Positions 1-37,207 of a stretch of DNA of 37,207 nt are shown piece after piece. The position numbers and the translations under genes are program-made. Each line of letters opens with the position of its first letter. Positions within the stretch are counted from its first letter, which is position 1. Under the pieces are notes generated by a model. That model saw nothing but the letters and a program-made list of their open reading frames with translations. It was not told the DNA's origin and ran no database searches. The stretch is from a virus, in the IMG/VR virus record IMGVR_UViG_3300044846_001950, positions 1 through 37,207 of that record, one strand, 5' to 3'.

Positions 1-49
1 TCAATTTGAAGATTTTTACAACGAAACTTACGGAGGTCAAGATGCCTGA
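1..49 (+). CDS. 3' end of an unidentified gene (partial)
   Basis: Reading from base 2, an open frame enters from the left edge and stops with TGA at 47-49. It encodes QFEDFYNETYGGQDA, an acidic, ordinary-looking C-terminus. It overlaps the ATG of the next gene (42) by 8 bases, the tight packing expected of neighbouring phage genes. Too little is present to identify the family. Confidence 0.5.
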   Translation, partial: QFEDFYNETYGGQDA

Positions 50-248
50 TATATCCAAGTGTAACCCCCCAGGGACAATCTGTCCCCACAAAGAAAAGTG
101 CTACCGTTTTACAGCACCGGCTAACGAGTACGCCCAAGCCTATTTTACGGAGCCTCCAATCAAGGCAGACGGAACCTGTGACCTTTTCTGGGGAAAGACG
201 CAGACAGACATCCTCTCTCAACTCAAAGAAATTTTGGGGGATAAGTAA
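42..248 (+). CDS. Small four-cysteine conserved phage protein, putative metal binding
   Basis: The product is 68 residues. The start at ATG 42 is preferred to the TTG at 6 because a GGAGG (32-36) lies just upstream of it and the cysteine module begins soon after. Cysteines occur in a CNPPGTICPHKEKCY block and again in GTCDLFWG. The pattern C-x7-C-x5-C and a distal C, with YFTEPP between, suggests a small Zn- or Fe-binding fold. I have the impression of similar small proteins in Bacteroidota phages, but no function is known to me. It lies 37 bases before the next unit, which has its own promoter overlapping the end of this gene. Confidence 0.7.
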   Translation: MPDISKCNPPGTICPHKEKCYRFTAPANEYAQAYFTEPPIKADGTCDLFWGKTQTDILSQLKEILGDK

Positions 249-263
249 AAATTTGTATATTTG
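232..263 (+). promoter_or_regulatory. Bacteroidota-type promoter for the 286 gene
   Basis: A -33 TTTTG (232-236), a 19-bp spacer and a -7 TATATTTG (256-263) match the TTTG / TAnnTTTG consensus of Bacteroidota sigma factors. Transcription would begin about 7 bases later, leaving a leader of about 15 nt before ATG 286. The same elements with identical spacing recur at 1118-1149. Confidence 0.7.
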
Positions 264-285
264 TTTATTATAAAAAATAATAACT

Positions 286-552
286 ATGGCTATTAGAAAT
301 AACGATCCGAAAAAAGAGGCTCCGAAAAAAAATATTCTTAATTATAAGATGCAGCCAGAGCCTAAGACAAAGACTTCTTACTCTTTAAGCGGAGGAGGTA
401 ATTCAAAGTCTTCAAGCTTATCCGCTGATCTTTCTTACAAGATAAGCCCACGACTATCCGCTGGAACATCTTTATCGATGGGAGGAGGAAAGCCATCAGG
501 ACAATTCTCCCTCACATACACTGCTCCAATAAAAAGCAGAAAAAAGAAATAA
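286..552 (+). CDS. Small Ser/Gly-rich beta-strand protein, unknown
   Basis: The product is 88 residues with a charged N-terminus (MAIRNNDPKKEAPKKN), then alternating polar/hydrophobic stretches such as SLSADLSYKISPRLSAGTSL and QFSLTYTAPI, and a basic tail KSRKKK. The alternation looks like amphipathic beta strands, as in beta-barrel hairpins or small virion decoration proteins. There is no signal peptide. It forms a one-gene unit with its own promoter and terminator. Its first residues (MAIR) resemble those of the 1180 gene (MAIK), whose promoter and terminator are near copies, which suggests an old cassette duplication. Function unknown. Confidence 0.6.
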   Translation: MAIRNNDPKKEAPKKNILNYKMQPEPKTKTSYSLSGGGNSKSSSLSADLSYKISPRLSAGTSLSMGGGKPSGQFSLTYTAPIKSRKKK

Positions 553-573
553 GCCTCGCAAGAGGTTTTTTTT
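551..573 (+). terminator. Intrinsic terminator, GCAA-tetraloop hairpin
   Basis: The stem AAGCCTC (551-557) / GAGGTTT (562-568), with one G-U pair, closes a GCAA loop, and eight T follow (566-573). It overlaps the stop codon of the 286 gene. A near-identical copy follows the 1180 gene. Confidence 0.85.
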
Positions 574-888
574 ATTCTAAATTGTCTTATAAGTCACAAA
601 AACACGAAAAATTGTGACACATAAGTCACATTATAGTATGACTCCTCAGTCATTAAAGTCAAAACATAGCCTTACGGTCCTCGATCCCACACTTTAATAT
701 GGGTTAGATGTTATAAACCACACCTGTCCGATATAAGCGGACATCTGTCCCATATATAATAGAAATTTGGGACATCAGCATTTAACATTCAACCCCATAA
801 ACCCCTTGATAGACAAGACCTTAGCTGATAAGGCTAGTCCGCAACATTTAACACACCCCCACGCAGGATTTAACATTGTGGAAAATAA
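574..888. other. Intergenic region with a row of inverted repeats
   Basis: No convincing gene. At least five short perfect inverted repeats follow each other: GTCACAA 593-599 / TTGTGAC 612-618; TGACT 639-643 / AGTCA 648-652; GTCCG 726-730 / CGGAC 738-742; TGTCCCA 746-752 / TGGGACA 768-774; CCTTA 819-823 / TAAGG 829-833. ATTTAACA occurs at 780, 846 and 868. This could be a structured RNA, a protein-binding region or a replication or packaging signal. The sequence alone does not decide. Confidence 0.45.
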
Positions 889-960
889 TCACCAGAACAG
901 GCCATATAGTGGAAAATAATCAATAAAGTAATCCCCTTTATCAATCATAGTGGAAAAATC
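878..960. repeat. Three direct repeats, GTGGAAAATAATC-like
   Basis: GTGGAAAATAATC occurs at 878-890 and 909-921, and a shortened GTGGAAAAATC at 950-960. Start-to-start spacing is 31 and 41 bp. They could be binding sites (iteron- or operator-like) or repeats within a decayed gene. Confidence 0.45.
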
Positions 961-1104
961 AGGATGAACCTGACCGGAGTGATACAAAGGGATCGATTCC
1001 CACCCCTTTGCCAAACTCTGTAACAAAACATAGCCAAACTCGGAAGTTCTCCGAATTACTACCTTTTTGTTGACACCGTCCAGATGGTTAGCAAACTTAA
1101 CCAA
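889..1104 (-). CDS. Possible 71-residue protein or gene remnant
   Basis: A minus-strand frame opens with TTG (no ATG is available) and encodes a protein-like sequence including GWESIPLYHSGQVHPDFST and DKGDYFIDYFPLYGLFW. The residue mix is more natural than that of most antisense frames. It runs against its neighbours, and I see no TAnnTTTG promoter in its direction. Three GTGGAAAATAATC-like repeats sit in or beside its 3' end. It may be a decayed gene or chance. Confidence 0.25.
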   Translation of the reverse strand: MVKFANHLDGVNKKVVIRRTSEFGYVLLQSLAKGWESIPLYHSGQVHPDFSTMIDKGDYFIDYFPLYGLFW

Positions 1105-1117
1105 CTGAATTGTTTTA

Positions 1118-1149
1118 TTTTGCAGAGTTAATCAAGGTTTGTATATTTG
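1118..1149 (+). promoter_or_regulatory. Bacteroidota-type promoter for the 1180 gene
   Basis: TTTTG (1118-1122), a 19-bp spacer and TATATTTG (1142-1149), the same layout as the promoter at 232-263. The longer string TTTGTATATTTG (1138-1149) is also shared exactly. The leader to ATG 1180 is about 24 nt. Confidence 0.7.
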
Positions 1150-1179
1150 TGTATTATTAATAATAAATACAAAATAGTC

Positions 1180-1362
1180 ATGGCAATTAAAAAAACAGCA
1201 AAGATGAGTGCAACACCCAAAAACAACCCAGCCACAGGAAAAAGAGTTGTAGAAAAAAAGGTTAACCCATACACTACAAAACCAACTGTTGATAACAAGA
1301 CCTACGTTAGGGGCGGTATTAAGTTTACCCAAAACCCTGACGGGACCTATAAAAAAGGATAA
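1180..1362 (+). CDS. Small basic protein, unknown
   Basis: The product is 60 residues, rich in Lys, Thr, Asn and Pro, e.g. MAIKKTAKMSATPKNNPATG and a YVRGGIKFTQNPDGTYKKG tail. The ATG at 1180 is preferred to the upstream ATG at 1147, which lies at the promoter -7 element and so could not be in the transcript. There are no membrane segments and no signal peptide. It is a single-gene unit with its own promoter and terminator, near copies of those around the 286 gene. It might be a small virion or nucleic-acid-binding protein, but no family is recognised. Confidence 0.6.
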   Translation: MAIKKTAKMSATPKNNPATGKRVVEKKVNPYTTKPTVDNKTYVRGGIKFTQNPDGTYKKG

Positions 1363-1386
1363 GCTAAAAAATACTTCGCAATGAAT

Positions 1387-1410
1387 AAGCCTCGCAAGAG
1401 GCTTTTTTTT
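1387..1410 (+). terminator. Intrinsic terminator, second copy of the GCAA hairpin
   Basis: Perfect 7-bp stem AAGCCTC (1387-1393) / GAGGCTT (1398-1404) around GCAA, then eight T (1403-1410). It shares the loop and most of the stem with the terminator at 551-573. Confidence 0.9.
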
Positions 1411-1423
1411 ATATTTTTACAAC

Positions 1424-2023
1424 ATGAAAGCAAAAGACTACTTCAACCCAAGTTCTAAAAGCACAGGGAAAAAAGATCCCCCTGCGAAAAAGAAAGCTGA
1501 CGCACCAAACACGCTGTACGTCTCAGACAAAAATGACCCTGCATACGCAGCCTACTCCGACAGTTTACAAAAGTATCAGTCAGGGGCAAAGCCTCAACTT
1601 ACTGGTAAGAAATCTTTTGGAGAGTACGGAAAACACTCAATCAAAGGAAAGTCTGTGAAGGACGTACCTTTACCCGAAGGGTACAAGGTCTCTGGAACAA
1701 ACCAACCCATAGGGCAAAGAGTTACACGAGGATATTATCCTGAATATGTAGGAATAAAGCCACCATACACTCCAGGCGGCAAGGACTATAAAAAGGTTAC
1801 CAAGGATGTGTATAAAAAACCAACCCGACCTGTAGTTGTTGATAAAGCCGCTGCTTCTAAAGCTGCTCCAAAAGCAACTCCAAAACAGGCCGCCCAAAAG
1901 ACAACTCCAAAGGCTCCTGAGAAATCTACAAAGAAAATCACCCTATCAAAGGATGCTGCTATAGCTAAACAGCAAATTCAGCTTTACGGACCAGGAGGTA
2001 AGTATAGCGTTAAAAAACCATAA
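1424..2023 (+). CDS. Lys/Pro/Ala-rich 199-residue protein, unknown
   Basis: The protein is strongly basic and largely low complexity. The N-terminus (MKAKDYFNPSSKSTGKK) leads to a short ordered-looking block (YVSDKNDPAYAAYSDSLQ, residues about 33-50), then Pro/Gly/Lys stretches and a tail built of AAPKATPK-like repeats (residues about 140-175). The DSLxxY block is the part most likely to be conserved. A basic disordered protein beside small virion-like genes could bind DNA or be a minor structural component, but this is inference. It starts 14 bases after the preceding terminator and ends in its own terminator. No separate promoter was seen, so it may depend on read-through or an unrecognised start site. 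Confidence 0.7.
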   Translation: MKAKDYFNPSSKSTGKKDPPAKKKADAPNTLYVSDKNDPAYAAYSDSLQKYQSGAKPQLTGKKSFGEYGKHSIKGKSVKDVPLPEGYKVSGTNQPIGQRVTRGYYPEYVGIKPPYTPGGKDYKKVTKDVYKKPTRPVVVDKAAASKAAPKATPKQAAQKTTPKAPEKSTKKITLSKDAAIAKQQIQLYGPGGKYSVKKP

Positions 2024-2044
2024 GCTAATACCTTATACACAAAG

Positions 2045-2067
2045 AACCCTAGAGATAGGGTTTTTTT
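2045..2067 (+). terminator. Intrinsic terminator, GAGA-tetraloop hairpin
   Basis: Stem AACCCTA (2045-2051) / TAGGGTT (2056-2062) closes a GAGA loop, followed by a seven-T run (2061-2067). It ends the first block of plus-strand genes. Confidence 0.9.
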
Positions 2068-3021
2068 ATGCCCAATTGGTTAGTACCACTACCCAACTCC
2101 CCGAAAAAATTTTTTTTAAGCCATGCTCCAAAAACCTAATCAGCATTATGCAAAAAACGCATTTTGCGATACCACCCCCCCCTATACCCGTTTACAAAAA
2201 TTACAAACCCAATAGAATCAGGATACTCACCGATGAACAAACCGCATTTCGCCCCCATTTATTATAATCTTTACAATACATTTCGTATCTTTATATAGTC
2301 ACAAAAAGGGAATCAAGGGATAACCCAATCCAAAAACAAAAAGGGGCAAGCTGTGAGGGGAAGGGGGTTTACCACCCACGGACCCATACCCCGGCCACCA
2401 GGGAGATCGATCCTTCCGAACCCACCCCCCAGCGAATCCGTATTGCTTTCCTCTGCTCAACCATCTCGTCTCTTCCTCGTCTCGCTTCCATACACAAGGC
2501 AACAAACAACGCAAAGCGAATCGTAATGGTCTACTATGGTCGGCACAATACAACGTCCCTATTGACGCCACGAATCGCATGGTGTATTAAACGTGTGCCG
2601 TAATAATATACACGCATCACATCAACACGCCACACAAACCACAGGCAAACACACGCAACCCATTGTTAATAACATTGTTCGTAACTATATGAACCATCTC
2701 GTTGAACGAACCTCAGCATTTCATATAGGCACAACACACAACACAAACGCATTCGGATAATTTCACACACAAACGCGGAGAATTTATGGTGCATCCTAAA
2801 CCCTTTTTAGCCTTTTCATATAGCTCTATTTTGCCCATTTGTTATGTATTGCCTAGATAAACGCTCTCTTTTTTGTGTTTGTTTCTGCTTCTGCGTGCCT
2901 TGTGTTCATTGGTTTTCAGGAAATGAGTCTGCATTTGGCGTGGGTTGTAGAGCGAAAATGAAGATTTTGGGGTAATAAAATGCGGGTTACAGAGCATAAT
3001 TTGAAAATAGTTTGGAAAATG
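2068..3021. other. About 1 kb gene-poor region with a GC-rich island
   Basis: I see no gene here that I would support. From about 2320 to 2500 the plus strand is unusually rich in C and G (runs such as CCACCCCCC and GGGGAAGGGGG) while most of the window is AT-rich. Downstream is A/C-rich with ACACAAACGC repeated near 2740 and 2767. Short hairpins include GCAAAA / TTTTGC near 2150 and TCGTT / AACGA near 2700. Candidate roles are a replication origin, a packaging or end region, or a long control region before the early operon. Confidence 0.4.
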
Positions 3022-3032
3022 TTTGGAATAAC
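3000..3032 (+). repeat. Three tandem 11-bp TTTG repeats before the early operon
   Basis: TTTGAAAATAG, TTTGGAAAATG and TTTGGAATAAC follow each other with TTTG at 3000, 3011 and 3022, an exact 11-bp period (one helical turn). The last TTTG can act as a -33 element, so the array may be a phased activator/repressor site or alternative -33 boxes. Confidence 0.55.
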
Positions 3033-3054
3033 ATTTAGAATGGTTGTAACATTG
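3022..3054 (+). promoter_or_regulatory. Candidate early promoter
   Basis: TTTG (3022-3025), a 21-bp spacer and TAACATTG (3047-3054), one mismatch from TAnnTTTG. The leader that follows is an unstructured A/C-rich run of CAAA units up to ATG 3096. It would drive the long run of small genes 3096-8632. Confidence 0.45.
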
Positions 3055-3095
3055 CACCATCAAACAACAACACAAACAAACAAACAACACACACA

Positions 3096-3287
3096 ATGAA
3101 ACACACTAACATTACAATTGCCTTACTAAGTTCTATCTGCTTTGTTCTCTCTCTTGTTCTTATCAATCTTGGAGAGGAGATGAGCAATAGAGGAATTGTC
3201 TTCATGGGTTTACTTTCCTTGAGTGCATCCGCTTTCATTCTTGCCTTTCTTTTAGGAGAGAGAGTAGTTTCAACATTCAAAAAATAA
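3096..3287 (+). CDS. Small two-helix membrane protein, unknown
   Basis: The product is 63 residues with two predicted transmembrane helices, roughly residues 5-25 (ITIALLSSICFVLSLVLI) and 32-54 (GIVFMGLLSLSASAFILAFL), joined by a short acidic turn (NLGEEMSNRG), with a basic C-terminus. It is the first gene of the early run, after the candidate promoter at 3022-3054. A small inner-membrane protein expressed first could modify the host envelope or exclude other phages, but nothing in the sequence proves this. Confidence 0.65.
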   Translation: MKHTNITIALLSSICFVLSLVLINLGEEMSNRGIVFMGLLSLSASAFILAFLLGERVVSTFKK

Positions 3288-3323
3288 TCAATACAAACAA
3301 TAAACAACAAAAATCAATTTATC

Positions 3324-3491
3324 ATGAAAAAATCAACATTCTACGCACTCGTTTGGTTCACCTTCGCCTTCTTAATTGTAGGTATGACTTCTTGTGCAAC
3401 AACGAGTAAGGGTTACGACTACAAGACGCACCACCGAAAGAGTAGCAATGCTAGACCTAGCAAATGCTACACACAACACAACAAATGGTAA
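3324..3491 (+). CDS. Small outer-envelope lipoprotein
   Basis: The product is 55 residues: a basic N-terminus MKKS, a hydrophobic core (FYALVWFTFAFLIVG), then MTSC, a lipobox-like site with Cys24, followed by a short polar chain (ATTSKGYDYKTHHRKSS) ending in QHNKW. The mature part would be only about 32 residues, anchored by lipid. This frame is preferred to the overlapping longer frame 3394-3576 because of the signal. Phage lipoproteins that are made early can block receptors or DNA entry (for example the T5 Llp type), but that role is inference here. Confidence 0.7.
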   Translation: MKKSTFYALVWFTFAFLIVGMTSCATTSKGYDYKTHHRKSSNARPSKCYTQHNKW

Positions 3492-3532
3492 TTTTTTCAA
3501 ACAATCTAAAACTATAAAAATAAATAAATGTT

Positions 3533-3760
3533 ATGAATGCGAACAAACTCTATTGCGTGGTCGTTACAGACCCTGACGATGTATTAGGATGCTTAGAAAG
3601 CCCTATCATCTTCCATATTAAAACTAATTCACTATTTACAGCTGAAGAAAAAGTCAAATCTGAGCTTATATCAGAGGACTATGGCTACGAGCTTAATGAC
3701 GTGGATAGCTTGGACATATTTGTCTTTGAGGTTACTGAGTTAGATATTATAGAAGCATAA
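3533..3760 (+). CDS. Small acidic early protein, unknown
   Basis: The product is 75 residues and acidic, with ordered-looking strand/helix content (LYCVVVTDPDDV; SLFTAEEKVKSELISEDYG; LDIFVFEVTELDI). No membrane segment or known motif. The start at ATG 3533 follows an A-rich stretch as at most genes here. The overall size and charge resemble its neighbours. Confidence 0.65.
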   Translation: MNANKLYCVVVTDPDDVLGCLESPIIFHIKTNSLFTAEEKVKSELISEDYGYELNDVDSLDIFVFEVTELDIIEA

Positions 3761-3788
3761 CAATTAATACCAAATAAAAACAAACAAT

Positions 3789-4043
3789 ATGAGTTTACTA
3801 ATGTTAGAACCCAATTCAGTGCAGTTAATCTCGATAAGCACTACTGCATTCAGCGAAGAGGATTTCCTCTTGGTTACCGACTTGACCGAGCAAGAGATTG
3901 CCGATGTCATCCGACCAATTGTTTTTGCAGAGCGTGAGGGCGGTGAGTCCTATAGCAATGAGGACTTGTTTTGGTCGCTCAAGGAAGCTTACCCATCTAG
4001 CTTGGTTCAATACTACATTGAGCCAATTGGAATGGTCGTGTAG
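3789..4043 (+). CDS. Small acidic early protein, unknown
   Basis: The product is 84 residues, net acidic, with no recognised motif. A helical acidic stretch (TDLTEQEIADVIRPIVFAER) is followed by SNEDLFWSLKEAYPSSLVQYY. It is preceded by the A-rich leader CAAACAAT. Its stop codon (4041-4043) lies only four bases before the hammerhead ribozyme stem I, so its mRNA would end in the ribozyme after self-cleavage. Confidence 0.65.
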   Translation: MSLLMLEPNSVQLISISTTAFSEEDFLLVTDLTEQEIADVIRPIVFAEREGGESYSNEDLFWSLKEAYPSSLVQYYIEPIGMVV

Positions 4044-4047
4044 CAAA

Positions 4048-4105
4048 GGTTAACTGAAGAGTCCTGAATGGACGAAACGAGGGGTGTATGCCTCTCGTCT
4101 TAACC
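4048..4105 (+). ncRNA. Type I hammerhead ribozyme
   Basis: All core elements of the hammerhead fold are present in order. Stem I is GGUUAA (4048-4053) / UUAACC (4100-4105). The CUGANGA core is CUGAAGA (4054-4060). Stem II is GUCC (4061-4064) / GGAC (4070-4073) with loop UGAAU. GAAA is 4074-4077. Stem III is CGAGGGGU (4078-4085) / GCCUCUCG (4090-4097) with loop GUAU, eight pairs including two G-U. Then U4098 and C4099 form the UH cleavage site. Open stem I makes it type I; cleavage is expected between C4099 and U4100. It sits in the 80-base gap between two early genes and would split their message, giving a 5'-hydroxyl end just upstream of the next gene. Activity is inferred from structure; every invariant core base is seen. 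Confidence 0.9.
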
Positions 4106-4123
4106 AAATTAATAATTAATGCT

Positions 4124-4318
4124 ATGAAAGATTATCATTTCTATTTATTCACCAAGTTATACGATGTAATAATAGGTGAGGAGTCGGAATACGACTTGAT
4201 GTTTGACCACTTAGTAGACCTACACGAAGAGTACGAGATGTCTCATTTCAATGACGGGAAGCTACCTGAGTACGAGTGCATAGTAAATTTCTTAAACCAT
4301 AAAAAACAAACGATATGA
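4124..4318 (+). CDS. Small acidic early protein, first gene after the ribozyme
   Basis: The product is 64 residues (MKDYHFYLFTKLYDVIIGEE...). ATG 4124 is preferred to ATG 4088 because 4088 falls in the loop of ribozyme stem III and upstream of the cleavage site, whereas 4124 follows an AT-rich leader typical of this operon. The sequence is helical and acidic (YDLMFDHLVDLHEEYEMSHF) with a LPEYECIVNFLNH end. It overlaps the next gene by ATGA. Function unknown. Confidence 0.65.
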   Translation: MKDYHFYLFTKLYDVIIGEESEYDLMFDHLVDLHEEYEMSHFNDGKLPEYECIVNFLNHKKQTI

Positions 4319-4524
4319 AACCGAGTTACCACAACATGAAATTGCCGATGTTAAAGGGAGCAATAACCTTTCCTTGTAAGGCTAAAGTAGAGCTACGCAT
4401 TCAGGTATACGGAAGAGTGGTAGTGAGTGAGGTGAACTTTAGCAATGAGGTACACGTTATGAACTACACGAAGCTAATGTATCGGAAGATGATGGACGTA
4501 CTGACAATTGAGAAACTTAATTAA
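4315..4524 (+). CDS. Small basic early protein, unknown
   Basis: The product is 69 residues, one of the few basic proteins in this run. Beta-like stretches (GAITFPCKAKVELRIQVYGR, VVVSEVNFSNEVHVM) are followed by a short helix. It starts inside the stop of the previous gene (ATGA), implying translational coupling. No motif recognised. Confidence 0.6.
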   Translation: MKPSYHNMKLPMLKGAITFPCKAKVELRIQVYGRVVVSEVNFSNEVHVMNYTKLMYRKMMDVLTIEKLN

Positions 4525-4535
4525 TAAATACACAC

Positions 4536-4679
4536 ATGAGCAAAATTGAAAAGGCCTTAGCTAACCTCGAAAAAAAGGGCATCACAGCCAAATTTCAGAA
4601 CAATACCATATACGTGGTAATAGGGGACTATGAATTAGAAATCTCGCAATTTGAAATAGACTTTCAAGCAAACCAATAA
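4536..4679 (+). CDS. Tiny early protein (47 aa), unknown
   Basis: The frame begins at ATG 4536 after AATAAATACACAC, an A-rich start region shared with its neighbours. It encodes a plausible mini-domain: a helix (SKIEKALANLEKKGITAKF) followed by strands (NNTIYVVIGDYELEISQF). It fits exactly between two genes with short gaps (11 and 10 bases). No function can be named. Confidence 0.6.
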   Translation: MSKIEKALANLEKKGITAKFQNNTIYVVIGDYELEISQFEIDFQANQ

Positions 4680-4689
4680 TAATAAACAC

Positions 4690-4899
4690 ATGAACATTGA
4701 CACAATGATGGCCTACGAGTCAGGGGAACTGAACGATGCCGATACTATCACCTTCTTTGCAGACCTTGTTAAAACCAAGATGGCTTGGAGTCTTCAGGGA
4801 AGTTACGGACGCATGGCTTCTGCCATGATAGATGCAGGATTCATTTCTCCTGAGGGAGAGGTGACCGAGTTAGCAGAAGAAACCTTTAATAACCAATAA
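4690..4899 (+). CDS. Small conserved-type phage protein (WSLQGSYGR motif)
   Basis: The product is 69 residues, acidic and helical. The pattern MNIDTMMAYESGELND followed by FFADLVKTKMAWSLQGSYGR and MIDAGFIS resembles a small-protein family I recall from many unrelated phages (pattern Y-x-G, then F-x2-L-x4-W-x-LQG-x-YGR, then a helix ending I-x2-G). I believe Pfam carries it as a domain of unknown function, but cannot confirm the number. It is the member of this run most likely to have homologues outside this phage group. Confidence 0.7.
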   Translation: MNIDTMMAYESGELNDADTITFFADLVKTKMAWSLQGSYGRMASAMIDAGFISPEGEVTELAEETFNNQ

Positions 4900-4914
4900 A
4901 TAAATAAAAACAAA

Positions 4915-5148
4915 ATGGAAAAAGTAGGACACAATATGTTTGTAGATGGAAACAAGTTCATCTCATTCACCACTCATGTAGCAACAATTGAGGGAGACAA
5001 ATTAATAGAGAACGGAAAGTACTCTGCAACAACCTCGAAACACGTTTCAAAATTTGCAAATGCGAGGGGGCTGGAGGTCGTAAGAAGTAAAGAGAGACCT
5101 GATTTCGATAAGCTTTGGCATGGGGTTGTAATCAACTTAAAAAAATAA
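4915..5148 (+). CDS. Small early protein, unknown
   Basis: The product is 77 residues, near neutral and slightly basic, with a likely beta-rich front half (MFVDGNKFISFTTHVATIEG) and a conserved-looking middle SATTSKHVSKFANARGLEVV, in which a short helix would follow the TTSKH turn. Similar small proteins with a TTSKH-type segment occur in other phages as far as I recall, without assigned function. It is separated by 15 bases from the previous gene and 7 bases from the next. Confidence 0.65.
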   Translation: MEKVGHNMFVDGNKFISFTTHVATIEGDKLIENGKYSATTSKHVSKFANARGLEVVRSKERPDFDKLWHGVVINLKK

Positions 5149-5155
5149 TAAAGAC

Positions 5156-5626
5156 ATGGAATACACAACACAGGACGGCTTCGTATGGGAGGTCATCAGC
5201 AAAGGTGAAGCAATGAACCTATTCAAAAATAACAAAGAGGTATTCAAGCTATATGATGACGACTCTGAGTCTGCCATCGAAGATGAGCTAGACTTCATTG
5301 ACGAATTCGTTATGTATGCCATCGAAGGTAAACAAGCACCGAGGAAATGGGCGAGGGTTGACACAGCGACTGGCAAAGGAATGAACGAGGGGTTCTGCGT
5401 TAACGATGGAGACGCTTACTTCGTAAACAGAGCAGACCTGATTAAATATCTGAGAGAGGAAATGAAGGTAGATGAGAACAACGAACTATCGGACGAGTTC
5501 ATCTTGGAAGAGGCTTATCAGGAAGAGGAAGAGGGATACTACTACTACACTGAGTGGGACGTGGAAGACGAGGAGTATTGGTACGAGGAACAAGCGGACG
5601 GAACACTAATTGAAATTAATAAATAA
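5156..5626 (+). CDS. Acidic early protein with GKGMNEGFCV motif
   Basis: At 156 residues this is the largest protein in the early run and is very acidic. Residues 1-60 form a Glu/Asp-rich front. Residues about 64-97 carry KWARVDTATGKGMNEGFCV and NDGDAYFVNRADLIKYLRE, then comes a tail with EEEEGYYYYTEWDVEDEEYW. The C-to-GMNEGxCV block followed by an aromatic YF and an LIxYLR helix recalls a recurring small phage/bacterial module that is sometimes near zinc-ribbon proteins. No cysteine pair suggests metal here. Such acidic, aromatic tails are typical of nucleic-acid-mimicking host inhibitors, but that is inference. Confidence 0.7.
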   Translation: MEYTTQDGFVWEVISKGEAMNLFKNNKEVFKLYDDDSESAIEDELDFIDEFVMYAIEGKQAPRKWARVDTATGKGMNEGFCVNDGDAYFVNRADLIKYLREEMKVDENNELSDEFILEEAYQEEEEGYYYYTEWDVEDEEYWYEEQADGTLIEINK

Positions 5627-5634
5627 CTAACACT

Positions 5635-5841
5635 ATGGAAGCAATTGAAATAATCATTGAGCCTTACTTGGAAAACACTTTTGACGTTACTCTTGTATAC
5701 AAGAAAGGCGATGAAGTAACGAGTAAACAAGACTTTGTTGTCCACACGGATAGCACAAAGTTTCGCAAGAAAATAATCATTGATGGTAACCCAACAATGC
5801 AAGAACGAATGATACTAAAAGCAATCTTCAGATTCAATTAA
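5635..5841 (+). CDS. Small early protein, unknown
   Basis: The product is 68 residues with mixed charge and beta-like character (IEIIIEPYLENTFDVTLVYK; SKQDFVVHTDSTKFRKKIII), ending in a short helix. It lies 8 bases after the preceding gene. No motif recognised. Confidence 0.6.
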   Translation: MEAIEIIIEPYLENTFDVTLVYKKGDEVTSKQDFVVHTDSTKFRKKIIIDGNPTMQERMILKAIFRFN

Positions 5842-5863
5842 TAACCAATAAAAATCAAACGCC

Positions 5864-6124
5864 ATGAACACACAAAAAGTAAATTCAGTAAAAGCATCAA
5901 AATTCCTTTCTTGGTATTTCTCGGACTCGGATATGGTAGAAGACTTCGATCAGCGTGCAATAAACATGTTAGAGAGTGAGGGGTTCGTAAACATATCAGC
6001 AAGACAATTATTTGAAGAGTGCGGATACATTCCTTCATTCATCTGCGAACAAGTGGACGTGGATTGGGATGATGCACGAGAGTACTCTCCTGAAGAAATA
6101 GAATTTATCAATGACATTAACTAA
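5864..6124 (+). CDS. Acidic early protein (FLSWYFSDSD ... GYIPSFICE)
   Basis: The product is 86 residues and strongly acidic. The layout FLSWYFSDSDMVEDF, then an alpha-helix with LESEGFVNISARQLFEECG, YIPSFICEQVDVDWDD and a terminal SPEEIEFIN looks like a compact helical domain. I have the impression that this FxxYYFSD ... GYIP pattern recurs in other Bacteroidota phages. It overlaps the start region of the next gene only if that gene uses the upstream ATG at 6111. Confidence 0.65.
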   Translation: MNTQKVNSVKASKFLSWYFSDSDMVEDFDQRAINMLESEGFVNISARQLFEECGYIPSFICEQVDVDWDDAREYSPEEIEFINDIN

Positions 6125-6140
6125 TAAAACAATAAACAAC

Positions 6141-6521
6141 ATGAACACACAACAAGTAACACAGGAAGACATCTTCAAAGTAATTAACACACTTGCCATT
6201 CAGGTGAGAGATGACCTAGCGGAACACATGACATTCTCAGAGAGTGAGGACACGCTAGAGGCTGTAAAGAGTATTATCAAGATATCCCAATTGTACAACT
6301 ATGACTGGAACTATCCCTTCAGCGAGGGCGATACTTACTACACTATCGAATACGATACAATTGTAGAATCGGTATGGGACGAGGTGAGCAAAGAGATATA
6401 CCTGAGTAATGCCAATAGAATCTACAACTACGGAGACCAGCAATACTTCAGCAGTCTAGATGAAGCAGTACACTACTTCAGAACTAAAGGAAAATCAACC
6501 CCTAAATTATCATTGCTATGA
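6141..6521 (+). CDS. Acidic early protein, unknown
   Basis: The product is 126 residues. The ATG at 6141 is preferred to 6111 because 6111 lies inside the previous gene and 6141 follows an A-rich spacer (AATAAACAAC) like other genes here. The N-terminal MNTQQVTQED echoes MNTQKVNSVK of the previous gene. The body is helical and acidic (DDLAEHMTFSESEDTLEAV), then aromatic (YNYDWNYPFSEGDTYYTIEY), with a C-terminal YFSSLDEAVHYFRTKG. Overlaps the next gene by ATGA. Confidence 0.6.
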   Translation: MNTQQVTQEDIFKVINTLAIQVRDDLAEHMTFSESEDTLEAVKSIIKISQLYNYDWNYPFSEGDTYYTIEYDTIVESVWDEVSKEIYLSNANRIYNYGDQQYFSSLDEAVHYFRTKGKSTPKLSLL

Positions 6522-6727
6522 ACGAACACGAAATAACAATCAATGCCGTTGAACTTGCTTCTGAACTTGCTTCAGCACACCTTGAGCGAGTACACTATGA
6601 CCGCATACAAATTTGGGAAGAGTCCGAAGAGGGGGAGAGATACACCGAGGAAGCACAAGATATCTTCAACGACCTTTACGACAATTATTATTCACTGATT
6701 GAATCAACTAAAATACAAGAGGCATGA
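6518..6727 (+). CDS. Acidic helical early protein, unknown
   Basis: The product is 69 residues, very acidic, predicted mostly helix (ELASELASAHLERVHYDRIQ, IWEESEEGERYTEEAQDIF). Joined to both neighbours by ATGA overlaps (6518-6521 and 6724-6727), so it is part of a translationally coupled group of three. Confidence 0.6.
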   Translation: MNEHEITINAVELASELASAHLERVHYDRIQIWEESEEGERYTEEAQDIFNDLYDNYYSLIESTKIQEA

Positions 6728-6951
6728 ACGTATTAACAATTAAGAAACGCCCGATGCAACAACACATCGGAGGCACTCAGGACATTGTCTTTTACACACG
6801 GGACAAGGCTCTGTCCAGATTCTTCGAAATGACAGACGAGTTAGGTTACGAGGTTGAGGTTACCTATCAGGGTAATCTTGTTACCTACGAAGCAGGAGGA
6901 GTAGGTAATGATTACAGGGTTGAATTAGAGCTAACGAGTACACACCTATGA
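6724..6951 (+). CDS. Small early protein, unknown
   Basis: The product is 75 residues with mixed composition. It reads MNVLTIKKRPMQQHIGGTQ, then FFEMTDELGYEVEVTYQGN and VGNDYRVELELTSTHL, suggesting an alpha/beta mini-domain. ATGA overlaps join it to genes on both sides. No motif recognised. Confidence 0.6.
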   Translation: MNVLTIKKRPMQQHIGGTQDIVFYTRDKALSRFFEMTDELGYEVEVTYQGNLVTYEAGGVGNDYRVELELTSTHL

Positions 6952-7112
6952 ACGAGACAACATTCTTCTTCAATAAAACAGGTGAGACGTATACGCTAGA
7001 GGTTCACCAAAACAGGAAGAGAGAGTACAAGAGAGCAAATCTTGTACTATCATCCTTCTCTCAAGCCATTGCTGAGTACGAACAATGTAAAAAAATAACA
7101 AAAATAAATTAA
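6948..7112 (+). CDS. Tiny basic early protein (54 aa), unknown
   Basis: ATG 6948 overlaps the stop of the previous gene (ATGA) and the frame runs to TAA at 7110. The product begins MNETTFFFNKTGETYTLEVH and continues through a basic helix (NRKREYKRANLVLSSFSQAI). The coupling and the absence of a competing frame support it. Function unknown. Confidence 0.55.
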   Translation: MNETTFFFNKTGETYTLEVHQNRKREYKRANLVLSSFSQAIAEYEQCKKITKIN

Positions 7113-7129
7113 CTTAAAATAATCTTAAT

Positions 7130-7276
7130 ATGAAACCAAAAAATCAATTCTTTACAGATAAGTACGGAATAACAACCCTTAAAAACCCTATTAGTGAAAA
7201 TGATAAAATTCTTATAGGTAAAATTTCTGAACTATTGAATAATAAAAACAAACACGCTAAAAATATAAAGCCATGA
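7130..7276 (+). CDS. Tiny early protein (48 aa), unknown
   Basis: Frame from ATG 7130 to TGA 7276, encoding MKPKNQFFTDKYGITTLKNP and a Lys/Asn-rich tail. It follows an A-rich leader and overlaps the next gene by ATGA. Function unknown; support comes from position and coupling only. Confidence 0.5.
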   Translation: MKPKNQFFTDKYGITTLKNPISENDKILIGKISELLNNKNKHAKNIKP

Positions 7277-7452
7277 TGAAAGCTAAAATTAACGGAGTAG
7301 TTCACAATATAGAAGACTACCTAAGCGAGAACATAGGGACTCGTTCAAACCCTGAAATGTATTTACACTCAGTAACAACTACTGAGGGGAAGAAATTCCT
7401 TGCAGAGAAAAACGAGATTGAATTTCCAATTGCCTTTGCCATAATCAATTAA
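7273..7452 (+). CDS. Tiny early protein (58-59 aa), unknown
   Basis: Two adjacent ATG codons (7273 and 7276) can start this frame, the first overlapping the stop of the previous gene. The product contains INGVVHNIEDYLSENIG and KKFLAEKNEIEFPIAFAI. It is followed by 12 bases of spacer before the next gene. No family recognised. Confidence 0.55.
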   Translation: MMKAKINGVVHNIEDYLSENIGTRSNPEMYLHSVTTTEGKKFLAEKNEIEFPIAFAIIN

Positions 7453-7464
7453 TAATACACACAC

Positions 7465-7872
7465 ATGAAAACACAAATTGAAAAGTTAATTGTCCTTGCA
7501 CGAAACATTGCAGACGCACACATGGGTTATAACCTCATTGGAGAAATGGTAACGCACACCCCTAACGTGAGAATACACCAAATGAATGCCGACAAGGAGA
7601 GGGAGTTCACCACGATATACTTCAGCTCAGGTGAAGTTGAGTTCAGAGTTAGGTTCTCAAATTACCAAGGAGTTACTCTGGAGTTCCAATACGCTACAAA
7701 TACCGAAGAGGTTCTAGACCTACTCATTACCGAGGTGGAAGAGTCCCTCATTGATTGGTTTGTATATTATCAGGAGGACATGGTTCGAATCAAAGAGGAG
7801 GCTCTCGAGAAGAGAAAGCAGTTACTCATTAAATTAACAAACGAGATAAACGAAATGGAGGGCAAATCATGA
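7465..7872 (+). CDS. Acidic early protein with C-terminal coiled coil
   Basis: The product is 135 residues. The first 85 residues look like an alpha/beta fold (helix IEKLIVLARNIADAHMGYN; strands FTTIYFSSGEVEFRVRF and VTLEFQY). Residues about 85-132 form a long charged helix (LITEVEESLIDWFVYYQED; KEEALEKRKQLLIKLTNEI) that could be a coiled coil for self-association. It overlaps the next gene by ATGA. No known motif. Confidence 0.65.
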   Translation: MKTQIEKLIVLARNIADAHMGYNLIGEMVTHTPNVRIHQMNADKEREFTTIYFSSGEVEFRVRFSNYQGVTLEFQYATNTEEVLDLLITEVEESLIDWFVYYQEDMVRIKEEALEKRKQLLIKLTNEINEMEGKS

Positions 7873-8147
7873 AATACTTTATAAAGGACATAGCAGACCA
7901 AGTACAACTAGACGTGTACCCTTCAGGAAGATTACTAGCCTTCGACTCAGTTCACGTTGTGGACTGCGGAAAGAAAGATATCAAGGTATACCTTCAGGGA
8001 GTAATTAACATGGACGAGGAGAACTTGGTAATTCATACCGCTTCTTACACGGATGACATGGAGGCAAACGATGACTCAGCAGAGGACTGGAACTTGTTCG
8101 ATGATAGCGAGATTGTTTTCTTAGAAAAACATTTACAATACAATTAA
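7869..8147 (+). CDS. Acidic early protein, unknown
   Basis: The product is 92 residues, very acidic (DDMEANDDSAEDWNLFDDSE near the C-terminus) with preceding beta-like stretches (QVQLDVYPSGRLLAF; KKDIKVYLQGVIN). The start is coupled to the previous gene. Acidic small proteins of this kind can act as DNA mimics, which I mention only as a possibility. Confidence 0.6.
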   Translation: MKYFIKDIADQVQLDVYPSGRLLAFDSVHVVDCGKKDIKVYLQGVINMDEENLVIHTASYTDDMEANDDSAEDWNLFDDSEIVFLEKHLQYN

Positions 8148-8149
8148 TC

Positions 8150-8473
8150 ATGGAAAGAATTGAACTGAATAACAATGAAATTGGAAGAGTACAAAGCGTA
8201 CTCTCCGATTATCTAAATGATCATAATTCTTGTGTCGTTGACTATGAGGGAGACTTCATGTTAGACAATAAAGAATGTGTATACCTAATTATCGAGGGAT
8301 GGTACAAGAAGGACGAACACTTTCTCCAAGGACAAATGAGAGAGGTTGCTGAATTCGACTGCGAGACATTCCTTATAACACATGAGGAAATTGAATCTTA
8401 TCAGGATGCCTCTTTAATATCATTCTCCGAGAATCAAACGTATGACCATCTGGGAAGCGGAAACTACATTTAA
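8150..8473 (+). CDS. Acidic early protein, unknown
   Basis: The product is 107 residues and acidic. It begins two bases after the previous stop. Regions VQSVLSDYLNDHNSCVVDYE, YLIIEGWYKKDEHFLQGQM and EVAEFDCETFLITHEEIES look like one compact alpha/beta domain. No motif recognised. Confidence 0.6.
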   Translation: MERIELNNNEIGRVQSVLSDYLNDHNSCVVDYEGDFMLDNKECVYLIIEGWYKKDEHFLQGQMREVAEFDCETFLITHEEIESYQDASLISFSENQTYDHLGSGNYI

Positions 8474-8482
8474 TCACACAAA

Positions 8483-8632
8483 ATGAAAAAGACAATTGAC
8501 ATCATCTTAACTATACTAGGCATACTTTGTCTAGTTATGTTCTTCGTCTCATACATGACCGATTCAACACCACTAATGTTAGGCACGATGACTATACTAC
8601 CGATAGTCTACCTGATAGGTAACTTGCAATAA
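8483..8632 (+). CDS. Tiny two-helix membrane protein (49 aa)
   Basis: The product is short, with two hydrophobic helices, roughly residues 5-24 (DIILTILGILCLVMFFVSYM) and 30-47 (PLMLGTMTILPIVYLIG), and a MKK N-terminus. It is the last gene of the early run, six bases before the next ATG-like site and 18 bases before the terminator. It mirrors the small two-helix protein that opens the run (3096-3287). Confidence 0.6.
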   Translation: MKKTIDIILTILGILCLVMFFVSYMTDSTPLMLGTMTILPIVYLIGNLQ

Positions 8633-8649
8633 TAGACATGGAAAATCTT

Positions 8650-8684
8650 AAAAGGATGTTGTTAATTCAGCATCCTTTTTTTTT
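8650..8684 (+). terminator. Terminator closing the early operon
   Basis: Stem AAAAGGATG (8650-8658) / CATCCTTTT (8671-8679) with a 12-base loop, ending in a nine-T run (8676-8684). It separates the early run from the recombination operon. Confidence 0.85.
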
Positions 8685-8720
8685 GTGCCTAATTTTCAAT
8701 GAGTTAGAGCTTGTTTGTAT

Positions 8721-8757
8721 TGATCCGGTCAAGGCTGGTCCACATTTTACCGGATCA
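8721..8757. promoter_or_regulatory. 9-bp inverted repeat, candidate operator
   Basis: TGATCCGGT (8721-8729) and ACCGGATCA (8749-8757) are perfect inverted copies separated by 19 bp. The pair lies 59 bp upstream of the -33 element at 8816, in a gap without a gene. Half-sites centred about 28 bp apart fit a dimeric regulator, or the RNA may form a hairpin with a large loop. Confidence 0.5.
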
Positions 8758-8815
8758 CCGCCCGAATCCAGAAAATTTACTATCACTTCTTGCAGCAGGT
8801 CAGACAGTGCAAAGT

Positions 8816-8846
8816 TTTGATTTTGCTACGTTTTATATTACTTTTG
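8816..8846 (+). promoter_or_regulatory. Bacteroidota-type promoter for the recombination operon
   Basis: TTTG (8816-8819), a 19-bp spacer and TACTTTTG (8839-8846), a full match to TTTG / TAnnTTTG. Transcription would begin near 8853, about 40 nt before the first possible start (TTG 8891). Confidence 0.65.
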
Positions 8847-8890
8847 GTTTGTAAAAACTTCTCGCACACATTTTTTAACATAATAATAGT

Positions 8891-9184
8891 TTGAACACCA
8901 ATCAAGATAATAAGCTACAGAAAAAGGTTGTTGGGGATTCCTTACTGATGTCCTTTATTAAGACGTGCCGTTCTCATGCAGATGTGTTAAACATGGCTTA
9001 TATCAACCATATGTGTGGTAATGGGCAGCGTTGGATGAGCGACATTGTGGGCAGAAAGAAGCCTATCAGAGACCGAGAGAAGGTCATCAAGGTCATCAAT
9101 TCTATATTGGAATATTGCGATGAGGTAGAGGAAATGAGAGAGAAAATTGAACGCCTAAAGCATGAAATCGAAGCACAAGTATAG
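8891..9184 (+). CDS. Small charged protein, possible regulator
   Basis: The product is up to 97 residues, first in the recombination operon. Two starts are possible: TTG 8891, close to the promoter, or ATG 8948, which shortens it by 19 residues. The body contains NGQRWMSDIVGRKKPIRDRE, which could be a recognition helix with basic residues, then a long charged helix (EVEEMREKIERLKHEIEAQ) typical of a dimerising coiled coil. This suits a DNA-binding regulator, but no family is recognised. It overlaps the next gene by 23 bases. Confidence 0.6.
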   Translation: MNTNQDNKLQKKVVGDSLLMSFIKTCRSHADVLNMAYINHMCGNGQRWMSDIVGRKKPIRDREKVIKVINSILEYCDEVEEMREKIERLKHEIEAQV

Positions 9185-9401
9185 AGCAAATTGGCTCACC
9201 TATTTTGCCGAGAAGGACATAAATCCGAGGAACGCACTAAAGATATTCCGACCAGAATTTGATCCATTGAAGGTCAAAAGGATGATGTCCTTGTTTCATG
9301 GGAGGATGATATTCGAGGAAGAAGACCTAGTCGATTGGAAGAATATAAAATCATCTATAGAGAGAACAGACACAAGAAACAATGGCAAAATCTTTTCGTA
9401 G
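9162..9401 (+). CDS. Small basic protein, unknown
   Basis: The product is 79 residues, basic at its N-terminus (MKSKHKYRANWLTYFAEKD). It includes NALKIFRPEFDPLKVKRMM, and EEDLVDWKNIKSSIERTDTR near its end. It overlaps both neighbours (23 and 20 bases), as tightly packed operon genes do. Helical and charged; it may bind nucleic acid. No motif recognised. Confidence 0.6.
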   Translation: MKSKHKYRANWLTYFAEKDINPRNALKIFRPEFDPLKVKRMMSLFHGRMIFEEEDLVDWKNIKSSIERTDTRNNGKIFS

Positions 9402-9672
9402 TCAGAAGTATTTAAAGAGGGCAGACACATATCTAGCCCTCGACACTATGCACAAAAGAGTGAACAAGATATGCATATCTCTGGGCATACCACAAGATCC
9501 CAAGTCATATGTATACTTCGACCTTGCTCTCTTGAGCTTCCCTCAAGGGGAGAGGAGGAAGATTCTCAAGCAGATTTTTAGCAAGTGGGGTACAGATATA
9601 AAGCTCGAACACGAACCTTATTTATTAACATTGGAAAAATTTACAAAAAAAGTTTTGGATGGTTTCGAATAA
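9382..9672 (+). CDS. Small basic helical protein, unknown
   Basis: The product is 96 residues, Lys/Arg-rich and helical (SQKYLKRADTYLALDTMHKR; GERRKILKQIFSKWGTDIKL). It lies just upstream of recT, and the gap contains a weak promoter-like pair. It could be a DNA-interacting accessory of the recombination module, but no family is recognised. Confidence 0.6.
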   Translation: MAKSFRSQKYLKRADTYLALDTMHKRVNKICISLGIPQDPKSYVYFDLALLSFPQGERRKILKQIFSKWGTDIKLEHEPYLLTLEKFTKKVLDGFE

Positions 9673-9685
9673 TACATTACATTCG
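9654..9685 (+). promoter_or_regulatory. Weak candidate promoter for recT
   Basis: TTTG (9654-9657), a 20-bp spacer and TACATTCG (9678-9685), one mismatch from TAnnTTTG. It would give a leader of about 25 nt to ATG 9716. Possible internal start for recombination genes. Confidence 0.35.
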
Positions 9686-9715
9686 CAAAACATTAATAAA
9701 GAAAACCTATAAATT

Positions 9716-10582
9716 ATGTCAAACATAACAATTTCACCAAAGACGGTTATGCCGTTCATTGAGCCTCGAAGAGAGGAAATGATTAAACTGATGGGAGGAG
9801 AAGAAGTCCTCATGAGAGAGATGTCTTTCGCCATCCAAGCTGCTAACAACAACCAAGTGTTGGCAAATTCTAACCCACAATCAGTTGCAATGGCTGTGTA
9901 CAATTGTGCATTGACCAAGTTGTCTCTGAACCCTGTGATGAACTTGGCTTACCTCGTTCCTTTCAAGGGTAACGCTAAACTTATGCCTGGCTACCAAGGT
10001 ATGATTAAACTTATCTCTGACACAGGGATTATCAAGGCTGTATCTTCTGCTGTAGTTTACCGAGGAGACGAGTTCGACTTCGTTCAAGGTACAAACCCTG
10101 AGATTATTCACAAGCCTAAAGGGGAGACGTTCAAAGACAGCGATGTAATAGCTGTATACGCAATCTTTGTACTGCACAATGACGAGAAGCTATTCGAGAT
10201 CATGTGGAAGCCTCAGATTGATGCCATTAAGAATCGTTCAGAGACTGGTCGTAGAGATGTTGGACCTTGGTCTACTGACTATGCAGAGATGGCTCGCAAG
10301 ACCGTTGTTAAGAGAGGTTGGAAGTCTATCCCTAAATCATCTTTTGCCTTGGATAAGATTGAGAAAGTTAACACGGCTATCAGTATTGACAATGAAGAGT
10401 ATAAGACAGTTGAGTATGTTAAGATGAGCGAGGAGCAGGTTGACCGCTTACTTGAGAAGACTACCAACGTGGTAGAACTTGAGACCGCTTTGTCTGACGA
10501 GTCAGTAATGATTGATCCTGAGCAGAAGAAAGATATTATTGAGAAGGCTCGTAAGAAAGTTAAAGGAGGGGACAATGAGTAA
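9716..10582 (+). CDS. recT: RecT-family single-strand annealing protein
   Basis: The product is 288 residues, the usual RecT length. Recognisable family features in order: an N-terminal helix region, then the SVAMAVYNCALTKLSLNPVM helix (LxxxxxxGL/SLxP-type), NLAYLVPFKG and MPGYQGMIKLISDTG (the P-x-Y-x-G-x-I/M core, residues about 85-104), VYRGDEFDF, VYAIFVLHNDE, and a basic YAEMARKTVVKRGWKSIPKS segment. RecT coats single strands and anneals complementary DNA at replication forks and ends, working with an exonuclease, here encoded immediately downstream. The stop overlaps the start of that gene by 8 bases, so the two are made together, as in RecET-like pairs. Confidence 0.93.
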   Translation: MSNITISPKTVMPFIEPRREEMIKLMGGEEVLMREMSFAIQAANNNQVLANSNPQSVAMAVYNCALTKLSLNPVMNLAYLVPFKGNAKLMPGYQGMIKLISDTGIIKAVSSAVVYRGDEFDFVQGTNPEIIHKPKGETFKDSDVIAVYAIFVLHNDEKLFEIMWKPQIDAIKNRSETGRRDVGPWSTDYAEMARKTVVKRGWKSIPKSSFALDKIEKVNTAISIDNEEYKTVEYVKMSEEQVDRLLEKTTNVVELETALSDESVMIDPEQKKDIIEKARKKVKGGDNE

Positions 10583-11258
10583 TCTATTAAACGAAATCCT
10601 AAAGGAACAAGCACAAGCGTCTGACCAACGCTCACAGGCTTGGTTCAACGCTCGTGTGGGTAAGTTCACCGCATCGGAGATATACAAACTAATGACTCAA
10701 CCTCAGACGAAGGCAGCGAGAGACAACGGAGAGTTGTCCGAGACTACCAAGACTTACATCATGGGCAAGGTTGCCGAGGAACTAGCAGGTGTTGAGCAGA
10801 CCACTAACTCTGCGGCTACGGACTGGGGTGTAGAACATGAGGCTGAGGCTTGTAATCTATATGCCGAGATGATGGAGTCTCGTGTCGACTCTGTAGGGTT
10901 TATCCCCTACGGAGACCACGCAGGAGGTTCTCCAGATGGTATATGCTCACGCTTCGGTGTGATTGAGATTAAGTGTCCTTACAACTTCGAGAATCATGTG
11001 CAGAACCTTCTCATTGCAGACGAGGATGACCTATTCAAGCAGAGAAAACCTTACTGGTGGCAGTTGCAAATGAACATGATTGTTGCAGGAAAGGAAGAGG
11101 GGATGTTCATATCTTACGATCCACGAATGGATGGGAAGAACAAGTTAGCAATAATTCCTGTACATTTACAATCGGATTCAAAAGAAATTTTGGACAACGC
11201 TATTGCAATGGCAGTTAAGTACAAACAATTTTTAATCGAAAAGTTAGGCAACCGATGA
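10575..11258 (+). CDS. YqaJ/lambda-exo type viral recombinase exonuclease
   Basis: The product is 227 residues from ATG 10575; the longer frame from 10512 is rejected because 10575 has a strong AAAGGAGG just upstream and the family N-terminus (RSQAWFNARVGKFTASEIYK) begins soon after. The PD-(D/E)xK nuclease core is visible: GGSPDGICS, then GVIEIKCPYNFENH (residues about 115-140), with YWWQLQMNMIVAGKEEGMF following, the Gln-motif helix typical of YqaJ. It would degrade the 5' strand at double-strand ends to expose the single strand that RecT anneals. Starts inside the 3' end of recT, implying coupled translation. Confidence 0.92.
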   Translation: MSNLLNEILKEQAQASDQRSQAWFNARVGKFTASEIYKLMTQPQTKAARDNGELSETTKTYIMGKVAEELAGVEQTTNSAATDWGVEHEAEACNLYAEMMESRVDSVGFIPYGDHAGGSPDGICSRFGVIEIKCPYNFENHVQNLLIADEDDLFKQRKPYWWQLQMNMIVAGKEEGMFISYDPRMDGKNKLAIIPVHLQSDSKEILDNAIAMAVKYKQFLIEKLGNR

Positions 11259-11629
11259 TTCTAGACGAGCATAAAAGACATCAGATAATAGCATCCATGC
11301 TACACGCAAATGCTTTTGTAAACATCTCTGACCAAATAGGCCCTCCCTTTTGGGAGAAGGAAGTAAAGATGAAGGGTAACCAGTTCGTTAAGGCTGCCGA
11401 GCAGAGATATAAAGTATTAGCCACCTCCCTCTTCGACATAGAGGGTGGTGACTACTACCTTCGAGCAATGGATGACGCTGAACATCTCATCGAAGAGATT
11501 GCTACACTACCCTGGTTTGCTTATTACGATATCGTTCAACTAATTAAAAAATACAAGGATGAAAAAACTTTGGAGGAGAGAGAGAAAATTCAGAAAAGAA
11601 TTGACTCTGAATCAACAAAAGAAGAGTGA
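11255..11629 (+). CDS. Helical protein of the recombination operon, unknown
   Basis: The product is 124 residues, joined to the exonuclease gene by ATGA. It is mostly helix, with IIASMLHANAFVNISDQIG, QFVKAAEQRYKVLATSLFDI, an acidic AMDDAEHLIEEIATLPW, and a highly charged C-terminal coiled-coil-like region (EKTLEEREKIQKRIDSESTK). No catalytic motif recognised. Its place next to the exonuclease suggests an accessory to recombination or an unrelated early gene. Confidence 0.6.
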   Translation: MILDEHKRHQIIASMLHANAFVNISDQIGPPFWEKEVKMKGNQFVKAAEQRYKVLATSLFDIEGGDYYLRAMDDAEHLIEEIATLPWFAYYDIVQLIKKYKDEKTLEEREKIQKRIDSESTKEE

Positions 11630-11683
11630 TATTTACACCTTACTTGCCCTATTAATTGCTATATTTATCTACACACAACCGTC

Positions 11684-12064
11684 ATGAAAGATCACCACAA
11701 ATTTTTAGCATTTGCCATAGGCATACTAACCTTTATTGCTATTGTCCATATACTTAGTGTAAAAGTCATGGAAGAAAATAATGACGTTAATACAATGCTT
11801 GGCAAACAAATAGAGGAGCAGCAGAAGGTTATAGATGCGAAACAAGTTCAGATTACGCAATTGCAACGCACCCTAGCGAATCTAAAGGGAGATGTAGTAG
11901 TTATAGATAACAAGTCAAAGGAAACTAAAACCAAATACAAAGATGAAAAAAGGTATATTGATCTTGCTACTCCTAGTCAGCAATCAACTCTTCTCTCAAC
12001 TAACATCACAGAGTTCAAGGATCTTGATAAACAAGGATACTTTGACTTGCCTGAAGGATACTGA
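11684..12064 (+). CDS. N-terminal membrane anchor plus coiled coil, i-spanin candidate
   Basis: The product is 126 residues. One N-terminal transmembrane helix (FLAFAIGILTFIAIVHILSV, residues about 7-27) is followed by a periplasm-directed coiled coil (MLGKQIEEQQKVIDAKQVQI and on to about residue 75) and a hydrophilic end (FKDLDKQGYFDLPEGY). This is the topology of an inner-membrane spanin (Rz-like). The gene overlaps the next one by 122 bases in another frame, and the next product has a signal peptide, an arrangement familiar from Rz/Rz1 pairs. Against it, lysis genes of this phage sit on the other strand. The assignment is inference from topology. Confidence 0.5.
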   Translation: MKDHHKFLAFAIGILTFIAIVHILSVKVMEENNDVNTMLGKQIEEQQKVIDAKQVQITQLQRTLANLKGDVVVIDNKSKETKTKYKDEKRYIDLATPSQQSTLLSTNITEFKDLDKQGYFDLPEGY

Positions 12065-12392
12065 GATTAAAATCATTAACAAGTTAGCCGCAGCCGAGAG
12101 GTTCTACCACTCCATGTACGATACTCATTTGAGTAAGATTGCTAACCTTGAGAAGCAGATTTCTATCTTGGATGTTATTGCCAATGACTATAAGGTTTCT
12201 TTCGAGGCTAAGTCAAATCAGTATGAGTCCTTACAGATGCAGTACGAATTGAGGGTTAAGGAATACGATGAGTTGGAGAGTTCCTATTGGACACTTAACG
12301 CAAAGAAAACCACATGGAAGACTCTTACAATCGTGGGCATACCAGTCTCCTTCGTTGGAGGCGTTCTACTTACAGTTAAACTTTTAAACTAA
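11943..12392 (+). CDS. Secreted coiled-coil protein with C-terminal membrane helix, spanin-like partner
   Basis: The product is 149 residues. A signal peptide (KKGILILLLLVSNQLFSQ, cleavage after FS/Q, a Bacteroidota-style end) leads to a long coiled coil (residues about 45-115, e.g. KIANLEKQISILDVIANDYK and VKEYDELESSYW), then a C-terminal transmembrane helix (TLTIVGIPVSFVGGVLLTV, residues about 127-147) with a Lys-Leu-Leu-Asn end. There is no lipobox Cys near the signal, so it is not a classical Rz1; one protein that spans the periplasm with both ends could act as a unimolecular spanin. Its start lies inside the previous gene in another frame. Confidence 0.55.
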   Translation: MKKGILILLLLVSNQLFSQLTSQSSRILINKDTLTCLKDTEIKIINKLAAAERFYHSMYDTHLSKIANLEKQISILDVIANDYKVSFEAKSNQYESLQMQYELRVKEYDELESSYWTLNAKKTTWKTLTIVGIPVSFVGGVLLTVKLLN

Positions 12393-12397
12393 CACAC

Positions 12398-12664
12398 ATG
12401 AAAACACTAGCAGACAGAATTAAATTTCTACCAATCACACAAGACCTCGTTAAGTCAACCCTCCTAGACTTGTCCCACATCGGAACACAAGTTATCGAGG
12501 GTAAAGTTATTGAGGTTGGGCCAGAGATTGAAGAGGTAAAACTTGGAGACATCATTCGATTCAACGAAAAGACTCCTGTATACCTAGAAGAAAAAGGTAT
12601 AAAGGTTGGATACATCATGGAGTCTGACGTGCTACTTATAATGGGTAATGAGACGGAAGGTTAG
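12398..12664 (+). CDS. groES: GroES-like co-chaperonin (Cpn10 fold)
   Basis: The product is 88 residues, close to host GroES in length (about 95). The family layout is visible: an N-terminal LADRIKFLPITQDLVKST strand, then GTQVIEGKVIEVGPEIEE, VKLGDIIRFNEKTPVYLEE and the terminal KVGYIMESDVLLIMG, matching the GEVLAVG, VGDIVIF and ESDILAI signatures of GroES. The mobile loop region (residues about 17-26) is short and unlike the host consensus. GroES caps GroEL; phage versions such as T4 gp31 redirect GroEL to fold large phage proteins. No GroEL is present in the window. Overlaps the next gene by 17 bases. Confidence 0.88.
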   Translation: MKTLADRIKFLPITQDLVKSTLLDLSHIGTQVIEGKVIEVGPEIEEVKLGDIIRFNEKTPVYLEEKGIKVGYIMESDVLLIMGNETEG

Positions 12665-12974
12665 GTACTGGAACGATATCCAAATTGACGATGGTGCCTG
12701 TTATATGTGGAACGGAGAGTACCAAGTTATAACATTCAACAACTCAAAGGTAGGATACTTTCATGCTTGGGGAATTGTCTCAGGAGAGAGCGTTGCGTTT
12801 ATTGAAAATTATGAAGGTCATATTGAGGCAATTAACCCAACATTCATTAAATTTACACACGAGAACACAACCACACCTCATTTGTTTCAAGCGTTATCAT
12901 TTATAGAAGATCAGGAAATGAGAGAGAGGGTTATAAATGTTTTCTTGAACACGGATGAATACAATAAAGGTTAA
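12648..12974 (+). CDS. Protein of unknown function, 108 aa
   Basis: The start overlaps the end of the GroES-like gene by 17 bases. The product has beta-rich stretches (WNDIQIDDGACYMWNGEYQV, SKVGYFHAWGIVSGE) and then a helical end (LFQALSFIEDQEMRERVI). It overlaps the resolvase gene by 20 bases. No domain recognised; the gene order GroES, this gene, RusA is consistent with a packed operon. Confidence 0.6.
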   Translation: MRRKVRYWNDIQIDDGACYMWNGEYQVITFNNSKVGYFHAWGIVSGESVAFIENYEGHIEAINPTFIKFTHENTTTPHLFQALSFIEDQEMRERVINVFLNTDEYNKG

Positions 12975-13287
12975 CATAAAACCACTGTCTATAAACAAAG
13001 CCTTCCAAGGCAGAAGGTTTAAGACAAGCGATTATAACAATTATGAAAAGTCATGCCTGTTGATGATGCCCCGGCTACGGTTTCCCCAAGGCAAGGTCGC
13101 ACTTCATATACGGTATGGCTTTTCTAACAAAGCATCGGACGTAGATAATCCCACTAAGTTAGTGTTGGACATCATGCAGAAGAAGTATGAGTTTAATGAC
13201 AAGGATGTTTACGAGATTCATCTCTATAAACTAATTGTCCCACGAGGTAAGGAGTTTTGGGAGGTTACTATCATCCCTCTAGAATGA
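12955..13287 (+). CDS. rusA: RusA-family Holliday junction resolvase
   Basis: The product is 110 residues, near the 120 of E. coli RusA. Family signatures: IKPLSINKAFQGRRFKT near the N-terminus (NxxxR-type), the ASDVDNPTKLVLDIMQ block (residues about 60-76) with the catalytic Asp pair spaced D-x-x-N, and EFNDKDVYEI (the third acidic/DD region), then KLIVPRGKEFWEVTII. RusA dimers cut four-way DNA junctions; in phages they process recombination intermediates before packaging. It ends the recombination operon, followed at once by a T run (13287-13295). Confidence 0.9.
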   Translation: MNTIKVNIKPLSINKAFQGRRFKTSDYNNYEKSCLLMMPRLRFPQGKVALHIRYGFSNKASDVDNPTKLVLDIMQKKYEFNDKDVYEIHLYKLIVPRGKEFWEVTIIPLE

Positions 13288-13315
13288 TTTTTTTTTCACT
13301 GTTGAGCGAAGGCGG

Positions 13316-13606
13316 TTACTTCAAACGTGGAGTGCCGCCTTTCCCATTTCTAGCCCTATTTTTTGACTGACCTTCAGAAACAGTTTTGCCAGATTTAGTA
13401 TGGCTCATGTCTTTACCATCCTTGTTCCCGTAAGTTTTAGCCTTGCGGTTCTCCTTGTTCAGTTCTGAACGATACTTACGTCTCTCGGGAGTAGAATGAT
13501 ATTCTTTGTTGTACTCATCCTTTTTAGCCTTAGCCTTTGGATTCGATTGAAAGTATTTGGCACTCTCTGATTTGCCTTTTTTAGTACCTGCTAATGAATT
13601 TCTCAT
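13316..13606 (-). CDS. Small basic phage protein with SHTKSGK/NRARN motif
   Basis: The product is 96 residues, about a third Lys/Arg, no Cys, probably largely unstructured or DNA/RNA-bound. Recognisable are KKGKSESAKYFQSNPKAKAK, then YNKEYHSTPERRKYRSELN, KDGKDMSHTKSG and SKNRARNGKGG. Small basic proteins with a GKDxSHTKxGxxxxxSxxNR pattern are familiar to me from many freshwater and marine phages; they have no proven role, and a virion or nucleic-acid-packing function is a guess. The start codon CAT/ATG at 13606 lies at one end of the symmetric divergent promoter (13607-13634). Confidence 0.7.
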   Translation of the reverse strand: MRNSLAGTKKGKSESAKYFQSNPKAKAKKDEYNKEYHSTPERRKYRSELNKENRKAKTYGNKDGKDMSHTKSGKTVSEGQSKNRARNGKGGTPRLK

Positions 13607-13634
13607 GTAACAAATATAACACTAAATTTGTTAC
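13607..13634. promoter_or_regulatory. Divergent promoter built on a 9-bp inverted repeat
   Basis: GTAACAAAT (13607-13615) and ATTTGTTAC (13626-13634) are perfect inverted copies 10 bp apart. They contain two opposed -7 boxes: TATATTTG on the minus strand (13618-13611) and TAAATTTG on the plus strand (13623-13630). The minus ATG begins at 13606 and the plus ATG at 13636, so transcription about 5-8 bases after each -7 box would begin at or next to each start codon, giving nearly leaderless mRNAs. No clear -33 box was found for either side. Confidence 0.55.
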
Positions 13635-13635
13635 G

Positions 13636-13845
13636 ATGATTATACATGAAATACAACAAGTGCTTTGGGTAGAGACGGAGTTAGGTGAGGGGATTGCCTT
13701 ATTCCTCATGGACTACGGAATGCAGAATAATACGGTGTGGGTGGTAGCCTTGGAGGAGACTGGAGAGATAAAACACTTCGACTCTAATCAGATAAGGTTA
13801 TGCAAGAACCACACTATAAACCTTCGCTGTAATACGCAATCTTGA
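13636..13845 (+). CDS. Small protein, unknown
   Basis: The product is 69 residues from ATG 13636 (MIIHEIQQVLWVETELGEGI...), preferred to ATG 13594, which lies upstream of the -7 box. The sequence is beta-rich (QQVLWVETELGEGIALFLM, VWVVALEETGEIKHFD, SNQIRLCKN) and resembles a small SH3-like barrel of the kind seen in other small phage proteins, which is a guess. Its 3' end overlaps the HNH-type gene tail to tail by 32 bases. Confidence 0.6.
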   Translation: MIIHEIQQVLWVETELGEGIALFLMDYGMQNNTVWVVALEETGEIKHFDSNQIRLCKNHTINLRCNTQS

Positions 13846-14233
13846 GCATCTCGTATAACTTAAAGACGTATTCCCATCTCTTATCCTTCTGCAATAGTTT
13901 CTCTCTTGACATAGTATGCCAATCTGTGTGATACTCCGCATTGACAAAGATGATGTTGGAAGGGTTGAGACGATAGGCTGGAAAAGCCCCCTTGCCTAGG
14001 ATGTGGAAACATATTGATGGAGAGAATTCTAACTCTCTTCCGGTTACATAACAACGATGCTTACGACTCTCCCATAGATGTTTGAAGAGATCCATTTCGC
14101 CAGTAGGCTTGTACTTCTTTTTGAAATCAGTTCTCTTGAGACCTTTGGACTTAGGTTTTGCATCCTCCCTGTAGTTCTTACAGAATGCACGATTAAAATC
14201 CGTACAAAAACATTCCTCGGCTTGACACTTCAT
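13814..14233 (-). CDS. HNH/NinG-like nuclease candidate
   Basis: The product is 139 residues. The N-terminal third is rich in Cys and Lys (MKCQAEECFCTDFNRAFCKN). The middle and end carry HRCYVTGRELEFSPSICFHI and NPSNIIFVNAEYHTDWH, a layout like the HNH fold: a CxxxG knuckle turn, a H (Phe-His) strand, then N and H in the following helix. It recalls NinG/Rap-type phage HNH proteins that assist recombination, but exact catalytic residues cannot be fixed without alignment. It stands alone with its own promoter (14333-14365) and a leader hairpin. Confidence 0.55.
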   Translation of the reverse strand: MKCQAEECFCTDFNRAFCKNYREDAKPKSKGLKRTDFKKKYKPTGEMDLFKHLWESRKHRCYVTGRELEFSPSICFHILGKGAFPAYRLNPSNIIFVNAEYHTDWHTMSREKLLQKDKRWEYVFKLYEMLKIAYYSEGL

Positions 14234-14259
14234 TGGCGTTTCATTTTGTTAGAAACACA

Positions 14260-14281
14260 TAAGGAGGATTTCTCCTCCTTA
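14260..14281 (-). promoter_or_regulatory. Leader hairpin of the HNH-type gene
   Basis: A perfect 9-bp inverted repeat TAAGGAGGA / TCCTCCTTA with a four-base loop (14260-14281) is in the 5' leader of the minus-strand gene. One arm contains AAGGAGG, a consensus Shine-Dalgarno, held in the stem by its complement CCTCCTT. No T tract follows, so it is not an obvious terminator, though it might end transcripts coming from the late block. Control by ribosome-binding-site sequestration is possible. Confidence 0.5.
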
Positions 14282-14332
14282 TCTGTAACCTAATCAATAA
14301 TCAATAAATCTATGAGAAACAATTGAACATTG

Positions 14333-14365
14333 CAAATATACAAAATAATCTTTTGTAATTACAAA
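14333..14365 (-). promoter_or_regulatory. Bacteroidota-type promoter for the HNH-type gene
   Basis: On the minus strand: TTTG (14365-14362), a 21-bp spacer and TATATTTG (14340-14333), a full consensus match, within the shared TTTGTATATTTG string. Leader to the ATG at 14233 is about 90 nt and includes the hairpin at 14260-14281. Confidence 0.65.
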
Positions 14366-14376
14366 TGTTAATAAAT

Positions 14377-14502
14377 TTAATTCTCTTCGTCTGGAACTTC
14401 TTCTGTTATCACTTCGTAGTTGCCGTACTTCACGGCTTCTTTTTTGTCGAGCGTTTCAATGTAACCTTGCTCAGTTATCATTCTATATTTTGTTATTATC
14501 AT
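14377..14502 (-). CDS. Tiny protein (41 aa) at the end of the late operon
   Basis: The frame begins at the ATG overlapping the tail-fibre stop (ATGA, 14502-14499) and ends at TAA 14379-14377. It reads MIITKYRMITEQGYIETLDK then an acidic end (KYGNYEVITEEVPDEEN). The overlap with the preceding gene is the main support. Unknown function; a small tail-fibre assembly helper is possible by position. Confidence 0.55.
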   Translation of the reverse strand: MIITKYRMITEQGYIETLDKKEAVKYGNYEVITEEVPDEEN

Positions 14503-16907
14503 GTGCGAGGTGTTGTTAAGATGTTTTCATATCCAACATAGTCGCAGTAAACTGCTCTCGATGTTAATCCTATTTGTTTAGCTATTTGCATTTTCATATG
14601 GAAATATCTGCTACTTGAAGGAAGTGGAATGTTAGTTGTGTGCGTTGCTATTGCTGTTCCATTAACGTAAAATGTAACCGATGTGCCTGCTGCATTAACT
14701 TCTATTCTTAAATTATTCCAAGCCGCTGCCGTTACTGCTGTTGTTGTTGTTGTTAGCGTGCGAACTGAGTTAGCAACCGTTACACATTGCCAATTAGCAC
14801 TTGCTGCCGTTCCATTTGCAGTACCGCCCTCATCGTATGTAATAAATACCCCATCTGTTTCTTGCGCATTGCTGATGACGCTACCAAAGCCAAAAATCAA
14901 TCTGTATCTTTCAAGCAAGGTACTTAAAGCACTGATGTTAATTAGTGTTTCGAAATTCCATGCTCCGCCACCAAACCAAAGCTGTTGACTTCCTGAGCTG
15001 CCGTAATATGTAACATAACCAAATGCTGATGATGTCCCCGTTTGAAACGCTATAACACCTTGTTGATTTGTTCTATTAGGTATTGCCCCACCATTTGCTA
15101 TTGTCGATGATCCACCCGATGCAACACTGGATTGCCCACCATCTAAACCAATTAAAGTAATAAAGTCGGTAAAGAAAGATACTATTCTCTTTCCTCTATC
15201 TATCATAGATAGACTATTCACAGCGTCTACCGTTGGGAATTTTACTCCTGTGCCGTCTACTGCTAATGAGTTCTGTTTATTGGCTGTGTTCTCTGCTGTG
15301 AATCCTAACGCATCTTGCTTGCCGTTGAAGGTAGTCCAATCCGCACTACTTAACGCACCTCTATTAGCTGCGCTTGCCGTTGGTAAATCAAATGTATGAG
15401 TAGTTCCTGTTGAGGAGATAGCGAAGTCTGTTCCTGTTGTTCCCGTTGCGAAGTTCTGCACCTGTGCCGTTAAGCCATTCAATGCAGTAACACCTGTTGA
15501 GAAGGTAGTTATTACTTGACAAAGATGACTATTTTCAGTATGCAGTTTAATCGTCCTTCCCGAATTATTAACCCATATTCTAACCGCTAATCTATCGGTT
15601 AAAGCTAATGTTGTTTGTGGAATAGCTAATGCGCTAACATAAAGGTCAGTTACCGTTCCATTGGTGATGCCTTCAGGAGTAGCCGAGTTGGATGCAATCA
15701 AAGACAATGTTGCTCCATCCCATTTGTATAACTCAATATAAAATGAAGGAGTGCCACCGCTACTGGATGCGCTGAAGTATGTTTCAAAGTTCCAGTTACC
15801 TGCTGGTATTTCTAACAGGTTCGGAACGTTAGCGTCTGTGATAAAACTTTGAATATATCCATTCGTTGCAATCGTGAAATCTGTTCCTGCACCCAAGATA
15901 GGTGTCCTGTCCATTTGCTTCATTGCCACACCGCCAAATGTACCCTGCGCTACTGATCCGTTGAGATAAAAAGATAATGAAGCGCCACCGCCTGATGAAG
16001 CAGGGAAGTTTGCAAGACTGCCATCACCTCTCACGTATTGCGACACTGTACCTGCGCCTGTAACTGCTAAAGTTCCCGAAGTGGTAACAGGGCTACTCGC
16101 TACACTAAATGCTGAAGGCATTGTTAACCCCACACTTGTAACCGTTCCCGAAGTAATTGCAGGAAATGTAGCTAAGCTACCATCACCTCTAATATATTCA
16201 GCAGTTGTCCCTGTTGGATCATCAAACTTTGCGTTTAGGGCGGCTTGCAAATCTGTCTGTGCAGATAGTGTCCCTGTAATACCACCCCATACGGCAGTTC
16301 CTCCACCTCCACTCAAAGATACATAGGCTGCACCATCCCAAACATACGGCTCAGGAACACTCATGTCAATATAGATGACATTAGCAGATCCTGTTACCGG
16401 GAATAATGCAAATGTTGCATATTGCTCAACCCCTGTAGATGTTAATAGTTGATACGATGAACCATCCCAAAAATAGGCTTGATTTGTAGACTCATCGATA
16501 TATATTACAGACTGCTGTCCTGTTGCTGGAAAAGATGCAAAGTTAGGATATACAGCAACAACACCTCCAACAAACGTAGGCCCAGGGCAACAGCCTTGAA
16601 TAACGTCTGAGATTAAAAATCCATATATGTCGTAAAGTCTATTTACATATGCCGAACTTGTGTCAGAGGGGTCTATTCCTGCTGAGAAAATCTTATTACT
16701 TGTTGATCCGTAGAGAGAAATTATATTAAATACATTAAACGAGAGGGTCTTTACGCTGCTTGAAAATATAATTGTCTTAGCTACATTGCTTTCAAATCCA
16801 ACAGATACAGAACTTGTGATACTAAAAGAGTCTACAACATCTGCCCCGTTATAAAATTCAATTATTCCGTTAGGTAGACGCTGTATTTTAGTTACATTTA
16901 CATTCAT
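14499..16907 (-). CDS. Tail fibre / receptor-binding protein
   Basis: The product is 802 residues. An N-terminal part (1-105) is followed by two tandem copies of a about 37-residue unit (FPATGQQSVIYIDESTNQAY...FWDG and FPVTGSANVIYIDMSVPEPY...VWDG, residues about 117-195), a familiar element of phage fibre/tip proteins. Next come two copies of RGDGSLxxFPA (near 245 and 295) between Thr/Ser/Gly/Val-rich shaft sequence, then a jelly-roll-like domain at the C-terminus (residues about 600-795: WNFETLINISALSTLLERYR, NNLRIEVNAAGTSVTFYVN), as in concanavalin/LamG carbohydrate-binding folds. It would bind the host surface. Last large gene of the late block, overlapping its neighbours by four bases at each end. 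Confidence 0.85.
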   Translation of the reverse strand: MNVNVTKIQRLPNGIIEFYNGADVVDSFSITSSVSVGFESNVAKTIIFSSSVKTLSFNVFNIISLYGSTSNKIFSAGIDPSDTSSAYVNRLYDIYGFLISDVIQGCCPGPTFVGGVVAVYPNFASFPATGQQSVIYIDESTNQAYFWDGSSYQLLTSTGVEQYATFALFPVTGSANVIYIDMSVPEPYVWDGAAYVSLSGGGGTAVWGGITGTLSAQTDLQAALNAKFDDPTGTTAEYIRGDGSLATFPAITSGTVTSVGLTMPSAFSVASSPVTTSGTLAVTGAGTVSQYVRGDGSLANFPASSGGGASLSFYLNGSVAQGTFGGVAMKQMDRTPILGAGTDFTIATNGYIQSFITDANVPNLLEIPAGNWNFETYFSASSSGGTPSFYIELYKWDGATLSLIASNSATPEGITNGTVTDLYVSALAIPQTTLALTDRLAVRIWVNNSGRTIKLHTENSHLCQVITTFSTGVTALNGLTAQVQNFATGTTGTDFAISSTGTTHTFDLPTASAANRGALSSADWTTFNGKQDALGFTAENTANKQNSLAVDGTGVKFPTVDAVNSLSMIDRGKRIVSFFTDFITLIGLDGGQSSVASGGSSTIANGGAIPNRTNQQGVIAFQTGTSSAFGYVTYYGSSGSQQLWFGGGAWNFETLINISALSTLLERYRLIFGFGSVISNAQETDGVFITYDEGGTANGTAASANWQCVTVANSVRTLTTTTTAVTAAAWNNLRIEVNAAGTSVTFYVNGTAIATHTTNIPLPSSSRYFHMKMQIAKQIGLTSRAVYCDYVGYENILTTPRT

Positions 16908-17719
16908 TGCTCAAGCATTAGTACAGACGCAATCTCATCATCGGATGCGTTCATACAAAAATACTGAAAATTACCATACCTTTCAGACATTATTATTGCC
17001 TTTTCTTCAAAATTTATGCTGTTAATTCCTGCCGAGATTAATTTTCCCATCACATACTTTGTGTCTTGGTGACCTCGGTTCTCTACGTTTACTTCAACCT
17101 CTTCTTCTACCTCATCAACTTGAGGGACGCTTATGGTTCTAGCCTTCTTCTTTTTGGAGGAGAGGGTGCGTACTCTGTTGTAGTTCTCCTCACCCCAGAT
17201 GAACTCAAAGAATTGTTTAACGGTTACCCTCTCTGAGTTAAACTTCTGAGAGGTTGCCTCTAGAGCTTGTGCTATAGGAAACTTGGATGGCTTACAATAG
17301 CGAGTGAGGGAACGCAAGTCTTGACACTTGATGACCTCCACCGGATCTATCCCATGCTCTTCTGCTACCACCTTCCAACTCTTGACAGGCTTGAACTCAG
17401 TCTCCTTCTTCGGCTTCTCAAACTCAAAGTCTATAGGTATACCTAAAGACGTGCAGGTCATAACGAGTAACTTCATATTGGCTATGGCAATGAGAGCCTC
17501 CCTTGGCTTCTCGTCCTCACACACTACAGAGAAGGTGTCGCTCTTCTTGTCGGCAATGGTCATGTATCCCGTGACCTTAACACTCTTTGGAGCAATAGAC
17601 TCTTCCTTGAAGATTTGCCATCTAGTCTCTCCTGTATTTACAGAGTCGCTAATGGCTGTATATAATTCAATGAGACTTTTCTCCTCCTTGGAGAGAGAGA
17701 ATGGTAGAGAACATTTCAT
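16904..17719 (-). CDS. Protein of unknown function, 271 aa
   Basis: The protein has an N-terminal helical region (FSLSKEEKSLIELYTAISDS), a beta-rich part with VKVTGYMTIADKKSD, a mid region KVVAEEHGIDPVEVIKCQDL, a basic stretch (RVRTLSSKKKKARTISVP), an acidic linker (QVDEVEEEVEVNVEN) and a C-terminal helical end. No known domain recognised. It lies between holin candidates and the tail fibre and overlaps the fibre gene by ATGA, so a tail-fibre assembly or lysis-control role is possible by position only. Confidence 0.65.
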   Translation of the reverse strand: MKCSLPFSLSKEEKSLIELYTAISDSVNTGETRWQIFKEESIAPKSVKVTGYMTIADKKSDTFSVVCEDEKPREALIAIANMKLLVMTCTSLGIPIDFEFEKPKKETEFKPVKSWKVVAEEHGIDPVEVIKCQDLRSLTRYCKPSKFPIAQALEATSQKFNSERVTVKQFFEFIWGEENYNRVRTLSSKKKKARTISVPQVDEVEEEVEVNVENRGHQDTKYVMGKLISAGINSINFEEKAIIMSERYGNFQYFCMNASDDEIASVLMLEQ

Positions 17720-17736
17720 TTGTTTTTTTTGTTTTG

Positions 17737-17979
17737 TTATTGTTCGGATGGTGTGTCATCCTTCTTCTTATATCGTGTAAAGATACTCTCAATAACTGTA
17801 AGTCCCAAACCTCCTCCTGCTATGACGAGAAGTCCCTCAAACATATAGTCAGGACATCTATAGGAAGTGAATGTAGCAATGTATGCCAACGAGACGCAAA
17901 CGAGTAAAGAGAGTATTGCACTAACCCTTTTTGTACTTGCATCTCCTTCAGAACTTAGTAGTGACTTTAACCATTTCAC
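17737..17979 (-). CDS. Holin candidate (two-helix membrane protein)
   Basis: The product is 80 residues from GTG 17979, which overlaps the previous stop as GTGA; no ATG is in frame. N-terminal MKWLKSLLSSEGDASTKRVS is followed by a transmembrane helix (AILSLLVCVSLAYIATF, about 20-36), a short turn with YRCPDYM, a second helix (FEGLLVIAGGGLGLTVIESI, about 47-66) and a basic-acidic C-terminus (TRYKKKDDTPSEQ). This size and topology, next to a second small membrane protein and a lytic enzyme candidate, fits a class II holin. Confidence 0.65.
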   Translation of the reverse strand: MKWLKSLLSSEGDASTKRVSAILSLLVCVSLAYIATFTSYRCPDYMFEGLLVIAGGGLGLTVIESIFTRYKKKDDTPSEQ

Positions 17980-18149
17980 TTCTTCTTAGCCATTTTAATA
18001 ATGGTATAGATAGACGCTATACCCGACAGAATAAGACAAAACATTTTAAGAGCAAACTCAACGTCCAACAACCAAGCTGGGACTGCTAATAATATGCTAC
18101 TAATTGTGCCTGCTACTCCTTCCGCTATTTGGTGTTGGTGGTTGCTCAT
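17976..18149 (-). CDS. Second small membrane protein, antiholin/holin candidate (57 aa)
   Basis: ATG 18149 overlaps the previous stop by one base and the stop overlaps the next GTG start. Residues about 10-30 (EGVAGTISSILLAVPAWLLD) and 33-52 (ALKMFCLILSGIASIYTII) are hydrophobic helices, and it ends in KMAKKK. With the 80-residue neighbour it forms a pair of small membrane proteins directly after the lytic enzyme candidate, as in holin/antiholin arrangements. Which is the holin cannot be told. Confidence 0.6.
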   Translation of the reverse strand: MSNHQHQIAEGVAGTISSILLAVPAWLLDVEFALKMFCLILSGIASIYTIIKMAKKK

Positions 18150-18703
18150 TATAAAAAATCTTTTTCGTTAAACAATATGCATGAAAAATATTTAACTCCA
18201 CTATTTTTACAAAGGGTCATGAACTCTTCGTACTCTTTTGGGTTATTTCTTACTTGACATCCTGCACTCCACTTGTCAATTATTTTACTAACTGCATTAG
18301 CGTTTGCACGATGGATATTAATTCCGTATTGACCATAGATAGGTTTGCCTATCTGTTCACTCTTGTCATTCTTGTTGTTGTCTCTGTAAACAGGAAGAGG
18401 AGCATACTGAACCAAAGCCTCGTATTTACCTTTGTGTTTTCCAATCACCCAAGCGTTTAGGTGTTGACCCTCTGCTAGAACAGCAGTACCTTTTGGGTTA
18501 AGAAAGTTTTTCAACCAATGAACACCAGGATTAGTTGTCCCAGTGTGCCATGTGATATTTCCATTTTCCAACACACCCAACAAGTCATCAAATTCATTTG
18601 GTTTATCTGCGGCAGAACGAATGTTTATAAGTTGAAAGGGCAACCATTGGTAACCCTTCTTTAATGCAACTTGTTTTAATTCTAATGCTGTAGGCTTGTT
18701 CAT
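18149..18703 (-). CDS. YkuD-like (L,D-transpeptidase fold) lytic enzyme candidate
   Basis: The product is 184 residues. The second half shows the L,D-transpeptidase type signature: IYGQYGINIHRAN with His131, then DKWSAGCQV with Ser146 and Cys149 (H-x14-S-x-G-C), the usual catalytic His/Cys pair. In the first half, EFDDLLGVLENGNITWHTGT and KGTAVLAEGQHLNAWVIGKH are beta-rich. No signal peptide. In the lysis cassette this probably cuts or modifies peptidoglycan cross-links; YkuD proteins usually act as transpeptidases, so a hydrolytic or endolysin role is inferred from context. It overlaps the ferritin gene by ATGA and the next membrane gene by one base. Confidence 0.6.
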   Translation of the reverse strand: MNKPTALELKQVALKKGYQWLPFQLINIRSAADKPNEFDDLLGVLENGNITWHTGTTNPGVHWLKNFLNPKGTAVLAEGQHLNAWVIGKHKGKYEALVQYAPLPVYRDNNKNDKSEQIGKPIYGQYGINIHRANANAVSKIIDKWSAGCQVRNNPKEYEEFMTLCKNSGVKYFSCILFNEKDFL

Positions 18704-19200
18704 CCGAATAAGTTTTCTTCTAACATTAACATTTCAAATTTACTCTTCGTGTCTGTCCCCTCAAGCACATTCAACTTGTCGCTATACTCAGCAACCGCTT
18801 CCTTCTGACCTGTGCGATATTGCTGTAGGAAGTCAAACACACAAAGGTCTCCCGTCTTAAAAATCTTCATACTCGTGTCTTCGTACTCCTCGTACAATTT
18901 ATACTCCATGTCATATGCCATGCTGATGACTTCGCCTATGCTAGAAAATTCAAGTGTAGGTTTAGGAATGGTTGGAAGAGCAGGAGTGATATTCCAATCG
19001 ACTAAGTAGTTCTCAATCTTCTTAGCGTGACCGAACTCATCCTCCGACTCTTTGTCGAAGAAAGCACCTGCCTTAAAGAAGCCTACATTCTTGCACCAGT
19101 TAGATGCAGAGCGATAAAAATATGCCGCATTAAACTCATCCTGCAAACGAGGCAGGAGTAAGTTTATAACTGGTTGAGATAATTTCTCTGGTTTTTTCAT
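18700..19200 (-). CDS. Ferritin (non-haem, FtnA-like)
   Basis: The product is 166 residues, the length of bacterial FtnA (165). A four-helix ferritin layout is clear, and by hand alignment with E. coli FtnA the ferroxidase ligands are all present: Glu22 (QDEFNAAYFYR), Glu55 and His58 (SEDEFGHAKK), Glu99 (YDMEYKLYEEY) and Gln132 (TGQKEAV); the third-site Glu130 of FtnA is Ala135 here. Tyr27/29 follow Glu22. Ferritins oxidise Fe(II) and store it as a mineral in a 24-mer shell. It opens the lysis group in the late block, after the giant ejection-protein gene and overlapping the YkuD-like gene by ATGA, so it is made late. It is a real metabolic-type gene in a phage. Confidence 0.85.
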   Translation of the reverse strand: MKKPEKLSQPVINLLLPRLQDEFNAAYFYRSASNWCKNVGFFKAGAFFDKESEDEFGHAKKIENYLVDWNITPALPTIPKPTLEFSSIGEVISMAYDMEYKLYEEYEDTSMKIFKTGDLCVFDFLQQYRTGQKEAVAEYSDKLNVLEGTDTKSKFEMLMLEENLFG

Positions 19201-19223
19201 TTTTTATGATAGTAAGAATGATA

Positions 19224-19231
19224 CAAATTTA
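19224..19231 (-). promoter_or_regulatory. Possible -7 box before the ferritin gene
   Basis: TAAATTTG (19231-19224 on the minus strand) matches TAnnTTTG and lies 24 bases before the ATG at 19200. No TTTG at a 19-21 bp distance was found, so the call rests on the -7 box alone. Confidence 0.35.
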
Positions 19232-22200
19232 ATCCTTTTCTTCGTATTTCGACCTATTTGGGTGAGCTTTTATTTGACCCCTTTCTTCAATAAAGAAATC
19301 ACTCTTTTTAGGCTTGGTCATAGCAGGAAGTTTGTATTTGTCAAAAATATACAGTGCCTTGTAGTAATCTCTCACACCCTTCTTACCCCCGTCTGTGCCA
19401 TCTTTATACTTTTGTTTGAACTCAGGGTTTTCGTCTAATGACTTAAACAAAAAGTCTTCAGCTATTCTCTTGTCCTTGATGTTTTGGACATAGTTCATCT
19501 GCTTGCCTTTCATTATGTCTTCGTATAGACTATAGCTTGTTATTTTTTCAACATCCCAAACAGGCTCATCAGCAACAAAGTTTTCTTCGAAACTATCCCA
19601 TCTTTGATAGTTGTAACCTAATTCTTTTGCTGTTTCATATTTAGCCTTCTCAGATAAGTATTTCAATTTTTCATATCGAACTTCATCTTCCGCAATCCCC
19701 TTTACTTTATCAATAGAGTTTTTGAATTTCTCAGTTGCTATTTCTTTATATCTGTCTTTCTCTCTGCTAGATATGCCTTGAATATCAGTATCCAACTGAT
19801 TGTCATTGTTTAATATTAAACTTTGCATATCTATTACTTTTCCACTAGGGAGGGTATATTCCGTTCTAGGGTCAATTTTCTCTACAGATAATTTATCCTC
19901 TGCCCAACGTACATAGTCATCAATAAATGGAATAGCACCTGGAGTAAACATAACTGTTAATGTTTGCCCTAACGTAGCTATCGAGTTTGCCATGTACATC
20001 CATTGCTTACCCTCATCAGTTTGTTGAGTCCATTCATAAATATCATAAAGAGTAACTTGCTCTCGACCTTTATTCCGAACATCTTTAACAAAGTCCGCAA
20101 CTGCATCAACTGTCATTCCTATGATAGGCTCGAGGTTAGCGGATATTTGCAAGGCAATATCATCCTTTTCTGAAGGTAAATCATAAAAGTCAATAGGATC
20201 TACAAAGTACAACTCTCTCATTGTGTTCTCAATAAGTCTTCTTTGTCTTCTATCCTCACTCATAGTGTAAGCAGCATCTAATAAAAGAGTACCGACAACC
20301 TTACCACCTGCCGCATACTTACCACCAACTAAAGTTGCACCTACTTGTTTTGCTGAGAATATAGCAAGGTCTATCCAACCCTGAGCAGTTTTAAGAGAGT
20401 CTAAAGTTTCTTTAGCCTCTTCCTTTTCATCATCGTCACCCAAGTTTAGGGCAGCAACAGCCTTTCCAATAACCATCAATACAGGATAAAGAGCTAGTCT
20501 GCTATAAGCACCTAGAGATTGGGTTAAACCATCTTTTATCTCACCTCTTGTAACCGCTTTGCGTAAACCTCCTATAAGGTTATCAGCATCATGGTTAATA
20601 AAGCCAGAGAACATACCTACAAAAGGAGCCGCATATGAATCTGCTGAGATTCTTGCCTGTTTAACTAGAGGTAACCATTCAATGAATTGTCTTTGCTCCG
20701 CTTTGTTACCGCCCTTCATGATTCTTCTCATTCTGAAGTCAGCATTTGAAGCAGCTATGTTCATGTCATCGTAATACTTTGCTTTCTCTTTTACGAAATG
20801 TTTTTCGTAGTTAAACTTTTCACCTGTATTATTTTGAAAATCTCTTTCGAACTGAGACATCCATTCCCCTTTTCTCATAAACCCAGTTATGTTATTGAGG
20901 AACTTGTTAATCAAACCAAAATTACTTTCTCTGTCTAAGTAGCTATCAACACCTTTCTTTCCGCTAAGTTTAACTTTCTTCTCCATGCCGGTAAATTGAA
21001 CCGAGGAATCGAACTCTGATAATAAGTTTTCAGTCTGTTGTTTTTCCTTTGAACTGAATGGTAATGTTAAAGACTTGGAACTTCTGTTACCTACAGCGTA
21101 AGAGATAAGGTTAGTTGTAAATTCAACAGGTGTTCTTACAATTCCTATTAAGGCATCAACAAAGAACTTACCCATTAACTTCGATAAGCCAAACGTACTT
21201 TCAGCCTTTTGAAGAGCAAATGGAGCAATGGTGTCACTCAATTGTTTTAAGTTGTTCAACATCACAACCTCATCTGAACTAGCATTTTCTTGTGCGTTAG
21301 AGAAAACTTCCTTCACATATCTTTTAGCGTCAGTCAAGTAGTAGTCTCTCAAGCCTTCGTTAACATTTGTCATCACAAGTCTATCCACGTTGTAACGAAT
21401 AGCCTCTGCTGGAACTTGAAGAACACGCTGATAAGAAGCTCCTGAACGTATTGCCGCACCGACATTTTTATTATAACTAATGTCCGTAGATGTCAATGCT
21501 GCCTTTCCTGTTCCTATAGCTTGTCTCGGCATATAGTAAGGGTTTAATTCATGCTGTTGGTTTCTGATACCACTTGCGCTATTAATGTACTCCCCTGCCT
21601 CTTGTAAGGCACTTCTCGCAGCGTTGTAATACTCTAGTTGATTAGATGTAAGAATAGATGTGGGATCTGTTTCAAACGCTTCGAGGACTGCCATGTGGTC
21701 CAACCCTCCATTTCCATCAGGGAACATTTTCTTCAAGTCGTTGTAAATATTATTTACGATATCCAACTCGTTGACATCCTCGTTCTGCATTTTATTTCTT
21801 TCCTCTGCACTAAGCATCTGCTTGCCCAACCAGTCGTTAACAGTTTTCTTCTTCTGTTTAGCGTTCCATGCGTTGTCAAGAATGTGTCCAACAACACCAA
21901 TCATCACTCTGTCGTAAGCATCTTTTGAAACCTTCATTGTTCCATTAGGAATCAAAGATCCATCGGTAGTTAACTTGAACTTTTCAATCTTTGTTCTGTT
22001 GATAAGTTTGCCAATACCGGGAACATTCTTTAAAATTTTTTGGCTTCTCAAACTCTCCACTTTCTTTTGGTATTTCTTTAAGATTCTTTGAGAGTCTTTC
22101 TCCCATCCGTTAATCGCTCTTACGATTGGGTCTACCAAATTCTTTCTGAATGCACCGTTCTCTTTCATACCTAGTCGAGACTCCCAGAATACAACACTCT

Positions 22201-25200
22201 TCCCTAGAGTGTCTCTCATCATCTTGATGTATCCATTCTTTGGGTTTGAGTATTTGTTACGAACTTTTTGAGACTGCTCAACTAAACTCTTACCAACCTC
22301 GTTGCCCCTGATTTCTGCACGATCCAATAAGGTTCTTAAATTCTTCTCGTCAACAAATCCTGCCTCAGCAATCTGAGCAGTAACTTGATTTAACAAGTCG
22401 AGGTCCTCAAGGCTTAATGTCATCAAGTTATCAGGAGTCGCTCTCATTAACTGGTCAATCAACTTCTTTTGATTTTCCGTAAATGAGTTAGGAGAATTAC
22501 TCAACCAGTCTTTGATTGAGTCCATAAATCCGTAACCACTCTTGTCTGTGATGCCTTGGATTAATATGTTTTTTAAATCATCTATCTGATCTTGGAACTC
22601 AGAAGCGTAGGTGTCTGTATTAGCAGAGTCTTCAATAACTTTATTTTTAGAAATCTCGTACTGAGCCTCACTTATTGCACCCGTTTCTAACAGAGTGTTT
22701 AACGCTCTCATGTACTTACCTACCTCTCTCTTAAAACTCTTATACTCTTCAAAGTCATTTATAGTTTTATCTTTGTCAAACAACTTGTCAACAGATTTTT
22801 GCCACTTTTCAATAGTGTCTGCAATGTCAATATCGTTTGGTTGGTTCTGTTGATTTGCATCATACATCCCGTCAAACAATTCCATCATCTTACCAATCTT
22901 TGGTACTCTATCGCTAGTTAAATCACGAAGAGCGTCTAAGTATTCGGTCATGGTATCCATGTCAAATGCTAGATCTCCGTCTGCTGTGAACATATCAAAT
23001 TTGGCAAACATCTTCATGTTAGATGTGTACTGATATCCAACCTTGTTTAATAACTGCTTCTGAAGTTTCTTGATTTCGTTTAACCCTTCAGCGAGTCTTC
23101 TGTTTGCAATCACCTTATCTAAGTAAGATACAAAGGCATCTAACTGCTTTTGGTTGGAGATGGTTGCTGCTCTACGGGCAATAGACTTTAATGTAGCCGG
23201 AGAGACTGTTCCCTTCTTGCCAAGCTCGTTGTCTATTACATCTTTGATATATTCAGATACTAAAGCCCCCAAACCTCTCTGCTCAGTTCTTCCTGCCTTG
23301 AGTCCTTTGAAGTATCCGACAAACTCTCCAACCTTTTTACCCATAGACTTTCCGGTCTTCTCCCCTGCAAGTCTTGCAACCCCAGCCTCAAATCGAATAT
23401 TGTAACCAAGTTCCTTGATTCGGTCTTGTAGTTCTTGTTTGGTTATCTTGCCATCTTCTAGCTTCTTATTTAAAGCATCGATAGTTTTCTGAGCTTGTTC
23501 TTTAGCTTGGTCTACTCCTTCTTTCTTACCTTCCTTACGACCCTCTAGAGCAGCCTTTACTTCTGCTTTAACTCTATCGGTAAGGAGTTTACGCTCGCTC
23601 ATTGTAATCTCCGTAGACTCAGCCTCTAACTCTCTTTCGGTTTTTGATTTAATCTGCTTTATTTTATTGTTGACAGCCTCTTTAACTCCTGGTTGAGCTA
23701 AGTACTTATCAGCAGACGCTTGGTCTCCATTGGTAATTTCAAGCGCAGCTTTGTTAACTGCATCCGCTTGAGAAACTCCCGTGGTATCCATAATGGATTT
23801 AGCGTTACCTGCTACTTGTTCGGCAATACTTATTTCTTCTTTTGAAAGTTGAGATTGATCTTTGCCGGCTTGTGATTTTGATTTCGGACCACTTTTCTTA
23901 GCCAACACCTCGTTAGCTTCAAACATTTCAAGAGCTGGGTTAAACTCAACAGCTGAAGGATAATCTTTATCAGGTCTCTGATAAAACTCCCCTTTCATTT
24001 TCTCAGTTGTCTCAGCTCTCAAGTCTTTGCCCCATTTAACAACAATCATTGGGTATCCCAACTTAGCAGCTTCTTGAGCAATGAATGCAGCCTGCTTATT
24101 AGGATCAAATGTTTGCCCTGGATACATCTTTTCAAATGTAGCTTTTGCCGCATCGTATAAGTTCAATGGGTCCTCATTAAAAGGATACACATTGTCTTTA
24201 GGTATTCTTACAACATAACCATATCTACCCGACACGTCTAATACGTCAGGTCGAGTGTAGTACATACTAATATTTAAGCCAGGTCTCTCATCCTTTCCTG
24301 TTCTGCCGGTATTCTTACCAAAGAACTTAGGATCAATAGAAGAAATTTTGTTAGGAGAGTAGTGGTAGAACAAATAGTTACCTTGATCATCCTCAGTCAT
24401 ATCCTTAGTTAACTTAGCCTTATCTACAAGAGATTCACCAGCTTTAGCTTGAGATTTAGATTTTATACCAGTATTAATTCTAACTACTGAGTAAGGTATA
24501 TTTCTAGCTCCTGCAAAATTAGCAGCATAATCTAAATCTCTTAAAGGAGTATTATCATTTTCAATTTTTTCTGATGTTCTAACTTCACCATCTTTTACTG
24601 AAGATAAAATATCTTTATAATCTTTCCTTTCTGATAACATATGGACAGTCACTCTTTGACCGTCTTCTGTTTTCATTACTCCTGGATAAGAAATATGCTT
24701 TCTTTTTTTAGCTGGAATATCAGACTCGTCTTCGACAATTAATTTAGAAGGTATTTCAATATAAGCAACTGCTGATTCAGCAGGAGCATTTTCCATAAAA
24801 CCTTCTTCTTGCACATTACCTAATCTTTTAGTTGCTACATCAACTGTTATTTTTCCGCTTTTATTTAGTGGGATATTTAACTTCTTAGATAAACTGCTAA
24901 AGTCAATTTCATTAGATTTAAATATTTCAGCTATAATTTTCTTCCCAACATTAACTCTTTTCTTAAAGGTTTCATCGTTAGAATTTATAAAATAGTCTTT
25001 AATAACACTATGAAGTTCTTTTGCGCTTAATTTTCCGCTAAATAATTTGATCCCCTCATTATCCTTTTCTTCTTTAACTGCCGTATTTAACGCATTTCTA
25101 AACACACTTAATGGTATATCACCATCTTGAACTGCTAACTCTAAAATATCTATAGCAGCAGCCATGCCGTCTCGACTACTTAATACTTTTAAATCTGTTG

Positions 25201-28200
25201 ATTTAAACACAACTACTCTTACAGGTTTGCCTGGGTATTTGTCAAATATTTTATTTACTAAATTGATAAATGTTTTTGACATCTTAGGAGTTGAAGCCCA
25301 GAATGTACCGTCTTCATTATATTTAATAGCAAAGTGCAAACCTCCATTTCCTTCTAATACTACTCTCTTATCTCCTTTTTTATACTTAACGCCATCAACT
25401 TCCGTGTCTTTGTCATAAGTGCCGTAAGATAAATCTCCAACCATCTTATTATCAGGGAACATTGATATTACTACCTCACCCTCTAACTCTTCAATCTTTG
25501 CATTTTGAATTAAATACCCATCATCTTCTAATTTTTTTAAATCAGACTCAGGTATAAGGTTAGCTTCAAAACTTCCACCTAATGCGTATTTTGATTTTAC
25601 TTCTTCAGACGTGTCAACATTTTCAGCAACTTCATTGTCAATTTTTATTTCTTCACCATAATAAACCTTGTTTGCCAATGTCTGGAAGAATTGCATAATC
25701 TCTTCTGGAGAGGACGTGTCGTCAATAGGTTTAAGACCCGGGCCAAAATACTTAGCGATAAGTTGATTAATATATTCCGCAATAGATTTAAAGAAAGATT
25801 TAGTAGCTGGATCTGATTCTTTTAAATTAGACAAAACAGCTGTGAGTTCAGACATATATTCTTCCGCACGCTCAACATCATCATAAGCCTCATTAGAAGC
25901 TAAATCCGCAGCAATATCATCTATAGAAATTTCTATTTCTTCACCATTTTCATTAATGGATTTTAGTTTCTTTCCTTTAGCTAATTCTGCTATTTTATTT
26001 TTAAACTGTGCGTAAAGTTCAGGTTTTTCTCCAAACATTTTGAACAATACAGCGTGTGTCATTTCATGCGCTACAGTACGCAAATTAGCAGCTTCTAAAT
26101 TTATAGCAATAACCCCAGATTCTTTTTCTGGAAGAATTGTAAATAAACCTTTTGAATCTTCATTAGCACCAATAGAGTTGGCGTAATTTTTAAAATCAGC
26201 TTCATTATCAAAAACAACCATTTCAAAGTTAGGAAGTATAGACTTTAATGTTTTTACAGCCTTAATAGCCTGATCTACTATTCTTCTTTGCTTTGGTGTT
26301 TTTGCCAACTTTGATACCTCTTTAGTTCGATTAGTATCACTAATATTATATCCGGTAGAGTTAGCTTGTTTTAAAATTTCATCTGTTGAAAATTGAGTTT
26401 CCTGTTGCTTAGGAGTTTCTATCTTATTACCATCCTTATCGAGCAAGGTATTAAAATCGTATTCTATAGCAAAGTCTAATCTCTCGCCAGCTAAATTAAT
26501 CGTGCTGTAATTATCTGTTTGAGGTTCAAATTTCTCGCTTCCTTTGATTCTAGGGTTATATGATCCGTCTTGATATACTAATCCGTCATGTGTAGCTACA
26601 GACTCTTGATCAAATTCTACTGCAAAATCAACAGCATCTTTTCTAGATAAATTAGGAACAATAAAACTTTTCTCGGAGTTGCCGTATTTCCCAAATATAC
26701 CGTCAGTAGAATAACCTCTTGCTTCTAGCCAAGACTTAGCTACCTCATTTCTTTTAGCGTTTTCTTCATCGCTTAAAGATTTTCTTTGAGGATTCCAAGC
26801 TGTAAGAAGCCCAAATACACCATTCTTAATCGTTTCTATAAATGAATTACGATCAGGGAAAGAAGACTCGGGCAAACTCTCTTTAGCATTCTCATCCCAA
26901 GCCTCGTCTCTAACTATTTCTTCTTTCCCAACTTCCTGGGGAGCAACTTGAGGCTGAGTAATTCTGCTCTCTACGTTGTAACCAAGGCTTGTCAATTCCT
27001 GTTTAGCATTCTCAATGGCTGCATCTTTTTTAGACTGACCACCTCTTTGAGGAGCGTTGATAGTAAGAGTCCCGTCCTCGTTTAAATTAATAACAGTGCC
27101 TGTTGATTGTTGAACTTGGTCGATGTCATTTTGCATCGCCTCTTGTTCTTTCTGTTCTTGTGGAGTAGCTATTACTTCTTCCTTCCCAACTTCTTGGGTA
27201 GTACTTTGCCCTTCGAGGACTGGTTCCACTCCTTTACGTTGACCCCCTGTTTCTCCAACTTCTTGCGGTTGGCGTTGAAGAACTTCTCCTGTGCTTGGCT
27301 CTTGTACGGCATTTTCTTGTGGTGTTTCGGTTATAGTTGATGTTTTTTCTCCTGCGAGAATTTGTTTTATTTCAGTATCAATGTTTGCTATTTCCTCTTT
27401 AGTTTTAGGGTCTTCCAAACCAAAGTTTTTCATAGCTGCCTCAAGGTTCTTTTTTCTGATTGTCTCAGATAAAACGTGAGCCTTTAAGTTAGCGTCTAGG
27501 TTAGCGTATCCGGGTAACTTCTGAGACTCTTTAGCAACCATTGAAATTTCTTCTAATTGCTTTTTATTCTCGTTATAAAAGTCTGGTACTTGTTTTTCTA
27601 TCTCTGATAAAAAGTTGTTGCTATTTGCTCCTACATATAAAATTCCTTCTGACAAAGCGTCTCTTGATTGTGTAGAGGCAATGTCTATAGTAGCGTTACC
27701 TGCTCCCCCTAATAATAAGGCAGGTACAGTTGTTAATATTACCTCTTCTCCATTAGTCTCCACTTCAGCTACAGAGCCATCGTTTATATAGTTATACGCT
27801 CGGTTTGTAGCTTTCTGACCTACCATTTGAGTAGTTTCTTCAAAAGCGTTTAAAGCTGCTCCCTCAACTATTGCAACAGCTCTAACTCCCACGTCTTTAG
27901 CTTTATCAGCAACTTCTTTTGGTAGAGACTTATAAAAGTCAGCCATTATTTCGTCTACATTTTTACCAGCCTTAATACCCTCTTTAATAGCACTTGAACG
28001 ACTAGCTCTTATTGCCTTGTAAATTTTACCCTCGCCATATATTCCTTCTAATAAAACATCAGTAGCGGTGTTCATCAAAGCAATGTTTCTAGCGTCCATT
28101 GGATTCATTCCCGAGTTGATATTGTCTTGGTAGTTCATTGGGAAAGAGGACATGAAAGTTGTAACGGTTTGGGCCGCCATAACACCCATACCACCCTCCA

Positions 28201-30490
28201 TTAAAACTCCTGAGCCTGTAGCCATTGCCGCCATTTGAACTGCTGCACCACCTGTAGCGTTTAATATCTTGTCAACCATGTCAGCATCGCTTCTAACCGA
28301 TGTGAATGGGTCTAACACCGTGCTTGCGTCTGATAAAGTTTCCGTAACCCTGTCCATTTCAGAATACTCATCGTCAGCGGCAAATAAATTAGCAATATAA
28401 ACAGGACTAAATAACAATCCAGATGCCATTTTATATGCGGTATTAACAGCACCTTTAGTAAACTCTACAGCCCCACTAACAAAAGGTGATCCCACCGCTT
28501 CGTCAGCAACTTTTCCGTACAAATTAATATAGAAATCCATCTTCTCTCTCTCACGAATATCGTCAAAACGATTTACAGAAGATTCCTCATGACCTTTAGA
28601 TCTTTCATTTAACTTACTAACTAAGTCAACTCTGTCAGCAGCCATAGTCAAGTCAGAAATCGCTGCCGCATCTACTCCGGTTTGGTTTATTACAAAATTC
28701 TTTTCGTCATTAGCGTTGTTAATAATTTTAACTAACGCTTGAACCTCGGGGTCATTTATTTTCTTTTCTTGCTCTTTAATTGTTTGGTAAAGAGCATTTG
28801 ATTCAGTATAATACTTGTTGTAATTTTCTTGGGCTTTTCCCCAAGACGTTGTGTAGTTTAAAGTCTTGGCGTTAACTTGCTCATTAATAGCATTGAACTC
28901 TTCAACCAATTGAGAATATTCCGCCTCTTCTTCTCTCGTAACCTCTCCTTTGGTTTGCAACTCTTCTATTCTCTTGTTGATAACATCTTGACGAGATGTT
29001 AATGGTGTAGTAAACTCCTCATAGTCATCGTTTAACGAGGTCATCTCATCGGCATATTTTTTTGCCTCAATTTGTTGTTGGGTTAATGTTTTACCTTGTT
29101 CCTCTATAGCTTTTCCAGCAACATCATAACCTAACTCTTGTAATCTTTTTTGAGCCTGTACAATTTTAAAGTTTGTAATTCTTAGATCCTTGGATGCCTT
29201 CTCGTACTCTTTGGTTGATGTTAATAGAGTAACATCAGAGCCAATGGTGTTAGCGTAAGCATTCATTGCACGAGATTCTTGTGCTTGAATAAATTGCTCA
29301 TCAACTCGGTCTAAATCTTTTCCGTTACGCTCGTCATTAATTAAAGCCTCATATTTTGACCTTTCAAACCTAATTTGGTCTTGATCTTCACCTTTATTAT
29401 TTAAATACCTTTCTTCAGCATCGTAATAATCAAGGGTAACGTCCGACCTAAAGTTTTTAAACTTAGAATACGCTGCATCTGGATTGGTGGCATACTCTTC
29501 TAATATCGCATTTTTATCGTGATTTAAATTGCTGCGACCATTTGAAAATACAAATTCATACTTTTCTTTTGCGGCTGTAGCGTTAGCAATATTCTCTTGC
29601 TTTACCCATTCTTTTGCTTGTTGTATCTCAGCAACATCTTTTGAACCCTTTAAGAACTTGTTGAACTCAGACCCCCAAACTTCCAACGGAGTTCTGTTTG
29701 CCTTCCTTTTATCTTGGTCTGTATAAAATTGCTCTAATCTAGCGTTATCCCAACCAAATGTTTTTTGAATTATCTTTCCTAAAGGACCTGCCTTTCTTCC
29801 GCTAATATCCACAGGCGTCATAGGCAAAGCACCTAAGCTAGTTGGGGGAATTGCATTCTCTTCCTTTGCCATCTTTTGAGCAGAGGCGGTTTTCCATTCT
29901 TTCTCATCAGCGTACATAGCCATTCCAGGAAAGGTCTTCTTTACAGACTCTAACCAAGGATCACCTGCGTCAACAACTTGAGTGTAGGGAAAAGACCCCT
30001 CTTCTTTTGGCTCTACAAGTACCTCAACCTTATTAGTTGTTGGGTTGAAATAACCCATAGATACGTTATAAGAATCGTCAAATGGAACTGCTTTTGCCGC
30101 AAGTTCTTCTTTAGTTTCTTGCGGCTTTTTCTTTTTAAATGGAGAAATTGTATTTACAGGAGCAGGTGCTGAAAAGACTGGCTTTTCAATTACTTGCTCT
30201 GTAACTACTTCTTGTGTAGGCTCAGTACCAACCTCTTGGGTTGTCTCTGTAGTTTCGCTTGGCTGCTCTGACTCCTGCTGAGATAGCGGAGTAGATTCGA
30301 CCATAGATTCCTCTTTTTTTTTTAACCCCTCGTAGGCGTTTATATCGTAGCCTAACTGATTTAATCCGTTGTTTACCTTCTCGGCATACCCAGGGTCTTC
30401 CATTTTAGATTGAAATTCCTCAAATGTGTCTGGAGTTTCTGCTCTCGAGTCAGCTACTAACTCATTAAATAAGTCTTGTAAATTTGCCAT
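19229..30490 (-). CDS. Giant polyvalent ejection-type virion protein (3753 aa)
   Basis: Features in order (rough residues): N-terminal FEEFQSK ... LGYDINAYEGLKKK (20-60), Gln/Glu/Thr-Pro linker with QEVG repeats (80-140, 1070-1190), coiled coils (360-550), hydrophobic, membrane-active block (670-935: GAVNTAYKMASGLLFSPVYI, AAVQMAAMATGSGVLMEGGM), a zinc-protease-like VAHEMTHAVLF (HExxH 1475-1479, Glu in EEYMSEL 1543-1549), an ADP-ribosyltransferase-like region (2040-2175: FYHYS, MYYT, GYVVRIPKDNVYPFN), a Gly/Lys-rich coiled coil (2285-2360), helical body, and a C-terminal block (3320-3600) with further hydrophobic helices. Size, place after two smaller internal-protein-like genes and membrane-active regions match T7 gp16-like and other polyvalent ejection proteins. 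The enzyme domains would act in the host after entry. Individual domains are by eye. Confidence 0.75.
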   Translation of the reverse strand: MANLQDLFNELVADSRAETPDTFEEFQSKMEDPGYAEKVNNGLNQLGYDINAYEGLKKKEESMVESTPLSQQESEQPSETTETTQEVGTEPTQEVVTEQVIEKPVFSAPAPVNTISPFKKKKPQETKEELAAKAVPFDDSYNVSMGYFNPTTNKVEVLVEPKEEGSFPYTQVVDAGDPWLESVKKTFPGMAMYADEKEWKTASAQKMAKEENAIPPTSLGALPMTPVDISGRKAGPLGKIIQKTFGWDNARLEQFYTDQDKRKANRTPLEVWGSEFNKFLKGSKDVAEIQQAKEWVKQENIANATAAKEKYEFVFSNGRSNLNHDKNAILEEYATNPDAAYSKFKNFRSDVTLDYYDAEERYLNNKGEDQDQIRFERSKYEALINDERNGKDLDRVDEQFIQAQESRAMNAYANTIGSDVTLLTSTKEYEKASKDLRITNFKIVQAQKRLQELGYDVAGKAIEEQGKTLTQQQIEAKKYADEMTSLNDDYEEFTTPLTSRQDVINKRIEELQTKGEVTREEEAEYSQLVEEFNAINEQVNAKTLNYTTSWGKAQENYNKYYTESNALYQTIKEQEKKINDPEVQALVKIINNANDEKNFVINQTGVDAAAISDLTMAADRVDLVSKLNERSKGHEESSVNRFDDIREREKMDFYINLYGKVADEAVGSPFVSGAVEFTKGAVNTAYKMASGLLFSPVYIANLFAADDEYSEMDRVTETLSDASTVLDPFTSVRSDADMVDKILNATGGAAVQMAAMATGSGVLMEGGMGVMAAQTVTTFMSSFPMNYQDNINSGMNPMDARNIALMNTATDVLLEGIYGEGKIYKAIRASRSSAIKEGIKAGKNVDEIMADFYKSLPKEVADKAKDVGVRAVAIVEGAALNAFEETTQMVGQKATNRAYNYINDGSVAEVETNGEEVILTTVPALLLGGAGNATIDIASTQSRDALSEGILYVGANSNNFLSEIEKQVPDFYNENKKQLEEISMVAKESQKLPGYANLDANLKAHVLSETIRKKNLEAAMKNFGLEDPKTKEEIANIDTEIKQILAGEKTSTITETPQENAVQEPSTGEVLQRQPQEVGETGGQRKGVEPVLEGQSTTQEVGKEEVIATPQEQKEQEAMQNDIDQVQQSTGTVINLNEDGTLTINAPQRGGQSKKDAAIENAKQELTSLGYNVESRITQPQVAPQEVGKEEIVRDEAWDENAKESLPESSFPDRNSFIETIKNGVFGLLTAWNPQRKSLSDEENAKRNEVAKSWLEARGYSTDGIFGKYGNSEKSFIVPNLSRKDAVDFAVEFDQESVATHDGLVYQDGSYNPRIKGSEKFEPQTDNYSTINLAGERLDFAIEYDFNTLLDKDGNKIETPKQQETQFSTDEILKQANSTGYNISDTNRTKEVSKLAKTPKQRRIVDQAIKAVKTLKSILPNFEMVVFDNEADFKNYANSIGANEDSKGLFTILPEKESGVIAINLEAANLRTVAHEMTHAVLFKMFGEKPELYAQFKNKIAELAKGKKLKSINENGEEIEISIDDIAADLASNEAYDDVERAEEYMSELTAVLSNLKESDPATKSFFKSIAEYINQLIAKYFGPGLKPIDDTSSPEEIMQFFQTLANKVYYGEEIKIDNEVAENVDTSEEVKSKYALGGSFEANLIPESDLKKLEDDGYLIQNAKIEELEGEVVISMFPDNKMVGDLSYGTYDKDTEVDGVKYKKGDKRVVLEGNGGLHFAIKYNEDGTFWASTPKMSKTFINLVNKIFDKYPGKPVRVVVFKSTDLKVLSSRDGMAAAIDILELAVQDGDIPLSVFRNALNTAVKEEKDNEGIKLFSGKLSAKELHSVIKDYFINSNDETFKKRVNVGKKIIAEIFKSNEIDFSSLSKKLNIPLNKSGKITVDVATKRLGNVQEEGFMENAPAESAVAYIEIPSKLIVEDESDIPAKKRKHISYPGVMKTEDGQRVTVHMLSERKDYKDILSSVKDGEVRTSEKIENDNTPLRDLDYAANFAGARNIPYSVVRINTGIKSKSQAKAGESLVDKAKLTKDMTEDDQGNYLFYHYSPNKISSIDPKFFGKNTGRTGKDERPGLNISMYYTRPDVLDVSGRYGYVVRIPKDNVYPFNEDPLNLYDAAKATFEKMYPGQTFDPNKQAAFIAQEAAKLGYPMIVVKWGKDLRAETTEKMKGEFYQRPDKDYPSAVEFNPALEMFEANEVLAKKSGPKSKSQAGKDQSQLSKEEISIAEQVAGNAKSIMDTTGVSQADAVNKAALEITNGDQASADKYLAQPGVKEAVNNKIKQIKSKTERELEAESTEITMSERKLLTDRVKAEVKAALEGRKEGKKEGVDQAKEQAQKTIDALNKKLEDGKITKQELQDRIKELGYNIRFEAGVARLAGEKTGKSMGKKVGEFVGYFKGLKAGRTEQRGLGALVSEYIKDVIDNELGKKGTVSPATLKSIARRAATISNQKQLDAFVSYLDKVIANRRLAEGLNEIKKLQKQLLNKVGYQYTSNMKMFAKFDMFTADGDLAFDMDTMTEYLDALRDLTSDRVPKIGKMMELFDGMYDANQQNQPNDIDIADTIEKWQKSVDKLFDKDKTINDFEEYKSFKREVGKYMRALNTLLETGAISEAQYEISKNKVIEDSANTDTYASEFQDQIDDLKNILIQGITDKSGYGFMDSIKDWLSNSPNSFTENQKKLIDQLMRATPDNLMTLSLEDLDLLNQVTAQIAEAGFVDEKNLRTLLDRAEIRGNEVGKSLVEQSQKVRNKYSNPKNGYIKMMRDTLGKSVVFWESRLGMKENGAFRKNLVDPIVRAINGWEKDSQRILKKYQKKVESLRSQKILKNVPGIGKLINRTKIEKFKLTTDGSLIPNGTMKVSKDAYDRVMIGVVGHILDNAWNAKQKKKTVNDWLGKQMLSAEERNKMQNEDVNELDIVNNIYNDLKKMFPDGNGGLDHMAVLEAFETDPTSILTSNQLEYYNAARSALQEAGEYINSASGIRNQQHELNPYYMPRQAIGTGKAALTSTDISYNKNVGAAIRSGASYQRVLQVPAEAIRYNVDRLVMTNVNEGLRDYYLTDAKRYVKEVFSNAQENASSDEVVMLNNLKQLSDTIAPFALQKAESTFGLSKLMGKFFVDALIGIVRTPVEFTTNLISYAVGNRSSKSLTLPFSSKEKQQTENLLSEFDSSVQFTGMEKKVKLSGKKGVDSYLDRESNFGLINKFLNNITGFMRKGEWMSQFERDFQNNTGEKFNYEKHFVKEKAKYYDDMNIAASNADFRMRRIMKGGNKAEQRQFIEWLPLVKQARISADSYAAPFVGMFSGFINHDADNLIGGLRKAVTRGEIKDGLTQSLGAYSRLALYPVLMVIGKAVAALNLGDDDEKEEAKETLDSLKTAQGWIDLAIFSAKQVGATLVGGKYAAGGKVVGTLLLDAAYTMSEDRRQRRLIENTMRELYFVDPIDFYDLPSEKDDIALQISANLEPIIGMTVDAVADFVKDVRNKGREQVTLYDIYEWTQQTDEGKQWMYMANSIATLGQTLTVMFTPGAIPFIDDYVRWAEDKLSVEKIDPRTEYTLPSGKVIDMQSLILNNDNQLDTDIQGISSREKDRYKEIATEKFKNSIDKVKGIAEDEVRYEKLKYLSEKAKYETAKELGYNYQRWDSFEENFVADEPVWDVEKITSYSLYEDIMKGKQMNYVQNIKDKRIAEDFLFKSLDENPEFKQKYKDGTDGGKKGVRDYYKALYIFDKYKLPAMTKPKKSDFFIEERGQIKAHPNRSKYEEKD

Positions 30491-30506
30491 GTTGATTTAA
30501 TATATA

Positions 30507-30514
30507 CAAATATA
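30507..30514 (-). promoter_or_regulatory. Possible -7 box before the giant gene
   Basis: On the minus strand TATATTTG (30514-30507) lies 17 bases before ATG 30490. The nearest upstream TTTG is 25 bp from it, so only the -7 element is convincing. Confidence 0.35.
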
Positions 30515-30549
30515 CGAATTTCAATTAAAGTAAATACCTCAAAGTTTCA

Positions 30550-32028
30550 CTACTTGAAATTAACCTTTTGATATGTTCTTATAAACTCATCATAATTAAT
30601 ACCTAAAGCAGCTTCTAAGGCTTCCATGTTTGAGTTAGCAATATTTACCAACGGGTTTGTTTTCAACTCTCCGTATTGGTCCTTATAAGTTTGAGAAATA
30701 CCTCCAGCCTTTAAGAGTATATGACCTACGCCAGAACCCTTAGCGTCAGTCATGTCCATCCAGGTGTTCCCTAACTGGTCTTCATAAATTTGTTTTGGTT
30801 GGCCTGTAAAGTTTTTCCCTGTCTCGTCCTTAAACGCCTTGCCTTTAAACTTCCTAGCCTCGTCAGTATCGTCACCTATCTGAAGGTCTATAGCTGACAC
30901 CTGAGGACTAGCCAATTTCCACAGTTGGTCGGCAGGAACTAATATTCCGTTCTGTTCATCGGAAGGGTCGGGAATTGCGCCTTGCTCTTCACTCAGTCCG
31001 TATTCAGCAGGATTCCCTCCCTTTCCTTTCAACACCAAGTAAGGAACAGTAGGTCTTTGAGGGTTAGCCGTCCAAAATAATTGTTCACCCGTACCTGAAC
31101 CGTTTGCCGCTGCTTTACCTAAATCAAAATTAATTGCAGCGGTTTGAGAAACTTCGGATGGCGTAACAGTTCCTGATACAGGAGTTGCTCCTGGCATATT
31201 TATAATATTAGTAATCCCCTTAGCCGCAGGAGATTGAGATTTATTTTCTCTAATAATTTTTTGTTGAGCAACTTGATCTTCTAAAAATGTTTGAAAATCA
31301 GGTTGGTCAAAACCTGCCTCCCCTTTTTCTTTTCTTTTTTTCCATTGAACTTCAGCTAATCTGTAACCTGGTTTAGTGGCTAATATCGAAGGGATTTCTT
31401 CAAGTTTTTTATTGTAAACATTTTGATATTCTGTAATATCTTCTCCTAATTCTATAATTTCCTTATCTGTTTTAGCAGGTTCAATCTCCTCTTGAATCCA
31501 TTTGTTGTAATTAAACTGTTTTAAATGAAGAGGGTCTAGATTTTGAGTTGCTCTCAACTTATCGTCAGGGGTAGTAGCCGCTTCATATTCTTCTAAAACA
31601 GCGGATGCAATATCGGTGTCGTATAACTCCGGACGTGTTGAATAAGAAGTTAAAAACTTCTCCTTATTCGCCTCGGCAAGGGCGGCTGTATCAGCCTCAT
31701 CTTTTATTTGATTTTGCCACACACTAAATGCTTGACCTTCGGGTGTAGATATACTTGCGATATCACCACCTGCGGCTGTAATTTCAGCAAAAGTTTCAAG
31801 TCCTTCTTTGTATTTTGCAGATATATGCTTTTTCATGTTTTCGTCCACTACTTTTCCATAGTCGAAACCTTTGAGTTTAGCCATCTGTTTCTCTTGGTTA
31901 AGCCTTTGTTTTTCAGATGCTTTTGCAATAGCTTCTAATTGCCCAGACTTGTCCTTAATCTGATGCACATAAGCTGCGCCTGTTCCTACTTGTCCTTGCG
32001 GTACATATAATCCCGGTGTTAATGCCAT
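30550..32028 (-). CDS. Internal virion / ejection protein candidate (492 aa)
   Basis: The protein is soluble and charged, with an N-terminal VPQGQVGTGAAYVHQIKDKS, long helical regions (YKEGLETFAEITAAGG; VLEEYEAATTPDDKLRATQ), an Ala/Gly/Thr-rich middle (PGATPVSGTVTPSEVSQTAA) and a mixed C-terminal half. No enzyme motif seen. It lies between a small Ala/Gln-rich protein and the giant protein, the place of T7 gp15 between gp14 and gp16. By gene order I infer an ejected internal protein; the sequence alone does not show it. Confidence 0.6.
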   Translation of the reverse strand: MALTPGLYVPQGQVGTGAAYVHQIKDKSGQLEAIAKASEKQRLNQEKQMAKLKGFDYGKVVDENMKKHISAKYKEGLETFAEITAAGGDIASISTPEGQAFSVWQNQIKDEADTAALAEANKEKFLTSYSTRPELYDTDIASAVLEEYEAATTPDDKLRATQNLDPLHLKQFNYNKWIQEEIEPAKTDKEIIELGEDITEYQNVYNKKLEEIPSILATKPGYRLAEVQWKKRKEKGEAGFDQPDFQTFLEDQVAQQKIIRENKSQSPAAKGITNIINMPGATPVSGTVTPSEVSQTAAINFDLGKAAANGSGTGEQLFWTANPQRPTVPYLVLKGKGGNPAEYGLSEEQGAIPDPSDEQNGILVPADQLWKLASPQVSAIDLQIGDDTDEARKFKGKAFKDETGKNFTGQPKQIYEDQLGNTWMDMTDAKGSGVGHILLKAGGISQTYKDQYGELKTNPLVNIANSNMEALEAALGINYDEFIRTYQKVNFK

Positions 32029-32052
32029 TTTAATTGTTTTTACTTTTATTTT

Positions 32053-32703
32053 TTAAGCATCTGCTGGTAAAAGACCTGCTTTTATTAACGCTGCTCTTAT
32101 AGCTGCCGCATCTTTTGTCTGACCAGTTGCTAACGCTTGATTTGCTGCTGCTGTAGATGACATATCAACACCTGCACTTACGGCACCTCCGATATTTTGA
32201 AGACCAGCTTGTTTCATAGCGGCAATCTCTTCCACCTTTTGAGTGTACGGGTTCATTTGATTTATGTCAAACGCTTTGTCTGCGTATTGTTGAAGACCTG
32301 CCTTTCCTTGTAAGTAGTTCTGTTGAAGGCCCAACTTCTGTTGAGCCGCATTTGCGGTAAGGTCAGCAACAGTTTGTTGAGTTCCTGCACCTGCTTGAAC
32401 CAAAGCACCTAATCCTGCTGCTCCCGATGGAGCCATGTTGGCAATACTTTGAGTTGTATTTGCAAGTGTTTGGTTTACACCCTGCATCTGTTGAGCAAGT
32501 CCTGGAGCCTCTCCCTGAGCCAAAGCAAGTTGACCTGCGTTGGCAGCCTTTGCTTCGGTATAATCGTATACAGGTCTATCTCCAAGATTTTTTTGAAGTT
32601 TCTTTGCTTTAATAAGTTGATATGCCCCCATACCTAGCGTACCAGCCAATTCAGCCGCTTGTAAGTACGGGTTTGCTTTTGCTAATCCTTCTAGTCCTGC
32701 CAT
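32053..32703 (-). CDS. Ala/Gln-rich ejection protein candidate (216 aa)
   Basis: The protein is Ala/Gly/Gln-rich, with an N-terminal segment (KANPYLQAAELAGTLGMGAY, residues about 9-28) that could be membrane-active, then LIKAKKLQKNLGDRPVYDY, long helical repeats of Gln/Ala (QQMQGVNQTLANTTQSIANM; QQKLGLQQNYLQGKAGLQQY), and a C-terminal AIRAALIKAGLLPADA. Size and composition match gp14-like internal proteins of short-tailed phages. A shared TTTGTATATTTG string sits in its upstream region. Confidence 0.6.
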   Translation of the reverse strand: MAGLEGLAKANPYLQAAELAGTLGMGAYQLIKAKKLQKNLGDRPVYDYTEAKAANAGQLALAQGEAPGLAQQMQGVNQTLANTTQSIANMAPSGAAGLGALVQAGAGTQQTVADLTANAAQQKLGLQQNYLQGKAGLQQYADKAFDINQMNPYTQKVEEIAAMKQAGLQNIGGAVSAGVDMSSTAAANQALATGQTKDAAAIRAALIKAGLLPADA

Positions 32704-32718
32704 AACTTAAATTTTAAT

Positions 32719-32730
32719 CAAATATACAAA
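32719..32730 (-). promoter_or_regulatory. TTTGTATATTTG motif before the 216-aa gene
   Basis: The minus strand reads TTTGTATATTTG at 32730-32719, the exact 12-mer also found at 252, 1138 and (minus) 14344. It lies 16 bases upstream of ATG 32703. A -33 box at the right distance was not found here. Confidence 0.45.
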
Positions 32731-32732
32731 TT

Positions 32733-35700
32733 TTATTGCATGATAGGTTCTGATGGTACAAAGTTCACGTTTGCTGAGAACAATATCATTTTCTTACTTG
32801 TTACAGTATTGGTCAAACTATGTTTCAAAACATATCCTCTTAACTCTCTTCCGTTTAATCTTTTCAAAGCTCCTGTTAAAAATGGGTTAGGGTCTGAAGA
32901 GTCTCTAAAATATTTAGAAACGTAATAAGACTCTTGATTTCTAAAATTAGCAATTAAAATGGTAGAGGTCATTCCGTTAGGATACTGATTTGTTGCAGGA
33001 ATTGTAACACCCACATTGAACGGCATATTTGACTGAGTTGTAAAGGTTAAAAATCTTTTAACAATTGTTGGGTTAGAGTTAAACAAGAACTCTATTTGTT
33101 GAGTTCTCCCTTCGTTAAAGAATGTTAACTCCGTTGTTCCTTTATCCTCTTCAAACAACTTACCAAGGTTAGATGAGATTAAACCTCCTGTACTATACGC
33201 CCTATTACCAAACTGATAAGCAAATATAACAGGGTGATTTGTATAAGATGTCCAACGCTGTCTGTTGAAAGAGTATACAATTCCTTCAGTAGAAATATTA
33301 ATTTCTGGACTGATAACAAGAGTCCCGGGAGAAGGCTTTTCGTCAGAAACAAAACCAGGCGATACAAGAATATTAGTTCTATTTAAACTTACGCTATAAG
33401 ACGAGGTTGTTACAGTTCGAGTTCCGTTATTACTTGGGTACGCGGCATTTATTATTACAAAAGAAACACCTGGTAAAAAAATAGACGTATAATCACCACC
33501 ATGTATAAGAACTGTACTAGGCGCATCGATAATGAAATTTAAAAACGAAATGCAGTTAGGTATCTCATCAATATTTGTTCCTGCGTACAAGGCGTACTCA
33601 CCGTTAGACCGATTGATGTGAGACACTACATTAGAGTTCATTCCAGCGAGAGTTTCGTAACTTCTTATGTTATTAGTGAAATTACGAATTCCAACAGAAA
33701 ACTTACGTTCACCCTCACAAATATTTATTAAACCACCTTGAGTAGCTTGAACTACAGCAGCGTTATAAAAGTCATAGAAGAATACGTTGTTCTCAACCTT
33801 GGACACAGACCCTGGATGAATACATCCGTAGTCATCATCGTGGGGACGAACACCTGCAAACGTCTTGTCGGAAAGGATTACATTATTAGTGCCGTCTCCG
33901 TTAAGAGCAAATGCCTTTTGGATATAAACAGATGTAACTTTTTTATCTTGAAACGCCTTGAGAGTGTCTCCAATTTGCATCAACTTGTTTATACCCCCAT
34001 GTTCATCTTTTAATGCTACATTGTTAAAGAATTCAATTCGACTTAACCCGTTAATTTGAGTATTGTCAATTAATGCGTTTGTATGATAAATAGATGCCTT
34101 TAAATGTTGCTGTTTAGCGAATGGAGAAAATAATCCTAATCGCCCTTTGTTGTTCCAATTTGAAACGTAAAAGTCAGAGTAGTGAGGATCTTCACAGAAC
34201 CAAGCGGCTACATTATCATTAGAGTCTCCAATAGTTGCAGAACCTCCTAAATACTGATATCCAGTGGACATAACTCTTTGACGGATATAAACGTCTCCGC
34301 AATCTAAATAAACCTCCCCATCTGTAGTGTTGTAGACTTGGTTTACATCACCTCCATGAGACCTCGTGCTTGTGTGAGGATTGATTATAGGAAACTCAAC
34401 ACCCACCTCATACCAAGGGTCGTTTTCACTCTCTAATTTTGGAGTGTAAATCTCAATTTGAAAACCTCCTGTGCATATAGCTCTATTTGGATCTGTTCCA
34501 CTAAATACTAAATATTCTCCTAATAAATTAGGGTCAAAATTATTGACTGTAACTACTTCTCCAATAGACCCACTTGCAGGGTCGTAACTTAAAACATTTA
34601 ACTCTTGTTCTAAATTAGACTCTTGAGTTACATAACTAGGGTAATATTGTGATTGGTCGTAATCAACGCCTACTCCTGATATAGAATAGTCTGAAAAGCT
34701 ATTAGATATAATAATTGTCGCAGGGCCAGATATAAAATACGCAACGCAATAAAATTGAACAAGATCACCAGAATTTAAACCAATATTTGCAACGCCACTT
34801 ACTAATGCTGAAAAAGTATTAGGTAATAATCCTGGGGTTACATAATTGCCTATAACATACGGGGTAGTCCCGTTAACTAAAGCTATCATCCTTATATTAA
34901 CTAAAGACGATGGACCTGTATAAGTTATTGTGGTTGTAGTTTGGCAATTTATACGAAACGTGCCAGTATAGGGTGTTGTAAATGTCCCAGCCAACATCGT
35001 TGAGAACGGGTCATATGTTTCAGAAACATACGAAGATAAATTCAATAAATAAGCGTTTGCGTACCCAGGCAAAGTAGATGCCGAGCTTGTGACTGTGACG
35101 TTAGATTCGTTTGCTGTAAATAAATTGTAAATAGTCACATCGTTTTCAAATAAAGCTCTTTGCCTAACAAATCGTACAAAATCTCCTTTTGATGGGGTTT
35201 GGTTTATTGAAGCTCCTAAAATATTTTCCTTATAGTAAGTGTCTAAAACTAATTTTACTGTAGAGTCAGCATTGAATACAACTTCCTTAACTGATCTTTG
35301 CTGAAAATTTGAAATATTGGTAGAGGGCTTGTATAATATCTGATAAGTATCTGCCCATATTGGTGGCTGGTATGTGGAAAATATTGATAAATTTATTTTA
35401 CTAAAATATGGTTGTCTATTTAAACCAGTAGGTTGGTTGAGTTCATTGTCTGTATAATCTGTATTGAATGGAACGTAAACATCACCAGCAGATACTGTTA
35501 AAACTGTGCCATCTCTATTTGCTCTATCATAGTATTGGAAAGCAAATTCATGTTTTGCTCCTGATTTAAAAGTCCTAGTAGCCTTATTTTCACGAAACAC
35601 TATAACTAAACCATTCGTAGTTTGGGTTGCTTGGGCTTGTGTTCTATTATACCAGGTCTTACCTGTTATTTTGAGTGAAGGCCAAGCCACAGATGGAAAT

Positions 35701-37142
35701 GGCCCAGTTGCCGAGCCAGGGGCTTCAACTGATGAGGATATGCCAACAGTTAATAAATACGACTGAAGAGAAACGCATAATTGATTTAACTTTTGCAAAT
35801 CAGTCGTGTAAACAACAGGATCAATAGACGGAACTGTAAAATAAATAGTAGAATCGGGAGCTACCGTATTTAACGAAGATGTGCTATAATCTTTTAACTG
35901 AAGTATTAGTATGTCTCCTGTTTGATATCTATATTTATAAAAAATGTCGTAAGTAGGATTGAAAAAAATGTAAAAACCTTTTTTTGCAGCAGGTGTGCTA
36001 GGATTGAAGTCATTAAAATACGATGCTAATGGGTAGGTAAATGCCGTATCATCAATTTCATATCTAACCACATCAAAAGCAACATCGTCATCGGTTATCT
36101 CTTGCTTGTCATAACCCTCAATGTAATTACCTATCGCAAACTCGTTAGAGGGCAAGTATTCAATTGTTTTTGCAATTTGAGGTATTAGGTCGTAGTTTCT
36201 TTCAGAGTTGCTTATTGCAGGCCCAGAGGTCTCGTTCTTAAAATCAATTGTTTCCGTAGTATAGTTGGACCAACTTAATTGGGTCTTGTCGTATTCCTTG
36301 TACAAAAAAAACTCTCCTGTGTTTCCGATTCTATACGCCACACGAATTAAGCGAACTATAGAAGACCCGGTGCTTATATCTAAGCGTATATTGTTGTCAA
36401 TATACGGGTTGATATTAACCGTCTGACCAATGTATTCGGATGCGGTAGGCAAAGTCATTTCTGAGATTGGAGACCATGCCGACTCTTCGTTATCGTCATA
36501 CACATACTGGTAACGAAACTGAAACAACTTATTCTTCAAATTATTAGAATTCTCCGTTGGGTCTGAGTTATATGCAAATATTGGAGAAAATAGAGGTGGG
36601 TGTTTAATCCAGTCTAAATTATTGAAAGTAATCTCTGAATATCCATCAGGGTTTGTTCCTGCTGACTGAGTGTAAAGGATTGCCTTTTGGATATTAATCT
36701 TACGAGGAGGATTGAAATTATTAGCGGTGTAGCTATTGAAATAGTTATCTGTCCAATACAACAAGTTGTTGACTACATTGGCATGGTATATTTGGTTTGT
36801 CTTTTTAAAATTCAAAATTGAATTTTGAAGAATCAATTCATATTGTGCATCTTCAACAGTGTACCTCCAAATTGTATGCTGACCAAGGTCATTGAAAACA
36901 AAGAGAATTAATGCCTTATACTCAACATCTTCGCAAGCACCTATCAAAATATTAACACCTCCTGGTAGTTTTGTGTTATTTTGTAAAAGGTTGCCTGTCA
37001 TTGATTGCAAAGCACCTTCGGAAGGAGCGTTCACCCCATAGTTCCGAGAGAATGTAGCACTTCGATAGTCACCATTTGTAATAAGACGATCCTCATCGTC
37101 AGTATTCATACCTCCGTAAAAAAAGACACCTTGTTGGTACAT
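32733..37142 (-). CDS. Muzzle / tail-nozzle-like structural protein (1469 aa)
   Basis: The protein is almost entirely beta-rich with Asn, Thr, Tyr, Ser and Phe throughout and few charges. The N-terminus (FFYGGMNTDDEDRLITNGDY, then RNYGVNAPSEGALQSMTGN) resembles the opening of long Bacteroidota-phage tail proteins (the G-M-N-x-D-x-x-x-R-L-I-x-N-G-D-Y type), followed by repeating antiparallel strands typical of propeller or nozzle proteins. It is the first complete gene of the late block in this window, upstream of the three ejection-protein candidates, which fits a tail nozzle or muzzle that seals the tail until ejection. Sure that it is structural; the exact part is inferred. Confidence 0.7.
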   Translation of the reverse strand: MYQQGVFFYGGMNTDDEDRLITNGDYRSATFSRNYGVNAPSEGALQSMTGNLLQNNTKLPGGVNILIGACEDVEYKALILFVFNDLGQHTIWRYTVEDAQYELILQNSILNFKKTNQIYHANVVNNLLYWTDNYFNSYTANNFNPPRKINIQKAILYTQSAGTNPDGYSEITFNNLDWIKHPPLFSPIFAYNSDPTENSNNLKNKLFQFRYQYVYDDNEESAWSPISEMTLPTASEYIGQTVNINPYIDNNIRLDISTGSSIVRLIRVAYRIGNTGEFFLYKEYDKTQLSWSNYTTETIDFKNETSGPAISNSERNYDLIPQIAKTIEYLPSNEFAIGNYIEGYDKQEITDDDVAFDVVRYEIDDTAFTYPLASYFNDFNPSTPAAKKGFYIFFNPTYDIFYKYRYQTGDILILQLKDYSTSSLNTVAPDSTIYFTVPSIDPVVYTTDLQKLNQLCVSLQSYLLTVGISSSVEAPGSATGPFPSVAWPSLKITGKTWYNRTQAQATQTTNGLVIVFRENKATRTFKSGAKHEFAFQYYDRANRDGTVLTVSAGDVYVPFNTDYTDNELNQPTGLNRQPYFSKINLSIFSTYQPPIWADTYQILYKPSTNISNFQQRSVKEVVFNADSTVKLVLDTYYKENILGASINQTPSKGDFVRFVRQRALFENDVTIYNLFTANESNVTVTSSASTLPGYANAYLLNLSSYVSETYDPFSTMLAGTFTTPYTGTFRINCQTTTTITYTGPSSLVNIRMIALVNGTTPYVIGNYVTPGLLPNTFSALVSGVANIGLNSGDLVQFYCVAYFISGPATIIISNSFSDYSISGVGVDYDQSQYYPSYVTQESNLEQELNVLSYDPASGSIGEVVTVNNFDPNLLGEYLVFSGTDPNRAICTGGFQIEIYTPKLESENDPWYEVGVEFPIINPHTSTRSHGGDVNQVYNTTDGEVYLDCGDVYIRQRVMSTGYQYLGGSATIGDSNDNVAAWFCEDPHYSDFYVSNWNNKGRLGLFSPFAKQQHLKASIYHTNALIDNTQINGLSRIEFFNNVALKDEHGGINKLMQIGDTLKAFQDKKVTSVYIQKAFALNGDGTNNVILSDKTFAGVRPHDDDYGCIHPGSVSKVENNVFFYDFYNAAVVQATQGGLINICEGERKFSVGIRNFTNNIRSYETLAGMNSNVVSHINRSNGEYALYAGTNIDEIPNCISFLNFIIDAPSTVLIHGGDYTSIFLPGVSFVIINAAYPSNNGTRTVTTSSYSVSLNRTNILVSPGFVSDEKPSPGTLVISPEINISTEGIVYSFNRQRWTSYTNHPVIFAYQFGNRAYSTGGLISSNLGKLFEEDKGTTELTFFNEGRTQQIEFLFNSNPTIVKRFLTFTTQSNMPFNVGVTIPATNQYPNGMTSTILIANFRNQESYYVSKYFRDSSDPNPFLTGALKRLNGRELRGYVLKHSLTNTVTSKKMILFSANVNFVPSEPIMQ

Positions 37143-37145
37143 ATC

Positions 37146-37207
37146 TTATCGTAGTTTTAGTCCAGGAGCAGAATAGTATGCGTCCAAAATCTCATCAATT
37201 GTATTAC
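37146..37207 (-). CDS. 3' end of an upstream late gene (partial)
   Basis: A minus-strand frame runs in from the right edge and stops with TAA at 37148-37146, encoding NTIDEILDAYYSAPGLKLR. The next start (37142) is three bases after this stop, as expected for adjacent late genes. Too short for identification; probably a structural gene. Confidence 0.5.
   Translation of the reverse strand, partial: NTIDEILDAYYSAPGLKLR

What the first reader, a model, noticed from the sequence alone, without database searches (positions are those of the whole stretch)
4048..4105. Complete type I hammerhead ribozyme inside the phage early operon
The sequence contains every conserved hammerhead element in the right order and spacing: 6-bp stem I, CUGAAGA, a perfect 4-bp stem II with UGAAU loop, GAAA, an 8-bp stem III with GUAU loop, and UC at the cleavage site, closed by the second stem I strand. 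Cleavage would fall after C4099, between the stop of one tiny gene (4043) and the start of the next (4124). Self-cleavage would split the early message, set a defined 5'-hydroxyl end 24 nt before the downstream ATG, and might change the stability or translation of the two halves. Hammerheads are known in bacterial and phage genomes, but one positioned as an mRNA divider in a dense early run is unusual.
Basis: seen in the sequence. Interest (0 to 1): 0.88.

Follow-up and report, generated by a model that had tools for sequence, protein, structure and literature searches.

The report
Self-cutting RNA between phage genes
A phage carries a 58-base RNA that almost certainly cuts itself between two small genes; such cutters are already known in phages, but this one belongs to a large, under-annotated group that sits at near-fixed distances from the neighbouring stop and start codons, which makes its purpose easier to test.

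Summary
Window 4048-4105 (+) is a complete type I hammerhead ribozyme: stem I GGUUAA/UUAACC, CUGAAGA, stem II with UGAAU loop, GAAA, 9-bp stem III, cleavage after C4099, 4 nt after one gene's stop codon and 24 nt before the next ATG. It is not chance. A search fixing only one strand of stem I and the core returned 98 distinct phage sequences; all had the opposite stem I strand and 87 a fully paired stem II, in over 20 different sequences.

The 'unusual divider' claim does not hold. Hammerheads clustered between prophage genes, and the idea that they cut phage transcripts into gene-length mRNAs, were published in 2011 (PMC3088659). This is a new member of a known kind.

What the tools add: such ribozymes occur in over 100 IMG/VR phages, up to 10 per operon, always on one strand; Rfam's cut-offs recover 1 of 50. 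In the window's clan the upstream stop codon is often the ribozyme's own UAA or UGA, and the start codon lies 18-30 nt after the cut in 78%. Cultured Cellulophaga phages with and without the ribozyme upstream of the same gene offer a direct test. Cleavage itself is untested.

The parts
4048..4053 (+). stem I, 5' strand GGUUAA
   Evidence: opposite strand present in 98/98 pattern hits
4054..4060 (+). catalytic core CUGAAGA (C3-A9, N7 = A)
4061..4073 (+). stem II GUCC/GGAC with 5-nt loop UGAAU (loop class UNNNU)
4074..4077 (+). core GAAA (G12 A13 A14 A15.1)
4077..4098 (+). stem III hairpin ACGAGGGGU-GUAU-GCCUCUCGU; would be the 3'-terminal hairpin of the upstream message after cleavage
   Evidence: not followed by a U run
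4099..4100 (+). predicted cleavage site between C17 (4099) and U4100
   Evidence: inferred from the hammerhead consensus; not tested
4100..4105 (+). stem I, 3' strand UUAACC; would be the 5' end (5'-OH) of the downstream message
4047..4047 (+). conserved A directly 5' of stem I (96/98 in the clan; 51/53 in the wider 6/4/5 class); probable loop II contact
4106..4107 (+). conserved A(A) directly 3' of stem I (first A in 95/98 in the clan; 49/53 in the wider class)
3789..4043 (+). upstream gene, 84 aa, no PHROGs match; stop TAG ends 4 nt before stem I; homologues in L122 and L123 also carry a ribozyme directly after it
4100..4123 (+). 24-nt A/U-rich leader left after cleavage
   Evidence: clan median 23 nt
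4124..4318 (+). downstream gene, 64 aa, no PHROGs match; replaced by other genes at the same junction in relatives

Best explanation
It is a type I hammerhead ribozyme that acts in cis as a punctuation mark in a polycistronic phage message. Once the RNA has been transcribed and ribosomes have cleared the upstream stop codon (4 nt before stem I here), the RNA folds and cuts after C4099. The upstream message then ends in the stem III hairpin with a 2',3'-cyclic phosphate; the downstream message starts with a 5'-OH and a short A/U-rich leader before its ATG. The likely benefit is that accessory genes become separate mRNAs whose stability and translation no longer depend on their neighbours, the role host RNase III plays for T7 early mRNA. 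Shown here: sequence, fold, pairing conserved across divergent sequences, one-strand clustering, near-fixed geometry. Inferred: cleavage in the cell, end chemistry, ribosome interplay, and benefit.
For: Complete motif and exact predicted fold, far above chance. Largely non-circular pairing test: a pattern fixing only GGTTAACTGANGAG...GAAAC gave 98 distinct hits; 98/98 have the stem I 3' strand after UH (allowing 5 of 6 pairs; chance estimated, not computed, at about 2%), 87/98 pair all of stem II in over 20 sequences (88.8% versus 13% with shuffled partners), 95/98 have stem III of at least 4 bp in 89 different sequences. At the orthologous junction in L123, found by protein similarity, stem II is GGGU/ACCC instead of GUCC/GGAC and stem III is wholly different, yet both pair. 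Flanking A's and a UNNNU loop II are conserved across clades. All 51 records with two or more ribozymes carry them on one strand, up to 10 alternating with small genes. 125 of 141 have both neighbouring genes on the ribozyme's strand. Cut-to-start is 18-30 nt in 78% of the clan. Precedents: tandem phage hammerheads cleave in vitro and, for A. tumefaciens, in E. coli; the halovirus HF1/HF2 transcript 5' end maps within 3 nt of a hammerhead cleavage site 13 nt before an ATG (PMC3088659).
Against: No cleavage data for this sequence. In Perreault et al., 4 of 18 consensus-conforming hammerheads were inactive in vitro. Stem I is short and A/U-rich; its predicted pairing falls to 0.35-0.85 in longer contexts. 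The window's phage keeps only one ribozyme. In Cellulophaga phages phi13:2 and phi46:3 the same downstream gene with nearly the same leader has no ribozyme, so it is dispensable for that gene. Tight spacing could partly reflect compaction of intergenic space.
Confidence: 0.68

Rival explanations
1. The ribozyme is mainly a mark of gene traffic: a short conserved repeat at gene borders through which accessory genes are swapped by homologous recombination, or a hitchhiking element that spreads with cargo genes; cleavage may be active but is not what is selected.
For: Downstream genes differ at the same ribozyme in close relatives: window gene 4124-4318, its absence in L122, a 93-aa gene in L123. 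In phi19:3 similarity to phi18:3 starts exactly at the ribozyme. Identical or near-identical ribozymes flank single genes in L300 and L299. Stem I triplets are identical within a genome in 59-64% of pairs against 6-10% between genomes, while stem III triplets are identical in 22%.
Against: Repeat function alone does not explain why stems II and III vary while pairing is kept, nor the conserved core, flanking A's, one-strand rule and near-fixed distance to the start codon. A recombination repeat would need conserved sequence, not conserved structure.
Confidence: 0.2
2. The ribozyme is a regulated 5'-UTR switch for the downstream gene: in the uncut RNA the start codon is partly sequestered, and cleavage (or its inhibition by a ribosome on the stop codon or another factor) sets translation of that gene.
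For: Predicted pairing of UAGCA(4041-4045) with UGCUA around the ATG lowers start-codon accessibility in the uncut RNA (0.08-0.27 unpaired) against the cut RNA (0.56, 0.57, 0.28). Stop codons overlap or abut the ribozyme in most clan members.
Against: The outer helix is not kept in L123 by inspection, no ligand-binding domain or extra conserved element is present, and the downstream gene is not constant. It can coexist with the best explanation.
Confidence: 0.09
3. Shared stem I arms let the pieces religate, giving circular or trans-spliced messages: any freed 5' UUAACC end can pair with any GGUUAA arm from the same phage.
For: Stem I is more alike within genomes than stems II and III, so ends from different ribozymes of one phage are compatible.
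Against: Perreault et al. looked for spliced or circular products and could not detect them (PMC3088659). Some other clades carry a leader echo that would refold stem I's 3' strand into a hairpin and disfavour religation. The window has only one ribozyme.
Confidence: 0.02
4. A chance or decayed hammerhead-like sequence without activity.
For: Rfam scores lie below the gathering cut-offs; nothing has been tested experimentally.
Against: Shuffle tests, retention of pairing at the orthologous junction, 98/98 stem I pairing in pattern hits and conserved flanking A's.
Confidence: 0.01

Closest known systems
Clustered hammerhead ribozymes of prophages (Perreault et al. 2011, PMC3088659)
   Same: Hammerheads flanking single genes or short gene blocks in phage genomes; proposed to cut long transcripts into gene-length mRNAs; in vitro and E. 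coli cleavage shown for some
   Different: The window's phage lineage is another one, without a cultured near relative, and holds one copy. The embedded stop codon, near-fixed leader and flanking A's were not found in the passages of that paper read here; its figures and supplements were not available
HHphage of haloviruses HF1/HF2 (PMC3088659)
   Same: Hammerhead just upstream of an early-region start codon (13 nt); the mapped transcript 5' end lies within 3 nt of the cleavage site
   Different: Variant core with inserted residues, archaeal host, single copy ahead of a helicase gene
Rfam RF00163 Hammerhead_1 (type I)
   Same: Same topology, core and stem order
   Different: Scores 16.8 bits against a cut-off of 34
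Rfam RF03152 RAGATH-1 hammerhead
   Same: Shares the hammerhead core and open stem I; best Rfam score (31.3 bits)
   Different: Below the cut-off of 56.3; the upstream helix of that family is not seen in the window's clan (5.18 versus 5.07 bp in shuffles)
T7 early mRNA processing by host RNase III (recalled from general knowledge, not looked up here)
   Same: A long early phage message is cut between genes into smaller mRNAs with defined ends
   Different: There a host protein cuts hairpins; here the RNA would cut itself and leave 5'-OH and cyclic-phosphate ends

Membership tests
type I hammerhead ribozyme (structural class) | core CUGANGA ... GAAA ... UH in the right order | tested here: met
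   CUGAAGA, GAAA, U4098 C4099
type I hammerhead ribozyme (structural class) | three helices around the core, stem I open to the flanks | tested here: met
type I hammerhead ribozyme (structural class) | helices maintained by compensatory change in relatives | tested here: met
   largely non-circular; orthologous junction; one search is circular because the sequences were chosen by pairing, and is not relied on
type I hammerhead ribozyme (structural class) | tertiary contact between loop II and the stem I end | tested here: inconclusive
   conserved A/A flank and UNNNU loop II suggest a contact; no Watson-Crick pseudoknot in this class
type I hammerhead ribozyme (structural class) | self-cleavage 3' of C17 | not testable with these tools
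   needs in vitro or in vivo assay
Rfam RF00163 Hammerhead_1 | score at or above gathering cut-off 34 bits | tested here: not met
   16.8 bits; the Rfam search recovers 1 of 50 similar ribozymes
Rfam RF03152 RAGATH-1 hammerhead | score at or above gathering cut-off 56.3 bits | tested here: not met
   31.3 bits
Rfam RF03152 RAGATH-1 hammerhead | additional helix upstream of stem I | tested here: not met
   no excess helix upstream in 97 clan members
clustered phage hammerheads acting as transcript dividers | lies between co-directional genes on the coding strand | tested here: met
clustered phage hammerheads acting as transcript dividers | several ribozymes in one transcription unit | tested here: inconclusive
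   one in the window, 1-3 in close relatives, up to 10 elsewhere
clustered phage hammerheads acting as transcript dividers | transcript is actually cut in infected cells | not testable with these tools
   no transcript data at hand

The most novel reading that the evidence does not exclude
The element is a portable punctuation cassette: the ribozyme itself supplies the upstream gene's stop codon (UAA of GGUUAA, or UGA of CUGA, in two of three reading frames), cuts the message, and sets a leader of about 23 nt for whatever gene follows, so small phage genes can be swapped at ribozyme borders and still be expressed as separate mRNAs. Terminating ribosomes would hold the ribozyme open and so time the cut.
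Probability: 0.3. Interest if true: 0.72.

Novelty: new member of a known kind. Interest (0 to 1): 0.47.

Why it matters
What hammerhead ribozymes do in bacteria and phages was still called an open question in a 2017 review (PMC6155905). The finding points to a group that Rfam's cut-offs almost entirely miss but that is common in phage contigs, has near-fixed geometry relative to stop and start codons, and occurs in cultured Cellulophaga phages next to relatives that lack it at the same gene. That gives concrete predictions for cut sites and a natural with/without comparison.

Tried and rejected
Intrinsic terminator: none found at the site. RAGATH-1 membership: below cut-off, upstream helix absent in the clan. 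Watson-Crick pseudoknot between loop II and the downstream flank: no excess in this class. Covariation counts on the descriptor-chosen alignment: 100% pairing is built in, so replaced by the pattern-only test. The covariance model's 62 bits for the window is not independent evidence, since the window is in its training set. Nearest-ORF distances without gene calling: confounded by spurious ORFs, replaced by a simple codon-usage gene caller. Host identification through recT in bacterial genomes: no relative found; the best phage recT matches are Bacteroides/Phocaeicola phages at 36% identity, which with the A/U-rich leaders only hints at a Bacteroidota host. Cellulophaga phage phi38:1: no ribozyme. 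The post-cleavage 5' hairpin seen in other clades does not apply to the window.

Full report
OBSERVATION. The window is the whole of one 37,207-base IMG/VR virus record. The sequence at 4048-4105 reads GGUUAA-CUGAAGA-GUCC-UGAAU-GGAC-GAA-ACGAGGGGU-GUAU-GCCUCUCGU-C|UUAACC. Every element of a type I hammerhead is present in order, and the predicted fold of this stretch is exactly that structure (-21.3 kcal/mol, z -3.7), also with 28-30 nt of flank. In longer contexts stem I pairing falls to 0.35-0.85, and stem II falls to 0.56 in one of them. In 400 dinucleotide shuffles of the window, a descriptor of this quality was never met; a lenient one was met 7 times. The motif lies between a gene ending at 4043 and one starting at 4124, both on the + strand.

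WHY RFAM IS SILENT. Rfam at gathering thresholds gives nothing in the window; below threshold it gives RAGATH-1-hammerhead at 31.3 bits (cut-off 56.3) and Hammerhead_1 at 16.8 (cut-off 34). In 11 related and unrelated phage loci that hold 50 descriptor hammerheads, Rfam recovers one. A covariance model built here from 46 ribozymes gives the window 62 bits; the window is one of the 46, so this is a consistency check only. Low Rfam scores are therefore a property of the short-stem phage class, not evidence against the window.

NOT CHANCE, LARGELY NON-CIRCULAR TEST. The distinct hits with enough downstream sequence number 98 and include the window and its relatives. All 98 have the complementary stem I strand after UH (96 with 6/6 pairs, 2 with 5/6; roughly 2% would be expected by chance over the stretch searched, my estimate), 87 have a fully paired stem II, and 95 have a stem III of at least 4 bp, in 89 different sequences. 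Stem II 5' strands come in 27 versions among all 98 hits; the fully paired ones listed still number more than 20. Full stem II pairing is 88.8% against 13% when partners are shuffled. At the orthologous junction of L123, found through the neighbouring protein, stem II is GGGU/ACCC and stem III is unrelated in sequence, yet both pair. Two unpaired positions are also conserved: A directly before stem I (96/98) and A directly after it (95/98). In 53 non-redundant ribozymes of the same 6/4/5 layout, which include other stem I sequences, the figures are 51 and 49. Loop II is UNNNU in nearly all. I read this as a loop II to stem I contact; that is inference.

SURROUNDINGS. Relatives of the flanking proteins occur in five IMG/VR contigs that carry one to three ribozymes each. 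The ribozyme follows the 84-aa gene in both relatives that have that gene (L122, L123), while the gene after the ribozyme differs: the 64-aa gene in the window, its absence in L122, a 93-aa gene in L123. Over all collected loci, 158 type I hammerheads were found in 95 loci; 2 lie inside a same-strand gene and 10 under an opposite-strand gene. Of 141 with a gene on each side, 125 have both genes on their own strand. In all 51 records with two or more matches, every match is on one strand (tables). G094 has ten in 4.8 kb, mostly one per gene.

GEOMETRY. In the window's GGTTAA clan the upstream gene's stop codon is the UAA of GGUUAA in 26 of 90 cases and the UGA of the core CUGA in 18 of 90; in most others it ends within a few bases of stem I. 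The first base after the cut lies 18-30 nt before the start codon in 78% (median 23). The window fits: stop 4 nt before stem I, start 24 nt after the cut. Gene calls are from a simple codon-usage caller written here, not an established program, so individual cases may be wrong; the peaks do not depend on single cases. Compact packing between a stop codon and a ribosome-binding region could explain part of this.

CULTURED RELATIVES. A similarity search of the phage collection with the ribozyme region gave Cellulophaga phage phi18:3 and Agrobacterium phage OLIVR1 among its weak hits; the model confirms one hammerhead in each, in gaps without an annotated feature. The gene downstream of the phi18:3 ribozyme recurs in phi19:3 with a different hammerhead, and in phi13:2 and phi46:3 with nearly the same leader and no hammerhead. 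So the ribozyme is not needed for that gene, and similarity between phi18:3 and phi19:3 starts at the ribozyme itself.

HOW IT MOST LIKELY WORKS. Shown: motif, fold, maintained pairing, clustering on one strand, position between genes. Inferred: self-cleavage after C4099; an upstream message closed by the stem III hairpin and a cyclic phosphate; a downstream message with 5'-OH and a short open leader; separate decay and translation of the two. Because the stop codon abuts or lies within the ribozyme, a terminating ribosome would cover it; cutting should follow its departure. This last step is a prediction, not a result.

WHAT IS KNOWN. Perreault et al. [quoted passage not shown] coli, found no circular or spliced products, and noted that a halovirus transcript 5' end lies within 3 nt of a hammerhead cleavage site 13 nt before a start codon. 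De la Pena's 2017 review says prokaryotic hammerheads flank small, non-conserved ORFs, are tied to phages, and that their role is open (PMC6155905). A 2023 paper repeats that the reason for such associations is unknown (PMC10085705). The ribozyme is a new member of a known kind. The embedded stop codon and near-fixed leader were not found in the passages I could read; figures and supplements were not available, and at least one key review is not in the library, so I do not claim priority.

LIMITS. No experiment. Contigs are metagenomic and often fragments. The host of the window's phage is unknown.

Noticed in passing
L163, L164, L165, L169, L099, L007, L036, L121 and others (leaders after the cut): In many non-window clades the leader carries a copy of stem I's 5' strand, so that the freed 3' strand could refold into a 5'-terminal hairpin after cleavage (33 of 158 with score 12 or more, 7.6 expected, maximum 16 in shuffles). 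It could drive product release or protect the 5' end. The window lacks it.
   Followed up: partly
L300:1258-1309 and 1626-1677; L299 (reverse complement coordinates) 565-624 and 1614-1673; 3754-3805 and 5427-5478: Identical or near-identical ribozymes recur within one phage as direct repeats, two of the pairs flanking a single gene, as expected if gene-plus-ribozyme units are duplicated or exchanged by recombination.
   Followed up: no
multi-ribozyme genomes, e.g. L157, L158, L166, L171: Stem I sequence is shared among ribozymes of one phage far more than between phages, while stems II and III differ.
   Followed up: partly
window 4041-4045 and 4120-4124: In the uncut RNA UAGCA at the stop is predicted to pair with UGCUA over the start codon, which would be released by cleavage; by inspection not kept in L123, so possibly chance.
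   Followed up: partly
NC_021794.1 21904-21958 (-), NC_021789.1 21769-21817 (-), MT234338.1 3960-4009 (+): Unannotated type I hammerheads in sequenced phages phi18:3, phi19:3 (Cellulophaga) and OLIVR1 (Agrobacterium).
   Followed up: yes
window 19229-30490 (-): A single ORF of 3753 aa with a DUF3293 domain fills nearly a third of the record; function unclear.
   Followed up: no
genes beside ribozymes in the collected loci: Most neighbours have no family match; those that do include RNA polymerase (also N4-like), primase/helicase, thymidylate synthase, DNA ligase, ArdC and DNA-modification enzymes.
   Followed up: partly
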